A stretch of 64,000 bases of DNA from Saccharothrix sp. ALI-22-I (lineage in GTDB: Bacteria > Actinomycetota > Actinomycetes > Mycobacteriales > Pseudonocardiaceae): contig NZ_MTQP01000067.1 of assembly GCF_001984175.1 (NCBI RefSeq), forward strand, positions 806,001 through 870,000, in the 5' to 3' direction. The position numbers and the translations under genes are program-made. Shown piece by piece: positions 1 to 64,000 of this stretch. The stretch's first letter is position 1. Each line of letters begins with the position of its first letter. Under the pieces are notes generated by a model. That model was not told the DNA's origin. It searched no databases and saw only the letters and a program-made list of their open reading frames with translations.

Positions 1-1555
1 GGTACACCGTCACACCGGCCGCCTCCGCCGCCGCGATCACCTCGGCGTCACGGACCGACCCACCCGGCTGCACGACCGCACGCACACCCGCCTCCAGCAG
101 CACCTCAAGCCCGTCCGGGAACGGGAAGAACGCGTCGGACGCGGCCACCGCCCCCCGCGCCCGGTCACCCGCACGGGCGACCGCGAGCCGGGCCGCGTCG
201 ACCCGGTTGACCTGTCCCATGCCCGCGCCGACGGTCGCACCGCCGGACGCCAGCAGGATCGCGTTCGACTTCACCGCCCGGCACGCCCGCCAAGCGAACG
301 TGAGGTCGGCCAGACCCTCCTCGTCCAGCGGCGTACCGCAGGCGAGCGTCCACTTGGCCGGGTTGTCACCGTCGGCCTCGATGGTGTCCACGGTCTGCAG
401 CAGCAGCCCACCGGACACGGCGCGCATCTCCGCACCGCCGCGCACCGGTTCCGCCGCGACCAGGATGCGGATGTTCTTCTTGCGCGTCAGCACGTCCACC
501 GCACCGTCGGCGTACGACGGGGCGATGATCACCTCGGTGAAGATCTCCGCGACCTGCTCGGCCATCTCCACGGTGACCTCGCGGTTGGCCGCGATCACGC
601 CGCCGAACGCGCTGACCGGGTCGCACGCGTGCGCGTTGCGGTGCGCCTGGGCGATCGCACCCGGACCGTCCACGCCGGACACCGCGATACCGCACGGGTT
701 GGCGTGCTTGATGATCGCCACGCACGGCAGGTCGTGGTCCCACGCCGCACGCCACGCGGCGTCCGAGTCGACGAAGTTGTTGTAGGACATCTCCTTGCCG
801 TGCAGCTGCGTGGCCGTCGCCAGTCCGGAACGCCCGTCGCCCTGCGTGTACAGCGCCGCCCGCTGGTGCGGGTTCTCGCCGTACCGCAGCACCTGCTTGC
901 GGTCCCACGTCGCGCCGACCCAGCCGGGGAAGCCGGAGCCCTCGTCGTCCGGCGCGACCACGCTGCCCAGCCACGACGCCACGGCCACGTCGTAGGACGC
1001 GGTGTGCCGGAACGCGTCCACGGCCAACCGCTGCCGGTCGGCCAGCGTGAACCCACCGGCCGTGACCTGCTCCAACACCCACGAGTACCGCGACGGGTCC
1101 ACCACGACGGCGACGCTGGCGTGGTTCTTCGCCGACGCCCGCACCATGGCCGGCCCGCCGATGTCGATCTGCTCCACGCACTCGTCCGCCGACGCGCCCG
1201 AAGCCACCGTCTGGGTGAACGGGTACAGGTTCACCACGAGCAGCTCGAACGGCTCGATACCCAGTTCACGCAGCGTCTCCACGTGCGACGAGCGCCGGGT
1301 GTCGGCGAGCAGGCCCGCGTGCACGCCGGGGTGCAGCGTCTTCACCCGGCCGTCCAGCGCCTCCGGGAACCCGGTGACCTGCTCGACCGGGGTGACCGGC
1401 ACACCCGCGTCGGCCAGCGTGCGCGCCGTGCCGCCGGTCGAGACGATCTCGACTCCGGCCGCGTGCAGGCCGGTGGCCAGTTCCAGCAGCCCCGATTTGT
1501 CGGACACCCCGATCAGGGCCCGACGAACCGGTCGCCTCTCGGCAGGAGTGGTCAC
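1..1555 (-). CDS. purH: PurH, bifunctional AICAR formyltransferase/IMP cyclohydrolase (3' end cut by window)
   Basis: Catalyses the last two steps of de novo IMP synthesis in the cytoplasm. 518 codons are visible; the family is usually about 520-530 residues, so only a few C-terminal residues lie outside (the visible end reads [12 protein letters not shown]). The start is GTG at 1555. The N-terminal IMP cyclohydrolase (MGS-like) domain is clear from [39 protein letters not shown] and NLYPF. The GTG overlaps the purN stop by four bases (GTGA, 1552-1555), so the genes are very probably translationally coupled. The purN-purH order matches Mtb Rv0956-Rv0957. High confidence. Confidence 0.96.
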
Positions 1556-2187
1556 GGCATGCTCACCTTTCGTCCGTTCACGGTGCAGCCCTCGCGGGCC
1601 AGGCGGGCGACCACGTCGACCAGCAGCCGCCGCTCCACCACCTTGATGCGCTCGTGCAGGCTTTCGACATCGTCGTCATCGGCGACGACGACCGCCTCCT
1701 GGGCCAGGATCGGCCCGGTGTCCACACCGCCGTCCACCAGGTGCACGGTCGCGCCGGTCACCTTCACGCCGTAGTCGACGGCGTCGCGGACGCCGTGCGC
1801 GCCGGGGAAGGCGGGCAGCAGCGCGGGGTGGGTGTTGACCATCCGGCCGCCGAAGCGGGCCAGGAAGGCGGGTCCGAGGATTTTCATGAACCCGGCGGAG
1901 ACCACCAGGTCGGGTTTGTGCGCCTCGACGGCGTCGGCCAGCGCGGTGTCCCACGCGTCGCGGTCGGCGTGGTCGCGCAGCTTCACCGTGAAGCCGGGGA
2001 CGCCGGCGCGCTCGGCGCGGCTCAGGCCCTCGATGCCATCGCGGTCCGCGCCGACGGCGACCACCTCGACCGGGTATCCGGGGTCGGCCGCCGCGTCCAG
2101 CAGCGCCTGCAACAGGGTGCCGGAACCGGAGACGAGGACGACGACCCTGGCGGGGACGGGAAGCCGGAGTGTGGTCGCGGCGCTCAG
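1552..2187 (-). CDS. purN: PurN, phosphoribosylglycinamide formyltransferase, probable CTG start
   Basis: Transfers a formyl group from 10-formyl-THF to GAR, step 3 of purine synthesis. The fold is clear: [20 protein letters not shown] at the N-terminus, then [14 protein letters not shown] and [19 protein letters not shown] (the catalytic Asn-His region). The start is unusual. Between the in-frame stop TGA at about 2212-2214 and the first in-frame TTG (2112) there is no ATG, GTG or TTG, yet the essential SGSGT loop lies upstream of 2112. CTG at 2187 has AAGGAG six bases before it and gives 211 aa, a normal length. I therefore call CTG; a sequencing error is the alternative. It overlaps purH by four bases. 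Confidence 0.9.
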
Positions 2188-2243
2188 CGTGCTCTCCTTG
2201 CTGGGGACATGTCACAGCAGCTCAAGAGCAGCCTAGGCGTTGC

Positions 2244-3719
2244 CTACCGGGGCTTGTCGGCCAGGTCCGGGTCGGCCTCGTCGGCCTCGTCGGCCTCGTC
2301 GGGGCCGCCTTCGGACTCCGGTTCCGACTCGTCGTCGGGGTCTTCGACCAATTCCTCTTCGAGATCGTCGTACTCGTCGAGGTCGTGGTCGTACTCCTCT
2401 TCGTCCTCTTCTTCGGCTTCGCCCTCTTCTTCGGCTTCCTCTTCCAGCTCTTCGAGGTCCTCTTCCACGTCTTCTTCGTCGTACTCGTCGTCGTCAGCCA
2501 GACCCTCGGCCACGTCCTCGGGGACGGTCTCGACCACGCGCGGCGGCCGGGGACCGGCGAGCCAGGCCACGATCGCGCCCGGCACGGTGATCCACCCGAA
2601 CGTGAGCACGGCCAACAGCCCGGCCGGAATCGTCACCGGGTTGAACACCCCACCACCCAGCGCGCCACCGGCGATCGCGGCCAGCACCAACGTGCCGACC
2701 CCCGCCGTGACCGCCGCGACCAGCACCGAGCGCACCCGCGACCGGGGCGTCTCGGCGGCGTCGCGCAACGACAACCCGACCAGCACGCCCACCACCCCCG
2801 GCAGCACCAGCACCAGCGGCAGGTAGCCCAACTGCTCCTCGGGCAACGCGGCCAGCAGCGGCACGGCCGGCACCGGGCCACCGGTGAACTCCAGCGGCCC
2901 GACCACCACCGAGCCGATCGAGAACCCGGCGCCCACCACGTACGACAGCGCGCCGACCACCGCGTTCGGCAGGTACGCCAGGCACAGCAGCCAGATGCCC
3001 AGGCCGGTGCCGATGGTGCCGCCGCTCTGGTCGAACAGCACGGCGGTGGTGGACCAGGAGAACACCAGCCCCGACCCCAGCACCAACGCACCCGCCGCGG
3101 CCAGCGCGAACAACGCCAGCGCACCGGCCCGCAACCCGCGCCGCGCGACCGGGTCGATGCGCTCGAACACGACCTCCACCAGGCCGCAGCGCTGCGCGAC
3201 ACCCGCGACCGCCGCCACCCCGGACACCGCCGCACAGCCGAAGAACGCCACCGCGGGCGTGGCTCGGACCGGACCGTCGTCACCCATCAGGAACGCGATC
3301 ATGCCGCCGACCACGGCGTGCGCACCGGCGATGCTGAACACCACCGACCGCGCCTGCAACGGCTCGAACAGCCCCAACCGGTCCGCCGCGCTCGCCGCCG
3401 CCCGGTACACCAGCAGCATCACCAGCGCCGTCGGCAGCAACGGCAGCAGGCCGAGTTGCCCGCCGTCGAAGCGCAGCGGCACGTGGTGCGCGACCAGCCA
3501 GCCGGGCGCGGCGGCGGTGAGCACACCGGTGGTGGAGAACGACGCGTGCGCGGCCGTCGAGGAGATCAGCGCGAGCAGTGCGGCGACGGCCGCGTAGCCG
3601 ACGACCACCGAGCCGGCCGCGGTCATGGTGAGCACCCGCACCCGTTCGGCGCGGGAGAACTCGGGCGGGCGGACGGAGTCCGTCACGGCACCGTGCGAAG
3701 TCGTTTGCAGCACCGACAT
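2244..3719 (-). CDS. perM: PerM-like multi-pass membrane protein (DUF6350 type) with acidic C-terminal tail
   Basis: Polytopic membrane protein of 491 aa. The first ~400 residues hold many hydrophobic segments (for example VVVGYAAVAALLALISS); the last ~90 residues are almost entirely Glu/Asp (EEDVEEDLEELEEEAEEEGE) and should be cytoplasmic and disordered. Its place directly before purN-purH matches Mtb Rv0955 (perM, linked there to cell division and persistence), so the symbol is by synteny plus topology. ATG 3719 has AGGAG only one base upstream. GTG 3713 (codon 3) has the same AGGAG seven bases upstream and may be the true start. A perfect hairpin (3724-3738) overlaps this region. Confidence 0.75.
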   Translation of the reverse strand: MSVLQTTSHGAVTDSVRPPEFSRAERVRVLTMTAAGSVVVGYAAVAALLALISSTAAHASFSTTGVLTAAAPGWLVAHHVPLRFDGGQLGLLPLLPTALVMLLVYRAAASAADRLGLFEPLQARSVVFSIAGAHAVVGGMIAFLMGDDGPVRATPAVAFFGCAAVSGVAAVAGVAQRCGLVEVVFERIDPVARRGLRAGALALFALAAAGALVLGSGLVFSWSTTAVLFDQSGGTIGTGLGIWLLCLAYLPNAVVGALSYVVGAGFSIGSVVVGPLEFTGGPVPAVPLLAALPEEQLGYLPLVLVLPGVVGVLVGLSLRDAAETPRSRVRSVLVAAVTAGVGTLVLAAIAGGALGGGVFNPVTIPAGLLAVLTFGWITVPGAIVAWLAGPRPPRVVETVPEDVAEGLADDDEYDEEDVEEDLEELEEEAEEEGEAEEEDEEEYDHDLDEYDDLEEELVEDPDDESEPESEGGPDEADEADEADPDLADKPR

Positions 3720-3723
3720 GCTC

Positions 3724-3738
3724 CTACTGTCTCAGTAG
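3724..3738 (-). promoter_or_regulatory. Perfect hairpin next to the perM ribosome-binding site
   Basis: CTACTG-TCT-CAGTAG forms a 6-bp perfect stem with a 3-base loop. Its last bases overlap the AGGAG Shine-Dalgarno sequence of the perM gene on the minus strand. Such a hairpin could mask the ribosome-binding site or simply be the remnant of an operator. Function is inferred from position only. Confidence 0.35.
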
Positions 3739-3775
3739 CACTGGGCTGTTCGGGCGAGGCTCGCCGGGTACGCGA

Positions 3776-3811
3776 AGAGGGGTGGCACCGACGTTGCGGT
3801 GCCACCCCTCT
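3776..3811 (-). terminator. Intrinsic terminator after the DUF5336 gene
   Basis: A 14-bp perfect stem (AGAGGGGTGGCACC / GGTGCCACCCCTCT) with an 8-base loop lies 11 bases past the end of the DUF5336 gene and upstream of perM. There is no long U-tract, as is usual in high-GC actinobacteria. It separates DUF5336 transcription from perM-purN-purH. Confidence 0.8.
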
Positions 3812-3822
3812 CACGGCTTGAC

Positions 3823-4485
3823 TCAGCCCTGCTGCGGGCCGCCGAACCCACCGGGTGGCGTGCCCTGGCCGGGCTGCTGACCGGGCTGGCCGAACTGGCC
3901 CGGCTGCGGCATGTAGGACGTCGGCTGCGGCTGGTTGGGCTGCTGCGCCTGCTGGGCCTGCTGCGGCGGGAGCTGCTGGCCGAACTGGCCGGACGGCGGG
4001 CCGTACTGCTGCGGCTGCGGCTGGCCCTGCTGCGGGAACGCGCCGGACTGCGGGTTCCAGCCACCGGGCTGGCCGTAGACGTTCGCCGCCTTCGGCTCGA
4101 TCTTCACGATCCCGGTGTCCAGCAGCAGGCTGAGCACGATGGCCGCCGTCTCCAGGAACGCCACGATGAGCAGCACGATCTGCATGCCCTGGACGTCGGC
4201 CTCGGTGGTGATCAGGCCCTGGATCAGCCCGAGCGTCGGGATCAGCGCGAACGGGACCGCCGCGTACAGCAGGCCCTTGGGCGCCTTCGGCAGCACGGAC
4301 AGACCGGCGAGGGCGCCCGCCGCGTACAGGTAGACCTCGAACTGCACGTCGTCCGCGAACGCGAGCAGGTACGCGATCAGCGCCAGACCGGCGGCGAGCA
4401 GCGGGAGGATGAAGTTCAGGTTCACGCCAACCGCCGGCTGCGCCGGACCCGGCTGCTGCTGAGGGGCGCCGTACGGCTGGGACAT
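3823..4485 (-). CDS. DUF5336 membrane protein, Rv0954-like
   Basis: 220 aa. It begins MSQPYGAPQQQPGPAQP, then carries four hydrophobic segments (FILPLLAAGLALIAYLLAFA, VYLYAAGALAGLSVL, GLLYAAVPFALIPTLGLIQG, IVLLIVAFLETAAIVLSLLL), and ends in a Gln/Pro/Gly-rich tail (QQLPPQQAQQAQQPNQPQPT) that should be disordered. The architecture and the position between sucD and perM match the Mtb 34-kDa antigen homologue Rv0954, whose molecular role is not established. GGAGGAG lies 8 bases before ATG 4485. Terminators on both sides suggest a single-gene transcript. Confidence 0.85.
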   Translation of the reverse strand: MSQPYGAPQQQPGPAQPAVGVNLNFILPLLAAGLALIAYLLAFADDVQFEVYLYAAGALAGLSVLPKAPKGLLYAAVPFALIPTLGLIQGLITTEADVQGMQIVLLIVAFLETAAIVLSLLLDTGIVKIEPKAANVYGQPGGWNPQSGAFPQQGQPQPQQYGPPSGQFGQQLPPQQAQQAQQPNQPQPTSYMPQPGQFGQPGQQPGQGTPPGGFGGPQQG

Positions 4486-4614
4486 GATGCGGTCTCCTCC
4501 ACCTGCGGAACTGATTTCGGGTCAACAGAACGCTAGCCGATGCACACTCTCTGACGACGACCGGACTCCCGTGGTTCCCCCGGATGTGCGCATCGACTCA
4601 TCCGTGAAAACGCC

Positions 4615-4645
4615 GAGGGCCACCTCCCCGTGGAAGGTGGCCCTC
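4615..4645 (-). terminator. Intrinsic terminator after sucCD
   Basis: An 11-bp perfect stem (GAGGGCCACCT / AGGTGGCCCTC) with a 9-base loop lies 25 bases past the sucD stop, between sucD and the DUF5336 gene. It is placed to end the sucCD transcript. Confidence 0.8.
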
Positions 4646-4670
4646 AGTGTGTTGCACGAACGGGTCAATG

Positions 4671-5561
4671 TCAGCCGATGGACTGCATGATCTCCCGCAT
4701 CAGCCCGGCGGTCTCGCTCGGCGTCTTGCCGACCTTGACGCCGGCGGCCTCCAGGGCCTCCTTCTTCGCCTGCGCGGTGCCGGCCGAGCCGGACACGATC
4801 GCGCCCGCGTGGCCCATCGTCTTGCCCTCGGGCGCGGTGAAGCCCGCCACGTAGCCGACGACCGGCTTGGTGACGTTCTCCTTGATGTAGGCCGCGGCCC
4901 GCTCCTCGGCGTCGCCGCCGATCTCGCCGATCATCACGATCGCCGCGGTCTCCGGGTCGGCCTCGAAGGCCGCCAGCGCGTCGATGTGGGTGGTGCCGAT
5001 GATCGGGTCGCCGCCGATGCCGATGGCGGTGGAGAAGCCGAAGTCACGCAGCTCGTACATCATCTGGTAGGTCAGCGTGCCGGACTTCGACACCAGACCG
5101 ATCTTGCCCGAGCCGGAGATGTTGGCCGGGATGATGCCCGCGTTGGACTGCCCGGGGCTGATCAGACCCGGGCAGTTCGGGCCGATGATCCGGGTCTTGT
5201 TGCCGGTCGCGACGGCGTGCGCCCAGAACGCGGCGGTGTCGTGCACCGGGATGCCCTCGGTGATCACGACGGCCAGACCGATACCGGAGTCGATCGCCTC
5301 GATCACGGCGGCCTTGGCGAACGCCGGCGGCACGAAGATCACGGTGACGTCGGCGCCGGTGGCCTCGATGGCCTCGGACACCGAGCCGAACACCGGGAGC
5401 ACGTTGCCGTCGAAGTCGACCTTCTCGCCGGCCTTGCGCGGGTTCACGCCGCCGACGATGTTCGTGCCGGAGGCCAGCATCCGCTTGGTGTGCTTGGTGC
5501 CCTCGGCGCCGGTCATGCCCTGGACGATGACCTTGCTGTCCTTGGTGATGAAGATAGCCAT
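4671..5561 (-). CDS. sucD: SucD, succinate-CoA ligase alpha subunit
   Basis: 296 aa. Binds CoA and carries the phospho-histidine of succinyl-CoA synthetase (TCA cycle). Seen: N-terminal [18 protein letters not shown] (CoA-binding Rossmann fold), [14 protein letters not shown], and [14 protein letters not shown], whose His is the phosphorylated residue. ATG 5561 is two bases after the sucC stop, so the pair is one operon with sucC first. It ends before a strong terminator. Length and motifs are normal. Confidence 0.97.
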
Positions 5562-5563
5562 CG

Positions 5564-6733
5564 TCAGACCCCCGCAGCCGCGAGCTCGGCGGCCTTGTCG
5601 GCCGCGTTGTCCATAGTGTCCACCACGGTGACCAGCGGGTGGTCGGCCTCGGCGAGGATGCGCCGGCCTTCCTCCACGTTGTTGCCGTCGAGGCGGACCA
5701 CGAGCGGCTTGGTGGCCTCGTCGCCCAGGATGCCCAGCGCGGCGACGATGCCGTTGGCGACCGCGTCGCACGCGGTGATGCCGCCGAAGACGTTCACGAA
5801 CACCGAACGCACGTCCGGGTCGTGCAGGATGATCTCCAGGCCGTTGGCCATGACCTCGGCCGACGCGCCGCCGCCGATGTCGAGGAAGTTCGCGGGCTTG
5901 ACGCCCTTGTGCTTCTCGCCCGCGTACGCCACCACGTCGAGGGTGGACATCACGAGACCGGCGCCGTTGCCGATGATGCCGACCTGGCCGTCCAGCTTGA
6001 CGTAGTTGAGGCCCTTGGCCTTGGCCTTGGCCTCCAGCGGGTCCTCGGCCTGCTTGTCCACCAGCGCCTCGTGGGCGGGGTGGCGGAAGGAGGCGTTCTC
6101 GTCGAGGGTGACCTTGCCGTCGAGCGCGACGACCTTGCCCTCGGGGTCGCGGACCAGCGGGTTGACCTCGACCAGCGTGGCGTCCTCGGAGACGAAGGTC
6201 TCCCAGAGCTTCACGATGACGTCGGCGACCTGGTCGGCCACCTCGGCCGGGAACTTGGCGGCGGCCACGATCTCGTCGGCCTTCGCCCGGTCCACGCCGG
6301 TGATCGCGTCGACGGGCACCTTGGCCAGGGCCTCGGGCTTGGTCGCGGCGACCTCTTCGATGTCCATGCCGCCCTCGACGCTGGCCATGGCCAGGAAGGT
6401 GCGGTTGGCGCGGTCGAGGAGGAAGGAGAAGTAGTACTCCTCCGCGATGTCGGACGCGGTCGTCACCAGCACGCGGTGAACGATGTGCCCCTTGATGTCC
6501 AGACCGAGGATCGCCTCGGCCTTGGCCTCGGCCTCGTCCGGGGTCTCGGCCAGCTTGACGCCGCCGGCCTTGCCCCGGCCGCCCGTCTTGACCTGGGCCT
6601 TGACCACGACGGTCTGGCCGAAGCGCTCGGCGATGGCCTTGGCCTCGGCGGGGGTGCTCGCCACGTCGCCCGGAAGTACCGGGACGTCATGGGCGGCGAA
6701 GAGGTCCTTCGCCTGGTACTCGTACAGGTCCAC
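5564..6733 (-). CDS. sucC: SucC, succinate-CoA ligase beta subunit
   Basis: 389 aa ATP-grasp subunit that binds nucleotide and succinate. The start is GTG 6733 ([19 protein letters not shown]) with AGGAG seven bases upstream; this matches the usual N-terminus, so a longer reading from 6823 is rejected. Seen: [19 protein letters not shown] (ATP-grasp lysines), VNPLV, and [15 protein letters not shown] with DIGGGA near the C-terminus. It leads the sucCD operon, as in Mtb Rv0951-Rv0952. Confidence 0.97.
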
Positions 6734-6976
6734 TCGGGTCTCCTGCGACGTCGGTGTCGGACACCGCGTCATGTCATGCGGTCCTCTGAGGTCCGGCGCT
6801 CCAGGCTGGGGCCTGGTGCCCACACGTACCAGGCATCACCTGGAACGCCGGCATAGCCGTGCGGGGACCGGCTCGACGCGGCTTCGCAAGACACTATCGA
6901 CCTGCCCGGACTCCTCGTCATCCCACGCCCGTGAAGTCGGTCATAGAGGTGGTGAGGTCGATCACCACACCGATTC

Positions 6977-7020
6977 AGCACGCCGTTTCAGCACGCCGTT
7001 CGGCACGCCGTTTCAGCGTG
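6977..7020. repeat. Short tandem repeat (CAGCACGCCGTTT-like) downstream of the membrane protein gene
   Basis: Three near-identical 12-13-nt units (CAGCACGCCGTTT, CAGCACGCCGTT, CGGCACGCCGTTT) lie in the 279-base space upstream of sucC and run into the stop codon of the neighbouring gene. Otherwise 6734-7012 shows only the probable sucCD promoter region, with no further gene. Confidence 0.5.
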
Positions 7021-8638
7021 CCGTCCGCAGCGCCGCGGAGACGAGGAGCGCGGCCGTCGCGGCGGCGGCGAGCCAGAGCCCCGGACCGGGTGCGGCCTCG
7101 GCGGCACGGGCGGCCGTGAGCGGGTATTCGAGCGCGCGGACGCCCGTGACGAGGGCCGCTCCGAGCAGCAGCGCCGCGCCCCGGTCCGGCCGGGCTTTGA
7201 GGGCGGTCACGGCGGCGGCCACCACCGTGATCAAGGCCACCAGGAGACCCCACGCACCGACACGCAGACCGAACGGGCTGATCGGCACGTAGTCCGGGGC
7301 CTGGAGGACGGGGAGGCCGAACGCGCCGAACGCGAGCAGTGCGGCGATCAGGACGGCGGCGACGAGCGGGAGCGGCGGTTCGGCCTTGGTCGTGCCCACC
7401 TCGTCCCGCTCGACCGCGCCGGCCAGGACGGCGGTCACGGCGGCGGCTGCCGCGGCGGCGATGGACCCGGCGGTGAACCAGACGCCCGGGCCCGGCTGGA
7501 TGGCGGCGACCCGGGTGGCGGCGAAGACGGCGTCGAGCGCGCCGCCGGCCGCCAGCGGGATGGCGGCGAGACCGACGGTGAAGGCGGGACGGACGGCGGC
7601 CTTGGCGAGCAGTGCGGCGGCGAGGAGGGCGGTGACGACCGCAGCCGGCCAGAGCAGGCGTGCGGCGTAGTCCGTGGGTGCCGGGAGGCCGGCGGGGAGG
7701 ACCAGTTGGTCGTTCAACGCGCCCACGGCGGCTGCCGCGGCGGCGATCAGGCCGAGCGTGCCCGCGATGACGTGCAGGCGGCGCAGGCCCGGGAGTTCGA
7801 GGTCCTGCTCCTCGGCCTCGGCCCTGGCCGCACGTTGCGGCCAGGCGAGAGCGACGGCGGCGGCGAGGACGAGGAAGGGGCCGACGGCCAGACCCACGCG
7901 GTCGACGGCGACGGCCATGACGATCGGTGGCAGCGCGAAGGTGAGCAGGACGGCGGCGAGACCGAGGAGGCCGCCCTTGCGGGCTTCGTTCGTGGTGGCG
8001 CTGGCCGCGAGGACGGCGAGGGCCGGGGCGGCGAGCGTGATGACCAGGCCGCCGACCATCGGGAGGGTGGCCGACTCGAACGGGCCGCGGGCGGGGATCA
8101 GGGCGTCGGTCGAGCTGAACGGCGCGGTGAACAGGCCGATGCCCGCGACGATGCCCGCCGCGGCGGGGAGGACGAAGCTCGCGCGTTCGCTGCGGACGTC
8201 CGGTTCCTGGCCGAGGGTGGCCAACGCGCCCGCGGCGATGACGAGGACGTGCCCGGCGATGAGCAGCCACACGCCCGCGGTGGGGGTGGGCGCGTCGAGG
8301 GTGGTCGGGCGGAACAGCTCGGGACGTGAGGCGTCGGTGGGCTCGACGGCGACTTGGAGGTCGGTGAACAGGCGTCCGACGGCGAACACGGCCGGTGCCA
8401 CGAGAGCCGCCGCGGCGGTCAGCTCCTGGCCGCGCACGAGGAAGACCGCGGCGAGTGCCGTGGGCAGGAGGGCGAGCAGCGCCAGCAACGGCCAGGCCGT
8501 GAACGCGGGGGGCGCGGACGCGTCGACCACCCCGGCAGCCGGAGCCACCGCGGTGAGCACGGAACCCAGCACAGCCACCCCAACCGCCACCCGCAGTCTC
8601 GTGGGCGTCGGTGAGACCGGTTCAGCGGTTCGAATCAC
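7013..8638 (-). CDS. Multi-pass membrane protein with repeated internal modules, unknown function
   Basis: 541 aa from GTG 8638 (VIRTAEPVSPTPTRLRV). About 14 hydrophobic segments rich in Ala/Val/Leu make this an integral membrane protein. I do not recognise the family. The sequence looks internally repeated: a loop ending in a Gly-(Val/Leu)-Trp motif followed by a hydrophobic helix recurs three times (AGVWLLIAG, GPGVWFTAG, GPGLWLAAA). A -10-like TAGCGT ends 7 bases before GTG 8638, consistent with a leaderless transcript. The gene interrupts the Mtb-like order between sucC and the M23 peptidase. No catalytic motif is visible. Confidence 0.7.
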   Translation of the reverse strand: MIRTAEPVSPTPTRLRVAVGVAVLGSVLTAVAPAAGVVDASAPPAFTAWPLLALLALLPTALAAVFLVRGQELTAAAALVAPAVFAVGRLFTDLQVAVEPTDASRPELFRPTTLDAPTPTAGVWLLIAGHVLVIAAGALATLGQEPDVRSERASFVLPAAAGIVAGIGLFTAPFSSTDALIPARGPFESATLPMVGGLVITLAAPALAVLAASATTNEARKGGLLGLAAVLLTFALPPIVMAVAVDRVGLAVGPFLVLAAAVALAWPQRAARAEAEEQDLELPGLRRLHVIAGTLGLIAAAAAAVGALNDQLVLPAGLPAPTDYAARLLWPAAVVTALLAAALLAKAAVRPAFTVGLAAIPLAAGGALDAVFAATRVAAIQPGPGVWFTAGSIAAAAAAAVTAVLAGAVERDEVGTTKAEPPLPLVAAVLIAALLAFGAFGLPVLQAPDYVPISPFGLRVGAWGLLVALITVVAAAVTALKARPDRGAALLLGAALVTGVRALEYPLTAARAAEAAPGPGLWLAAAATAALLVSAALRTAR

Positions 8639-8793
8639 CGGTTGGACGCTAGCAAAACAGAGCAGGGAACGAGGGCCGGCCGGCACCCGGTCAGGTGCGC
8701 CGTGCCTGCCGGGCAGGTGGAGGCGCGTGCGGGGCGGCACCGAAGGTTGTGGAGATCGAACGTTGGGTACTCCTACTTGGTGAGGGCATCACT

Positions 8794-8799
8794 TACCTT
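8794..8799 (+). promoter_or_regulatory. Candidate -10 box of a leaderless promoter for the hydrolase gene
   Basis: TACCTT (TANNNT class) ends seven bases before ATG 8807 and no Shine-Dalgarno is visible, the usual layout of a leaderless mRNA. No good -35 was found. Confidence 0.4.
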
Positions 8800-8806
8800 C
8801 ACCCCT

Positions 8807-9760
8807 ATGGGTGGTGGGGTGCGGCGGCTCGTCGAGGGCTGGGTGGGCCGGGTCGGGGCTGGTGTGGGTGCCGGGCTGGGGGTGGCCGTGGAGGTTCTCG
8901 GCGTTTCCGGTGAGGTGCTCCGGGCTGTCGCTTCGCCTGGTGGGGTGCGTGGTGTTGCCGTCGAGGCCGCATGGCTGGCGGCACACACCGTGCTCTACCC
9001 CTGGGGCGTGCTGGAAGGGCAACTGAACGCCGACGGGCACTACCGCGCCTACCGGACCGACCGCCTCCCGCCCCGTCAGCGCGGGCTGATGGTTTCGGCC
9101 ATGGACGCAGCGGGCACTCCGATCGTGTTGGTGCATGGCATCGGGGACAACCGCTCTGCCTTCGCAGTGCTGTCGGGGGCGCTGCGAAGGCGGGGCTTCG
9201 GGGTAGTGCACGCGGTGAACTACAGCGTGCTGACCGCGTTGACGGGGGACGTCCGGCGGTCGGCCGCGCTGCTCGGGGAGCACATCGAGCGGATCTGTGA
9301 GCAGACCGGATCCGACCGGGTGCACGTCGTCGGACACTCGTTGGGCGGGCTGATCGCCCGCTACTACGTGCAGCGCCTGCACGGGGACGCACGGGTGCGC
9401 ACGCTCGTCACCCTCGGCACCCCGCACGGCGGCACGCTGGCGGCCTACCTGCTGCCGACCTCGTTGACCAGGCAACTCCGGCCCGGTTCGGAACTGTTGT
9501 CCGAATTGGCCGAACCGTCCCGCACCTGCCGGACGAAGTTCGTGGTGGTGTGGAGCGAGATGGACCAGGTGATCATCCCGCAGCGGAACGCCCGGTTGGA
9601 GCACCCCGCGTTGGTAGTCGAGGAACATCAGATACGTGATTCAGGTCACCTCTCACTACCTGTGGATACCCGTGCCCTTCACGCAGTGGTGAGTGCCATC
9701 ACACGTTCTGATGAGAATGTGAATCACCCCATCGTGCCTGTACGTGCGGGGTCCTCGTAG
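8807..9760 (+). CDS. Alpha/beta-hydrolase, triacylglycerol lipase/esterase type
   Basis: 317 aa. Residues about 103-115 read PIVLVHGIGDNRS (oxyanion HG motif) and GHSLGG places the nucleophile at about Ser178; a catalytic His near the end is likely in DSGHLSLP. The N-terminal ~100 residues include a Gly/Val-rich hydrophobic stretch that could anchor the protein to the membrane. Substrate is not predictable beyond lipase/esterase class. ATG 8807 was chosen for the leaderless -10 box just upstream; a longer reading from 8642 lacks a convincing N-terminus. Transcribed divergently from the membrane protein gene. Confidence 0.85.
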   Translation: MGGGVRRLVEGWVGRVGAGVGAGLGVAVEVLGVSGEVLRAVASPGGVRGVAVEAAWLAAHTVLYPWGVLEGQLNADGHYRAYRTDRLPPRQRGLMVSAMDAAGTPIVLVHGIGDNRSAFAVLSGALRRRGFGVVHAVNYSVLTALTGDVRRSAALLGEHIERICEQTGSDRVHVVGHSLGGLIARYYVQRLHGDARVRTLVTLGTPHGGTLAAYLLPTSLTRQLRPGSELLSELAEPSRTCRTKFVVVWSEMDQVIIPQRNARLEHPALVVEEHQIRDSGHLSLPVDTRALHAVVSAITRSDENVNHPIVPVRAGSS

Positions 9761-9989
9761 CTCGCTCATGACACAGCGTCACGGCTCGTACCCCTAGCAG
9801 TCGTACTGACCGCTATTCGGTAGACCTCGACCCCAGGGATTGCCCTTAAGGGCTCCGCGCCGTTATCTTCCCCCGGTCCGTTGTCACGGTCTGGTCACAA
9901 GCAGGACGAAGAGTCGGTACCCCGACCGGCTCAACCGGGATCCCCCGCCCGGTGTCCGACCGGACTCCCCGAAGACGGAAGGCCAGGTT

Positions 9990-10787
9990 TTGTCTCAACA
10001 CCGCTCCCCCGGCGGCCATACGAGTTCTGCTGTGCTCGAAGCGGCGGTAGACCGCGCTTCGACCCGCACGGTGAGCACGCACCGGCTTCCGCCACCGCCC
10101 TCGGCGCTGCGCGGACGGATCGTGGTCGCCGCGGTCGCCGTAGGCGCTTTCGCCGCCGCCGGCGCAGGGCAGGCGCTCAACGCACTGGGCACCGACGCGC
10201 CGTCCTCGGCTGACGAGATCACCCCTCTCGCCAGCCCCTCCGACGGCGCCGCCGCGTTCGGCGTCGGCGGCAACGGCCCGGCGTCCCCGCAGGTCCTGCC
10301 GGTCGCCAAGCTGGTCGACCCGGCCGCCGAGGCGCAGAAGCTCGTCAAGAGCCAGCAGATCACCCAGGACCGCGAGGCCGAGGCGGCCGAGGCTGCGCGA
10401 CCCAAGTTCGCCCGCCCCGCCAACGGCAACTTCACCTCCGGCTTCGGCGGTCGCTGGGGCGAGATGCACTACGGCATCGACATCGCCGGCCCCATCGGCA
10501 CGCCGCTCTACGCCGCCGCCGATGGTGTCGTGGTCGAGGCCGGTCCGGCAAGCGGTTTCGGCCTGTGGGTCAAGATCGAGCACGCCGACGGCACGGTCAC
10601 CGTGTACGGCCACATGGACACCTTCTCGGTCCGCGAGGGCCAGCGGGTCCAGGCGGGCGAGCAGATCGCCCGGATGGGCAACCGCGGCTTCTCCACCGGC
10701 TCGCACCTGCACTTCGAGGTCTGGAACGCCGAGGGCAAGAAGATCAACCCGCTGACCTGGCTGAACTCCAAGGGCATCAGCGTCTGA
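9990..10787 (+). CDS. M23 family metallopeptidase (LytM-type), Rv0950c-like
   Basis: 265 aa cell-wall endopeptidase. The N-terminus has a single membrane segment or signal anchor (IVVAAVAVGAFAAAGAGQA, about residues 44-62), then a helical linker (AAEAQKLVKSQQITQDREAE), then the M23 domain: HYGIDIAGPIGTPLYAAADG (Zn ligands His/Asp) and GSHLHFEVW (HxH). All zinc ligands appear present, so it should be active outside the membrane. TTG 9990 has GGAAGG eight bases upstream; no ATG fits. The 229-base leader (9761-9989) has small stem-loops but I could not fit a known riboswitch. Synteny matches Mtb Rv0950c. Confidence 0.88.
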   Translation: MSQHRSPGGHTSSAVLEAAVDRASTRTVSTHRLPPPPSALRGRIVVAAVAVGAFAAAGAGQALNALGTDAPSSADEITPLASPSDGAAAFGVGGNGPASPQVLPVAKLVDPAAEAQKLVKSQQITQDREAEAAEAARPKFARPANGNFTSGFGGRWGEMHYGIDIAGPIGTPLYAAADGVVVEAGPASGFGLWVKIEHADGTVTVYGHMDTFSVREGQRVQAGEQIARMGNRGFSTGSHLHFEVWNAEGKKINPLTWLNSKGISV

Positions 10788-10803
10788 CCCCGCACACGTC
10801 CAC

Positions 10804-10840
10804 GGCCCCGGCACCGGCGATTCGCCCGCGCGGGGCCTTT
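10804..10840 (+). terminator. Terminator 1 after the M23 peptidase gene
   Basis: Stem GGCCCCG/CGGGGCC with a 20-base loop followed by TTT, just past the M23 stop codon. Weaker than the following hairpin at 10869-10900. Confidence 0.55.
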
Positions 10841-10868
10841 GACGTGCGCGAACGCGTGCAGACAAGCG

Positions 10869-10900
10869 AAAGGCCGGGCCGCGTGAGCAGCCCGGCCTTT
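10869..10900. terminator. Terminator 2, strong bidirectional hairpin
   Basis: An 11-bp perfect stem (AAAGGCCGGGC / GCCCGGCCTTT) with a 10-base loop, flanked by A- and T-runs so it can work both ways between the convergent M23 and HxlR genes. The remainder of the 336-base gap (10901-11123) shows no gene. Confidence 0.85.
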
Positions 10901-11123
10901 CCACTGTGGAACCGCCCCCCAAGGTGATCCCCTGCTGCGGTCACCGCCCCCGACTGCGGTTTCCGCCCTTACTCCCCCCGTTGCCGCCAAGCGGCTCCCC
11001 GCGACCGGTTCACCCCGAATGCCCCGGTCATCCCGCTTGTGACACCCCTAAAGACGCACGGGGTCGATTCGGGTTGCACGGGAATCCGGTCTCGATCAGG
11101 TGAACGAGATCCGGGGCACGGGC

Positions 11124-11540
11124 TCAGGCCGAGACCGCGCTGATCCTGGCGTCGTAGGCCGCCCTGGCCGCCGCGATCTCCGCCTCGTGCTGCTCGGACC
11201 AGGAGCTGAGCACCTGGATCGTCTGGTGCAGGTTCGCCCCCAGCGGCGTCAGCTCGTAGTCCACCCGCGGCGGCACGGTCGGGTGGACGGTGCGCAGCAC
11301 GAGCCCGTCGCGCTCCAGCTGGCGCAGCGTCACGGTCATCATCCGCTGGCTCACGCCGTCGATCTTGCGGCGGAGCTCGCTGAACCGGTGCGACCGCTCG
11401 GACAGGTACGACAGCGCGAGCAGCGACCACTTGTCCGAGACCCGGTCCAGCACGGTGCGCACCTCGCACCCCGCCCGGTGGTCCCACTGGCGTGCGTGGT
11501 CGTCGGTCCCCGTGCAGTACTCGACTGAGGTCTTCGGCAT
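11124..11540 (-). CDS. HxlR-family winged-helix transcriptional regulator
   Basis: 138 aa MarR-like winged helix: CEVRTVLDRVSDKWSLLALS, FSELRRKIDGVSQRMMTVTL (recognition region), RQLERDGLVLRTVHPTVPP (wing), YELTPLG. The family includes redox- and quinone-sensing repressors; a Cys near the N-terminus (VEYCTG) and one at CEVRT could be sensors, which is inference. ATG 11540 is chosen; an upstream start at 11585 adds 15 residues and contains the palindrome TGCATGTGCATGCA, which could instead be an operator. It lies downstream of pcrA and its target is unknown. Confidence 0.85.
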   Translation of the reverse strand: MPKTSVEYCTGTDDHARQWDHRAGCEVRTVLDRVSDKWSLLALSYLSERSHRFSELRRKIDGVSQRMMTVTLRQLERDGLVLRTVHPTVPPRVDYELTPLGANLHQTIQVLSSWSEQHEAEIAAARAAYDARISAVSA

Positions 11541-11642
11541 GCGTTCGTCCACGACCTCGTATTGTGGTCGGAGATGCATGCACATGCAAGAAAGCTGAAG
11601 ACCCGAAGGCCCGTCGAACGACGAACTACGGCTGAGCGCCCC

Positions 11643-13970
11643 TCAGAGCTTCACCAGCGGCACGCCGCCGATGAGCATCAGCCGCACGGTTCCCGCGCCG
11701 CCGAAATCGATCGTGGCGGTCGCACGGGGCCCTGAGCCGTCCACGGCCACCACCCGACCGAGCCCGTACTTGTCGTGGCTCACCCGGTCGCCCACGTCCA
11801 GCTTCACCGCGGGCGTGTCCTTCCAGGCCGTGTTCGTCGGCGCCGGACGCGGCGAGGACGACCCGCGGCCCCACGACGTCGGCGCGGACGGCGCGGAGCG
11901 CTTCGGCTCCACCCGCCGCCACTCGACCAGGTCGGCCGGGATCTCGTCCAGGAACCGCGACGCCGGGTTCGCGGACGGCTGGCCCCACGCCGAGCGCACC
12001 AGCGCCCGCGACAGGTACAGCCGCTGCCGGGCCCGGGTGATGCCCACGTAGGCGAGCCGCCGTTCCTCGGCCAGCTCCGTCGGGTCGCCCAGCGCCCGCA
12101 TGTGCGGGAAGACGCCGTCCTCCCAGCCCGTGCAGAACACCACCGGGTACTCCAGCCCCTTGGCGGTGTGCAGCGTCATCAGCGTGACCACGCCGTCGGA
12201 CTCCGCGTCCGGCACCGAGTCGGCGTCCGCGACCAGCGACACCCGCTCCAGGAACGCCGCCAGCGAACCCTCCGCGGGCAGCCCGCCGTCGTCCAGGGAT
12301 ACCGCCTCGTCGGGCACCGGTGCCGCCGAGCCGAGATCGGTGAACTCGCGGGCCACCGTGACCAGCTCGTTCAGGTTCTCCACCCGGGTGTGGTCCTGCG
12401 GGTCCTCGCTGGCCTCCAACTCGGCCCGGTAGGCGGTCTTCTCCAGCACCGCCTCCAGGATGTCGGCCACGTCGTCGCCGCGGTCGACCAGCACGCCCAG
12501 CTCGTCCATCAGCTCGACGAACCCGACGATCGCGTTGCGCGACCGCGGGTTGAGCAGCGGCACCTTGCCCGCCACCGCGTCCCGCAGCGCCGCCGCGAAG
12601 CTGATCCGCTCCCGCTCGGCGTACGTGGACACGCACGCCTCCGCGCGGTCGCCGATACCGCGCTTGGGCACGTTGAGGATGCGCCGCAACGACACCGTGT
12701 CGTTCGGGTTGGACAGCGCCCGCAGGTACGCCAACGCGTCCCGCACCTCGCGCCGCTCGTAGAACCGGACGCCGCCGACCACCCGGTAGGGCAGGCCGAG
12801 GCGGATGAAGATCTCCTCGAACACGCGCGACTGGTTGTTGGTCCGGTAGAACACGGCGATCTCGCCGTTGTTGGCCTCGCCGCCGTCGACCAGCCGGTCG
12901 ATCTCGCCCGCGACGAACGCCGCCTCGTCGTGCTCGTTGTCCGCGACGTAGCCGACGATCTTCTCGCCGTCGCCCAGGTCGCTCCACAGCCGCTTGTCCC
13001 GGCGGTCGGGGTTGCGCGAGATGACCGCGTTCGCGGCGCTCAGGATGGTCTGGGTGGACCGGTAGTTCTGCTCCAGCAGGATCGTGGTGGCCTGCGGGTA
13101 GTCGCGCTCGAACTCCACGATGTTGCGGATCGTCGCGCCGCGGAAGGCGTAGATCGACTGGTCCGCGTCGCCCACCACGCACAGCTCGCCCGGCGGCACG
13201 CCGTCCTTGCCGGTCCCGATCAGCTCGCGGACCAGCGTGTACTGGGCGTGGTTGGTGTCCTGGTACTCGTCGACCAGCACGTGCCGGAACCGGCGGTGGT
13301 AGTGCTCGGCCACGTCCGGGTGGTTCTGCAGCAGCTCGACGGTCCGCATGATCAGGTCGTCGAAGTCCAGCGAGTTCGACTCGCCGAGCCGGCGCTGGTA
13401 GCTCTCGTAGACCTCGGCGACGCGGCGCTCCAGGTCGTTGGACGCCCGCTCCTTCGCGGTGGGGACGTCGACCAGTTCGTTCTTCAAGTTCGAGATGTGG
13501 ATCGCCAGCGTGCGCGCCGGGTAGCGCTTCGGGTCCAGGTCGAGGTCGCGGGCCACCAGCGTGATCAGCCGGCGGGTGTCGTCGGAGTCGTAGATCGAGA
13601 AGTTGGACGACATGCCGAGGGTCTTGGCCTCGCGGCGCATGACCCGCACGCACATCGAGTGGAACGTGGACACCCACATCGAACGGGCCCGCGCGCCGAC
13701 GAGGTCGGCCACGCGTTCCTTCATCTCGGCGGCGGCCTTGTTGGTGAAGGTGATCGCCATGACCTCGCCGGGGTGGACCTGGCGCTCGGCGAGCAAGTAG
13801 GCGATCCGACGGGTGAGCACGCGCGTCTTGCCCGAGCCCGCACCCGCTACGACCAGCAACGGCGCGCCCGAGTGCTCGACGGCCCGGCGCTGGGACGGGT
13901 TGAGGTCTTCGAGCAGCCGCGCGGACCGGGAGGCGGGGGGACTTGTGGGCAAGTCGAACAAGGCGCTCAT
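11643..13970 (-). CDS. pcrA: ATP-dependent DNA helicase PcrA/UvrD1
   Basis: 775 aa superfamily 1A helicase for DNA repair and replication. Seen in order: Q-motif LNPSQRRAV, Walker A VVAGAGSGKTRVLTRRI, motif Ia AITFTNKAAAEMKERV, motif II VDEYQDTNHAQY, motif III GDADQSIYAFRGA, motif IV EQNYRSTQTIL, motif V LMTLHTAKGLEYPVVF, motif VI RRLAYVGITRARQRLYL. The end carries the Tudor-like domain (GDRVSHDKYGLGRVVAV) that binds RNA polymerase in PcrA. The neighbour of chorismate mutase, as in Mtb Rv0949. ATG 13970 gives a standard N-terminus. Confidence 0.97.
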   Translation of the reverse strand: MSALFDLPTSPPASRSARLLEDLNPSQRRAVEHSGAPLLVVAGAGSGKTRVLTRRIAYLLAERQVHPGEVMAITFTNKAAAEMKERVADLVGARARSMWVSTFHSMCVRVMRREAKTLGMSSNFSIYDSDDTRRLITLVARDLDLDPKRYPARTLAIHISNLKNELVDVPTAKERASNDLERRVAEVYESYQRRLGESNSLDFDDLIMRTVELLQNHPDVAEHYHRRFRHVLVDEYQDTNHAQYTLVRELIGTGKDGVPPGELCVVGDADQSIYAFRGATIRNIVEFERDYPQATTILLEQNYRSTQTILSAANAVISRNPDRRDKRLWSDLGDGEKIVGYVADNEHDEAAFVAGEIDRLVDGGEANNGEIAVFYRTNNQSRVFEEIFIRLGLPYRVVGGVRFYERREVRDALAYLRALSNPNDTVSLRRILNVPKRGIGDRAEACVSTYAERERISFAAALRDAVAGKVPLLNPRSRNAIVGFVELMDELGVLVDRGDDVADILEAVLEKTAYRAELEASEDPQDHTRVENLNELVTVAREFTDLGSAAPVPDEAVSLDDGGLPAEGSLAAFLERVSLVADADSVPDAESDGVVTLMTLHTAKGLEYPVVFCTGWEDGVFPHMRALGDPTELAEERRLAYVGITRARQRLYLSRALVRSAWGQPSANPASRFLDEIPADLVEWRRVEPKRSAPSAPTSWGRGSSSPRPAPTNTAWKDTPAVKLDVGDRVSHDKYGLGRVVAVDGSGPRATATIDFGGAGTVRLMLIGGVPLVKL

Positions 13971-14027
13971 CGCCTGTTCACGTTACCGGTAGCCCCCGAC
14001 AGTCCGCGTCTGTGGCATCATGAACCG

Positions 14028-14090
14028 GTGCGCATGGCCCACTTCGACTTTTTCTACGGGAACCGGACTCCGGCTCCCGTGGGTCGCTAG
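14028..14090 (+). CDS. Phe/Tyr-rich leader peptide of the chorismate mutase attenuator (20 aa)
   Basis: A 20-codon reading frame from GTG 14028 (or 18 codons from ATG 14034) to TAG 14088 encodes VRMAHFDFFYGNRTPAPVGR. Four of five consecutive codons (14043-14057) are Phe or Tyr: TTC GAC TTT TTC TAC. No Shine-Dalgarno precedes it, so the mRNA may be leaderless. Phe and Tyr are the end products of the pathway served by the chorismate mutase downstream, and the following RNA can form mutually exclusive hairpins, so this reads as a ribosome-stalling leader peptide. Inference from sequence; very likely to be missed by gene callers. Confidence 0.75.
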   Translation: MRMAHFDFFYGNRTPAPVGR

Positions 14091-14141
14091 CGCAGACCAA
14101 GACACCACGAAGCCCCGGAGTCCTCGGACCCCGGGGCTTCG
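14056..14141 (+). promoter_or_regulatory. Transcription attenuator upstream of chorismate mutase
   Basis: Three alternative pairings are visible. 1:2 is ACGGGA (14056-14061) with TCCCGT (14075-14080). 2:3 is GGACTCCGG (14065-14073) with CCGGAGTCC (14115-14123), nine perfect pairs. 3:4 is the terminator CGAAGCCCCGG (14108-14118) with CCGGGGCTTCG (14131-14141), 11 pairs plus an inner GTCC/GGAC. A ribosome stalled at the Phe/Tyr codons would cover 14056-14061, free strand 2, and let 2:3 form, preventing the terminator. The terminator lacks a U-run, which is common in high-GC actinobacteria. Confidence 0.75.
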
Positions 14142-14187
14142 CTGCCGCCAGGGCTGGGACTCCCACCAGAGTCGAGAGGTCGTCACG

Positions 14188-14448
14188 ATGAACAGCACCG
14201 ATACCGCCCCGGACATCGACGCGTTGCGCCAGGAGATCGACCACCTGGACGCCGAGCTGCTGCGGCTGGTCAAGCGCCGGGTCGAAGTCTCCAAGATCAT
14301 CGGCGCGGCGCGGATGGCCGCCGGCGGCACGCGGATCGTGCACAACCGCGAGATCGACGTGATCAACAGGTACAAGGAGCTCGGCCCCGAGGGTCGGGAC
14401 CTGGCCATGATCCTGCTGAAACTAGGCCGCGGCCCCCTCGGGCGGTGA
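14188..14448 (+). CDS. Chorismate mutase, AroQ-delta type (Rv0948c-like)
   Basis: 86 aa all-helical enzyme converting chorismate to prephenate, first committed step to Phe and Tyr. Seen: IDALRQEIDHLDAELLRLVK, RRVEVSKIIGAARMAAGG (Arg/Lys active-site residues), RIVHNREIDVINRYKELGPE, and a short C-terminal helix ending GRGPLGR. Length fits the small mycobacterial enzyme that works in complex with DAHP synthase; DAHP synthase is not in this window. GAGAGG lies eight bases before ATG 14188. Regulated in all likelihood by the attenuator just upstream (14028-14141). Confidence 0.95.
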   Translation: MNSTDTAPDIDALRQEIDHLDAELLRLVKRRVEVSKIIGAARMAAGGTRIVHNREIDVINRYKELGPEGRDLAMILLKLGRGPLGR

Positions 14449-14456
14449 CATGGCCA

Positions 14457-14619
14457 ACCCGCGAGGTCGCGTCGGTCGTTCGTGACTCATTTTCCGGCGA
14501 TCACGCTCTTCGATCGTCGGAAAATGAGGCGCGAACGACCTGCCCAGCCGCGGAGCGGCGCAATTGACTACAGCCAGGCGACCGAGCCGCCGTCTGCGGA
14601 GCAGCGGCAATTAAACACG
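14457..14619. repeat. Dispersed inverted-repeat element, copy A
   Basis: Starts CGCGAGGTCGCGTCGGTCG, contains an imperfect palindrome (14474-14540; GGTCGTTCG ... CGCGAACGACC with ATTTTCC/GGAAAAT inside), and ends in the conserved CGTCTGCGGAGCAGCGGCAA tail. Related copies lie at 32419, 38676, 58787 and 60368. Its end overlaps the stop codon of the hydrolase gene on the minus strand (14611-14613). It fills the 162-base gap between convergent genes. Confidence 0.8.
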
Positions 14620-15675
14620 AGCAAACTTCCAGGTGGTGAGCGTGGACTTGGTCCGGGCCAGGTCCACGTCCACCAGTTGGGTGTCGTCCGGCACGTAGGC
14701 CAGCGGGTCCTCCAGCAGGTCCAGGCCGAGCAGGCCCTCCGCCAAGGCGTGCAGGCACAACGCCGAGTAGCCGCGCAGGTAGCCGCCCTCCTGGGTGAGC
14801 ACGGTCGGCAGGCCGAGTTCCGACACGGCCCGGCCGATGGCGCGGTAGCCGGCCGCGGTGAGGTTGTGCCTGCCGTTGGGGTCGAACGCGGACCCGTCGA
14901 ACCCGGAGGCGCAGACCAGGAAGTCCGCGCCGAACTCGGTCAGCGCCGGGAACGCGATCTCCGTCAACGCACGCCGGTAGGCGCCGTCGCCCGCGCCGAG
15001 GGACAGCTCGACGTTGATGTTGGACGCGCCGGACTCGGCCGGCGCGCCGGTCTGGGCGTGGTTGACGCCCCACGGACCGTGCCGCATGTGCACCGAGATG
15101 GTGAGCACACCAGGCGTATCCCGGAAGACCTCCTGGGTGCCGTTGCCGTGGTGCACGTCCCAGTCCAGGACGGCAGGTCGGCGGCCCGCGCGACGGGCCG
15201 TCTCGGCGACCAGCGCGGCGTTGTTGACCAGGCAGTACCCGTCCGGCACGGTCGGCTGGGCGTGGTGGCCGGGCGGGCGGACCAGGGCGTACGCCAGGCG
15301 GGTGCGACCGGCTGCGACGGCCTCGTACGCGGCCAGCGCGGTGCCGGCGGCAGCCCGGATCGCGTCCCACGAGCCGGGGCCGACGACCGTGTTCACCTCG
15401 ACGGCGGTGCGCCGCTCGCACGCCACGCGGAGGTCGTCCAGGTAGGACCGCGCGTGGACGCGGCCCAACTCCTCGTCGGTGGCGAACCGGCCGGTCGACC
15501 ACGACAAGTGCGGGGCGACCGGTCCGTGCTCCAGGGCGTGCCGGAAGGTCCGCAGCCGGGCCGCGTTCTCCGGGTGCGGTTCGGCCACGTCGAGCCAGTC
15601 CCACCGGCCGGGCAGCTCCCACAGGCCCGTGCCGGTGTCGTGCTCCAGGCAGGCGTCGTGCCAGAAAACCTCCAC
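14611..15675 (-). CDS. Histone-deacetylase-like (class II) amidohydrolase
   Basis: 354 aa zinc deacetylase of the arginase/deacetylase fold. Seen: RPPGHHA (His137/His138 charge relay), [12 protein letters not shown] (Zn ligands Asp173 and His175), [12 protein letters not shown] (third Zn Asp), EGGYLRGY near the C-terminus. Bacterial members act on acetylpolyamines, acetoin-related or other N-acyl substrates; which one cannot be told. Start is GTG 15675 ([17 protein letters not shown]), the usual N-terminus. Its last codons lie in repeat copy A. No clear operon partner. Confidence 0.88.
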
Positions 15676-15739
15676 ACCAGGGGCATATCAGGGCGATCAC
15701 GGATGGTCCAGCGGGTTTGACCGGGTGCACACTGGTGAC

Positions 15740-16054
15740 ATGGTCATCGGTCTCATCACGGGACTCATCGCGATCCTGGGAGTCCTCGCCGCGCTGGCGC
15801 ACGACGGCTACCTCGCGATGCTCGGTTCCGCCGCCAAGTCCAAGCGCGCCGCTGGCGCGCCCATCGCGCAGTACGTGCGCAGCAGGTGGACCCTCGCCGG
15901 GGTGACGACGATCATCGCGCTGGTGGGTCTGCTGATCACGTCGGGCACGGGCACCTCCGGCGACATCATCGGCGCGCTGATCGCCGGCGGCGCCGGTCTG
16001 GCCGCCACCAACGCCCTCCAGGGCACCCGGAAGCGGCTGAACAGCGGCAGCTAG
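15740..16054 (+). CDS. Small two-to-three-pass membrane protein, unknown
   Basis: 104 aa. [20 protein letters not shown] forms a first membrane helix; a basic loop ([17 protein letters not shown]) follows; then [15 protein letters not shown] and [18 protein letters not shown] form two more. The basic end (RKRLNSGS) should be cytoplasmic. I do not recognise the family. It is divergent from the deacetylase gene by 64 bases, and a stable hairpin follows its stop codon. Confidence 0.7.
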
Positions 16055-16110
16055 CGGGTTCACTCTTCTGTGTGTCGCTAGGTATCACAAGGCTGATTTG
16101 CGCAGCTCAA

Positions 16111-16152
16111 CGAGGACCCTGCACCTACCCTGAGGTAGTTGCGGGGTCCTCG
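16111..16152 (+). terminator. Two-tier stem-loop downstream of the small membrane protein gene
   Basis: CGAGGACCC (16111-16119) pairs perfectly with GGGTCCTCG (16144-16152) and an inner CTACC/GGTAG stem extends it. Likely a terminator; a structured small RNA is possible but unsupported. Confidence 0.6.
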
Positions 16153-16267
16153 GCGTCCCACCCCCTATTCCCCGCGCGGCTCAAGCCCAAACCCACGAGC
16201 TTGAGCCAACAAGGTGAATCAGGCCGCGAGGGCCGTCAGGCCGAGGGGCTGGAGGGGTCTGCACAGC

Positions 16268-17158
16268 ATGGACATCGGGGAACCGGAACAGTCGGGCCGG
16301 CATCGGCTGGAGGACGGGGCGGCGATCTGGCTGCCCATGGGCGGTGAGTTGGAGCACACGCCGCACGAACGCGCGGTGGTGCGGCCGCTGCCCGCACAGC
16401 CACCTCCGCGCGACCCGTACGTCGACACCGACGCGATGGGTCTGCGCAAGTTCAACATCGGCCTGGTGCCCGCGTCGGTGACGCCGCCCCGGACGTGGAA
16501 GCGGGCCGCGTGGTTCGCGGTGCTGTCCTCGGCGGGCGTCCTGGTGGGCCTGGCCATCGCGGCGGCCGAGCTGGTCGGCTCGAACAACCCGGTCGAGCGG
16601 ATCGGGATGCCGGGCTACCCGACGGACGTGCCGCTGCTCACCCGTTTCGCCACCAGCGGACCGCCGACGACCACGGCGGGCCGCAAGAAGGCCGAGGCCG
16701 TGTCGGACGGTCTGTTCGCGCCCACCGACGCCGGTGGCCACACCGCGGCCCCGGACGGCGACTCCTCGACCGGGCCCACGACCATCGGCGCGGCGGGCCC
16801 CACGACGGCTCCGCACGTCACGACGGTTCCCGCGCAGTCGCAGCCGGTCGTCGACGCCGAGGCGATGGCGATGAACACGGAGCTGTTCTACGAAGAGGTG
16901 GCGACGGACACGGACTTCGCGTTGACCATGGTCTCCGACGAGTTCCAGTCCACCGGCGAGGCGCTGCTGGAGCGGTTCGCCGACGTGGCGCTGATCGAGG
17001 TGACGGAGATCAGCGTGGACCCGGCGAAGGGCATCACGGTGAGCACCTTGCAGGTCACCCGCAAGGACGGATCCACCACCACCGAGAAGCGTGAGCTGGT
17101 GTTCACCACCGTCGGCGTGCCGCTGATCGACGACGAACGGCCCGCAGACGGCGCCTAG
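16268..17158 (+). CDS. Single-pass membrane protein with NTF2-like extracellular domain
   Basis: 296 aa. Residues 1-78 are cytoplasmic and Pro-rich, about 79-102 form one membrane helix (AWFAVLSSAGVLVGLAIAAA), then a Thr/Pro/Ala-rich linker and a C-terminal domain of about 95 residues (FYEEVATDTDFALTMVSDEF; DGSTTTEKRELVF). That domain resembles, by length and pattern, the exterior domains of the proteins at 17351, 20984 and 25133. ATG 16268 has GGAGGGG ten bases upstream; GTG 16214 is an alternative. The biochemical role is unknown; placement next to kinase genes suggests envelope sensing. Confidence 0.75.
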   Translation: MDIGEPEQSGRHRLEDGAAIWLPMGGELEHTPHERAVVRPLPAQPPPRDPYVDTDAMGLRKFNIGLVPASVTPPRTWKRAAWFAVLSSAGVLVGLAIAAAELVGSNNPVERIGMPGYPTDVPLLTRFATSGPPTTTAGRKKAEAVSDGLFAPTDAGGHTAAPDGDSSTGPTTIGAAGPTTAPHVTTVPAQSQPVVDAEAMAMNTELFYEEVATDTDFALTMVSDEFQSTGEALLERFADVALIEVTEISVDPAKGITVSTLQVTRKDGSTTTEKRELVFTTVGVPLIDDERPADGA

Positions 17159-17350
17159 GCACCGCCTAGGCACGGTCCGCGCACGCCCGAGCCCGAACAC
17201 ACGCGATACGCCTGTCCGTAGTCCTTCGCCCGTTCGAGCGACCACTTTGACCACTGGTCGCCACGAACGAGTGAAGTCCTGCGCTGAGCTGGATTCTCGT
17301 CCGCCGCGCACGGTACGAGTCTTGGCGACGACACGATGAGGGAGTCGCCA

Positions 17351-18133
17351 GTGCAGCGCCCTACGACGAGCGGTCGCAGGCACAACCGCGCGGGTTCGGT
17401 CTCGGTGGCCGAACTGATCCGGAAACAGCCGACACCAGTGCGAATCCCGTCCCGCGAGCAGGCGGCCACCCACGGTCTGGTGGTCGACCTCCTGGGTGCG
17501 GAGCCCGAGCCCGCGACCAGGCCGCCGTCCAACCGGGCGGCGAAGCTCGCCGGTGTGGCCACCGGGGCGATCGTGCTGTTCGCGGCCGTCGCGGCCGCCT
17601 CGATCCTGGTGGGGAACCGCCCCGGCGGTCCCGACCAGCCGCGCGCCGACGCGCCCGTGTCGATCAGCGGGTCGTCCGCGCTGCGGCCGGACGTGCTGTC
17701 GTCGGAACTGGGCGGAGGGCGGCTCGACCAGGCTCCCGGCGCGGGCAGGCAGGCCGCGCCACTGGCCGCCGACGTGCCACCGGAGGCGCCCGTCATGGTC
17801 CCGCCGCCCACCCTGACCGTCGGACCGAAACCACAGGTGGACGTGGTCCGGCGGTTCTTCGAGCTGCTGCCGGCCAAACCCGCGGACGCGTCCCGGTTGC
17901 TGTCGCCGGAACTCCTCGGCGGCGACGCGCGCGATTTCGTCGCGTCCTGGGGTCAGGTGCAGGCGATCACGATCGAGTCGACCACGCTGCGACCGGACGG
18001 CGCGGTGCTGGCGGTGGTGTCGATGCAGGAGCGCACCGGTCGGTGGATGCGGGTTGAACAGGCTTTCTGGTTGACCGACACGACCGTCCCGCGGATCGTC
18101 GGCACCGAAATCCTATCGGCCCAACGCAGTTGA
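17351..18133 (+). CDS. Single-pass membrane protein, SVAELI motif plus NTF2-like exterior domain
   Basis: 260 aa. GTG 17351 has an ideal GAGGGAG six bases upstream. The cytoplasmic part carries SVSVAELIRKQPTPVRIPSR, a short motif that recurs in the next gene. One membrane helix lies at about 66-87 (GVATGAIVLFAAVAAASILV). The exterior ends in VVRRFFELLPAKPADASRLL ... FVASWGQVQAITIES, clearly similar in layout to the exteriors of the kinases at 20984 (DYFSLLPENVDDGF) and 25133 (HYELLPENVEVAY). No enzymatic motif. Possibly a kinase partner or substrate; inference. Confidence 0.78.
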   Translation: MQRPTTSGRRHNRAGSVSVAELIRKQPTPVRIPSREQAATHGLVVDLLGAEPEPATRPPSNRAAKLAGVATGAIVLFAAVAAASILVGNRPGGPDQPRADAPVSISGSSALRPDVLSSELGGGRLDQAPGAGRQAAPLAADVPPEAPVMVPPPTLTVGPKPQVDVVRRFFELLPAKPADASRLLSPELLGGDARDFVASWGQVQAITIESTTLRPDGAVLAVVSMQERTGRWMRVEQAFWLTDTTVPRIVGTEILSAQRS

Positions 18134-18213
18134 CTCTCCGTAGCGATCATGGCGAGAACCTGACTAAGCGTGGATCTTTCACGTGATCACTAAGGAAACT
18201 TCGGCCAAAGGGG

Positions 18214-18242
18214 TTACAAAAACGGTCACGATTCGGTATCCA
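18214..18242 (+). promoter_or_regulatory. Candidate promoter for the Thr-rich membrane protein gene
   Basis: TTACAA (18214-18219), a 17-base spacer, then TATCCA (18237-18242), about 48 bases before GTG 18291. Partial matches to both consensus hexamers; weak evidence. Confidence 0.3.
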
Positions 18243-18290
18243 TGATCCCGGTCAGTAGCGCAGTGCACTCCCCGGGAAAGGTGTCCAGCG

Positions 18291-19148
18291 GTGTCGAACG
18301 ACGACAAACGCCGTCGACAGGATGGCTCGACGGCCAAGCTGTCGGTCGCCGACCTGCTCGCCAGGCGCGAGGCGGAGACGCAGCCCATCCCGCGGATCAC
18401 CGCCGACGGAGCCCGCAATCGGACGACCGAGCGGATCAACGACGACGAGGAGACCGTGCGCTTCTCGGTGGCCAGTCTGGCTGCCGGGGCGGCGAGCACG
18501 ACGAACCTGTCGGGCCGCGAGTTGCACATCACCGAGTTGCTGCGCCGTGAGGGGCGCGCCGGTGAGGAAGAGCGCGGCGGCGGCGGGTTCTCCGTGCCGA
18601 AGCTCGTCGCGATGGCCAGTGGTGGCGTGGTGCTCGCCGGCGCTGTGACGTTCACCGCGACGAACCTGTTGTCGTCCCCGGACGAGCTGCCGCCGGCCGA
18701 GGTGCGTTTCGACGCCCGTGCGGCGGCGCGGGCCACCAACACGCTCACCAAGGACCTCGGCGCCGCCGCTGCCCAGCAGCAGGCGCCGCAGCAGCAGACG
18801 ACGACCGAGACCACCACGACGACGCCCGAGCGGACGACGGACCAGCGGACGCAGCGGCCCGCCACGCAGCCGACGACGACCACGACGCAGCAGCAGGCGC
18901 CGTCGACGCAGGAGCCGGCCCCGAGCAGCAACCCGGAGACGACGACCCCGGCGCCGAGCACGACCACCACGACGCCGGCACCGAGCACGACCACGCCGCC
19001 GGCGTCGTCGTCCACCCCGCCCCCGTCGTCGAGCACCCCTCCGGCCGAGGACGGCGACTCGGGCACCGGGGTCGGCCTGGAACTCGACCTGGGCGGGATT
19101 CTTGATCCGATCGTCGGCGGGTTCGACTTCTTCGCTCCGGCCAACTGA
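18291..19148 (+). CDS. Thr/Pro-rich single-pass membrane protein with repeated SVA-LL motifs
   Basis: 285 aa. The cytoplasmic half has four copies of a short amphipathic motif: KLSVADLLARRE (about 16-27), RFSVASLAAG, LHITELLRREG and FSVPKLVAM. A membrane helix follows at about 104-125, then an exterior tail dominated by Thr, Pro, Ser and Gln, typical of a wall-spanning, probably glycosylated stalk. It ends in a hydrophobic/acidic segment (LGGILDPIVGGFDFFAP). AAAGG lies nine bases before GTG 18291. Family not recognised. The Thr-rich cytoplasm could be phosphorylated by the adjacent kinases, which is inference. Confidence 0.75.
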   Translation: MSNDDKRRRQDGSTAKLSVADLLARREAETQPIPRITADGARNRTTERINDDEETVRFSVASLAAGAASTTNLSGRELHITELLRREGRAGEEERGGGGFSVPKLVAMASGGVVLAGAVTFTATNLLSSPDELPPAEVRFDARAAARATNTLTKDLGAAAAQQQAPQQQTTTETTTTTPERTTDQRTQRPATQPTTTTTQQQAPSTQEPAPSSNPETTTPAPSTTTTTPAPSTTTPPASSSTPPPSSSTPPAEDGDSGTGVGLELDLGGILDPIVGGFDFFAPAN

Positions 19149-19169
19149 CCTCTCGCGGACCCCGGCGGG

Positions 19170-19190
19170 CCACTCGGGGTGCCCGAGTGG
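19170..19190 (+). terminator. Terminator after the Thr-rich membrane protein gene
   Basis: CCACTCGGG-GTG-CCCGAGTGG is a perfect 9-bp stem with a three-base loop, 22 bases past the stop codon. The rest of the 361-base gap to the kinase (19191-19456) shows a -10-like TAGCCT near 19413 and no gene other than the short leader frame at 19457. Confidence 0.75.
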
Positions 19191-19456
19191 CGGCTTCGGG
19201 CTGTCCGCGTGCGCGACTCGGAGTGCCCGAGGACATGCCTCACCAGGCGATTGGGCCGTTCGGCCGCAAAAATCGTGATCTTCGTGCGAACGGGTGCCCT
19301 CGCGGCCCCGCATCGGGTATCCCTTCCCGGTCACCCCTCGGCTCGGGTGAGCTGCGCAACGGCTCGAAAGGCGTAGTCACGGCCGGGGTAGGCTCTGCGG
19401 GCGAGCGGTGGCCTAGCCTGTTCCGCGCACCGATCCGCACGACGAGGAGCCCGAGC

Positions 19457-19513
19457 GTGAGACCTGCTGCCCTTGCCGCGGTCACGCAGCGCCCCAGCGA
19501 GGTGGTCCGGTGA
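19457..19513 (+). CDS. Possible 18-aa leader peptide coupled to the first kinase gene
   Basis: GTG 19457 has GAGGAG seven bases upstream and opens an 18-codon frame (VRPAALAAVTQRPSEVVR) whose TGA overlaps the GTG start of the kinase as GTGA (19510-19513). The arrangement would couple kinase translation to this peptide. No homologue is known to me; it could be chance. Confidence 0.35.
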   Translation: MRPAALAAVTQRPSEVVR

Positions 19514-20874
19514 GCAACGACGATCGCGTCATCGCCGAGCGCTACCGATTCCTGGACCGGATCGGCAGCGGTGCGATGGGCGTCGTGTGGCGCGCCTACG
19601 ACGAGCGCCTGAGCCGCGTCGTGGCGATCAAGCAACTGCTGCTGCAGCCGAGCCTGGAAGCCACCGAGAAGGACGAGGCGATCCAGCGCGCCATGCGCGA
19701 GGGCCGCATCGCCGCCAAGCTGCACCACCCCAACGCCATCGCGGTGTACGACGTGGTGGAGGAGAACGGCGCTCCGTGCCTGGTCATGGAGTACCTGCCG
19801 TCCTACAGCCTGGCCGACACGATGGCCGAGCACGGCCCGCTGGAGCCGCTGGAGGTGGCCCAGATCGGCATGCAGGCCGCCGCCGCGCTGGCCGCCGCGC
19901 ACGCGGCCGGGATCGTGCACCGGGACGTGAAGCCCGGCAACGTGCTGATCGCCGACAACGGCCTGGTCAAGATCACCGACTTCGGCATCTCCCGGGCCAG
20001 CGACGATGTCACGGTCACCAAGACCGGCCTGATCGCGGGCACGCCCGCCTACTTGGCGCCGGAGATCGCCCGCGGCCAGGACCCGTCGGCCGCCTCGGAC
20101 GTGTTCTCGCTCGGCTCGACGCTCTACGCGGCGGTCGAGGGCGAGCCGCCGTTCGGGCTGTCGGAGAACACCCTGGGCGTGCTGCACGCCGTCGCGGCGG
20201 GCCGGATCAACCCGCCGACCGTCGACCACCCGTTGACCGACGTGCTGATGCGGTTCCTCAGCTACAACCCGGCCGACCGGCCGACCATGGCGCAGGCCCG
20301 CGACCTGCTCAGCGCGGTCGCGCACGGCCGCAACCCGACCCTTACCGGTCTGCTGCCGGCCAGCTCGCCGGGCTTCCCGCCGGTGATGGCCCCCGGTGCC
20401 GGCGCCACGACCATCCTGGACTCCGACCGCACCCGCGTGGTGCGGCCCGGTCCGCGCACGACGGGTCCGCGCACGACGAGCGGCAGCGCGCCGGTCGTCG
20501 CGCCGCCGCCGACGTCGAACAACAACCGGCCGCTGGTGATCGCCGCCGTGGTGCTGGGCGCGGTGCTGCTGTTCGGCTTCCTGCTGGTCTGGTTGGACGT
20601 GTTCGGCGAGAAGAACCCGACCACGCCGATCGTGACCGAGTCGAGTTCTTCGACGGTCGTGCCGACCACCACGACCACGCCGTCTGTGTTGATAACCACA
20701 GCCGTGGTGCCGACGACGACCGAAGAGCCGGAACCGACCACCACCACGACCACTACGACCACCACGACGACGACCACCACGACGACGCCACCGCCTTCGA
20801 CGACGACGCCATCGACCACTACGACGACGCCCACGACCACTACGACGACCTCCGTGCCCACCGTGAATCCGTGA
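19510..20874 (+). CDS. Membrane Ser/Thr protein kinase with poly-Thr exterior tail (kinase 1)
   Basis: 454 aa Hanks-type kinase. Seen: glycine loop IGSGAMGVVW, Lys41 in VAIKQL, HRDVKPGN (catalytic Asp139), DFGISRA (157-163), activation loop TGLIAGTPAYLAPE. One membrane helix lies at about 340-361 (IAAVVLGAVLLFGFLLVW). The outside tail of about 92 residues is almost only Thr/Pro/Ser with one run of 17 Thr; there are no PASTA repeats, so it is not a PknB orthologue. GTG 19510 has GAGG seven bases upstream. First of two tandem paralogues; ligand and substrates unknown. Confidence 0.93.
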   Translation: MSNDDRVIAERYRFLDRIGSGAMGVVWRAYDERLSRVVAIKQLLLQPSLEATEKDEAIQRAMREGRIAAKLHHPNAIAVYDVVEENGAPCLVMEYLPSYSLADTMAEHGPLEPLEVAQIGMQAAAALAAAHAAGIVHRDVKPGNVLIADNGLVKITDFGISRASDDVTVTKTGLIAGTPAYLAPEIARGQDPSAASDVFSLGSTLYAAVEGEPPFGLSENTLGVLHAVAAGRINPPTVDHPLTDVLMRFLSYNPADRPTMAQARDLLSAVAHGRNPTLTGLLPASSPGFPPVMAPGAGATTILDSDRTRVVRPGPRTTGPRTTSGSAPVVAPPPTSNNNRPLVIAAVVLGAVLLFGFLLVWLDVFGEKNPTTPIVTESSSSTVVPTTTTTPSVLITTAVVPTTTEEPEPTTTTTTTTTTTTTTTTTPPPSTTTPSTTTTTPTTTTTTSVPTVNP

Positions 20875-20983
20875 CCTCGTTAAGGTGGGGGCCGAACCCG
20901 TTCGGGTGACGCAACGTTCTTGTCCTGGTGGCGTGTTGTCGTGCGCCACTGAATGAACCCTTAGCAGCTACTGGGAGCACGCC

Positions 20984-22603
20984 GTGAGCGACGATGGCCG
21001 CCTGGTTGCCGGCCGCTACCGACTTGGCCAGCGGATCGGCAGCGGTGCGATGGGCATCGTCTGGCAGGCGCACGACGAGCGACTGCACCGGACTGTCGCC
21101 GTCAAGCAGCTGTTGCTCCAGCCGGGCCTGGCGGAAGCCGACACCGACGAGGCGAAGCGCCGCGCGATGCGCGAGGGCCGGATCGCGGCCCGCCTCCAGC
21201 ACCCGCACGCGATCGCGGTGTACGACGTGGCCGAGGACGACGGCCAGCCGTGGCTGGTGATGGAGTACCTGCCGTCCAAGAGCCTGTCCACGGCCCTCTC
21301 GGAGCGCGGCACGCTGCCGCCACGTGACGTGGCCTCGATCGGCTCGCAGGTCGCCTCGGCGCTCGCCGCCGCGCACAACGCGGGCATCGTGCACCGCGAC
21401 ATCAAGCCGGGCAACATCCTGCTCGGCAACGAGGGCACGGTGAAGATCACCGACTTCGGCATCTCCCGGGCCACCGGCGACGTCACGGTCACCGCGACCG
21501 GGATGCTCGCGGGCACGCCCGCCTACCTCGCGCCCGAGGTGGCCAAGGGTTACGACCCCGGCCCGCCCTCGGACGTGTTCTCGCTGGGCTCGACGCTGTA
21601 CGCGGCGATCGAGGGCGCGCCGCCGTTCGGCCTGAACGAGAACACCATCGCGCTGCTGCACCAGGTCGCGTCGGGCAAGGTGGTGCCGCCGAAGCAGGCC
21701 GGTCCGCTGACCGCGCTGCTGATGCGCCTGCTGCGCGCCGAGCCGGAGGACCGGCCGACCATGGCCGAGGCGCGCGAGGCGTTGGCCGCGGTGGCGGCGG
21801 GACGTGCCGCGCCCGAGTTCCCGATGTCGATGCCGAAATCGCATCCGCCGTCGTGGCAGGGCGCGCCCGTGCAGGCCCCGGCGACCCGTGCGCTGAACCC
21901 GGTGACCCCGGCCACCCCGAACAACCCGCCGCACGCCGCGACCCGCGTGGCGCCCGTACCGGCCCAGGCCCAGGCTCCGGCTCCGCAGCGGCAGATGAAC
22001 CACAACAACCCGCCGCCCGCTCGCCCGCTCGGGCGATCGAGACCGCTCGCCGCCAGGGGCGGACCGATCAAGAGCAAGCGGTCCGCGGCCGTCACCGCGC
22101 TCGCCATCGCGGGCGCGGCCGTCGTGGGCATCCTGCTGGCCAGCATGCTGTCCGGCGGCGACAACCTCCCGGACGACCAGGCCACCGGGCCGACCACGTC
22201 GACCACCGCGCAGGAAGCGGGTGGTGAGGCGTCGGTGACGCCGTCGAAGAAGTCGGCCAACCCGCCGTTGGTGATCACCGCCGACCCGACGCCGCAGCAG
22301 CAGGAACAGACGGTCCGGGACTACTTCAGCCTGCTCCCGGAGAACGTGGACGACGGGTTCAGCCGCCTCAGCGACAAGATGAAGGCGGCGTCCGGCGGGA
22401 TCGCCGGCTACAAGAGCCGGTGGGACCAGGTGAAGTCGGTGAGCCTCGACGAGGTGAGCCAGAACGCGGACTACGCGTACATCGTCGTGATCAGCTACCA
22501 GATGAAGGACGGCTCGCGCACCAGCGAGCGCAAGCTGGTCGGCCTGGCCTGGAAGGGCCAGAGCCTGTTCATCGACAAGGAAGACCCGCTGGGCCAGCCG
22601 TGA
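20984..22603 (+). CDS. Membrane Ser/Thr protein kinase with NTF2-like exterior domain (kinase 2)
   Basis: 539 aa. The kinase domain (1-270) is a close paralogue of kinase 1: IGSGAMGIVW, Lys41, HRDIKPGN, DFGISRA, GMLAGTPAYLAPE. A Pro/Ala/Gln-rich juxtamembrane linker, a membrane helix (about 365-388, TALAIAGAAVVGILLASML) and an exterior part follow. The last ~95 residues (VRDYFSLLPENVDDGFSRLS ... YKSRWDQVKSVSLDEV) form a small alpha+beta domain also seen in kinase 3 and the 17351 protein. No PASTA domains. GGAG lies nine bases before GTG 20984. Probably arose by tandem duplication with replacement of the exterior part. Confidence 0.94.
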   Translation: MSDDGRLVAGRYRLGQRIGSGAMGIVWQAHDERLHRTVAVKQLLLQPGLAEADTDEAKRRAMREGRIAARLQHPHAIAVYDVAEDDGQPWLVMEYLPSKSLSTALSERGTLPPRDVASIGSQVASALAAAHNAGIVHRDIKPGNILLGNEGTVKITDFGISRATGDVTVTATGMLAGTPAYLAPEVAKGYDPGPPSDVFSLGSTLYAAIEGAPPFGLNENTIALLHQVASGKVVPPKQAGPLTALLMRLLRAEPEDRPTMAEAREALAAVAAGRAAPEFPMSMPKSHPPSWQGAPVQAPATRALNPVTPATPNNPPHAATRVAPVPAQAQAPAPQRQMNHNNPPPARPLGRSRPLAARGGPIKSKRSAAVTALAIAGAAVVGILLASMLSGGDNLPDDQATGPTTSTTAQEAGGEASVTPSKKSANPPLVITADPTPQQQEQTVRDYFSLLPENVDDGFSRLSDKMKAASGGIAGYKSRWDQVKSVSLDEVSQNADYAYIVVISYQMKDGSRTSERKLVGLAWKGQSLFIDKEDPLGQP

Positions 22604-22622
22604 CCGCTGGGCCTGCCGTGAC

Positions 22623-23516
22623 CTAGCCGGTCGCGGACTTCAAGGCCTCCAGCAGGGTGATGACGGCGGGTGAGCCGACGCCGTCCTCGCGGATGGCGGC
22701 GCAGATGGTCCTGGTCGGCTCCGGGTGGCGCAGCTTGCGGACCACCACGCCGGGGTGGATCACGCCGAGGCTGAGCTTGGGCACGATGGTCACGCCGAGC
22801 CCGGCCGCGACGAACCCCTGTGCGGTCGGGTAGTCGTCGGCCTCCACCACGATGTTGGGCGCGAACCCGGCACCCGCGCAGCCGTTGAGCACGATGTCCC
22901 GGCACGGTCCGGGCGGCGCCACGGCGTCCACCCACTGCTCCTCCGCCAGGTCGGCGAGGTCGAGCACCCGTTTGCGGGTCAGCTCGTGGCCGCGCGGCAG
23001 CACGGCCAGGTACGGGTCGTCGAGCAGGTGCACGATCTGCACGCCGCGCGGCAGCTCGCTGCCCCGGTGGTGCACCACGATGGCCACGTCGGCGCGTCCC
23101 GCCGCGATCTCCACCATCGGGTCGTCCGGCTCGGTCAGCTTGAGGTCCAACTGCACGTCGGCGTGCTTGGCCCGGAACAGGGCCACGGCCGGCGGCACGA
23201 GCGCCGCGCCCGCGGTGGCGAAGTAGCGCACCCGCAGCCGCCCGGTGCGGCCCGCGCGCAGGTCGGCGAGCGCCGCCTCGGCCTCGACCAGCCGGTCGGT
23301 GATGTGCGCGGCGTGCTCGGTGAGCAGCCGGCCCGCCACCGTCGGCCGCACGCCCCGCCCGACCCGGTCCAGCAGCGGCAGGCCCGCCTGCTTCTCCAAG
23401 GCCGAGACCTGCTGGCTGACGGCCGAGGGCGTGTACCCGAGGTTCACCGCGGCCGCGGTGATGGAGCCGGTGGTCACCACGGCCCGGAGCACCTGCATGC
23501 GTCGCACGTCCAACAT
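22623..23516 (-). CDS. LysR-family transcriptional regulator
   Basis: 297 aa. The N-terminal HTH reads MLDVRRMQVLRAVVTTGSIT, then AAAVNLGYTPSAVSQQVSAL (recognition helix), followed by the linker helix and a periplasmic-binding-like effector domain (LRVRYFATAGAALVPPAVAL; GRADVAIVVHHRG). It is divergent from the EamA transporter gene (81-base intergenic, AT-rich for this genome), the standard layout in which a LysR protein controls its neighbour and itself. Effector unknown. Confidence 0.93.
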   Translation of the reverse strand: MLDVRRMQVLRAVVTTGSITAAAVNLGYTPSAVSQQVSALEKQAGLPLLDRVGRGVRPTVAGRLLTEHAAHITDRLVEAEAALADLRAGRTGRLRVRYFATAGAALVPPAVALFRAKHADVQLDLKLTEPDDPMVEIAAGRADVAIVVHHRGSELPRGVQIVHLLDDPYLAVLPRGHELTRKRVLDLADLAEEQWVDAVAPPGPCRDIVLNGCAGAGFAPNIVVEADDYPTAQGFVAAGLGVTIVPKLSLGVIHPGVVVRKLRHPEPTRTICAAIREDGVGSPAVITLLEALKSATG

Positions 23517-23597
23517 GCCGTCACCGTACAGCTCTGCTTAAGTATCTTGCAGTTCTATTCACTTGTCCTGATGCTTCGCAGCACGCAAGGTGGACTC

Positions 23598-24515
23598 GTG
23601 AACAAGCCTGGCACGCTGATCAGGATGGGTGTCCTGGCCCTGCTCTGGGGGTCCAGCTTCCTGTGGATCAAGATCGCCCTGACCGGCCTCTCGCCGGTCC
23701 AGATCACGCTCACCCGCACCACGCTCGGCGCGCTGGTGCTGGTCGCGCTGGTCTACTGGAGCAAGCAGCGGCTGCCCCGCGACAAGGCGTCCTGGCTGCA
23801 CCTGGGCCTGGCCGCGTTCTTCGGCGCCGCGCTCCCGTTCGCGCTGTTCGCGCTGGGTGAGCAGACCGTGGACTCCGGTGTCGCGGGCGTGCTCAACTCC
23901 ACCACGCCGCTGTGGGCGCTGGGCATCGGTCTGGTCCTGGGCACCGAGCGGCAGCGGAACCCGGCGCGGATCGTGGGCCTGGTCCTCGGCTTCGCGGGCG
24001 TGCTGCTCATCTTCGCGCCCTGGCAGCAGGCCGGTCTGGCCAGTTGGGGCGCGCTCGCCTGCCTGGCCGCCGCGGCGTCGTACGCGGTCAGCTACACCTA
24101 CATCGGCCGCATGGTGTCCGGGCGCGGCCTCACCCCGATGCAGATCTCCTCGACCCAACTGGTGGCCGCGGCGGGCATGACGGCGGTGGCGGTGCCGATC
24201 GCCGGGTCGCAGCCGGTGCACCTGTCCTGGCCGCCGCTGGTGGCCGTGGCGATCCTGGGCGTGTTCGGGACGGGCGTCGCGTTCGTGCTGAACTACCGCA
24301 TCCTGGAGGACGAGGGCGCGACCAGCGCCACGACGGTCGGCTACCTGCTGCCCGTGGTTTCGGTATCGCTGGGCGCACTGTTCCTCGGTGAGGCGCTCAA
24401 CCTCCGCATCGTCATCGGCATGGTGGTGGTGCTCGTCGGCGTCGCGCTGACCCGCAAGCAGCCCGCGACGGCGTTCGTGCCGGTGGCCGCGGTACCGGTG
24501 ACTACGCTCAAGTGA
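23598..24515 (+). CDS. EamA/DMT-family transporter
   Basis: 305 aa, ten hydrophobic helices in two repeated EamA halves (MGVLALLWGSSFLWIKIALT near the start; ACLAAAASYAVSYTYIGRMV opening the second half). Such proteins export amino acids or other small metabolites. GTG 23598 has AAGG seven bases upstream; ATG 23571 is an alternative that adds nine residues. Divergent partner of the LysR gene, which probably regulates it. Substrate cannot be told from sequence. Confidence 0.9.
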   Translation: MNKPGTLIRMGVLALLWGSSFLWIKIALTGLSPVQITLTRTTLGALVLVALVYWSKQRLPRDKASWLHLGLAAFFGAALPFALFALGEQTVDSGVAGVLNSTTPLWALGIGLVLGTERQRNPARIVGLVLGFAGVLLIFAPWQQAGLASWGALACLAAAASYAVSYTYIGRMVSGRGLTPMQISSTQLVAAAGMTAVAVPIAGSQPVHLSWPPLVAVAILGVFGTGVAFVLNYRILEDEGATSATTVGYLLPVVSVSLGALFLGEALNLRIVIGMVVVLVGVALTRKQPATAFVPVAAVPVTTLK

Positions 24516-24586
24516 CCAGGCATAACGCACTGTTACTCACCGGTACGGCCAAGTGAGACAGCGGTCGTGGGCAAACGGGTGGTCTT

Positions 24587-24600
24587 GAGACCCAGGTCTC
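24587..24600. promoter_or_regulatory. Perfect inverted repeat GAGACC-CA-GGTCTC, possible operator
   Basis: A 14-base palindrome in the 183-base gap between the transporter and the SsgA-like gene, about 100 bases before the latter. Could be a repressor site for the SsgA-like gene. Position is the only support. Confidence 0.35.
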
Positions 24601-24698
24601 CCCCGATCGCGTGGTGTTCAGGCGAACCCCGTCCCGATTCGCCCTCTCGGACGTCTCCTCACATGAGAGGGACGATTCTGGAAGGGAACCCACGAGCC

Positions 24699-25109
24699 AT
24701 GAGCAACGAGAGCATCACCATCACGACGACGTTCCACCTCCTCGTCCCGGGCGTGGCCCCGGCGCCGGTGGAGGCCGAGCTCCACTACGAGCCGGAGGAC
24801 CCGTACGCGGTCGCCGTCCTGTTCCACACCGGGCAGGGCAAGGTCGAGTGGATCTTCGCCCGGGACCTGCTGGCCGACGGCCTGCTGACCCCGTCCGGCG
24901 AGGGCGACATCCTGGTCCGGCCGGCCGCCGACGACCCGGAGCGGGTCCTGCTGGAGCTGAACGCCCCGACGGGCTTCGCGATCCTGTCCGCCGACGCCGA
25001 GTACATCGCCGAATTCCTGGACCTCACCTACGACGTGGTCCAGCCCGGCGAGGAGGACTTGTGGATCGACTTCGACCGCGAGCTGGCCAAGTTGGTCTCG
25101 ACCAACTGA
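24699..25109 (+). CDS. SsgA/SsgB-family sporulation and cell-division regulator
   Basis: 136 aa, the family's usual length. Characteristic blocks are present: EAELHYEPEDPYAVAVLFHT, KVEWIFARDLLADGLLTPSG, GDILVRPA and the acidic end WIDFDRELAKLV. In Streptomyces these proteins position FtsZ or septal peptidoglycan synthesis during sporulation; in other actinobacteria a single SsgB-like copy is common. The N-terminus (MSNESITITTTFHLLV) matches the family, fixing ATG 24699; GGAAGGG is 12 bases upstream, rather far. It sits 23 bases before kinase 3 and may be cotranscribed with it. Confidence 0.9.
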   Translation: MSNESITITTTFHLLVPGVAPAPVEAELHYEPEDPYAVAVLFHTGQGKVEWIFARDLLADGLLTPSGEGDILVRPAADDPERVLLELNAPTGFAILSADAEYIAEFLDLTYDVVQPGEEDLWIDFDRELAKLVSTN

Positions 25110-25132
25110 CCTCATCGCCTAACCTCCAGGGC

Positions 25133-26539
25133 GTGACGGAGTCCGGGGGGACGGTAGGCGGTCGGTACGCGCTGGTCGAGCGGATCGGCAGCGGCGCCAT
25201 GGGCGTCGTCTGGCGGGCGCGGGACGAGCTGCTCGACCGCGAGGTGGCGGTGAAGCAGCTGCGCGGGCCGGAGCTGTCCGCCGAGGAGGCGGAGGTGGCC
25301 GGGGCACGGGCGATGCGCGAGGCGCGCAACGCCGCACGGCTCCAGCACCCCAACGCCGTCGCGGTCTTCGACGTGGTGGTGGAGAACGACCGGCCGTGGC
25401 TGGTCATGGAGTACCTGCCCTCGCACAGCCTGGCCGGGCTGCTGGGCGAACGGGGCAGGCTGAGCCCGGCCGAGACGGCCCGGATCGGCGGTCAGGTCGC
25501 GGCCGCGCTGGCTGCGGCGCACGCGGCGGGCATCGTGCACCGGGACGTGAAGCCGTCCAACGTGCTCATCGGCCACGACGGCACGGTGAAGCTCACCGAT
25601 TTCGGCATCTCCCGGGCCGCGGGCGACGGCACGCTCACCGGCAGCGGCATGATCACCGGCACCCCGGCGTACCTGGCGCCCGAGGTGGCGCGCGGCGAGC
25701 AGCCGGACACGGCTTCCGACGTGTTCTCCCTGGGGGCGACGCTGTACGCGGCGACCGAGGGTCAGGCGCCGTACGGGGCGAGCGACAACAGCTTCGGCCT
25801 GCTCTACCGGGCCGCGGCGGGCCGGATCGAGCCGCCCACCGGATCGGGTGAGCTCACCGGACTGCTGACCAGGATGCTCGACATCGACCCCGAAGTCCGT
25901 CCGACCGCGGCGCAGGCCGTGGAGTTGCTGGCCAAGCCGCCTGTCGAGGTGGTGGCGAAGCCGTCCGTCGAGGTGGTGGCGAAGCCGTCCGTCGAGGTGG
26001 TGGCGAAGCCGTCCGTCGAGGTGGTGGCGAAGCCGTCCGTCGAGGTGGTGGCGAAGCCGTCCGTCGAGCGCAAGCGGCGCCGATGGCTGGTGCCCGTGCT
26101 CATGGCGGCCGTGTTCCTACTCGTCTCCGGTGTCGCCGCCGCCGTGTTCCTGCTGCCGGAACTCAACCTGAGCCGGTACCTGGGTCAGGACGTCGACGCC
26201 GCCCACACGCATGTGGCCACGCCCTCGTACACGGCCGACGACGCCATGGCGCTGGTGCGCTCCCACTACGAACTGCTGCCGGAGAACGTGGAGGTCGCCT
26301 ACGAGAACCTGGCGACCTCGTACCGCCAGGCGTTCCCCGAGTACCAGGAGTTCTGGGGGCAGTACGACGACGTCCGCGCCGACCAGTTCGAGGCCGTGGA
26401 GGCCCACCCGAGAAGGTTCATCGTCCAGGCACGGGTGACGTTCCTGCAGGGCCCGTCCGAGGTGGCCGGGGTCTACCAGCTCGTGGTCGAGGCCGGCGAC
26501 GGCCGGCTGCGGATCACCGAGTCCAGGGCGTTGCCCTAG
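25133..26539 (+). CDS. Membrane Ser/Thr protein kinase with octapeptide repeat linker (kinase 3)
   Basis: 468 aa. Kinase domain: IGSGAMGVVW, Lys41 in VAVKQL, HRDVKPSN, DFGISRA, GMITGTPAYLAPE. After the kinase come five exact copies of VEVVAKPS, a basic patch (ERKRRRW), a membrane helix (VPVLMAAVFLLVSGVAAAVF) and an exterior domain (VRSHYELLPENVEVAYENLA ... EYQEFWGQYDD) of the same type as kinase 2. No PASTA domain. GTG 25133 follows the SsgA-like stop by 23 bases. Third member of the local kinase family. Confidence 0.93.
   Translation: MTESGGTVGGRYALVERIGSGAMGVVWRARDELLDREVAVKQLRGPELSAEEAEVAGARAMREARNAARLQHPNAVAVFDVVVENDRPWLVMEYLPSHSLAGLLGERGRLSPAETARIGGQVAAALAAAHAAGIVHRDVKPSNVLIGHDGTVKLTDFGISRAAGDGTLTGSGMITGTPAYLAPEVARGEQPDTASDVFSLGATLYAATEGQAPYGASDNSFGLLYRAAAGRIEPPTGSGELTGLLTRMLDIDPEVRPTAAQAVELLAKPPVEVVAKPSVEVVAKPSVEVVAKPSVEVVAKPSVEVVAKPSVERKRRRWLVPVLMAAVFLLVSGVAAAVFLLPELNLSRYLGQDVDAAHTHVATPSYTADDAMALVRSHYELLPENVEVAYENLATSYRQAFPEYQEFWGQYDDVRADQFEAVEAHPRRFIVQARVTFLQGPSEVAGVYQLVVEAGDGRLRITESRALP
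25943..26068 (+). repeat. 24-nt in-frame tandem repeat (5.25 copies) inside kinase 3
   Basis: The unit GTCGAGGTGGTGGCGAAGCC + GTCC repeats five times without a mismatch from 25943 to 26062 and starts a sixth copy. It encodes VEVVAKPS between the kinase domain and the membrane helix. Perfect identity points to recent expansion and probable length variation between strains. Confidence 0.95.
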
Positions 26540-26553
26540 GCGCGCGGCCCGGC

Positions 26554-27204
26554 TCAGACGAGCCTTCGGTCCGAGGCCCAGCGCGACAGCTCGTACCGGT
26601 TGGACAGCTGCGTCTTGCGCAGCACGCTCGACACGTGGGTCTCGACCGTCTTCACCGAGATGAACAGCTCCGACGCGATCTCCTTGTACGCGTAACCGCG
26701 CGCCAGCAGCCGCAGCACGTCCCGCTCACGCGGGGTCAGCAGGTCCAGTTCCGGATCACTGATCGGCGCCGCGCCGGGCCGGTCGGCGAACGCGTCCAGC
26801 ACGAACCCGGCCAGCCGCGGACTGAACACCGCGTCGCCCTCCGAGACCCGCACCACCGCGGCCACCAACTCCTGACTGGAGATGGTCTTCGTCACGTACC
26901 CCCGCGCACCGGCGCGGATGACCGCGATGACGTCCTCGGCCGCGTCGGACACCGACAGCGCCAGGAACACCACCTCGGGCAGCGCCGTGCGGACCTGCCG
27001 CAGCACCTCCGCGCCGCCGCCGTCGGGCATGTGCACGTCGAGCAGCACCACGTCCGGGCGGTGGTGGCCGATACCCGCGACCGCCTCACCGACCGAACCG
27101 GCCTCGCCGACCACCTCGACCCGGTCGGTGATCGAGTCCAGCTCGGCTCGCACCCCGGCGCGGAACAACGCGTGGTCGTCCACCAGGAACACCCGAACGG
27201 TCAT
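26554..27204 (-). CDS. NarL/LuxR-type response regulator
   Basis: 216 aa. The receiver domain has the acidic pair DD (9-10) and Asp56 in VVLLDVHMP as phosphate acceptor, then Thr and Lys in RAGARGYVTK. The C-terminal LuxR HTH reads LTPRERDVLRLLARGYAYKE, then IASELFISVKTVETHVSSVL. It overlaps the upstream histidine kinase stop by four bases, so the two are a coupled two-component system. Likely controls the PspC-domain gene divergent from the kinase. Confidence 0.96.
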   Translation of the reverse strand: MTVRVFLVDDHALFRAGVRAELDSITDRVEVVGEAGSVGEAVAGIGHHRPDVVLLDVHMPDGGGAEVLRQVRTALPEVVFLALSVSDAAEDVIAVIRAGARGYVTKTISSQELVAAVVRVSEGDAVFSPRLAGFVLDAFADRPGAAPISDPELDLLTPRERDVLRLLARGYAYKEIASELFISVKTVETHVSSVLRKTQLSNRYELSRWASDRRLV

Positions 27205-28436
27205 GTCCTGGCCCCCGTCTCTCGCTTGTCTGCGGTCTTCCTCGGCATCATCAGCTGCACCTCGGTGCCCTCACCCAGCTTGGTGCGGATCCGGACTTCA
27301 CCGCCGTGCCGGTCCATCCTGCCCCCGATCGAGTCGGCGAGGCCATGCCGGTCCTCCGGGATCACCTTCGGGTCGAAGCCCTTGCCCCGGTCGCGCACGA
27401 ACACCGTCACCCGTTCGGGCTCCACCTCGCCGTAGACGCTGAGTTCGGCGACGCCCGCGTGCTTGGCCGCGTTGACCATCGCCTCACGGGCCGCCTGCAC
27501 CAGCGCGTACAGGTTCGGGTCCAGCTCGCAGTCGCCGACCACGACCTGCTGCACGGCCAGCGCGAAGCTGTCCTCCACCTCACCGGCCGCCTTGGCGATC
27601 GCCGCGGACATCGTCGTCGGCTCGCTGTTCTCCTCCACGATCCGCCCGTACAGCCACTCCCGCAGCTGCCGTTCCTGACCGCGGGCCAGGCGCTTGACCT
27701 CGCGCGGCTGCTCGGCCTGCTTCTGGATCAGGGCGAGGGTCTGGAGCACGGAGTCGTGCAGGTGGGCGGCGATCTCGGCGCGTTCCTCGGTGCGGATGCG
27801 GACCCGGCGCTCCTCGCCCAGGTCGTTGATCAGCTTGATCCACAGCGGCACGGTGAGCACCGCGACACCGCCCAGCGTGGCGACCACGGCCAGCAGCGCG
27901 AACCGGAGCTGGTCGATGCCGTAGCTGTTGACCAGCAGCACGGCGATGCCGATGGCGACCAGGGCTACACCGGCCAGCACGCGCACGAGCCCGCTGCGGC
28001 CGGCGCCGAGGACGCCGAACTTCGCACCGTCCCGCCAGCGGCGGCGCTGCGCTTCGTCCGCCTCGCGCCAGACCACGGCCGCGCCCACCAGGGCCACCGC
28101 GAGTGGTCCGGCGATCCAGCCGCTCACCGGGCCGGAGACCAGACCGGCCAGCACGGCCGCGGCGATGCCCAGGGCGACCAGGCCCAACGCCTGCTGCCGT
28201 TCCCTCGGGTTCGTCGGCTGTTCCGGTTCGCTGGCCGGGCGTTGCGGCACGAACAGCCACAGCAGGCCGTACGCGATCACGCCGACGCCGCTGAGCGCGG
28301 TCAACGCGGCGAACGCCGCCCGCACCCAGAACACCTCGATGCCGAGGTGATCGGCGACACCGCCGGCCACGCCCGCGACCACCCGACCCGTCCGCCTGCG
28401 GCGCACCGGCTCGACGGCCTTCGTCTCCACACTCAC
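27201..28436 (-). CDS. PspC-domain sensor histidine kinase
   Basis: 411 aa. An N-terminal PspC domain (about 13-65: RTGRVVAGVAGGVADHLGIE with membrane helix VGVIAYGLLWLFVP), four or so further membrane helices to about 200, a HisKA_3 dimerisation helix (ERAEIAAHLHDSVLQTLALI, phospho-His about 227) and a HATPase domain (REAMVNAAKHAGV, VRDRGKGFDP). Same plan as the actinobacterial envelope-stress kinases related to LiaS. It overlaps the response regulator gene by four bases and is divergent from a second PspC protein. Confidence 0.94.
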   Translation of the reverse strand: MSVETKAVEPVRRRRTGRVVAGVAGGVADHLGIEVFWVRAAFAALTALSGVGVIAYGLLWLFVPQRPASEPEQPTNPRERQQALGLVALGIAAAVLAGLVSGPVSGWIAGPLAVALVGAAVVWREADEAQRRRWRDGAKFGVLGAGRSGLVRVLAGVALVAIGIAVLLVNSYGIDQLRFALLAVVATLGGVAVLTVPLWIKLINDLGEERRVRIRTEERAEIAAHLHDSVLQTLALIQKQAEQPREVKRLARGQERQLREWLYGRIVEENSEPTTMSAAIAKAAGEVEDSFALAVQQVVVGDCELDPNLYALVQAAREAMVNAAKHAGVAELSVYGEVEPERVTVFVRDRGKGFDPKVIPEDRHGLADSIGGRMDRHGGEVRIRTKLGEGTEVQLMMPRKTADKRETGART

Positions 28437-28546
28437 CTCTCGATGGTCACACGCGCGTGGGGGCAGGTCATCAGGGTTCCACCCGAGGCTCGGTTCAGGG
28501 TGGGTCCCCGATGTGCTCTCGACGCGGCTTGAGCAAGCTAGTCGTC

Positions 28547-29800
28547 GTGAGCGGGAGCATCAGCGCAGCCAACGTCGAAGAGACGTTGAAGGACTTCTGG
28601 GCCAGCCGGCCCAGGCGGCCTCACGACGGTCGCAAGATCGCCGGTGTCGCCGCCGGTATCGCACAGCGGTACCAGATCGACCCGGTGATCGTCCGGGTGG
28701 CGTTCGTGGCCATGGCGCTGTGCAACGGTGCCGGGCTGCTCATCTACCTGCTGGGCTGGCTGTTGCTCGCGCAGACCGATGACGAGGTGTCGGCCGCGGA
28801 GGCGTTGATCGGTCGTGGTCGCAGCTCGACGCCGACCGCGTTGACGGTGTTGCTCGGGCTGGCGGTGCTGCCCGCGACCGGTTTCTTCATCGACGGCGGC
28901 TTCACCATGGTCGGCGGGGTGCTGCTGTCGGTGGGTGCGGTCTACCTGCTGCACCGCCACCGCGGGCAGCTCAACCGGCCGGACGTGCCGGCCTTCGCCG
29001 CGGGGGAACCGGCGTCTACGACGGGGACGACGGTGGGGTCTACGGCGGGGACGATGCCGGTGTCGACGGATGAGCAGGCAACCGGGCAGGTGACGCCGCC
29101 TGCGTGGGACCCGCTGGGCGCGGCGCCGTTCGCGTGGGATCTGCCGGAGCCCGGGGCGGTGCCGGAGCCGGTGGTCGTGGCGCCGCGGCCGGTGCGCCGC
29201 AGGTCGCGGGTCGGGGTGGCGACGTTCGGGGTGGCCCTGCTGGTGCTGGCCTCGTCCCTGGTGGCGGCGGAGTACTCGGACTGGTTCGACGCCCGGCACA
29301 TCCTCGGCCTGCTGGTCGCGGTGCTGGGCGGGGGGATGCTGCTCGGCGCGTTCCGCGGCGGTGGGCGGGGGCTGATCTGGCTGGTCGTGCCGTTGTCGGT
29401 GATCGGGGTGGGGCTGACATCGATCGACTTCGACAGTGTCGAGTCCGACCGGATCGGCAGCAACTGGGCCCGGCCGACATCGGTGGACCAGGTCGATTCC
29501 CGGTACGCGGTGAAGCTCGGCGAGGTGGACCTGGACCTGACCGGGTTGCCGAACTCGGGGTCGGTGACCACGAAGGTCGAGGTCGGGCTCGGGAGCGCCC
29601 AGGTCAGGGTGCCGGCCGACGCGGATGTGACGGTGACGTGCGGGGCCGACCTCGGCTCGGTGAGGTGCCTGGACAAGGTGTCCGAGGGTAAGGGCGCGCG
29701 CGAGCAGGTCACCGACGACGGTCCCGACGGGTCCGGTGGGCTGAAGATCGAGCTGGATGTGCGGAGCGAAGTCGGAGAGGTGGAGGTGAGTCGTGGCTGA
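28547..29800 (+). CDS. PspC-domain membrane protein with LiaF-like C-terminal domain
   Basis: 417 aa from GTG 28547. PspC domain at about 15-75 (DGRKIAGVAAGIAQRYQIDP then AGLLIYLLGWLLLAQ), more membrane helices, a Thr/Pro linker, then membrane segments and a C-terminal beta-rich domain (YAVKLGEVDLDLTGLPNSGS ... VEVGLGSAQVRVPADADV) resembling LiaF/Toast-rack domains. Together with the divergent kinase and regulator it forms a Lia/Psp-like envelope stress module. The start is uncertain: ATG 28512 would add 12 residues; no strong Shine-Dalgarno is seen. Confidence 0.85.
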   Translation: MSGSISAANVEETLKDFWASRPRRPHDGRKIAGVAAGIAQRYQIDPVIVRVAFVAMALCNGAGLLIYLLGWLLLAQTDDEVSAAEALIGRGRSSTPTALTVLLGLAVLPATGFFIDGGFTMVGGVLLSVGAVYLLHRHRGQLNRPDVPAFAAGEPASTTGTTVGSTAGTMPVSTDEQATGQVTPPAWDPLGAAPFAWDLPEPGAVPEPVVVAPRPVRRRSRVGVATFGVALLVLASSLVAAEYSDWFDARHILGLLVAVLGGGMLLGAFRGGGRGLIWLVVPLSVIGVGLTSIDFDSVESDRIGSNWARPTSVDQVDSRYAVKLGEVDLDLTGLPNSGSVTTKVEVGLGSAQVRVPADADVTVTCGADLGSVRCLDKVSEGKGAREQVTDDGPDGSGGLKIELDVRSEVGEVEVSRG

Positions 29801-29996
29801 CCAGGATTCGGTCGAGAAGCGGGGCGTTGACGTGGTGGGGCTGGTGTTCGGGGTCGCGGCTCTGGTCGCCGCCGCCTACATGCTCTCCGACGGGGCGTCG
29901 TGGCCGGACTTCCTCGACCTGAGGTGGGCGTTGGCCGGCGGGGCGATGGTGATCGGACTGGGGCTGCTGGCGGGGTCCGCGCGGCGGCGCCGTTAG
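29793..29996 (+). CDS. Small two-helix membrane protein downstream of the PspC gene
   Basis: 67 aa with two membrane helices (VDVVGLVFGVAALVAAAYML and WALAGGAMVIGLGLLAGSA) and a basic end (RRRR). Its start overlaps the end of the PspC gene by eight bases, so it is cotranslated. Unknown function; probably an accessory of the PspC module. Confidence 0.85.
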   Translation: MADQDSVEKRGVDVVGLVFGVAALVAAAYMLSDGASWPDFLDLRWALAGGAMVIGLGLLAGSARRRR

Positions 29997-30040
29997 ACGG
30001 GGGGAGGTTGGTTGGGGGGAACGTTCGGGGGAACGGAAAG

Positions 30041-30072
30041 CGAAAGGCCCGTCCTGGAGGACGGGCCTTTCG
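30041..30072. terminator. Bidirectional terminator between the PspC operon and guaA
   Basis: A 13-bp perfect stem (CGAAAGGCCCGTC / GACGGGCCTTTCG) with a six-base loop, A- and T-flanked, between two convergent genes. Confidence 0.9.
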
Positions 30073-30090
30073 TGTGTTCCGGGGGATTTG

Positions 30091-31650
<1,560 letters not shown>

Positions 31651-31692
31651 TGGGGAAAAACCTCTCGTCTGGCGGATCCGCGCAGGTGAAGG

Positions 31693-32412
31693 ATGTCATG
31701 CGTGGATGAGGAAGTGCTCACCGGAGGCGGGCTCAACGAGGTCGTGCGGGTCGGGTCGACCGTGCGCCGGCCGACCGGGCCCTGGACCCCGAACGTACAC
31801 CGCCTGCTGGAACACCTTGCGCCGCTTGGCATTGCGCCGGTTGCGCACGGAGTGGACGGCCGCGGGCGCGAGGTGTTGTCGTACCTGGAAGGTGAAGTCG
31901 GCCACCCGCCGCTGGCGGACGAACTGCGCACCGACGAGGTGCTGGTGGCGGTGGCGCGGATGGCCCGTCGGCTGCACGACGCGTCGGCGGCACTGGCGTC
32001 CGTGGTCGACGACTGGCAGTTCCCGGCGCTGTCACCCGTCGAGGTGATCTGCCACAACGATCTCGCGCCGTACAACATGGTGTTCCGGGACGGGCTGCCG
32101 GTGGGCGTGTTCGACTTCGACGGCGCGCGGCCCGGGCCCCGATGGTGGGATATCGCATACACGATCTACTGCCTGGTGCCGCTGTCCCCGGAGTTCGGCA
32201 CGCCGGCGGACCAGTGGCGGCGTGCGAAGTTGTTCTGCGCTGCCTACGGCATGCCGGTGGACGGTATGGGCCGCCGGGTGCTGGCCCGGTTGGACGACAT
32301 GGTGTCGATGATCCGCGAGCGCCCGGAGTTCTGGCGGCAGCGGGAGGGGGGCCACGACACCTATTACCTGGGCCATGCGGATTACGTCCGGGCGCACTTC
32401 CAAGATCGATAG
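31693..32412 (+). CDS. Aminoglycoside-phosphotransferase-fold (APH) protein
   Basis: 239 aa. The kinase-like catalytic signature is intact: [16 protein letters not shown] (catalytic Asp) and [18 protein letters not shown] (metal-binding DFD). The N-terminal lobe is short ([19 protein letters not shown]). Such proteins phosphorylate small molecules such as choline, homoserine or sugars; nothing here indicates drug resistance. ATG 31693 is listed; GTG 31702 has a better-spaced GAAGG. It is divergent from guaA and followed by repeat copy B. Confidence 0.85.
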
Positions 32413-32418
32413 GTCGAA

Positions 32419-32490
32419 CCACGCGAGGTCGCGTCGATCGACTTCCAGGCGACCTCGCCCGCCGTCTGCGGAGCAGCGGCAATGTCACAG
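32419..32490. repeat. Dispersed inverted-repeat element, copy B (short form)
   Basis: CCACGCGAGGTCGCGTCGATCG at the left and CCGTCTGCGGAGCAGCGGCAA at the right, as in copy A but without the central palindrome. It fills the space between the phosphotransferase stop and the aldehyde dehydrogenase promoter. Confidence 0.75.
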
Positions 32491-32494
32491 GGCA

Positions 32495-32500
32495 TACGGT
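32495..32500 (+). promoter_or_regulatory. Candidate -10 box of a leaderless promoter for the aldehyde dehydrogenase
   Basis: TACGGT ends eight bases before ATG 32509, with no Shine-Dalgarno between. The box lies at the very edge of repeat copy B, so the repeat may contribute promoter sequence. Confidence 0.4.
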
Positions 32501-32508
32501 GTGGGGTT

Positions 32509-33954
32509 ATGGACGCGTTCACGCCGCAGCCACGGCCTTGTTGGATTGCCGGACACGCCGAGCAGGGCGTGCAGGCCATCACAGTCCACCATCCGTTCGA
32601 CGGCACCGAGGTGGCCTCGGTCGCGGTGCCGGGGCCGGAGCAGGTGGAACGGGCTGTCGCTGCGGCGGCGGCGGTTGCCAAGGAGTTTCGGCGCACGCCG
32701 GCGCATGTGCGGGCGACTGCGCTGATGCACGTGTCACAGGCGTTGGCCGAGCGGGCCGAGGAAATCGCGGAGACCATCACGGCTGAGAACGGCAAGCCGT
32801 TGAAGTGGGCCGCCATCGAGGTGCAGCGGGCGGTGAACACGTTTCGGTTTGCGGCCGAGGAGGCTCGGCGGTTCACCGGTGACCTGCAACGGCTGGACAC
32901 CGATGCCAACGGTGAGGGTCGGTTGGCGGTGGTGCGGCGGGTGCCGCGTGGGCCGGTGTTGGCGGTGGCGCCGTTCAACTTCCCGTTGAACCTGGTCGCG
33001 CACAAGGTCGCGCCGGCTTTGGCGGTAGGTGCGCCGGTGATCGTGAAGCCCGCGTCGGCCACGCCGTTGTCGGCGTTGTTGTTGGGTGAGCTGTTGGCGG
33101 AGACGGACCTGCCGGAGGGTGCGTTCTCCGTGCTGCCGGTGCGCGGTTCGGACATGAAGTCACTGGTGACCGATGAGCGGTTGCCGGTCATCTCGTTCAC
33201 CGGGTCGACGACGGTCGGCTGGTCGTTGGCGGATTCGGCACCGCGCAAGCACGTGCTGATGGAGTTGGGGTCGAACTCGGCGGCGATCGTGTGCGCGGAC
33301 TGGCCGGACTTGGATTTCGCCGCCTCTCGGATCGCGACGTTCGGCAACTACCAGGGCGGTCAGTCGTGCATCGCGGTGCAGCGGGTGCTGGTGCACCGGG
33401 ACGTGGCCGAGGCGTTCGTGCCGAAGTTGGTGGACGCGGTGCGGGCGTTGAAGACCGGTGACCCGCACGACCCCGAGGTCGAGGTCGGGCCGCTGATCGA
33501 CGAGGACAACGCGCGACGGGTGGAGGAGTGGGTGGCTGAGGCGGTTGCTGCCGGCGCTGTTCTGCACGTGGGTGGCGGGCGCGTCGGGACGTCGGTGGAG
33601 CCGACCGTGGTGCAGGACGTGCCGGTGAAGGCGCGGTTGTGGCACCAGGAGGTGTTCGGGCCGGTGTTGGCGGTGTCCGTGGTGGATTCGGTGGCCGATG
33701 CGTTCGAGCAGGCCAACGCGACGGAGTACGGCTTGCAGGCCGGTGTGTTCACGCGGGACGTGACGGTGGCGTTCGAGGCGGCGGCGGAGCTTGAGGTCGG
33801 CGGTGTGATCATCGGCGACGTGCCGTCCTACCGGGCCGACCAGATGCCGTACGGCGGCGTGAAGGGGTCGGGTACCGGACGCGAGGGCGTGCGGTCCGCG
33901 ATGGAGGACTTCACCGAAGAACGCACCATGGTTCTCACCGGCATTAGTCTTTGA
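32509..33954 (+). CDS. NAD(P)-dependent aldehyde dehydrogenase
   Basis: 481 aa ALDH superfamily. The catalytic pair is visible: Glu252 in VLMELGSNSAA and Cys287 in GGQSCIAVQRV; the cofactor-binding PFNFPLN and FTGSTTVGW motifs are present. Closest in style to NAD-dependent succinate-semialdehyde or glyceraldehyde-3-phosphate (GapN-like) enzymes, but the substrate is not certain. ATG 32509 is chosen for the leaderless promoter; an upstream start at 32482 lies in the repeat. The last 11 bases overlap the decayed TetR gene on the other strand. Confidence 0.92.
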   Translation: MDAFTPQPRPCWIAGHAEQGVQAITVHHPFDGTEVASVAVPGPEQVERAVAAAAAVAKEFRRTPAHVRATALMHVSQALAERAEEIAETITAENGKPLKWAAIEVQRAVNTFRFAAEEARRFTGDLQRLDTDANGEGRLAVVRRVPRGPVLAVAPFNFPLNLVAHKVAPALAVGAPVIVKPASATPLSALLLGELLAETDLPEGAFSVLPVRGSDMKSLVTDERLPVISFTGSTTVGWSLADSAPRKHVLMELGSNSAAIVCADWPDLDFAASRIATFGNYQGGQSCIAVQRVLVHRDVAEAFVPKLVDAVRALKTGDPHDPEVEVGPLIDEDNARRVEEWVAEAVAAGAVLHVGGGRVGTSVEPTVVQDVPVKARLWHQEVFGPVLAVSVVDSVADAFEQANATEYGLQAGVFTRDVTVAFEAAAELEVGGVIIGDVPSYRADQMPYGGVKGSGTGREGVRSAMEDFTEERTMVLTGISL

Positions 33955-34267
33955 GAGCCCCCTCGGCGAGCATCATCAGGCCGTTGACCAGGTCTTCGGT
34001 GCCGGAGCCGGTGGCCAGGGCGCGGAGTTTGAGGCCCATGACCATGCCGACCACGGCACTGGCGACCTGGTCGGCGTCCTTCACCCCGATGGACGTCAGC
34101 ACGGTGGCGGCGAGCTTGTCGTAGGCGGCGAAGCACTCGGCGGCGGCGGCGGCGCGGAGTTCCGGGTCGCGGCCGGCGTGCAGGTAGAGCTCGTAGGGTG
34201 CGATCCGCTCGCTGTCGGTCCGGGTGGCCTCGGCGACCTGGCCGACGATCTCGACCACCTGAGTCAA
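33944..34267 (-). pseudogene. TetR-family regulator remnant (C-terminal domain only)
   Basis: About 107 codons encode the ligand-binding helices of a TetR regulator (VVEIVGQVAEATRTDSERIA; ECFAAYDKLAATVLTSIGVK; VVGMVMGLKLRALATG). The N-terminal HTH domain and promoter are missing: upstream the frame runs straight into an unrelated cytochrome P450 fragment on the other strand at about 34267. Cytochrome P450 genes of the CYP102 type are often divergent from a TetR repressor, so a single deletion probably removed both 5' ends. No start codon; not functional. Confidence 0.8.
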
Positions 34268-34623
34268 GTGCGGGTGCCGTTCATCGGTGACGTCGTCGGT
34301 ATCGACCGGCGCACGCCGGTGCAGGACTCGATGCGACTGGGACGGGGGCTCGAGCCGATCTCCACCCGGCGGTTCCTGGACCGGGAGACCGTCTTCGTGG
34401 GCGGCGCGGAACTGGCCGCCGACCTGGCCGACGAGTCGCGGTTCGCCAAGCACCTCGCGCTGCGTGCATCGGGCGGCAGTTCGCGGTGCACGAAGCCACG
34501 TTGGCGCTGGGCACGCTGCTGCGCCGCTACGACCTGGTCGGCTCACCGGACTACGAGCTGCGGGTCGCGGAAATGCTGACCCTGAAACCGGAAGGGTTCA
34601 CGCTCACGCCCCGCCGACGGTGA
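34268..34623 (+). pseudogene. Cytochrome P450 (CYP102-like heme domain) remnant with internal deletion
   Basis: Two P450 pieces are joined in different frames. The first (34268 to about 34460) reads VPFIGDVVGIDRRTPVQDSM and then VFVGGAELAADLADESRFAK, the N-terminal region of CYP102-type heme domains. The second (about 34464-34623, shifted frame) reads CIGRQFAVHEATLALGTLLR, then LTLKPEGFTLTPRRR and stop, the region from the heme-ligating Cys to the heme-domain end. Some 300 or more middle residues are missing, as is the true N-terminus. Clear pseudogene, and it overlaps the end of the FAD monooxygenase gene. Confidence 0.85.
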
Positions 34624-35896
34624 AGCCCTTGGCCCGGCGCAGGGCTTGGTCCAGGTCGGCCGGGGCGACGGCGGCGGTGTGGCCGTCGGGGCGGATCAGG
34701 GTGTCGCCCTCGACGGTGAAGTCCGGGCCGTAGCGGTGGCTTCGCGGGCGGAGTTCGCCGTCGCCGTTGGTGGTCAGCGGTGAGTCGCGGTAGGGGAAGG
34801 GCTCGAACATCCGGCCCGAGTCGATCCGGTCGGTCAGGCCGTTCTCCAGGACGTGACGGCGGTGGGCGCGTTCGGCTTCGGTCCGCGGCACCAGGAAGCG
34901 CATGGTCTCGCCGGTGACGCGCAGGTTCTCGTCGGCGGCCGCGGCACGTTCCTGGTGGTAGGACTCCAGCAGGTACGGGCCGGCGTCACCGGCGCGGTCG
35001 AGGGCGATCTTCCACGCCGCGTTGTCCGCGTCGCAGATGCCGGAGTTCAGGCCGCGCGCGCCGAACGGGCTCATCACGTGCGCGGCGTCGCCCGCCAGCA
35101 GCACGTTGCCCGAGCGGAAGCGGAACGCCCGGCGCTGGTGGAAGCGGTACGTGGACTGCCACAGCACTTCGTACGGACGGTCGCCGGTGATGGCGCGGAT
35201 GTGGTCCGCGGTCAGCTCGAACCCCTCCGGCACCTGCCAGTCGATGCGGTGCACACCATCGGGTTGTGGGTGCACGAGAACCTGTCGGCCGGGGTTCCAC
35301 GGCGGGTCGAAGTAGAAGCGGCGTTCCGGCTCGGGGTGGCCGAGGTCCACCCGGATGTCGGCGATGACGAACCGGTCGGCGAACGAGTGGCCGTCGAACG
35401 GGATGCCGAGCAGGTCGCGGACCGTGGAGCGGGCGCCGTCGGCGGCCACGCAGTGCGTGCCCTCGTACGTCCGGTCCGGTGTGCGCACTGTGACGTGGTC
35501 GGTTTGTCGTACGCCAACGACTTCCTGGCCGTAGCGGAGGTCGATCAGCGGTTCCTGGCAGGCTTTCGCGTGCAGGATCTGCTCGACGACGGTCTGCGGG
35601 GTGTTGACGAACGGCGGGAAGCCCTCGGCCTGCGGCAGCTCGATGGTGAGCACTTCGCGGTCGCGGTAGTAGGTCCGGCCGCGGTACCAGGTGACGCCCG
35701 CGTCGACCACGGCCTGGCCGACGCCGACGCGTTCCAGGATGTTCAGCACGTCCCGGTGCACGCAGATCGACCGGCTGCCGACGGCTTGGCGGCGTTCGGC
35801 GGCCTCCAGCACGATCGTCGGCACGCCCGCACGGGCCAGCAGGAGCGCGGCGGTGAGACCGACCGGGCCCGCGCCGACCACCAGCACCGGAGTCAT
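34604..35896 (-). CDS. FAD-dependent aromatic monooxygenase (PheA/TfdB type)
   Basis: 430 aa flavoprotein hydroxylase. N-terminal FAD-binding VLVVGAGPVGLTAALLLARA, the middle DG motif CVAADGARSTVRDLLG and the GD motif LAGDAAHVMSPFGARGLNSG are intact. Members hydroxylate phenols, phenylpropionates or polyketides. Gene length is short of the phenol hydroxylases that carry a thioredoxin-like end. ATG 35896; 13 bases separate it from the MBL gene upstream, so they are likely an operon. Confidence 0.9.
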   Translation of the reverse strand: MTPVLVVGAGPVGLTAALLLARAGVPTIVLEAAERRQAVGSRSICVHRDVLNILERVGVGQAVVDAGVTWYRGRTYYRDREVLTIELPQAEGFPPFVNTPQTVVEQILHAKACQEPLIDLRYGQEVVGVRQTDHVTVRTPDRTYEGTHCVAADGARSTVRDLLGIPFDGHSFADRFVIADIRVDLGHPEPERRFYFDPPWNPGRQVLVHPQPDGVHRIDWQVPEGFELTADHIRAITGDRPYEVLWQSTYRFHQRRAFRFRSGNVLLAGDAAHVMSPFGARGLNSGICDADNAAWKIALDRAGDAGPYLLESYHQERAAAADENLRVTGETMRFLVPRTEAERAHRRHVLENGLTDRIDSGRMFEPFPYRDSPLTTNGDGELRPRSHRYGPDFTVEGDTLIRPDGHTAAVAPADLDQALRRAKGFTVGGA

Positions 35897-35909
35897 CGCA
35901 CGCCCCGGA

Positions 35910-36881
35910 TCATTGCAACGCCCCCCACACCTCGCGGTCCCGTTCGGCGGTCCAGATCCGGGGCCAGTCCACGCCGTCGCACTCGTCCCAGTACCGCTGC
36001 ACGTCGAACGGCAGGCAGTGCTCGAAGATCGGCCAACGGCCGTAGCGCGGTGCGAGGGCGGCGTGGGCGGCCTCGAACGCGTCCTTCACCGTGCCGCCGC
36101 TGAGGTGCACCGTCCCGACCGTGCGGCGGAGTTCGTTGAGGAAGTGCCGGGACTGGGCGATGGCCGCGTCCACCTCGGTCCGGTCACGGGCCGGTGCGCC
36201 GCGACCGCCGACGAGCTGTTCGGCACCTAACGCGGCGACGCGGTCGAGGGTCGACGTCGCCCACTCGTTGTGGAACGCGTCGCCGGTGTAGAGCGCGGCC
36301 TGCGATTCGACCAGGTCACCCGCGAACAGGATGCGCTGGTGCGGCAGCCACGCCACGATGTCGCCCGCCGTGTGGCCACGCCCGCAGAACCGCAGCTCGA
36401 CGTCACCCCGGTCACCACCGAGCGGGATGGTGAGCCGGTCGGAGAACGTCAGGGTCGGCCAGGTCAGGCCGGGAATGCCCTCGGGCTCCTCGAACAGCCG
36501 GGGCATCCGGCCGTACTCGCTGAGCCAGTCCGCCCGCCCGCGTTCGGCGATCAGGGTCTTGGTGTTCTCGTGGGCGATGATCTCGGCGGCGTCGAACGCG
36601 CTCGCACCCAGCGTCCGGACCGCGTGGTAGTGGCTCAGGACCAGGTAGCGGACGGGTTTGTCGGTGTGCCGGCGGAGCAGGTCGAGCCAGCGCCGGGCGG
36701 CCTTCGGCGTGGCGCGGGCCTCGACGCAGACCAGGAAGTCCTCGCCCTCGATCGCGCCGACGTTCGGGTCGCCGTCGGCGGTCAGGGTGTAGACACCGTC
36801 GGCCAACTCGACGAACTTCTCGTCCTTGGGCGCGAGGTCGGCGCTGGACGCGAACGGCTTCGTTGCCACACAACCCACCAT
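35910..36881 (-). CDS. MBL-fold metallo-hydrolase
   Basis: 323 aa metallo-beta-lactamase fold. The active-site motif reads LSHYHAVRTLG: the HxH pair is present but the usual following Asp-His is Val-Arg, so one or both metal sites may be altered. Further ligands appear in CGRGHTAGDIVAW and FAGDLVESQ. Precise substrate unknown; may act with the FAD monooxygenase 13 bases downstream. ATG 36881 is listed, but GTG 36869 sits seven bases after a good -10 box and may be the real, leaderless start. Confidence 0.82.
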   Translation of the reverse strand: MVGCVATKPFASSADLAPKDEKFVELADGVYTLTADGDPNVGAIEGEDFLVCVEARATPKAARRWLDLLRRHTDKPVRYLVLSHYHAVRTLGASAFDAAEIIAHENTKTLIAERGRADWLSEYGRMPRLFEEPEGIPGLTWPTLTFSDRLTIPLGGDRGDVELRFCGRGHTAGDIVAWLPHQRILFAGDLVESQAALYTGDAFHNEWATSTLDRVAALGAEQLVGGRGAPARDRTEVDAAIAQSRHFLNELRRTVGTVHLSGGTVKDAFEAAHAALAPRYGRWPIFEHCLPFDVQRYWDECDGVDWPRIWTAERDREVWGALQ

Positions 36882-36906
36882 AGGGCCATTGGCACCGCGC
36901 GGTCAG
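36877..36906 (-). promoter_or_regulatory. Promoter of the MBL/monooxygenase operon
   Basis: On the minus strand CTGACC (36906-36901), an 18-base spacer, then TATGGT (36882-36877); each hexamer matches four of six consensus bases. GTG 36869 follows the -10 by seven bases, typical of a leaderless transcript. The -35 overlaps the stop codon of the GMC gene. Confidence 0.5.
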
Positions 36907-38621
36907 GACGGCTTGACCTCCACGATCGGCAGCCTGAGAGCGCCGGGCGCGGCGGCCGGGACGGCGGGGTTCTTCGGCATCACCGGAGCGATCCGCCGAT
37001 ACCCGGACGCCTGGTCCGGGCGCTGGTCCGGCTCCCCCTTGTTCGGCCACACCGAGAACGCCCGCTCGGCCTGCGCGGTGATGGTGAGCGAAGGGTTCAC
37101 GCCCAGGTTCGCCGAGATCGCCGCGCCGTCCACCACGGACAGGCCCGGGTAGCTGTAGACCCGGTGGTACGGGTCGATCACGCCGCTGTCCGGGTCCGCG
37201 CCGATCGGGCAGCCGCCGATGAAGTGCGCGGTCAGGGGGATGTTGAACAGCTCGCCCCAGGTGCCGCCCGCCATGCCGTCGATGTGCTTGGCCGCCAGCA
37301 CGTTCGCCCGGTGCCCGGCCGGGATGAACGTCGGGTTCGGTTGACCGTGCCCCTGCTTCGAGCTGAGCTTGCGCCCGAACAGGCCCTTGCGGGTGAACGT
37401 GGTGATGGAGTTGTCCAGGCTCTGCATCACCAGCAGGATCACCGTCCGCTCGCTCCACCGGTGCACCGACAGCAGCCGCGCCAACCGGACCGGGTGCCGC
37501 ACCCCCTGGGACAGGAACTGGAGGATGCGCGGCGTCGACTTCGCGCCGTCGGTGGCCAGCGTCTGCAACAGCCCCATGACGTTGCTGCCCTTGCCGTAGC
37601 GGACCGGCTCGATGTGGGTCTGCTCGTCCGGGTGGATGGACGACGTGATCGCCACGCCCTGGCTGAAGTTGCGCTCCTCGTCCACCGTGAACCGACCGGC
37701 GCCGATGATCGACTCGGAGTTCGTCCTGGTCAGCTCGCCGAGCTTGGGCGAGAGCCGCGGCAGCACGCCGTCGGCCTTCATCCGGTGCAGCAACTGCTGG
37801 GTGCCCCACGTGCCCGCGGCCAGCACGACCTGGCCCGCGGTGATCGTGCGGCGGCTCTTGCGGAGCTTGCCGCCGGTCCGCCGCGTGCCGACCGCCCACG
37901 TGCCGTCCGGCGCCTGCCGCAGGTCGGTCACGGTGGTCAGCGGCAGCACCTGCGCGCCGTTCCGCTCGGCCAGGTAGAGGTAGTTCTTGACCAGCGTGTT
38001 CTTCGCGCCGACCCGGCAACCGGACATGCACGCGCCGCACTCCGTGCAGCCGGTCCGGCTCGGCCCCGCACCACCGAAGTACGGGTCCTCGGCGGGCTTG
38101 CCGGGCTCGCCGAAGAACACACCGACCGGCGTCGGGTGGAAGCTGTCGGCGACGCCCATCTCCTCGGCGACCTGCCGCATCACCACGTCCGACGGCGTCG
38201 TGCTCGGGTTCTGCACCACGCCCAGCATCCGACTCGCCTGGTCGTAGAACGGCGCCAGCTCGGCTTCCCAGTCGGTGATGTGCGCCCACTGCCGGTCCGA
38301 ATAGAACGGCTTGAGCGGCCGGTACAGGGTGTTGGCGTACACCAGCGACCCGCCGCCGACCCCGGAACCGGCCAGGATCATCACGCTGCGCAGGGCGTGG
38401 ATGCGCTGGATGCCGTAGCAGCCCAGCGCGGGCGCCCACAGGTAGCGGCGCAGGTCCCAGGACGTCTTGGCGAACTCGTCGTCGGCGAACCGGCGGCCGG
38501 CCTCGATGACGGCCACCCGGTAGCCCTTCTCGGTGAGTCGGAGCGCGGCGACGCTGCCACCGAAACCCGAACCCACGACCACGACGTCGTAATCGGTTTT
38601 GTTACCGGCGAGTTCAGCCAT
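36903..38621 (-). CDS. choD: GMC oxidoreductase, ChoD-like (cholesterol-oxidase family)
   Basis: 572 aa flavoenzyme. FAD-binding VVVVGSGFGGSVAALRLTEK near the start, GSGVGGGSLVYANTLY, a Cys-rich segment (GCTECGACMSGCRVGAKN), HFIGGCPIGADPDSGV and SLTITAQAERA near the end. Neighbour of guaB3-guaB2 exactly as Mtb choD (Rv3409c), so orthology is well supported by synteny. Whether such proteins truly oxidise cholesterol is debated. ATG 38621. The last bases overlap the MBL promoter. Confidence 0.85.
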   Translation of the reverse strand: MAELAGNKTDYDVVVVGSGFGGSVAALRLTEKGYRVAVIEAGRRFADDEFAKTSWDLRRYLWAPALGCYGIQRIHALRSVMILAGSGVGGGSLVYANTLYRPLKPFYSDRQWAHITDWEAELAPFYDQASRMLGVVQNPSTTPSDVVMRQVAEEMGVADSFHPTPVGVFFGEPGKPAEDPYFGGAGPSRTGCTECGACMSGCRVGAKNTLVKNYLYLAERNGAQVLPLTTVTDLRQAPDGTWAVGTRRTGGKLRKSRRTITAGQVVLAAGTWGTQQLLHRMKADGVLPRLSPKLGELTRTNSESIIGAGRFTVDEERNFSQGVAITSSIHPDEQTHIEPVRYGKGSNVMGLLQTLATDGAKSTPRILQFLSQGVRHPVRLARLLSVHRWSERTVILLVMQSLDNSITTFTRKGLFGRKLSSKQGHGQPNPTFIPAGHRANVLAAKHIDGMAGGTWGELFNIPLTAHFIGGCPIGADPDSGVIDPYHRVYSYPGLSVVDGAAISANLGVNPSLTITAQAERAFSVWPNKGEPDQRPDQASGYRRIAPVMPKNPAVPAAAPGALRLPIVEVKPS

Positions 38622-38675
38622 GGTTGCGAGGTTAGGCGTTACCTCAAGTAACAGCTACTCCCAATCGGTTCAGTG

Positions 38676-38776
38676 TTGGATTGCGCCGCCTCCGGCGTCG
38701 CGGGCTCGGTCGCCTGGAAGTCGACCTCGCTGCCCAGTCAACCGAGCCCGCCGTCTGCGGAGCAGCGGCAATCCAA
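38676..38776. repeat. Dispersed inverted-repeat element, copy C (both arms intact)
   Basis: Begins TTGGATTGCGCCGCC and ends GGAGCAGCGGCAATCCAA; the inner arms GCGGGCTCGGT and ACCGAGCCCGC also pair. The whole 101 bases can fold as one long hairpin between the GMC gene start and the guaB3 stop. This is the most complete short copy and defines the terminal inverted repeats. Confidence 0.85.
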
Positions 38777-38777
38777 C

Positions 38778-39911
38778 TCAGCCGCGGATCGTCAGGCCGA
38801 CCTTCTGGAACTCCTTGAGGTCCGAGTAGCCCGTCTTGGCCATCGCGCGCTTCAGCGAGCCGAACAGGTTCGTCACGCCGCGCGGGTCCACCGACGGGCC
38901 GAACAGCAGGCTGCGCAGGTCCACCACCTGGTCCACACCGGTGGACACGTGGCTGCGCGGCACCGACGGGTGCGCCGACGCGGCGGTCCAGTACAGGCCC
39001 TGGCCCGGCGCCTCGGAGGCCGCCGCCAGCGGCTCGCCCAGCATCACCGCGTCCGCGCCGCAGGCGATCGACTTGGCGATGTCACCGCTGGTCAGCACGC
39101 CGCCGTCGGCGATCACGTGCACGTACCGGCCACCGGTCTCGTCCAGGTAGTCCCGACGCGCCGCGGCGGCGTCGGCGATCGCGGTGGCCATCGGGACACC
39201 GATGCCGAGCACCGAGTCCGTCGTGGTCACGCCCGGCGTGTAGCCGTAGCCGACGATCACGCCCGCCGCGCCCGTGCGCATCAGGTGCATCGCGGTCCGG
39301 TAGTCGCCCACGCCACCCGCGATCACCGGGATGTCGAGGTCGGCGATGAACGACTTCAGGTTCAGCGGCTCGCCGTCGCGCGAGACGTGCTCGGCCGAGA
39401 TGATCGTGCCCTGCACGACCAGGATCTCGACGCCCGCCGCCAGCAGGTCAGGGGTCAGCTCGGCCGCGCGCTGCGGGCTGACCCGCACCGCCACCGTCAC
39501 GCCCGACTCGCGCACCTGCTTGACGGCCTCGGCGATCAGGTCCATCCGCACCGGGGCCGAGTGCAGCTCCTGGAGCACCCGCACCGGCGCGCCCGGGTCG
39601 TCGGTGTCCTCCACCGCCTGCACCAGCCGGAACAGCGCCTCTTCCACGTCACCGTGCCGGGCCCACAGGCCCTCCGCGTTGAGCACGCCCAAGCCGCCCA
39701 GCTCGCCGATCGCGACCGCCGTGCCCGGCGACACGATCGCGTCCGTGGGGTGGGTGATCAGCGGGATCTCGAACCGGTAGGCATCGATCTGCCACGCCGT
39801 GGAGACGTCCTTGGAGGACCGGGTCCTCCGCGACGGGATGATCTCCAGGTCGTCCAGTTCGTAGGCCCGCCTCGCGGTCCGGCCCATGCCGATCTCGACC
39901 AGATCGCGCAC
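38778..39911 (-). CDS. guaB3: GuaB3, IMP dehydrogenase-family protein
   Basis: 377 aa TIM-barrel of the IMP dehydrogenase/GMP reductase superfamily, GuaB3 subgroup found in actinobacteria; no CBS domains. Seen: VEIGMGRTARRAYELDDLEI, IPVIAGGVGDYRTAMHLMRT, VIADGGVLTSGDIAKSIACG. The canonical IMPDH active-site Cys loop is replaced (GVIVGYGYTPGVTTTDS). Start GTG 39911, with GGAAGG nine bases upstream. Downstream partner of guaB2 as in Mtb Rv3410c. Function in purine metabolism is inferred and the exact reaction is uncertain. Confidence 0.93.
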   Translation of the reverse strand: MRDLVEIGMGRTARRAYELDDLEIIPSRRTRSSKDVSTAWQIDAYRFEIPLITHPTDAIVSPGTAVAIGELGGLGVLNAEGLWARHGDVEEALFRLVQAVEDTDDPGAPVRVLQELHSAPVRMDLIAEAVKQVRESGVTVAVRVSPQRAAELTPDLLAAGVEILVVQGTIISAEHVSRDGEPLNLKSFIADLDIPVIAGGVGDYRTAMHLMRTGAAGVIVGYGYTPGVTTTDSVLGIGVPMATAIADAAAARRDYLDETGGRYVHVIADGGVLTSGDIAKSIACGADAVMLGEPLAAASEAPGQGLYWTAASAHPSVPRSHVSTGVDQVVDLRSLLFGPSVDPRGVTNLFGSLKRAMAKTGYSDLKEFQKVGLTIRG

Positions 39912-39964
39912 CTTAGTCGTCCTTCCGTGGAACGAGCGGAACCCGGGAACACTAGCTCACAGGT

Positions 39965-41548
<1,584 letters not shown>

Positions 41549-41588
41549 TCAGCCCATGGTATCTGGACGTGGTCGGGGGTCCGCCCGG

Positions 41589-41594
41589 TACCGT
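41589..41594 (+). promoter_or_regulatory. Candidate -10 box of a leaderless promoter for the DUF5319 gene
   Basis: TACCGT ends eight bases before GTG 41603 and there is no Shine-Dalgarno in between. Divergent from guaB2. Confidence 0.4.
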
Positions 41595-41602
41595 GCGGGG
41601 TC

Positions 41603-41992
41603 GTGCCGCACGACGCGTTGCCACCAGACCCGTTCGCGGGCGACCCGGAAGACCCCGCCCGGGTCCTCGGCGAGCCCGAGCCCGACCACGACCACCCGCC
41701 GATGGACGATACCGAGCGGGCCGAGCTGATCGGCGACCTCAGCGACCTCGCCGTGTACCAGGCACTGCTGGAACCCCGTGGTGTCAGGGGGATCGTGGTG
41801 GACTGCGGCGAGTGCCAGGAACCGCACTACCACGACTGGGCGCTGCTGCGGTCGAGCCTGGAGCAGCTGCTGGCCGACGGCCGGATGCGCCCGCACGAGC
41901 CCGCGTACGACCCCGATCCGACAGCCTACGTCAGCTGGGAGTACTGCCGGGGCTACGCCGACGGCGTCACCGCGACCGAGAGCGCCCGCTGA
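41603..41992 (+). CDS. DUF5319 protein, Rv3412-like
   Basis: 129 aa acidic cytoplasmic protein with conserved DDTERAELIGDLSDLAVYQ, GVRGIVVDCGECQEPHYHDW and YVSWEYCRGYADGV. The Cys-x2-Cys and His-x-His in CGECQEPHYH could bind a metal, which is inference. Position divergent from guaB2 and convergent with rsdA matches Mtb Rv3412. Unknown function. GTG 41603 is fixed by the leaderless -10 box; longer readings run into guaB2's promoter. Confidence 0.85.
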   Translation: MPHDALPPDPFAGDPEDPARVLGEPEPDHDHPPMDDTERAELIGDLSDLAVYQALLEPRGVRGIVVDCGECQEPHYHDWALLRSSLEQLLADGRMRPHEPAYDPDPTAYVSWEYCRGYADGVTATESAR

Positions 41993-41995
41993 CGA

Positions 41996-42037
41996 TGTGA
42001 CCAAGCCCGCCCCTCGTGCGGGGCGGGCTTGGTCACA
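41996..42037. terminator. Very strong bidirectional terminator
   Basis: An 18-bp perfect stem (TGTGACCAAGCCCGCCCC / GGGGCGGGCTTGGTCACA) with a six-base loop, between the convergent DUF5319 and rsdA genes. Confidence 0.92.
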
Positions 42038-42052
42038 GGCGTGTTCCGCGTC

Positions 42053-43000
42053 TTAGTTGGCGGGTTCGGTCCGGTTGGGCTCGACCTGGTTGGGCTCGGT
42101 GGCGCCGGGAGTGGTCTCGCCCCTGGTGTTGCCGATCGCCGGTGACTCGCCCGCCGTCGTCGTCGGTGGCGGCTGCGCCGTGCCGTCCGTCGTGGTCGGG
42201 ACCGTCTCGGTGGTCGTCGTCGGCGCGGTCGTCGTGGGCTCCGCGGTCGTGGTCTCCGAGGGCGACGACGCGTTGGTCGTCGTGGTCGGCACCGTCGGCG
42301 TCGTGGACGGGGCATCCGTGGACGGCGTGCCGGTCGGCGTCGGCGTGGTGCTGGTCAGCTGCTGCAACAGCGACGAGTGCTCCAGGGTCAGGTCGTCCTT
42401 GCCGTCGTCCGGTGAGACCGACGGCAGGCTCTCGCCCGCCTTGAGCAGCGCGTCGCGCGCCTCGCTGTACCGACCGTCGCGCAGTGCCGCGCGCGCGGTG
42501 TCGAGGTCGAGGTTGACCGCGACGGCGGCTTCGACGGATCGCGCGTGCTCGGAGTAGAGGACCCTGGTCAGGCCCCAGAGCGTGTCGCCGGGCTGGGCGT
42601 CGCGGGCGACCAGGCTCATCCCGGTGAACGCGATCGCCAGCACGGCGGCGGCGCTCGCGAGGGGGATGAGGAATCGGTGCCTGCCCGGCGGTTGGGGGCG
42701 GGCCGCGGCGATCGTGGCCACCGCCGTCTCGGTGTCGACGAGCTCACCCATGGGTGGGTCGTCGACCTCACGCCGCCAAGCCAGCAGCAGCGCGTTCAGC
42801 TCGTCGTCGACGAGCGAGCCCGGCAGTTCGCCGTCACGCTCGCCCAACGCGTCGAGCAGCACGTCATCAGCTCGGATGCCCGCGAGGTCGTCCCCCGGCT
42901 GGACCGAGCTGTCCTCGGCCAGGGTGTCATCAGACTGCGGCGGTCTCTCATCACGTCCGCGCACGACTTCTCCGTTGCCCTTCTCGTGCTGGTCAGCCAC
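42053..43000 (-). CDS. rsdA: RsdA-type anti-sigma-D factor
   Basis: 315 aa membrane protein. The cytoplasmic N-terminus (about 35-75, DDVLLDALGERDGELPGSLV and DDELNALLLAWRREVDD) is the sigma-binding segment; one membrane helix follows (FLIPLASAAAVLAIAFTGMS, about 110-130), then an exterior helical domain and a Thr/Pro-rich tail. Starts GTG 43000 directly after the sigD TGA with GGAGGAGG eight bases upstream inside sigD, so translation is coupled. Mtb RsdA (Rv3413c) holds SigD inactive until proteolysis. Confidence 0.9.
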   Translation of the reverse strand: MADQHEKGNGEVVRGRDERPPQSDDTLAEDSSVQPGDDLAGIRADDVLLDALGERDGELPGSLVDDELNALLLAWRREVDDPPMGELVDTETAVATIAAARPQPPGRHRFLIPLASAAAVLAIAFTGMSLVARDAQPGDTLWGLTRVLYSEHARSVEAAVAVNLDLDTARAALRDGRYSEARDALLKAGESLPSVSPDDGKDDLTLEHSSLLQQLTSTTPTPTGTPSTDAPSTTPTVPTTTTNASSPSETTTAEPTTTAPTTTTETVPTTTDGTAQPPPTTTAGESPAIGNTRGETTPGATEPNQVEPNRTEPAN

Positions 43001-43573
43001 TCAGACCACCTCCTCCGCTGCCAACGTTTTGCGAAGGCGGGCCAGGGCGCGGTGTTGCGCCACCCGAACCGCGCCCGGCGTGGAGCCGACCGCGTCGGCG
43101 GTCTCTTCGGCCGACAGACCGACGACCACTCGAAGCAACAGGATTTCCCGCTGCTTCTCCGGAAGGACCTTCAGGAGCACCGCCATCCGCTCCGACAACT
43201 CGCCCTGCATGGCGCGCTGCTCCGGACCGGCCTCCGTTTCAGGCGCGTCAGGGACCTCCGGGACCGGTTCGGACCGGTTCCGGGCTGCGGAGCGATGCGC
43301 GTCGGCCACCTTGTGCGCGGCGATCCCGTAAACGAACGCCAAGAACGGCCGACCTTGGTCGCGATAGCTGGGCAGGGCCGTCAGCACCGCGAGACACACC
43401 TCCTGGGCCACGTCGTCCGCCGAAGCGAACGACCTCTCCTGCCTTCCGACTCGGGCGCGGCAGTACCGCACCACGAGGGGTCGGATGGATGCCAGGAGCC
43501 GCTCGATCGCGTGGCGGTCGCCATCGACGGCTGCGCCCACTTCGGCGTCCAGTCCGTCCCCCAAGTTGGTCAT
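43001..43573 (-). CDS. sigD: SigD-type ECF RNA polymerase sigma factor
   Basis: 190 aa. Region 2 reads LVVRYCRARVGRQERSFASA then DDVAQEVCLAVLTALPSYRD; region 4 reads LKVLPEKQREILLLRVVVGL, SAEETADAVGSTPGAVRVAQ and HRALARLRKTLA. ATG 43573 is chosen; a TTG at 43615 would add 14 residues. The next gene, rsdA, begins the base after the stop. Orthologue by position of Mtb sigD (Rv3414c). In Mtb SigD acts in stringent and stationary-phase expression. Confidence 0.93.
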   Translation of the reverse strand: MTNLGDGLDAEVGAAVDGDRHAIERLLASIRPLVVRYCRARVGRQERSFASADDVAQEVCLAVLTALPSYRDQGRPFLAFVYGIAAHKVADAHRSAARNRSEPVPEVPDAPETEAGPEQRAMQGELSERMAVLLKVLPEKQREILLLRVVVGLSAEETADAVGSTPGAVRVAQHRALARLRKTLAAEEVV

Positions 43574-43912
43574 CGCAGACAACTGCCCTGGTGTTACGCG
43601 TAGGCGTACCGACAAAGAACAGCACGGGACGCTCGACGTCGCCCGTACCGGTGATGCTTACCGTACCGGTCGCACGACCGGATGTTGGGCAACGGGGCCC
43701 TGAAGGGGTCTTTAGACCTCACCCGACCGGCCGACACGTCCCAGGCCCACGTCTTGGGCCACCGTGGGCCCACGTCCAGGTCACAAGGCCTGGAACGCAC
43801 GGCTCAGACGCACGACCGGCCCGGCGACGGTGATGTCACCGCGCCGGGCCGGGCCGGAGGAAGGAATGCCGGTGTGACCCGTCCTACGGGCCTTACGGGC
43901 TGGTCCCACGCG
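43574..43912. other. Intergenic region between bldM and sigD, no gene seen
   Basis: This stretch upstream of sigD should hold its promoter; CGGTACGG motifs recur near 43650-43670 but I could not fix a promoter. On the plus strand GGAGGAAGGA precedes ATG CCG GTG TGA (three codons), which I regard as chance. Confidence 0.4.
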
Positions 43913-43913
43913 C

Positions 43914-43943
43914 CCTCGTCCTAGAGGGTCCTAGGAGACGAGG
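43914..43943 (-). terminator. Weak hairpin at the end of bldM
   Basis: CCTCGTC (43914-43920) pairs with GACGAGG (43937-43943), with CTAG-containing inner bases. It overlaps the last bldM codons and stop and may be its terminator. Confidence 0.4.
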
Positions 43944-44527
43944 CCACGCCGGAAGCCGTGCGCGACGGCCTGCGCCCGGTCGCGGACGCCGAGCTTGCGG
44001 AACAAGCGCCGGGCATGTGTCTTCACCGTGTCCTCTGACAGGTAGAGCTCGCGCCCGATCTGCCCGTTGCTCTTGCCCTGACTCATCCCGCGCAGCACCT
44101 GGAGCTCTCGCTCGGTGAGCTGTACGCCCGGGTCCGACGGCTGGCGCGGCGCGGGCACACTGGTGCTCGCGAGGGTGTGCGCCAGGGCGGCCACCAGCTC
44201 GGGACGCGAGGCGTCCCAGCGGAGGTAGCCGCGGGCTCCGCCGGCGATCGCGGCGGCGATGCTGCCCGCGTCGTCCGGTGCGCCGAAGACGATGACGTTT
44301 GCCTGCGGGTTGGCCGAGACGAGTCGCCGGGTCGCTTCGACCCCGGTCGGGACGGCGCGCTGGGTACCAACCAGTACGACGTCGACCGGCTGCCGAGAGA
44401 ACCGAGCCAACAACTCGTCACCGTGCGCTACGCAGTCGATGCGGCTAACCCCTGGGACAGCCGACATCACGCGGGTGAGACCCTCCCGCACACTGCGCCG
44501 GTCGTCACAAATAAGGACCGTGGTCAC
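43931..44527 (-). CDS. bldM: BldM orthologue, atypical LuxR-type response regulator
   Basis: 198 aa. The C-terminal half (LTERELQVLRGMSQGKSNGQ, IGRELYLSEDTVKTHARRLF, RKLGVRDRAQAVAHGFRRGL) closely matches my memory of Streptomyces BldM, and the position between sigma and whiD genes is the same. The receiver keeps CDD near the start but has Gly54 (VDVVLVGTQ) where the phosphate-accepting Asp should be, so it cannot be phosphorylated conventionally. GTG 44527 has GGAAGGAG five bases upstream. Likely controls developmental genes such as whiD. Confidence 0.88.
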   Translation of the reverse strand: MTTVLICDDRRSVREGLTRVMSAVPGVSRIDCVAHGDELLARFSRQPVDVVLVGTQRAVPTGVEATRRLVSANPQANVIVFGAPDDAGSIAAAIAGGARGYLRWDASRPELVAALAHTLASTSVPAPRQPSDPGVQLTERELQVLRGMSQGKSNGQIGRELYLSEDTVKTHARRLFRKLGVRDRAQAVAHGFRRGLVS

Positions 44528-44607
44528 GGGGACTCCTTCCTGCAGCCGAGTGACGTTCCACATCCCCTATCGGACGCTAGGGCCCGAACCTTGACACGAT
44601 CCGGTGC

Positions 44608-45549
44608 TTAATCCGTCAAGAAGTTCATCTGGGCGTCTGCGTTCGGGGGTTCCCCGGAACGGAGCAGCGCGGTCGGCACCCACGGGGAGTGGGCCGCCAG
44701 ACGGCGACCGAGGGGGTCGGCTCTGCGCAACACGCAGCTCAGAGCGTTTTTGGCGCTTTCCTTCACGTTTGAGCTGTCCGCAATAGTGCGGTCCGCCTGC
44801 GCGTTCGCCAGGACAAGCGCCGTCGGCCAGATCAACGAGAAAAGCCTTCGACGGTCAGTGTGATTTAGGTCACACTGAAGCAAGTTGAGCCCTCGTCCGA
44901 CGCTTTCGGGTGTCCCCCACACCACCAACGCGACCCCCAGAACGAGGTCGGACTTGAGGATGTGTCGCGTTCCGTTGGCTTCACGGGCGGTGGCAGCAGC
45001 GACCTCGGCCGGAGGAACCGCGTGCTCGGCGTGACCGCCGGCCAAGGCGATCTCGGCGGCCAGCCACTGGTGCCGAACCCGACTGCGCCAACCGTGCGGC
45101 TCGACCCTCGCGTGCAGTCGCCGCGCCTCGGTAAGCCGTCCCGCCCCGATCGCGTCCGCCGCCAGCCCGAGGAGAGCGTCCGCTCTCGCCCCCGCCGCGT
45201 CGACATCGTCCTCATCGCCGCCTCCTCCAGCGGGCGCCATGGCCAACGCCCGCCCGTCCAGCACCCGTGCCGCCGCGTGGCCACCCAGTTGCCGACGGTG
45301 GGACGCCAGCGTCGAAGCTGCCAACGACCCGAACAGCCCACCGCCCACGATCAACTCACCGAGCACCGAAGCCGCCGCCGCGTAATGCCCCTGCCCACCC
45401 AGCACCACGGCCGCCAACCACCGCTCCTCAACCCCACCCCGCAGCGCACCCCAGACCTCAACCTCAGGCCGATCCCCGAACGCCGCCCGCCGCAGCTCCA
45501 CTGCCCCCGCCCCCATCTCAATTCGCCACGCCCCACCCTCCTCCGCCAC
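44608..45549 (-). CDS. Rv3415c-like helical-repeat protein, unknown function
   Basis: 313 aa, rich in Ala/Leu helices that suggest TPR-like repeats (AAVVLGGQGHYAAAASVLGE; ALLGLAADAIGAGRLTEARR; WLAAEIALAGGHAEHA). No catalytic motif. The position between bldM and the whiD region matches Mtb Rv3415c, also uncharacterised. The start is GTG 45549; an ATG at codon 12 is an alternative. Possibly a scaffold, by fold only. Confidence 0.8.
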   Translation of the reverse strand: MAEEGGAWRIEMGAGAVELRRAAFGDRPEVEVWGALRGGVEERWLAAVVLGGQGHYAAAASVLGELIVGGGLFGSLAASTLASHRRQLGGHAAARVLDGRALAMAPAGGGGDEDDVDAAGARADALLGLAADAIGAGRLTEARRLHARVEPHGWRSRVRHQWLAAEIALAGGHAEHAVPPAEVAAATAREANGTRHILKSDLVLGVALVVWGTPESVGRGLNLLQCDLNHTDRRRLFSLIWPTALVLANAQADRTIADSSNVKESAKNALSCVLRRADPLGRRLAAHSPWVPTALLRSGEPPNADAQMNFLTD

Positions 45550-45879
45550 CGCCCCTCCCGGAACCCCCCAGCCAGAACCGAGCAGTCCTCACTTCAACCC
45601 CACGCACCCCACTAATAACGACCGCCACCCCGGCCACTCCGGCACCAGTAATGCCGTGACGGGAGCCGCTGCGGATTCGCGAGGCAGGCCCAGGTGCCAC
45701 TGACGCGAGTTGTCCACAGGCAGCGCCCGAACCGCCGCGGATTGTCGGACCCGCGTGGCAAAGTCAAAGCAGGGGTCCCCCTGGCGGGGGCCCCTGCGGA
45801 GCGAGCAGCGCAGCCGAGCGGGACCGCTGGGGCCGACAGGGTCAGCGAAGCGCTGGAGCGGGCGAGCGGCCGGCGCCGG
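45550..45879. other. Intergenic region rich in structured repeats
   Basis: A 437-base gap (to 45986) between two minus-strand genes. It holds a DnaA-box-like site (45710-45718), a G/C-rich hairpin AGGGG-TCCCCC ... GGGGGCCCCT (45771-45795) and then a tandem repeat (45880-45977). No convincing gene on either strand. Confidence 0.6.
45710..45718 (+). promoter_or_regulatory. DnaA-box-like 9-mer TTGTCCACA
   Basis: TTGTCCACA matches the actinobacterial DnaA box consensus exactly. It is single, so it does not mark an origin; it could titrate DnaA or be chance. Confidence 0.3.
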
Positions 45880-45977
45880 AGAGCGGGCGGGGTTGCGGGC
45901 TAGCCGGCGGGAGTGAGCCAGGCGGTGGAGAGCGGGCGGGGTAGCGGGGTAACGCGCGGGAGTGAGCCGGGTGGTGG
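45880..45977. repeat. 49-nt tandem repeat, two copies
   Basis: Two adjacent 49-base units (45880-45928 and 45929-45977) start AGAGCGGGCGGGGT and end AGTGAGCC(A/G)GG(C/T)GGTGG; a third begins as GGAGCGGGG. They end 10 bases before the stop of the MerR-type gene. Confidence 0.75.
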
Positions 45978-45986
45978 GGAGCGGGG

Positions 45987-46994
45987 TCAGCAGACGGCGC
46001 GTTCGATGGCGTCCGCTGCTGATGCCAGGTCGTTGATCCGCTCCGCCGGCTGTGGCACGACGCCGCGTTCCCAGCCTGGGCCGCCGGCGAAGACGCGGAC
46101 CTGCTGGCGGGTCCTCGGCAGCGCCGTCACGACACCCGGATCGGCGTAGCGCGGCAGCTGTGCCCACAGGACCACCGCGGCGGGAGCCGTTCGGCGGACG
46201 GCGGCGGCCAGGGCGTCGGCCGGCAGTGCCGCGCCCAACTGCCTGGCACCCACACCGCGCTGCGCCAACACCGCCGCCAACGGGTACAGCGGCAGGTCGT
46301 GGCGCTCGTCCGGCATGCACGTCAGCAGCACGGGGCGGTGGTTGCGCGGGCTGGTCACGATCGGGGTCGCGCGCACCAGAGTGGCCAGGACGCACTCCTC
46401 TACCAGGTGCGACACCTCCACCCCCACACCCGAGTGCTCCCACCTCGCCGCGATCGCGGCCATCACCGGGCGGACCACCTCGTCCCACGTGGTGACCACG
46501 CCGTCCGCCTCCAGCGCGTCCGCCAGCAGCATCTGCACGGCCGCCGAGTCCATCGCCAGCGCCGCCCGGCCCACTCCCCGTGCCCGGCGGTTCGCCGCCT
46601 GCAACTTCAGGCCACGCCCACCGGTCGGAACGCCGCCGTCGACCTCACCGCCGGTCAACACGGCGTGCGCGGCGGTCCGCAGCGGGGGGATGGGGCTCGC
46701 CAGGGCGTACTTGGCGGCTTCGGCGGATGACGCCCCGCGCAGCAGGGCCCGCTGCATCAACTCCAGTCGCGCCACGTCGAGTGGCGCGTACTTGCGGTGT
46801 CGCCCGGTTGTGTGATCACTGGGTCCGAGGCCGTACCGGCGGTCCCAGGTGCGCAGAGTGGCCGGCGCGACGCCCAACCTGCGGGCCACGGCGGCCACCG
46901 AGAGGGTCACCGAATGCGCGGGATCGTCCTCTGCCGCAACGGTTTCCCGTTCGCCTTCCGGCACGGTCCCGGTGTGGTCGGGGGGCGTCATCAC
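45987..46994 (-). CDS. MerR-type regulator with B12-binding domain (CarH/LitR-like)
   Basis: 335 aa. N-terminal MerR HTH (VAAVARRLGVAPATLRTWDR, RYGLGPSDHTTGRHRKYAPL), a helical bundle, then a cobalamin-binding Rossmann domain (LLTCMPDERHDLPLYPLAAV ... LPADALAAAVRR). CarH-like light sensors carry Trp-x9-Glu-His; here the bundle has Trp then nine residues then Ser-His (ARWEHSGVGVEVSHLVEE), a partial match. Hence it may bind B12 but photochemistry is unsure. No carotenoid genes are nearby. It is divergent from whiD by 187 bases. Confidence 0.85.
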   Translation of the reverse strand: MMTPPDHTGTVPEGERETVAAEDDPAHSVTLSVAAVARRLGVAPATLRTWDRRYGLGPSDHTTGRHRKYAPLDVARLELMQRALLRGASSAEAAKYALASPIPPLRTAAHAVLTGGEVDGGVPTGGRGLKLQAANRRARGVGRAALAMDSAAVQMLLADALEADGVVTTWDEVVRPVMAAIAARWEHSGVGVEVSHLVEECVLATLVRATPIVTSPRNHRPVLLTCMPDERHDLPLYPLAAVLAQRGVGARQLGAALPADALAAAVRRTAPAAVVLWAQLPRYADPGVVTALPRTRQQVRVFAGGPGWERGVVPQPAERINDLASAADAIERAVC

Positions 46995-47094
46995 GCTGAC
47001 ATCGTCCGTTCACTTCGCGTCACCGGCAACTCCAGTTGTGAGCGCTAACCGATCACCCATCGAATGAATTGTCGCCAAATGCCCCCAGACCCCC

Positions 47095-47123
47095 TTGAAC
47101 AAGTTTTGGCGCGGTTCTACGGT
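47095..47123 (+). promoter_or_regulatory. whiD: Promoter upstream of whiD/whiB3
   Basis: TTGAAC (47095-47100), an exact 17-base spacer, TACGGT (47118-47123); good matches to the primary sigma consensus. The mRNA would have a leader of about 50 bases before ATG 47182. Confidence 0.65.
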
Positions 47124-47181
47124 GGATCATCGTTAAGCCGAATGGAGCAGTTCTCGTCCATGGGCCAAGGAGGCGGTCTCG

Positions 47182-47478
47182 ATGGCGGACACCCGAAGGC
47201 TTCCCGGTCCCAACGCGGATCTGTGGGACTGGCAGATGCGCGGCTCGTGCCGCGGGATGGACAGCGCGTTCTTCTTCCACCCGGACGGGGAGCGCGGACC
47301 GGCGCGGGCACGGCGGGAGGCACGGGCGAAGGCCGTGTGCCTGTCGTGCCCGGTGTTGGAGATGTGTCGGCGGCACGCCTTGGCGGTGCAGGAGCCCTAC
47401 GGGATCTGGGGCGGCCTCTCGGAATCCGAGCGGGACAGCATCATCAAGGCGCGCAAGCGGCAGTTGACGCCTGCTTGA
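47182..47478 (+). CDS. whiD: WhiD/WhiB3-type Fe-S transcription factor
   Basis: 98 aa Wbl protein. The four Cys ligands of the [4Fe-4S] cluster are Cys23, Cys53, Cys56 and Cys62 (GSCRGMDSAFFF; AVCLSCPVLEMCRRHAL) and the GIWGG turn follows (EPYGIWGGLSESER), then a basic DNA-binding end (KARKRQL). ATG 47182 has AAGGAGG eight bases upstream. Next to groEL1 and near bldM and sigD as whiB3 (Rv3416) in Mtb and whiD in Streptomyces. Redox-responsive regulator of late development or metabolism. A clear promoter lies upstream. Confidence 0.96.
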   Translation: MADTRRLPGPNADLWDWQMRGSCRGMDSAFFFHPDGERGPARARREARAKAVCLSCPVLEMCRRHALAVQEPYGIWGGLSESERDSIIKARKRQLTPA

Positions 47479-47490
47479 CGCCGAACGTGC

Positions 47491-47525
47491 GGGAGGGGCG
47501 ACACCCCGTGGGTGCCGCCCCTCCC
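47491..47525. terminator. Bidirectional terminator between whiD and groEL1
   Basis: A 10-bp perfect stem GGGAGGGGCG / CGCCCCTCCC with an inner ACCC/GGGT stem, between the convergent whiD and groEL1 genes. Confidence 0.88.
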
Positions 47526-47552
47526 GTTCGCTACTGAGTACGACCAGCCGGG

Positions 47553-49259
<1,707 letters not shown>

Positions 49260-49553
49260 TCAGTTGATGACGGCCAGCACGTCGCGGGCGGAGAGGATGA
49301 GGTACTCCTCGCCGTTGTACTTGACCTCGGTGCCGCCGTACTTGGAGTAGATGACGACATCGCCGACAGCCACGTCCAGGGGGACGCGGTTGCCCTTGTC
49401 GTCGATCCGGCCGGGGCCGACCGCGAGGACCTTGCCCTCCTGGGGCTTCTCCTTCGCGGTGTCCGGGATCACGAGGCCGGAAGCGGTCGTGGTCTCGGCC
49501 TCACTGGCCTGGACGACGATCTTGTCCTCGAGCGGCTTGATGTTCACGCTCAC
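49260..49553 (-). CDS. groES: GroES, 10-kDa co-chaperonin
   Basis: 97 aa. [20 protein letters not shown] at the start, the mobile loop [20 protein letters not shown], then [20 protein letters not shown] and [22 protein letters not shown] 49553 has GGAGG eight bases upstream and matches the family N-terminus; the longer frame up to 49670 runs over the CIRCE operator and is rejected. First gene of the heat-shock operon. Confidence 0.97.
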
Positions 49554-49654
49554 CGGGCTGACCTCCACGGTCGTCGAAAGCGTTGGCAGGTTGCGTTTAC
49601 GGCTCCTGCCACCCCGCCGTCGCGGGGGTCGGGGCGGTTGCTGGTGCCGTGCAT

Positions 49655-49681
49655 CTAGCACTCTACCCATGCGAGTGCCAA
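49655..49681 (-). promoter_or_regulatory. CIRCE operator (HrcA-binding) of groES-groEL1
   Basis: CTAGCACTC-N9-GAGTGCCAA is a near-perfect CIRCE inverted repeat. On the minus strand TTGGCA (-35) and TAGATG (-10) overlap it with an 18-base spacer, so HrcA would block RNA polymerase directly. Confidence 0.93.
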
Positions 49682-49699
49682 CGCTTCAACGAGCCCCCG

Positions 49700-50696
49700 T
49701 CACTCCTTCCGGGCACTTAGTTCGGCGACACCCTTCAGGTCGGCGTTGAACTGGGCGAAACCTCGCCGCAACGCCTCCGACGCGCCCCTCGTCGCCACCT
49801 CGCGGGCCTTCTCGTCGAACTCGATCTTCTCCTCCGGGTACGGGAACGACCCGCGCAGCGCGACCAGCGCGCCGCCGATGGCGATGTCGGCCAGCGGTTC
49901 GAGGTCCAGCCACGGGATCGGCGGGTTGTCCGGCTTGCCCGCCGGCGGGCCCCACGGGTCCAGCCACGCCGCAGGCACACGGCCCCAGGCGACGATCTCG
50001 GGCGAGAGCTGGCCGGTGCCGTCGGTGGCGTTCGGGTACTCGGGTGAGCCGTCCCGGCAGACGCCGGCCAGGCTGGACGGGACCCGCGTCTCCCCCTCGT
50101 GCGGGTGGTCGGGGAAGACGTCGATCCGGCCCAGCCGGCCGCACATCACCGGGTGCGGGTAGCGGGCTTCTTTGAGGATGTTGGCGTAGGTGCTGTAGAG
50201 CTTGAGGTCGAGCAGCTGCGGCACGTCGTCGCTCTGGTCGCTGAACTGCGAGCCGGCGTCGTGGCCGATCCGGTTGGAGTCGTTGCGGCGGGCACTGCTC
50301 ATGCCGACCTCGTTCGCGCCGAAGTCGGTCCAGTGGCGCATGTTGCGGACCCGGTCGACCGAGCCGCACAGGGCGATGCCGAGGGAGCCGTGGTCGCCGG
50401 TGGCGAAGATGCCGCCGCCGCGGTTGGCGTGCGCGGTCAGGGCGTTGAGCTCGGCGTCGCCGAGGCGGCCGGCCGGGAACCGGGCGGGGGTTGCCGGCGC
50501 GGTTCGGGTAGCCGCCGCCGTGGAAGTCGGTCTCGACGCCGAACAGCCACACCTCGTCGTACGTGGTGGAGGTGAAGTGGTTCGGGTCGTCGAACGTGAA
50601 GCCCTTGATGCTGCGGGCGATGCCCGGCGCGCCCTGCATGACGCCGGCGTCGGTCGCGGCGGGGCGGAGGTGGGCGACGGTGATCTCGAACCGCAC
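49700..50696 (-). pseudogene. Frameshifted gene, unknown protein (ThuA/amidotransferase-like fold suspected)
   Basis: From GTG 50696 the frame reads VRFEITVAHLRPAATDAGVM to YDEVWLFGVETDFHGGGYPN; the logical continuation (RLGDAELNALTAHANRGGGI, FATGDHGSLGIALCGSVDRV, then about 200 more residues ending ELSARKE) lies in another frame. The shift falls in a C-rich run near 50485-50495, and one extra base explains it. Either a real inactivating mutation or a sequencing error. I do not know the family; the GGGIFATGDHG turn resembles ThuA-like trimmed amidotransferases, which is inference. Confidence 0.7.
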
Positions 50697-50773
50697 GTAG
50701 CTGCGGAGTGGTGGATGCCTCCCGTAATACCGGTGTTCACCCGTTCGCCACCCAGGTCGATCACGGTGAGCGC

Positions 50774-52279
50774 ATGACCACGGTGACCCGACGTTCCCTG
50801 CTCATCGGCGGTGTGGCCCTCGCGACCGCGGGGGCGGGCTTCCCCAAGCTCGAAGATCCCTTCACGTTGGGTGTCGCTTCCGGCGACCCCCGTCCCGACG
50901 GCGTCGTGCTGTGGACGCGCCTCGCACCCCGACCGCTCGACGAGGACGGCTTGGGCGGTATGCCCGACCGGGTCGTCCCGGTGCACTGGGAGTTGGCCGA
51001 GGACGAGCGCTTCCAGCGGGTGGTGCGGCGGGGCGTGCAGCCGGCCCGGCCGGAGTCCGGGCACAGCGTGCACGTGGAGCCGTTCGGCCTGCGGCCCGGC
51101 CGCGAGTACTACTACCGGTTCCAGGTGGACGGCCACCTCTCCCCCGTCGGCCGCACCCGGACCACGCCCGAGCCGTGGGTGCTCGGGCAGGACCTGACCA
51201 TGTGCTTCGCGTCGTGCGCGCACTTCGGCGAGGGCTACTTCACCGCGTACCGGCGGCTGGCCGAGGATCACCCGGACGTGGTCCTCCACCTGGGCGACTA
51301 CCAGTACGAGTACGCGGCCAAGGCGGCGGACGTGCGGACGGTGCTCGGGCCGGAGACGCGGACGTTGGCCGACTACCGGCTGCGGCACGCGCAGTACAAG
51401 ACGGATGCCGACCTGCAACTCGCGCACGCCGTCGCGCCGTGGCTGGTGGTGTGGGACGACCACGAGATCGAGAACAACTGGGCGGACGACGTGCCGGAGC
51501 AGCCCGATCCGGCTTTCCCGGCGCGGCGGGCGGCGGCGTTCCAGGCCTACTACGAGAACATGCCGTTGCGGCGCGGGGCTCGGCCCAACGGTGTCGACAT
51601 GCAGCTCTACCGCCGGCTCGGGTGGGGCGGGCTGGTGAACTTCCACATGCTCGACACCCGGCAGTACCGGGACGACCAGGCGTGCGGCGACGGGTGGAAG
51701 ACCTGCGCGGACGCCGGCCTGCCGGGTCGTTCGATCACCGGCGCGGCGCAGGAGGAGTGGCTGCTCGACGGGTTCCGGCGGTCGCGGTCGCGGTGGGACG
51801 TGCTGGGGCAGCAGGTGTTCTTCGCCGAGCGCGACCGCAAGGACGGGCCGGAGAAGGAGACGTCCATGGACTCGTGGGACGGCTACTTGGCGTCACGCGA
51901 TCGAGTGACACGCGGTTGGGTGGACGCGGGGGTGCGCAACGCGGTCGTGCTGACCGGTGACGTGCACGCGCACTACGCGGCGGACGTGAAGCTGGACTGG
52001 AACGACCCGGCGTCGCGGACGGTCGGGACCGAGCTGGTGTGCTCGTCGGTGACGTCCGGTGGGGACGGCAACGACACGGTCGACCAGGTGCAGCTGCGGA
52101 ACAACCCGCACATCAAGCTGCACAGCCGGCGGCGCGGGTACGTGCGGACCCGGTTCACCGCGCGGGAGATGCGGGCGGATTTCCGCACGCTGCCGTACGT
52201 GCGGACGGCCGGGGCTGAGGCCACGACGTTGAAGTCGTTCGTGGTCGAGGACCGCAACCCCGGCTTGAACCCGGTGTGA
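50774..52279 (+). CDS. phoD: PhoD-type alkaline phosphatase, Tat-exported
   Basis: 501 aa. MTTVTRRSLLIGGVALATAG is a Tat signal (RRSLL). Then the PhoD N-terminal Ig-like domain (FTLGVASGDPRPDGVVLWTR) and the metallophosphatase core: FASCAHFGEGYFTAYR, HLGDYQYEYA, VVWDDHEIENNWADD, VLTGDVHAHYAADV. It releases phosphate from esters outside the cell using Ca/Fe. ATG 50774 is set by the Tat signal. Converges with the imine-reductase-like gene with no gap. No Pho box was identified. Confidence 0.94.
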   Translation: MTTVTRRSLLIGGVALATAGAGFPKLEDPFTLGVASGDPRPDGVVLWTRLAPRPLDEDGLGGMPDRVVPVHWELAEDERFQRVVRRGVQPARPESGHSVHVEPFGLRPGREYYYRFQVDGHLSPVGRTRTTPEPWVLGQDLTMCFASCAHFGEGYFTAYRRLAEDHPDVVLHLGDYQYEYAAKAADVRTVLGPETRTLADYRLRHAQYKTDADLQLAHAVAPWLVVWDDHEIENNWADDVPEQPDPAFPARRAAAFQAYYENMPLRRGARPNGVDMQLYRRLGWGGLVNFHMLDTRQYRDDQACGDGWKTCADAGLPGRSITGAAQEEWLLDGFRRSRSRWDVLGQQVFFAERDRKDGPEKETSMDSWDGYLASRDRVTRGWVDAGVRNAVVLTGDVHAHYAADVKLDWNDPASRTVGTELVCSSVTSGGDGNDTVDQVQLRNNPHIKLHSRRRGYVRTRFTAREMRADFRTLPYVRTAGAEATTLKSFVVEDRNPGLNPV

Positions 52280-53140
52280 TCAGCCGCGCATGACGTTGAT
52301 CAGGGCGGTCCAGCTGTCCTTGCCGTGACCCGCCGCGATGGCGCGGTCGTAGAGCGACTGGACCGCCGCCGGCAACGCGGAGTCGATACCGGCCGCCTCG
52401 CTCGTGCCCGTGATGTGCGACGCCGAGGCACCCATCATCAGGACGTTGGCGCCGTCGCCAGGGTGCTCGTCGTTGTCGATGGCCTGCACGGTGTGGTCCA
52501 TGTACATCGCCAGCGAGGCGGAGATGTCCGCCGCGTACGGCGCGAACCGCTTCGCCGACACGCCCGCCGAGCCGACGAGCGCGAAGCCGTGCAGGAGGCC
52601 GGCCAGCGAGCTGAGGAAGATCGAGAGTTGGGCCTGGTAGTGCAGCTGGGCCAGGGTGTGGTCCTCGCCGAGGTAGTCGGGTCGGCCGATCAGGGCGAGG
52701 GTGTCGACGTGCCGGTCGAAGACCTCGCGCGGACCGCTGTAGAACACGTACGCGCTCTCGGTGCCGACCAGGTCCGCGGGCACCATCACGCCGCCGACCA
52801 GCAGTTCGGCGCCCCGTTCGGCCAGCCAGGCCGCGGCCTTGAGGGTCTTGTCCGGGGTGTCGGAGCTGAGGTTGACGATCACGCGGCCGGCCAGGTCGGC
52901 GCCGTCGAGGATGTCGTACATCGCGGCGTAGTCGGTGAGGCTGAGGATGACCAGCCGGTTCGCGGCGACGGCGTCGGCCGCGGTGGCGGCGCGGGTGGCG
53001 CCTTGGGCGACGACACCGTCGGCGCGGCTCGCGGTGCGGTTCCAGACCGTGGTCGGGTGCCCGGCGTCGAGGAACCGGGTGACCATGGCCTGGCCCATCG
53101 GTCCGAGGCCGATCAGGGTCAACGGGGTCTTGTCGGTCAT
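52280..53140 (-). CDS. Imine-reductase-like NADP-dependent oxidoreductase
   Basis: 286 aa beta-hydroxyacid dehydrogenase superfamily. N-terminal Rossmann LTLIGLGPMGQAMVTRFLDA and TTVWNRTASRAD favour NADP. The C-terminal half has marks of imine reductases: GGVMVPADLVGTESAYVFYS, LGEDHTLAQLHYQAQLSIFL, and IDNDEHPGDGANVLMMGASA. Natural substrates of this family are mostly unknown. Divergent from the AfsR-type regulator by 149 bases, which suggests that the regulator controls it. The gene stop abuts the phoD stop. Confidence 0.88.
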   Translation of the reverse strand: MTDKTPLTLIGLGPMGQAMVTRFLDAGHPTTVWNRTASRADGVVAQGATRAATAADAVAANRLVILSLTDYAAMYDILDGADLAGRVIVNLSSDTPDKTLKAAAWLAERGAELLVGGVMVPADLVGTESAYVFYSGPREVFDRHVDTLALIGRPDYLGEDHTLAQLHYQAQLSIFLSSLAGLLHGFALVGSAGVSAKRFAPYAADISASLAMYMDHTVQAIDNDEHPGDGANVLMMGASASHITGTSEAAGIDSALPAAVQSLYDRAIAAGHGKDSWTALINVMRG

Positions 53141-53202
53141 GCGTTCTGAACTCCTTCAGTCGACTTCTTGCTGTCACTGCCACCGTGGCTGGAGCCGCGC
53201 AC

Positions 53203-53231
53203 GGTTCGCTGGGGGTTCGCTGCGGGTTGGG
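53203..53231 (+). promoter_or_regulatory. Three direct repeats (GGTTCGC-like) at 11-base spacing, possible SARP site
   Basis: GGTTCGCT at 53203, GGTTCGCT at 53214 and GGTTGGG at 53225 lie exactly 11 bases apart, on one face of the helix, in the space between the two divergent genes. SARP/AfsR proteins bind such heptamer repeats. The distance to the -10 at 53278 is larger than usual, so certainty is limited. Confidence 0.45.
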
Positions 53232-53277
53232 ATCGGGGCGCGGCGGGCAGGGGTGGGGGCTGGTCGGCGGTGGCGGT

Positions 53278-53283
53278 TACGGT
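53278..53283 (+). promoter_or_regulatory. Candidate -10 box of a leaderless promoter for the AfsR-type gene
   Basis: TACGGT ends six bases before GTG 53290 with no Shine-Dalgarno, as for other leaderless genes in this window. Confidence 0.4.
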
Positions 53284-53289
53284 CCGGGC

Positions 53290-56200
53290 GTGAGATTCGG
53301 GGTGTTGGGGCCGCTCGGGGTGTGGACGGCGGGCGGTCAGGTGGTTCGGGTGCCGGAGGTGAAGGTTCGGCTGTTGTTGGCGGATCTGCTGGCGCACGAA
53401 GGGCGGCCGGTGTCGGCGGATCGGTTGGCGTTCGACCTTTGGGGTGATGAGCCGCCCGGCAACCCGGTGAACACGCTTCAGACCAAGGTCTCGCAGCTGC
53501 GGCGTGCGTTGGAGGCGGCCGAGCCGGGTGGGCGTGAGCTGGTCGCGCACGGCCCCGCCGGGTATGCGGTCCGGGTGGACTCGTCCTCTTTGGATGTCCT
53601 GCGGTTCCGGGAACTGGTGGCCGCCGGGCGGTTCGCCGAGGCGTTGGCGTTGTGGCGGGGTGAGCCGCTGAACGAGTTCGCCGACGCGCCGTTCGTCGCA
53701 CCGGTGGCCGCCCGCTGGACCGAGGAACGGCTGGCCGCGCTGGAGGAGTTCGCCGAGGCCGGCCCCGTCGAAGCCGTCGACCTGGCCGACGAAGTCGCAC
53801 GTCACCCGATGCGCGAACGTTTGCGCGGACTGCACATGCGGGCCCTCTACCGGGCTGGACGGCAGGTCGAGGCGTTAGCCGGTTATCGCGAACTGCGCAC
53901 GCTGCTCGATGAGCAAGGGCTGGAGCCCGGCCCGGAACTCGTCGCCCTGCACCGGGCGATCCTCAACCACGACCCGGCACTCGGCCCCGTCTCCCGACCG
54001 GACACCAACCTGCCCGCGTCGGTGACCGACCTGGTCGGTCGGGACGACGCGCTCGACGACCTGCGCCACCTGCTCGGACGCTCCCGGCTGGTGACGCTCA
54101 CCGGACCCGGCGGGGTCGGCAAGACGAGCCTGGCCGTGGAGGTCGCGCGGCGGGTGTCGGTCGCGCACGGGGTGTGGTTGGTCGAGTTGGCGGGTGTCGG
54201 GCGGGCCGAGCAGGTGGTGAACGCGGTGGCCGACGTGCTCGCCGTGCGTGACGCGCCGGGCGGCTTCACCCGCGACGAGTCCGGCGACCTGGCCGGCCGG
54301 GTCGTGGAGGCGTTGCGTCCCCGTGAGGTGCTGCTCGTGCTGGACAACTGCGAACGGCTGGTCGAACCCGTCGCCGCAATGGTGTCCCGGCTGTTGCGCG
54401 CCGCGCCGGCTCTGCGCGTGCTCGCCACGAGCCAGGAACCGCTCGGGCTGGCGTTCGAGACGGTGTGGGCCGTGCCGCCGCTGGACGTGGACGGCGCCGT
54501 CACGTTGTTCGCAGCGCGCGCTGCCGCCGCCGCGCCCGGTTTCACGCTGACGTCGGAGAACGCGTCGGTGGTCGAAGCGATCTGCCGACGGCTCGACGGC
54601 TTGCCGTTGGCGTTGGAACTGGCCGCTACGCGCGTTCGGGGCCTGGGCGTGACCGCTTTGCTGGATCGGCTGGACGACCGGTTCCGGTTGCTGGCCACCG
54701 GGCACCGGGACGCACCGGCTCGCCAGCGCACGCTGCGCGCGATGATCGACTGGAGTTGGGATCTGCTCGGTGACGCGGAGCGGATCGTGCTGCGACGGCT
54801 GTCCGCGCACGTGGACGGGTGCGCGTTGGATGCTGCCGAGGCGGTGTGTGCGGGTGGTGGTGTGGCGGCCGAGGATGTGCTGGACGTGCTGACCAGCCTG
54901 GTCAACCGCTCGTTGGTGGTCGCGCCGGAGCACACCGGCGAGCCGCGGTTCCGGTTGTTGGAGTCGGTCGCCGACTACGGTCGGGAACGGCTGCGCGAGG
55001 CCGGGGAGTTCGAGGACGTGCGGCGGCGGCACGCGGCGTTCTACCTGGGGTTGGCGGAACGGGCCGATCCGGAGTTGCGTGCCGCGCGGCAGTTGGAGTG
55101 GCTGCGGCGGCTGGACGCCGACACCGCGAACCTCCGGGCCGCGCACGACGTGTTGGACCCGGCCGGCGCGGCCCGGCTGGTCATGGCGTTGACCTGGTAC
55201 TGGTTCCTGCGCGGACGGCTGCGGGAAGGGCGGCGGCTGATGACCGCCACCGATCCGGTGACGGCCGCGTGGCGGACCGGGTTCGACGTGCTGCTGGGTG
55301 AGCCGGTCGATCCGGCCGCTGTGTCCGGTACGTCGGATATCGCCGATCGTCTACAGCAGGCGCGGGCTCGGTGGTTCCTGGGTTATGTGGTGTCCACGGT
55401 CGGCGATATGCCGACCGGCGAGAAGCTGACCGAGCAGGCGCTGGAGGCGTTCGAGGAGCTGGGCGACGAGTGCGGCGTGGCCGCCGCGCACAGCGATCGG
55501 GTGAGCCAGGCATTGGCGCGCGGCCGGGTCGACGAGGCTCAGGCGTCGGCCGAACTGAGTGCCGCATTGTTCGCCTCATTGGGTGAACGCTGGGGGCAGC
55601 TGAAGGCGTCGTTCGGGCTCGGCGTGCTCGCGCAGTTGTCCGGTGACAACGTGCGGGCGGAGGCCGTGCACCGGGAGGGTCTGCGGGTGGCCGAGGAGCT
55701 GCGGTCGTGGCCGGAGGTGTCGTACAAGCTGTCCTGGCTGGGGCGGGTAGCGCTGTCGAACGGTGACTACGCGAAGGCGCGTGAGCTGCACGAACAGGCT
55801 CGTCGTGCGGCGGCCGAGCACGGTTTCTCGCCCGGTGAGGTGTACGCGGAGACCGGGTTGGCGCTCGGCGCGCGGCGGGAAGGGCGGCTGGACGCGGCCG
55901 AGGCGCACTGGAACCGGGTGTGGGCGTGGCACGGTCGGGTCGGGTTCGAGGCGGGCGCGACGCTGGTGCTGGCCGAGTTGGGGTTCGTGGCCGAGTTGCG
56001 CGGTGACGTGGAGCGGGCGTTGGAGTTGCAGTCGGAGGGGTTGGCGCTGGCCCGACAGGTGGGTGATCCGCGGGCGGTCGCGTTGGGGTTGGAGGGGATG
56101 GCGGGCGCGAAGGCGTTGGCCGGTGACGCGGCCGAGGCGGCCCGACTGCTGGGCGCGGCGACCGCGGCACGTGCGTCCGTGGGCGTGCCGCTGCCGCCTG

Positions 56201-56316
56201 GGGAACGCGGCGACGTGGACCGAATCACCGCCGCCGCCCGTGACGCGCTGGGCGCCGACAGCTTCGCGGCAGCGTTCAACGCCGGTCACACCGAAGGCCT
56301 AGACGTACAGGCCTAA
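53290..56316 (+). CDS. AfsR/SARP-family regulator with BTAD, NB-ARC ATPase and TPR domains
   Basis: 1008 aa. From GTG 53290: OmpR-type winged helix (VRFGVLGPLGVWTAGGQVVR ... TLQTKVSQLRRALEAAE, about 1-90), BTAD (about 95-240, ending DEQGLEPGPELVALHRAIL), STAND ATPase with Walker A TLTGPGGVGKTSLAVEVARR (about 268-287) and Walker B VLLVLDNCERLVEP, and a TPR-rich end from about 600. Such proteins activate antibiotic or metabolite genes on a signal. The clearest candidate target is the divergent imine-reductase-like gene. No biosynthetic cluster surrounds it. Confidence 0.92.
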   Translation: MRFGVLGPLGVWTAGGQVVRVPEVKVRLLLADLLAHEGRPVSADRLAFDLWGDEPPGNPVNTLQTKVSQLRRALEAAEPGGRELVAHGPAGYAVRVDSSSLDVLRFRELVAAGRFAEALALWRGEPLNEFADAPFVAPVAARWTEERLAALEEFAEAGPVEAVDLADEVARHPMRERLRGLHMRALYRAGRQVEALAGYRELRTLLDEQGLEPGPELVALHRAILNHDPALGPVSRPDTNLPASVTDLVGRDDALDDLRHLLGRSRLVTLTGPGGVGKTSLAVEVARRVSVAHGVWLVELAGVGRAEQVVNAVADVLAVRDAPGGFTRDESGDLAGRVVEALRPREVLLVLDNCERLVEPVAAMVSRLLRAAPALRVLATSQEPLGLAFETVWAVPPLDVDGAVTLFAARAAAAAPGFTLTSENASVVEAICRRLDGLPLALELAATRVRGLGVTALLDRLDDRFRLLATGHRDAPARQRTLRAMIDWSWDLLGDAERIVLRRLSAHVDGCALDAAEAVCAGGGVAAEDVLDVLTSLVNRSLVVAPEHTGEPRFRLLESVADYGRERLREAGEFEDVRRRHAAFYLGLAERADPELRAARQLEWLRRLDADTANLRAAHDVLDPAGAARLVMALTWYWFLRGRLREGRRLMTATDPVTAAWRTGFDVLLGEPVDPAAVSGTSDIADRLQQARARWFLGYVVSTVGDMPTGEKLTEQALEAFEELGDECGVAAAHSDRVSQALARGRVDEAQASAELSAALFASLGERWGQLKASFGLGVLAQLSGDNVRAEAVHREGLRVAEELRSWPEVSYKLSWLGRVALSNGDYAKARELHEQARRAAAEHGFSPGEVYAETGLALGARREGRLDAAEAHWNRVWAWHGRVGFEAGATLVLAELGFVAELRGDVERALELQSEGLALARQVGDPRAVALGLEGMAGAKALAGDAAEAARLLGAATAARASVGVPLPPGERGDVDRITAAARDALGADSFAAAFNAGHTEGLDVQA

Positions 56317-56326
56317 CCACACCGGC

Positions 56327-56556
56327 CTGTCCCGAACGTTCAACTCACCCGTTCCCAACGTTGGACACGCGCGTTCCCAACGTTGGACACGCGCGAGAGT
56401 CGTACGTTCGCGTCGCGAGAGTCGAACGCTCAGGTAGGCCGAGTTCAACGCTCAGGTCGGGTGACGGTGTCCTGAGTGTTGAACACAGGGGTCCCGACGG
56501 TTCGACTCTCGCGGTCTGAGGGTTCGACTCTCGCGACCTGGAAGTTCGACTCTCGG
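56327..56556. repeat. Palindromic array 1 of 22-nt repeat units
   Basis: Six units with exact 22-base period on the left (from 56327; core GAGAGTCGAACGCTCAGG; two at 56349 and 56371 are variant copies of CGTTCCCAACGTTGGACACG) and four inverted units on the right (56469-56556; core CCTGAGCGTTCGACTCTC), around a 10-base centre. It fills the gap between the convergent AfsR-type and tsaD genes. A sister array lies at 63162. Confidence 0.88.
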
Positions 56557-56561
56557 GGGGG

Positions 56562-57614
56562 TTAGAGGATCTGGATGGTGCCTACGGGGAGGCCGGGGGT
56601 GGTGGAGAGGTCCAGGGAGGAGGGTTTGGCGTTCGCGGCTACTAGGTGGGCGCCTAGGGCGGCGATCATGGCGCCGTTGTCGGTGCAGAGGCGGGGGCGG
56701 GGGACGCGGAGTTCGATGCCTGCTTCGGCGCAGCGTTCGGCGGCCAGGCCGGAGAGGCGTGAGTTGGCTGCCACGCCGCCGGAGATGACCAGGGTGTCGA
56801 TGGCCAGGTCCTTGCAGGCGCGGATCGCCTTGGCGGTCAGCACGTCGGCCACGGCCTCCTGGAACGACGCGGCGACGTCGGCCAGCGGGATCTCCTCGCC
56901 GGCACGTTCCTGCTTCTCCACCCACCGGGCCACCGAGGTCTTCAGGCCGGAGAACGAGAAGTCGTACTTGGAGTCGCGCGGCCCGGTCAGACCGCGCGGG
57001 AACGCGATCGCGCAGCCGTTGCCCTGCTTGGCGAGCTTGTCGATGGGCGGCCCGCCCGGGTAGGGCAGGTCGAGCAGCCGGGCGACCTTGTCGTACGCCT
57101 CGCCCGCCGCGTCGTCCACAGTGGACCCGATCTCGGTGATCCGCTCGGCCAGGCCCTCCACCAGCAGCAACTGGGAGTGACCGCCGGACACCAGCAGCGC
57201 CAGGCACCGCTTCGGCAGCGGGCCGTGCTGGAGGGTGTCCGCGGCGACGTGACCGGCGAGGTGGTTGACGCCGTAGAGCGGCTTGTCCAACGCCGCCGCG
57301 TACGCCTTGGCCGCCGACACGCCGACCAGCAGCGCGCCCGCGAGCCCCGGACCGGCGGTGACCGCGATGGAGTGCACGTCCCGCAGCGTGATCCCGGCCT
57401 GCTCCACCGCGCGGCGCATGGTCGGGACCATCGCCTCCAGGTGGGCGCGCGACGCGACCTCGGGGACCACGCCGCCGAACCGGGCGTGCTCCTCGACGCT
57501 GGACGCGACCTCGTCGGCGAGCAGTTCCATCGACCCGTCCGGGCCGAGCCGGACGATGCCGACACCGGTCTCGTCGCACGAGCTCTCGATACCGAGGATG
57601 AGCCGGTCAGTCAC
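56562..57614 (-). CDS. tsaD: TsaD, tRNA N6-threonylcarbamoyladenosine transferase
   Basis: 350 aa. Transfers threonylcarbamoyl to A37 of ANN-decoding tRNAs with TsaB and TsaE. Seen: [39 protein letters not shown] (metal His), [15 protein letters not shown] (HLxGH), [32 protein letters not shown] 57614 overlaps the rimI stop by eight bases. Last gene of the tsaB-rimI-tsaD operon. Confidence 0.97.
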
Positions 57615-58065
57615 GGTTCGCGGGCCTTCCCATCGTGTACGCGTCGGCGCCCGACGGCTGGTAGTAACGGCGGCGCAGGCCCAGGTGCTCGAAGCCGTGC
57701 GCCAGGTAGAGGTTGATCGCGGGCACGTTGTCCGTGCGGACCTCCAGGAACACCGGCAGCTCGGCCTCGTCGGCCTTCGCCAGCAGGGTCCGCAGCAGGG
57801 TCTTGCCCACACCGCTGCCCTGGTAGCCCTTGGTCACGGCGATCGTGTGCACGCTGGACTCGAAGTCCGTCAGGCCGAGGCCCGCGTACCCGATGAGGAC
57901 GCCGCCGTCGTAGGCGCCGACGTAGAAGTTGCCGTTGGCGAGTTCGCTGCGGAACGCGTCCTCGCTCCACGGGTCGTCACCGGGGAACAGCTCGTGCTCG
58001 ATCTCCGCGCACCGCGGCACGTCCTCGTGGCGCAGCGGAGCGATCGTGACGGTGCCGGCGCTCAC
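57607..58065 (-). CDS. rimI: RimI, GNAT-family N-alpha-acetyltransferase
   Basis: 152 aa GNAT fold: [60 protein letters not shown] (acetyl-CoA loop), [32 protein letters not shown]. Acetylates ribosomal protein S18 or other N-termini. It overlaps tsaB by four bases and tsaD by eight; position as Mtb Rv3420c. Confidence 0.95.
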
Positions 58066-58736
58066 GCCTTCGTCACCCGCTTCCGGCCGACCGGCTCGAC
58101 CGCGTCGGGTCGGCGCAGGTAGAGCGGGGTGAGGGCGGCCGGGCGGGCGCCCGCGAGCAGTTCGTCGGCGGCGGCCGCGACCAGGGACACCGGCGACGGG
58201 TAGCGCGCCTGCACCACCGGCAGGTTCAGCACGTCGGCGTAGATCTCGGCGCCCTCACCGGCCGCATCCGCCACGGCGGGCAGCTTGGCGACCAGGTCGG
58301 CGGGCCGGTCCACGTGCGGGCCGTCCGTGCGCCGGCCGGCCGCGTCGTAGACCGCCCAGTACACCTCTTTGCGGCGCGCGTCGGTGGCCACGAGCAGCGG
58401 TTTGCCGGTGGCGGCGTCCAGCGCGATGGCGTCCGGGGTCGGCACCGGGTAGACCGGCCGGTTGAGGGCCTGGCCGAGGGCGGCGGCGGTGACCAGGCCG
58501 ACGCGCAGGCCGGTGAACGGCCCCGGACCCGAACCGCAGACGATGGCGTCGAGGTCGGCGAGCGTGTGCCCGGCCTCGGCCAGCGCCTCCTGGGCGTGCG
58601 GGGTCAGCAGCTCACCGTGCGCCTTCGAGTTCACCGTCACCCGCTGGGCGAGCAGGCGCGGCGGCGAATCGGGCGTCAGTTCCACGACACCGGCCGTGAC
58701 GGCGGGGGTCGCGGTGTCCAAGGCGAGCACCAGCAC
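58062..58736 (-). CDS. tsaB: TsaB, t6A biosynthesis partner protein
   Basis: 224 aa degenerate ASKHA protein that partners TsaD. From GTG 58736: VLVLALDTATPAVTAGVVEL, then HGELLTPHAQEALAEAGHTL, VCGSGPGPFTGLRVGLVTAA (the G-P-G-x-F-T-G-x-R-x-G signature) and LVATDARRKEVYWAVYD. A -10-like TACTCT (58750-58745 on the minus strand) ends eight bases before GTG, suggesting a leaderless promoter of its own, which would replace the one lost when the tsaE connection was broken. Confidence 0.95.
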   Translation of the reverse strand: MLVLALDTATPAVTAGVVELTPDSPPRLLAQRVTVNSKAHGELLTPHAQEALAEAGHTLADLDAIVCGSGPGPFTGLRVGLVTAAALGQALNRPVYPVPTPDAIALDAATGKPLLVATDARRKEVYWAVYDAAGRRTDGPHVDRPADLVAKLPAVADAAGEGAEIYADVLNLPVVQARYPSPVSLVAAAADELLAGARPAALTPLYLRRPDAVEPVGRKRVTKA

Positions 58737-58786
58737 AACAGGTAAGAGTACGGGTGGCTCAAGCCACACTGGACTTGACGTCCGTG

Positions 58787-58920
58787 TTGGATTGCGCCGC
58801 CTCCGGCGTCGCGGGCTCGGTCGCCTGGAAGTCGGTCGTTCGCGCCACATTTTCCGACGATCGAAAAGCGTGATCGCCGGAAAATGAGTCACGAACGACC
58901 GACGCGACCTCGCGCTGTGG
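58787..58920. repeat. Dispersed inverted-repeat element, copy D (left half at the carboxyltransferase gene)
   Basis: Begins TTGGATTGCGCCGCCTCCGG like copy C, carries the central palindrome of copy A in opposite orientation (GGTCGTTCGCGCC ... GTCACGAACGACC), and ends CCTCGCGCTGTGG (58908-58920). That end is the exact inverse of the start of copy E at 60368. The remaining gap to 59125 holds low-complexity GGCGGGC repeats (about 58947-58983) and no gene. Confidence 0.85.
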
Positions 58921-59125
58921 TCCGGTCAGGTCGGTGAGGGCGTCCCCGGCGGGGCGGCGGGCGGCGGGCGGCGGGCGGCGGGGCGAAGATCCACCTGGGG
59001 CGTGGCTCGAACCACACTGGTGATGCGCTTGGCGGCGGGGCCGGTCACTGTAAGGGGATGCTGCTGTCAGGGCCGGCCATGTCGTCGACGAAGATCGCCC
59101 TGCGGTTCCCCGGGCGGGAGCTGCG

Positions 59126-60358
59126 ATGAATCCGTTGGGTCCGAATCCGCTGGGGTGGCCGGGGTACGAGGCGCAGTTGGCCCGGGCGCGGGAACGGTCC
59201 GGTGGGGCCGAATCGGTCTCGTGGCGGCGGCACCGGCACGCCGTGGTGATCACGTTCGACTTCCGGTTCCTCGGTGGTTCGGTCGGCACGGCGACCGGCG
59301 CGGTGATCGAAGAGGCGTTCACCGAGGCTCGGGCCACACACCTGCCGGTGGTGTCGATGATCGCGACCGGTGGCAGTCGGATGCAGGAGGGCATGCTGTC
59401 GTTGCGGCAGCTCCAGCGGGTGGCGTGGCTGTGCGCGATGCACCGGGAAGCCGGGTTGCCGCACGTGTCCGTGCTGTGCGATCCGACGACCGGCGGCCTG
59501 TGGGCGTCGCTGGGCGCGGGTGCGGACGTGGTGGTCGGGGTGGCCGGTGCGCAGGTCGGGTTCGCGGGCAGCAGGGTGCGGCCGGACGACGGCCCCGCGT
59601 ACACCGCTGAAGGCCAGTTCGCGGCAGGGACGGTGGACGTGGTGGTGTCGCGGGACGAGGTCGACTCGACCGTGAGGCGGATTCTCGGCGTGCTGACCCG
59701 TGGTGACGCGGTGCCGGCCGAGGTGCCGCGCGCTCTGGGTGCTCAAGAGCTGCCCGAGAACGGGTGGAGCGCGGTGTTGCGGGCGCGCGCTGCGGAACGT
59801 CCCCGTGCCGGCGCCTACCTGGACGACTACTTCGACGACCGGGTTCCGATCAGCGGTGACCGTGCGGGCGGGGTCGATCCGGGGATGCTGTGCGGCATCG
59901 GGTCGCGGGGTGGGCGGGCCATCGCGTTCGCCGCGCAGACCGGCACCGCCACCACCCCGGCCGGGTTCCGCACCGCGTCCCGCCTGATCCGGCTGGCCGA
60001 GCGGTTCGCGCTGCCGGTGCTGACCCTGGTGGACACGCCGGGTGCGGCCAACGACGCGGCGGCCGAACGGGCGGGTGTCGGCGCGGCCATCGCGGAACTG
60101 TTCGCCACCGTCGCCGAAGCCCGCGTGCCGATCACCACCCTGGTCGTCGGGGAGGGCGGGTCCGGTGGCGCGTTGGCGCTGTCGTCGCCGGAGCACACGT
60201 GGATCACGCCGGACGCCTACTTCTCGGTGATCGCGCCGGAACTGGCGGCGGCGATCCTCAAGCGCGACGACGTGCCACGACTCGCCGACGACCTGCGGCT
60301 GCGCCCCCAGGACCTGGTGGAACTGGGCGTCGTGCGCGGGATCTCGGACCACCGGTAG
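59126..60358 (+). CDS. Acyl/acetyl-CoA carboxylase carboxyltransferase, fused beta-alpha type
   Basis: 410 aa with two crotonase-fold halves. The first (HAVVITFDFRFLGGSVGTAT; PVVSMIATGGSRMQEGMLSL) is AccD-like without the Zn finger; the second (LPVLTLVDTPGAANDAAAER; PITTLVVGEGGSGGALALSS) is AccA-like. Together they move the carboxyl from biotin to an acyl-CoA. GGGAG lies five bases before ATG 59126. It lies in opposite orientation to the tsa/alr genes around it and is bracketed by repeat halves D and E, so it is probably an insertion. No biotin carboxylase is nearby. Confidence 0.9.
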   Translation: MNPLGPNPLGWPGYEAQLARARERSGGAESVSWRRHRHAVVITFDFRFLGGSVGTATGAVIEEAFTEARATHLPVVSMIATGGSRMQEGMLSLRQLQRVAWLCAMHREAGLPHVSVLCDPTTGGLWASLGAGADVVVGVAGAQVGFAGSRVRPDDGPAYTAEGQFAAGTVDVVVSRDEVDSTVRRILGVLTRGDAVPAEVPRALGAQELPENGWSAVLRARAAERPRAGAYLDDYFDDRVPISGDRAGGVDPGMLCGIGSRGGRAIAFAAQTGTATTPAGFRTASRLIRLAERFALPVLTLVDTPGAANDAAAERAGVGAAIAELFATVAEARVPITTLVVGEGGSGGALALSSPEHTWITPDAYFSVIAPELAAAILKRDDVPRLADDLRLRPQDLVELGVVRGISDHR

Positions 60359-60367
60359 CTTCCTCAA

Positions 60368-60430
60368 CCACAGCGCGAGGACTTCCGGGCGACTGAGCCC
60401 GCCGTCTGCGGAGCAGCGGCCATTAAACAC
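60368..60430. repeat. Dispersed inverted-repeat element, copy E (right half at the carboxyltransferase gene)
   Basis: Starts CCACAGCGCGAGG (60368-60380), the reverse complement of the end of copy D, then ends in the shared CCGTCTGCGGAGCAGCGGCC tail and ATTAAACAC as in copy A. It ends four bases before the tsaE stop codon. Confidence 0.85.
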
Positions 60431-60434
60431 AGTC

Positions 60435-60905
60435 TCAAGCTGGTAGTTCGCGGTCGGTCCAGGCGCCGTGTGGGTGCAGGTGGGCGATTCGGACGTCGTC
60501 GTCCCGCCGTTCGAGCCTGATCAACAGGTGGTCCTCGGACAGCCGCTCGGCCGCGCCCTCGCCCCACTCGACGGCCACCACCGCGTCCACCAGGTCGGTG
60601 TCCAGGTCGAGGTCGTCCAGCTCGTCGAGATGTCCGCCGAGCCGGTAGGCGTCGACGTGCACCAGCGGCACGCCGCGGCCGTCCGGAGCGGGGTCGTGCA
60701 CGCGGGCGATGACGAACGTCGGCGAGCTGACCCGGCCCGTCACGCCCAGGCCGTCGGCCAGGCCGCGCACCAGCGCTGTCTTGCCCGCGCCCAACGGGCC
60801 GGACAGCAGCACCAGGTCTCCTGGTCGCACCAGCCCGCCCAGCTTGCGCCCGAACTCCTCGGTGTCGTGCACCTCGGGGAGCGTCACATTCACGCTCGTC
60901 GCCAC
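60435..60905 (-). CDS. tsaE: TsaE, t6A biosynthesis ATPase
   Basis: 156 aa P-loop ATPase needed by the TsaB-TsaD complex. From GTG 60905: VATSVNVTLPEVHDTEEFGR, Walker A LLSGPLGAGKTALVRGLADG, VSSPTFVIARVHDP (switch I), VHVDAYRLGG, VVAVEWGEGAAERL (Walker B-like). GTG 60908 one codon earlier is equally possible. The start overlaps the hydrolase stop by 16 bases, so it is the last gene of an alr-hydrolase-tsaE operon. Normally followed directly by tsaB; here the carboxyltransferase gene intervenes. Confidence 0.95.
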   Translation of the reverse strand: MATSVNVTLPEVHDTEEFGRKLGGLVRPGDLVLLSGPLGAGKTALVRGLADGLGVTGRVSSPTFVIARVHDPAPDGRGVPLVHVDAYRLGGHLDELDDLDLDTDLVDAVVAVEWGEGAAERLSEDHLLIRLERRDDDVRIAHLHPHGAWTDRELPA

Positions 60906-61993
60906 CACCGTCGCCTGCTTTCCGACCGTTCGGCGGCACTGCGCCGAACCAATCCGACCAGGTGCCCGGTGACCAGGTCGGGTTGTTCCAACATGAGCAT
61001 GTGGCCCGCCCCGGACACGCGGACCAGTTCGCCGTGCGGCATCTCCTCGGCCATCCGCTCGGCGTGCGAGAACGGCGTCAGCTTGTCCGCGTCGCCGCTG
61101 ATCACCAGCACCTCGCAGTGCCGCAGACCGGCCAGCGCCTTGTAGCGGTTGTGCGTGCCGAGGGTTTCCAGGAACTCGGTGAGCACCTGCACGGTGGCGC
61201 CGCCGATCATCTGGTCCATCAGGTCGACCAGCGACGGGCTGACCTTGCCGGTGCCGAACGCCAACGCCCGGATGCCGCTCCAGGTGAGCGTGGACGCCCG
61301 GCGCCGGACCCACTCCACCAGGCTTGGTTGCAGGCCCGCGAGACGTCCGACGCCCAGCGTCACCGGGTTGTAGCGGGACAGCACCGACTTCGGCAGACCC
61401 GCGCCGCCGACCGCGCCGGCCGCCGTGCCGACGAGCGCGACGCCGCGCACCCGCTCGGCGAACAAGTCGGGCTGCTGCTCGGCCAACGCCATGATCGTCA
61501 TACCGCCCATGGAGTGGCCCACCAGCACCAACGTGCCTTCGGGGGCCATCGAGCGGATGACGGCGTCCAGGTCCTTGGCGCACTGCTCGATCGTGCTGGC
61601 CTCGGCGGTGGACCGGCCGGAGCGGCCGTGGCTGCGCTGGTCGTAGATGACCTGGCGGACGCGTGGTTCGGTGAGGGTGGCGAGGTCTCGGCGTTGGAAG
61701 TGCCAGCAGCGGCGGTCCAGCGCGAAACCGTGCACGAGGATGACCGTGACGTCGGGTTTTCCGCCGTCCTGGGGGTCGACTTCTTCGACCGACAGCGGCA
61801 CGCCGTCGTCGGCCGCGACGGTGGACTCGCGGGTGGGCCTGAGGCGGCCCAGCGGTTCGTCGGCCAGCGGGTCGTCGACTTGGCGGTCGTGCGAGACCTT
61901 CTTCTGGTTCGCGGCCACGCCGACCGCGACGCCGGTCGCGGCGGCGCCGAGGATGCCGCCGGCCCAGCCGACGGCCTTCCACACCGTGTTCAC
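60890..61993 (-). CDS. Alpha/beta-hydrolase, membrane-anchored
   Basis: 367 aa. GTG 61993: VNTVWKAVGWAGGILGAAAT with an N-terminal hydrophobic anchor (WAGGILGAAATGVAVGVAAN), then the hydrolase fold: VTVILVHGFALDRRCWHFQR (oxyanion HG), GTLVLVGHSMGGMTIMALAE (nucleophile Ser), ISGDADKLTPF (acid) and GAGHMLMLEQPDL (His). Substrate unknown; this gene conserves its place between alr and tsaE in actinobacteria (from memory). Its start overlaps the alr stop as GTGA. Confidence 0.9.
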   Translation of the reverse strand: MNTVWKAVGWAGGILGAAATGVAVGVAANQKKVSHDRQVDDPLADEPLGRLRPTRESTVAADDGVPLSVEEVDPQDGGKPDVTVILVHGFALDRRCWHFQRRDLATLTEPRVRQVIYDQRSHGRSGRSTAEASTIEQCAKDLDAVIRSMAPEGTLVLVGHSMGGMTIMALAEQQPDLFAERVRGVALVGTAAGAVGGAGLPKSVLSRYNPVTLGVGRLAGLQPSLVEWVRRRASTLTWSGIRALAFGTGKVSPSLVDLMDQMIGGATVQVLTEFLETLGTHNRYKALAGLRHCEVLVISGDADKLTPFSHAERMAEEMPHGELVRVSGAGHMLMLEQPDLVTGHLVGLVRRSAAERSESRRRWWRRA

Positions 61994-63114
61994 CGGCTGG
62001 TCCCGGCATACGTCCTGGTCACGCGTGGCCGGTACATGCCGGTGACGATCTCGTAGTCGATGGTGCCGGTGGTGTCGGCCCACTCGCGGGCCGTCGGCTC
62101 GCCCTTGTCGCCGGATCCGAACAGCACGACCTCGTCCCCCTCAGCCACCGCGTCGTCGCCGCAGTCGACCACGATCTGGTCCATGCAGACGCGGCCGACG
62201 ACCGGGCGGCGTCGTCCGGCGAGCCAGACGTGCATCCGGTTCGAGAGGCTGCGCGGCACGCCGTCGGCGTAACCGACGGGCACCAGGGCCAGGTTCGTGT
62301 CGCTCTTGGCGGTCCAACTCAGACCGTAGGACACCGATTCCCCGGCCGGAATGCGCTTGGCCAGGGCGACCGTCGAGCGGAACGTCATCACCGGGCGCAG
62401 ATCGGCCGGGACGGGCACCGGGTTGAGGCCGTAGATCGCGATGCCGGGGCGGACCAGGTCGAGGTGCAGGTCCGGGCGGGTGATGACGGCGGCCGAGTTG
62501 GCGATGTGCCGGCGCGGGTCGAGGCCGACGGCGAGGGCTTCGCGGTAGGCGTCGTCGAAGCGCTCGGCCTGGGCGTCGGTGGCGGGGTGGCCGACCTCGT
62601 CGGCGACGGCCAGGTGCGACCAGATCGAGTGAACTTCGACGTTGGTGGTCTTGGCAGCTTGCTCGACCAGTTCGGGCCAGGTGGCGACCGGGCAGCCGTT
62701 GCGGGACAGGCCGGTGTCGATCTTGAGGTGGACGCGGGCCGTCCTGCCGGCCTTCTCGGCGGCGGCGGCGACCTCCTTGAGCTGGGTCGTCGAGGAGACG
62801 GACAGGTCGATGTCCTGCTCGACGCCGGGCGTGTAGTCCGTGCCCGCCGGGTCCAGCCAGGCCAGGATCGGCACCGTCAGCCCCGCCGCCCGCAGCGCGA
62901 GGGCTTCCGCGAGTGAGCACGACCCGAGCCACGTGGCGCCGGCTTCGACGGCCGCTCTGGCCACTTCCACGGCCCCGTGCCCGTACCCGTCGGCCTTGAC
63001 GATGGCCATGGTGTCGGCGTTCGACGCGAGGGCGTCGAGGTGGGCGACGTTGTGCCGGAGGTTGTCGAGGTCGATCACGACCTCAGCGCGAGGAGCAGCC
63101 ATAACACCGCTCAT
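61990..63114 (-). CDS. alr: Alr, alanine racemase
   Basis: 374 aa PLP enzyme making D-alanine for peptidoglycan. Seen: AEVVIDLDNLRHNVAHLDAL, MAIVKADGYGHGAVEVARAA (PLP Lys in KADGYGHG), HLKIDTGLSRNGC, SHLAVADEV, RPGIAIYGLNP, VPVGYADGVPRSLSNR, VGRVCMDQIVVDCGDD (second-subunit region). ATG 63114 is listed; ATG 63102 (MAAPRAEVV) is an alternative. First gene of the alr-hydrolase-tsaE operon, downstream of array 2. Confidence 0.97.
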   Translation of the reverse strand: MSGVMAAPRAEVVIDLDNLRHNVAHLDALASNADTMAIVKADGYGHGAVEVARAAVEAGATWLGSCSLAEALALRAAGLTVPILAWLDPAGTDYTPGVEQDIDLSVSSTTQLKEVAAAAEKAGRTARVHLKIDTGLSRNGCPVATWPELVEQAAKTTNVEVHSIWSHLAVADEVGHPATDAQAERFDDAYREALAVGLDPRRHIANSAAVITRPDLHLDLVRPGIAIYGLNPVPVPADLRPVMTFRSTVALAKRIPAGESVSYGLSWTAKSDTNLALVPVGYADGVPRSLSNRMHVWLAGRRRPVVGRVCMDQIVVDCGDDAVAEGDEVVLFGSGDKGEPTAREWADTTGTIDYEIVTGMYRPRVTRTYAGTSR

Positions 63115-63161
63115 GGTGACACAGCCCCACCACCCGCCCACCGACCACCAGCCCCACAAAC

Positions 63162-63370
63162 CCGGGAGTCGAACACTCAAGCCGCGAGAGTCGAACGTTC
63201 AGGACGCGAGAGTCGAACGCTCCGGACCCGAGAGTTCAACGCTCAGAACACGCCAGTCCCGCGTTCGCGCCGGCCCGCCCCTGTCCTGAGCGTTGAATTC
63301 GGGGGTCCTGAACGTTCGACTCTCGCGGCGCGAAGGTTCGACTCCCGGGGTCTGGGGGTTCGACTCTCGG
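63162..63370. repeat. Palindromic array 2 of 22-nt repeat units
   Basis: Four units of exactly 22 bases (63162-63249; for example GCGAGAGTCGAACGTTCAGG + AC), a 33-base G/C-rich centre (63250-63282), then four inverted units (63283-63370; for example GTCCTGAACGTTCGACTCTC + GC). It lies between the nnrD stop and the alr start, both on the minus strand. Same family as array 1. Confidence 0.92.
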
Positions 63371-63401
63371 GTTTGTGTGGGGGTGGGAGGGGTGGCGGAG
63401 G

Positions 63402-64000
63402 TTAGAAGGGGCGGATGGTGCGGATGGCGTCGGGGATGGACTGGAGGAGGGCGGTGGCGGGGATGGGGGCGCCGTGGGATGCCAGGTCGGCGGCTAGGAC
63501 GTGGACTTTTGCGGCGCAGCCTGCGGCTAGGAGGGGGTCCAGGCCGGCGGCCAGGAGGGAGCCCAGGAGGCCGGAGAGGATGTCACCGGAGCCGGCGGTT
63601 GCGGCCCAGGAGGTGCGGGCGCGGTTGACCAGGACTCGGTTGTCCGGGCCGGCGATGACAGTGGTGTGGCCTTTCAGGAGCACTACGGCGTTGAATTGCT
63701 CGGCTGCTTTTCGGGCGGCGGCTACGCGGTCGGTGCCGACTGGGCCGATCAGGCGCTCGAATTCGCGGTCGTGCGGGGTCAGGACCAAGGGGGCGTCGGG
63801 GTCGCGTGCGTCCCACAGGTCCGGGTTGTTGGCGAGCATGGTGATCGCGTCGGCGTCCACGCAGACTGGCACGCCGGCCTCCAGGACGGTGCGGAGGACC
63901 GCCTCGGCGCCCAAGCCGGTGCCCAGACCGGGGCCGACGACCCACGCCTGCACGCGGCCCGCGTCGGTGATCGAGCCGGTGCAGATGGCCTCCGGCCACC
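63402..64000 (-). CDS. nnrD: NnrD, ADP-dependent NAD(P)H-hydrate dehydratase (5' part outside the window)
   Basis: C-terminal 199 residues of the ribokinase-like dehydratase that repairs damaged NAD(P)H. Seen: VVGPGLGTGLGAEAVL, VDADAITMLANNP, LTPHDREFERLIG, LLKGHTTVIA and the catalytic TAGSGDILSGLLGSLLAAG. In many actinobacteria it is fused to the epimerase NnrE at the N-terminus; that part, if present, lies beyond 64000. Ends TIRPF at 63402, next to array 2. Confidence 0.93.
   Translation of the reverse strand, partial: WPEAICTGSITDAGRVQAWVVGPGLGTGLGAEAVLRTVLEAGVPVCVDADAITMLANNPDLWDARDPDAPLVLTPHDREFERLIGPVGTDRVAAARKAAEQFNAVVLLKGHTTVIAGPDNRVLVNRARTSWAATAGSGDILSGLLGSLLAAGLDPLLAAGCAAKVHVLAADLASHGAPIPATALLQSIPDAIRTIRPF

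Follow-up and report, generated by a model that had tools for sequence, protein, structure and literature searches.

A putative leaderless Phe/Tyr attenuator upstream of the chorismate mutase gene in Saccharothrix and other actinobacteria

The short intergenic element at the heart of this work lies in the window (the whole 64,000-nucleotide stretch of Saccharothrix sp. ALI-22-I DNA that was analyzed) and is very probably a ribosome-mediated transcription attenuator of the chorismate mutase (CM) gene that follows it, as comparisons between genomes and fold calculations suggest. The best reading of the same evidence is that control would be exerted by phenylalanine and, less clearly, by tyrosine. 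The element is predicted to work like the trp/pheA attenuators, i.e., the sequence features expected of that class are present except for a U-tract, with termination and the amino-acid response being predictions. The parts of the locus are as follows.

11643-13970, minus strand: pcrA, divergent, 5' of the leader (TIGR01073, 968 bits)
14016..14021, plus strand: putative -10 hexamer CATCAT, 6 nt 5' of the leader GTG, a leaderless leader mRNA geometry
14028..14090, plus strand: leader peptide ORF of 20 codons, VRMAHFDFFYGNRTPAPVGR, with a GTG start, a TAG stop at 14088-14090 and relatives in other genomes
14043..14057, plus strand: sensor codons TTC GAC TTT TTC TAC (Phe-Asp-Phe-Phe-Tyr), a conserved F/Y cluster
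14054..14061, plus strand: strand 1, partner of 14075-14082 (covariation)
14063..14082, plus strand: remainder of the 1:2 hairpin, i.e., inner stem 14063-14066/14070-14073 and 3' arm 14075-14082 (fold, covariation)
14065..14073, plus strand: strand 2, putative antiterminator 5' half, GGACTCCGG (covariation, swap test, masking calculation)
14108..14118, plus strand: 5' arm of the terminator-like hairpin (fold, covariation)
14115..14123, plus strand: strand 3, putative antiterminator 3' half, CCGGAGTCC (covariation, swap test, masking calculation)
14131..14141, plus strand: strand 4, 3' arm of the terminator-like hairpin (fold, covariation), with no U-tract after it
14174..14179, plus strand: Shine-Dalgarno-like GAGAGG of the CM gene (by position)
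14188..14448, plus strand: chorismate mutase, AroQ class, 86 aa (TIGR01808, 106.7 bits against a cut-off of 52.15; PF01817, 40.5 bits)

A first-pass annotation of this DNA had proposed the leader and three pairings, and its coordinates proved exact: the frame opened by GTG 14028 gives a 20-residue peptide whose F-D-F-F-Y stretch is coded by 14043-14057, the antiterminator 14065-14073/14115-14123 forms nine of nine pairs, and the hairpin 14108-14118/14131-14141 forms 11 of 11. The 1:2 helix, listed as 14056-14061/14075-14080, lengthens to 14054-14061/14075-14082 and is joined by an inner CCGG:CCGG stem (14063-14066/14070-14073) that uses up part of strand 2. The three pairings had been described as mutually exclusive, but the listed 1:2 and 2:3 pairings have no bases in common; these two exclude one another because of the inner stem and because strand 2 sits in the 1:2 loop. 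Folding the region, a check that the annotation had suggested, gave a minimum free energy of -61.3 kcal/mol for 14028-14150, compared with -44.4 +/- 3.5 kcal/mol for 200 dinucleotide shuffles (z -4.9), so the region is more stable than its shuffles. The upstream gene, pcrA, runs away from the leader, so the 14108-14141 hairpin does not belong to its 3' end. No U-tract follows this hairpin, and a terminator scan requiring a T-run finds nothing here; in relatives, the hairpin between leader and gene is conserved. Farther downstream, a 43-nt near-perfect palindrome (CTCATTTTCCG...CGGAAAATGAG, 14486-14528) separates CM from a histone-deacetylase-like gene (PF00850) that runs toward it; its pattern occurs at eight places in the genome, and it may be a repeated extragenic element.

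In the mechanism that we propose, RNA polymerase would start at or next to GTG 14028, and a ribosome would load on the 5' end of the transcript without a Shine-Dalgarno site. When charged Phe-tRNA (and Tyr-tRNA) is ample, the ribosome would pass FDFFY and strand 2 would be covered or held within the 1:2 hairpin; the 3:4 hairpin could then form, and transcription would presumably end before the CM gene despite the missing U-tract. When Phe-tRNA is short, the ribosome would stall at 14043-14054 and mask strand 1, strand 2 would pair with strand 3 before strand 4 is synthesized, and transcription would run on into the CM gene.

To follow the element through other genomes, we used a covariance model, R1, of 32 sequences and 23 pairs. 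Here, the host family is the family of the window genome, and f13, f15, f16, f17 and f18 are labels of other families, f18 probably being Streptomycetaceae or Streptomyces-like and f16 probably Micromonosporaceae-like; no f18 or f17 sequences went into R1. In the host genome the model finds a single strong site at 118.6 bits, the second-best match being antisense at 33.9 bits, and within the host family it matches 197 of 200 genomes and 46 of 46 genera. Though trained without Streptomyces-like sequences, R1 also matches f18 sites, with E values down to 1.4e-12. The overall tally of 115 of 394 genomes overstates the true leaders, because six of 16 extra matches inspected have no leader (L215, L217-L220 and L224, one of them at an E value of 4.8e-11). 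The other ten lie before CM in three cases (L216, L222 and L221, the last being the same f18 site as L117; the CM of L216 and L222 was judged by eye from the translation) and before DAHP synthase in seven. The tally also misses leaders, through strict filters and distant families: at an E value of 1e-4, R1 gave no match in ten of the 98 sources that bear a leader, most of them from f17, f15 and f13 (L083, L088, L090, L092, L115, L119, L121, L126, L133 and L135).

Examination of individual loci ties the leader to CM. A scripted check placed a CM gene 127-289 nt 3' of the FFY codons in 61 of 62 host-family loci, and the 62nd, L207, has CM behind a variant leader (VFTQRYFAHGYRTPASVV). This downstream gene, the F/Y cluster just 5' of strand 1, the covarying alternative helices and the order promoter-hairpin-gene all bear out the pheA/trp-type logic that the first-pass annotation had seen. 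Among 44 named loci of CM relatives, 43 share the layout and carry either FxFFYG (one FEFYYG), with examples in Saccharothrix, Lentzea, Umezawaea and Solihabitans, or RFFYGYR, found in Mycobacterium, Pseudonocardia MAGs and another MAG; the 44th, L040, has an F-T-Y leader, which brings F/Y leaders before CM to 44 of 44. TIGR01808 matches occur in 145 of 296 Actinomycetia genomes. Thirty TIGR01808 loci, our own site included, comprise 18 with an FFY leader (in one, L059, the hairpin is missing), three with a degenerate leader (L051, L062 and L064) and nine with none in the stretch examined (L065, L067-L069, L071, L072 and L074-L076). The leader is present in 13 of the next 20 loci, and most of the seven without it are other CM paralogues, one being a truncated contig. 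All of 40 further loci (20 f18, 19 f17 and 1 f15) have a leader, mostly FxFTYGxRPxGCHGRAA in f18 and mostly FYGGRARSPLCR-like or FYGDRARSPLHR-like in f17 and f15. The suggested comparison had been with other Pseudonocardiales; the element reaches far beyond them.

Some of these loci may be informative as exceptions. L051, L059, L062 and L064 are mycobacterial-type loci with the leader degraded or the hairpin gone, possibly natural losses of the switch. L067, L068 and L074-L076 are related CM genes without an F/Y leader, some of them leaderless-looking themselves when inspected by eye, where control may have been lost or replaced.

Covariation was examined in two alignments. In A1, a MAFFT alignment of 32 rows, helix 1:2 is 95.8% paired with three pairs changed on both sides, helix 2:3 is 89.5% paired with two such pairs, and helix 3:4 is 87.5% paired with four. 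The count of pairs changed on both sides is no higher than in shuffles, being equalled or surpassed in 424 of 500 for 2:3 and in 156 of 500 for 3:4; double-change cells and score do for both (0 of 500 each), with the caveat for 3:4 that a partner slid by +3 columns scores as high (0.183 vs 0.156). A2 is the R1 model alignment of 115 matches (111 distinct rows in full, antisense matches included), and here we used 87 sense rows, 30 of which come from model-training sources, leaving out 28 rows (27 antisense or partial, and one sense row, L207). In these 87 rows, with shuffled means in brackets, helix 1:2 is 96.0% paired (87.3) with 79 double-change cells (25.6), helix 2:3 is 87.7% paired (82.1) with 29 (8.3, maximum 16), and helix 3:4 is 92.3% paired (77.1) with 132 (47.3). 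The antiterminator helix 2:3 was absent from the model behind A2. Individual changes include 14060:14076 of helix 1:2, GC to CG in 23 of 87 rows, and, within helix 2:3, 14070:14118 (CG to GC or GU in 13 rows) and 14069:14119 (UA to CG in 12 rows); 14067:14121 of the same helix is unpaired in 28 rows.

We then asked by a swap test whether the strand 2 of a clade suits its own strand 3 better than the strand 3 of other clades. For own pairs, the sum over 13 groups was -215.7 kcal/mol against -174.9 +/- 8.2 kcal/mol for permuted pairs, a value reached in 0 of 100,000 permutations; the groups are related, so this permutation value is a guide. The result is uneven: four of the 13 groups place their own strand 3 first, and two groups that consist of a single sequence place it 8th. 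An earlier version using gapped duplex energies was marginal (1,731 of 50,000 permutations reach the observed value), and these energies were dropped because long imperfect duplexes dominate them; the final measure, uninterrupted helices with a shorter strand 2, was picked after the gapped result was known. Rows were sampled at random, with up to 12 (gapped) or 15 (final) distinct rows per group, several groups having one row. On the evidence of the alignments and the swap test, all three helices covary, and strands 2 and 3 co-evolve over the 13 groups. Comparison with relatives, the other check that had been suggested, thus turned out well, i.e., the peptide cluster, the helices and the promoter spacing described below recur in related genomes with compensatory changes.

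The 5' end of the leader is marked by a spaced hexamer. In 144 of 171 leaders, the pattern [TC]ANNNT is followed at a distance of 6-7 nt by an ATG or GTG that is in frame, compared with 3-17 leaders at seven other spacings (among 191 clade-labelled loci, 16 gave no row by pattern, namely 14 F17-like loci, L065 and L207, and the 14 were restored for this count). In a set of 139 distinct leaders, each taken with its 110 nt of upstream sequence, promoter-spaced starts numbered 115 in-frame, with a single one in each of the other two frames; if A is also accepted as the first hexamer base, the numbers become 130, 1 and 1. A pattern scan found no consensus sigma-70 promoter here. The leader looks leaderless, the hexamer spacing being the geometry of a leaderless mRNA. 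These frame counts also bear on the view that the element is an unregulated 5' hairpin or terminator next to a chance short frame. GC hairpins are common in actinobacterial intergenic regions, and R1 does match sites without a leader, as the six inspected cases mentioned above attest; a chance frame would nevertheless be hard to square with the in-frame excess, with three covarying helices or with the rare TTT kept at the sensor, and we regard this view as scarcely credible. From the spread of R1 matches and the covariation taken together, we judge that the element in the window is not chance.

The sensor codons themselves are unusual. In 36 window ORFs predicted by codon composition, Phe is written TTT at 7 of 364 positions and Tyr is written TAT at 7 of 251. 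Yet of 75 distinct host-family leaders, 74 have TTT as the second codon ahead of the last Tyr, and 24 of 24 f18 leaders have TTT at that position and TAT as Tyr. The F17 rows were found by a pattern that demanded TTT, which biases their TTT count; the amino-acid-level search of the 40 loci is unbiased. A single tRNA species is expected for both synonyms of each pair (TTT/TTC, TAT/TAC). We read the rare TTT at the sensor as selection for slow decoding, an alternative being a need for unpaired, U-rich RNA.

Another way for the leader to act would be nascent-peptide arrest, in which the ribosome would be halted by the FFYGxR peptide itself rather than by slow decoding of its codons. FFYG(x)R is indeed well conserved in Pseudonocardiaceae and Mycobacterium, but Streptomyces-like leaders read FTYG and others FYGG, FYQG, FYAL or FYPD. 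Beyond Tyr-Gly the peptide varies by clade (RTPAPV; RPAGCHGRAA, RARSPLCR), and most f18 leaders read RPxGCHGRAA after the Tyr codon, unrelated to RTPAPV, with the f18 RNA pairings kept. What stays constant is the Phe/Tyr codons and the pairings. We set arrest aside because the peptide past Tyr-Gly differs between clades, and consider it highly unlikely.

Returning to attenuation by codon decoding, we calculated the effect of a ribosome on the fold of RNA that is free as far as 14123, a stage at which strand 3 has emerged but strand 4 has not, with ribosome cover assumed to reach +13. On this basis, 2:3 has a predicted probability of 0.88 when the A-site is at F14043, 0.89 at F14049 and 0.78 at F14052; the value is 0.38 at Y14055, 0.00 from G14058 onward and 0.05 without a ribosome. 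With RNA to 14127, the values are 0.88, 0.88 and 0.78 on the Phe codons, 0.22 on Tyr, 0.00 beyond it and 0.12 without a ribosome. Stalls 5' of the sensor codons permit 2:3 as well. The claim that a stall on the Phe/Tyr codons would release the antiterminator is thus supported for the Phe codons and only in part for the Tyr codon, and the earlier remark that mixed codons suit an enzyme feeding both Phe and Tyr needs the same adjustment, since in the fold calculation Phe appears as the main sensor and Tyr as a partial one. At equilibrium, with RNA to 14145, the terminator has a probability of 0.95-1.00 at every ribosome position; the switch must therefore be kinetic, with the order of synthesis essential. 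Across clades (duplicates and weak-helix rows removed), the last codon at which a stall permits 2:3 is the Tyr codon or its immediate predecessor in 73 of 79 host-family, 18 of 20 mycobacterial and 5 of 5 DAHP synthase leaders. For f18 it is the codon one before Tyr (Thr or Ser, adjoining TTT) in 19 of 24 leaders and the TTT codon in 5 of 24. The mask calculation gave no permissive codon in 7 of 10 F17-like leaders or in the single F13 leader.

The missing U-tract raises the possibility of translational attenuation, in which a change of fold would open or block ribosome binding at the CM gene, with the 3:4 hairpin not acting as a terminator. In a fold of 14063-14215, the Shine-Dalgarno site has a mean unpaired probability of 0.67 with 2:3 forced, compared with 0.22 when free, and a GACTC..GAGTC hairpin lies directly 5' of this site in 28 of 83 distinct host-family downstream regions. 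That fold, however, omitted most of strand 1, and the Shine-Dalgarno site begins 33 nt past the 3:4 hairpin, i.e., outside it. Moreover, the hairpin pattern beside the site is missing in 54 of 83 host-family regions and in 46 of 46 Mycobacterium and Streptomyces-like regions, while helices 1:2 and 3:4 are kept. We therefore consider translational control unlikely and prefer transcription attenuation. As a separate observation, the window copy of the hairpin (GGACTC..GAGTC, 14157-14179) abuts the CM Shine-Dalgarno site. The 5' arm of this copy duplicates a portion of strand 2 and might pair with strand 3 too.

Several known systems invite comparison. E. coli pheL-pheA has a Shine-Dalgarno-led leader and a U-tract terminator. 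It resembles the window element in having Phe codons in the leader and a target that includes chorismate mutase activity; that target is a fused CM-prephenate dehydratase, unlike the AroQ CM alone in the window. Among actinobacteria, the Corynebacterium glutamicum aroR leader/aroF attenuator was reportedly studied by Neshat in 2014. According to the portions available, that leader has Phe-Tyr-Phe codons and responds to Phe, not Tyr, availability (PMC11802643, PMC4046766); like the element here it is an actinobacterial leader before an aromatic pathway gene, although its target is DAHP synthase instead of CM, and the likeness is drawn from these descriptions. The Streptomyces lividans trpL, leuL and ilvL attenuators are leaderless, as the window leader appears to be, and two of them are noted as lacking a typical terminator or uridine-rich stretch; in the sections available, the eight named leaders of that study serve Leu, Trp, Ala, Ile, Met and Thr, none serves Phe or Tyr, and the word chorismate is absent from the paper (PMC8079986). 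The Acholeplasma uORFC-13-1 motif before aroF, for which leader-ORF attenuation was proposed, likewise concerns the aromatic pathway, in another phylum and before another gene, as far as the available text goes (PMC8632094).

Searches for the element itself gave little. Rfam 15 has no family at gathering score for 13700-14500, the best being F6 on the opposite strand at 25.1 bits (gathering 46). Seliverstov 2005, in the portion available, reports no conserved RNA structures 5' of Phe and Tyr operons in Actinobacteria (PMC1262725), and the available part of a Mycobacterium tuberculosis ilvB1 paper mentions neither Rv0948c nor chorismate (PMC13236596). In the accessible parts of the literature searched (PMC10272879, PMC7356990, PMC4833913 and PMC2965389 included), nothing was found on an actinobacterial CM attenuator, most subscription papers lying outside its scope. 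Within that literature, the hunch that such an attenuator had not been described holds, and both the CM attenuator and its wide reach appear unreported.

The f16 matches of R1 (L209-L214 and L223) precede type I DAHP synthase, an identity established by Pfam for L209 (PF00793, 266 bits) and by eye for the rest, with the leader at most 200 nt from one end of each sequence. These leaders (MRTAWSFWYGDGPVRTDRLHALR, MQRNFWRFYGYRPHSPVACKALR) look leaderless after TATATT or TATAGT, have a strong hairpin and contain Trp, Phe and Tyr codons, Trp falling within the cluster in 4 of 4 distinct leaders; in CM leaders, Trp occurs anywhere in 12 of 145 distinct sequences. As Trp is found in DAHP synthase leaders and rare in CM leaders, the codon set appears to track the products that depend on the enzyme. 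The two kinds of leader may be homologous or of convergent design. We lean moderately toward the wider reading that this is an old attenuator spread across Actinomycetia, leaderless throughout, in which the sensor codons track the target enzyme (Phe/Tyr for CM; Trp, Phe and Tyr for DAHP synthase) and the rare U-ending TTT, often with TAT, would be the sensitive step. The element itself would bring to the branch-point enzyme CM the kind of control for which the 2005 survey saw no conserved RNA structures, in bacteria among which are antibiotic producers and mycobacteria. It could serve to study how attenuation works on leaderless transcripts and how a terminator might do without a U-tract, offers a natural comparison of sensor codon choice, and could be used to engineer aromatic flux in producer strains.
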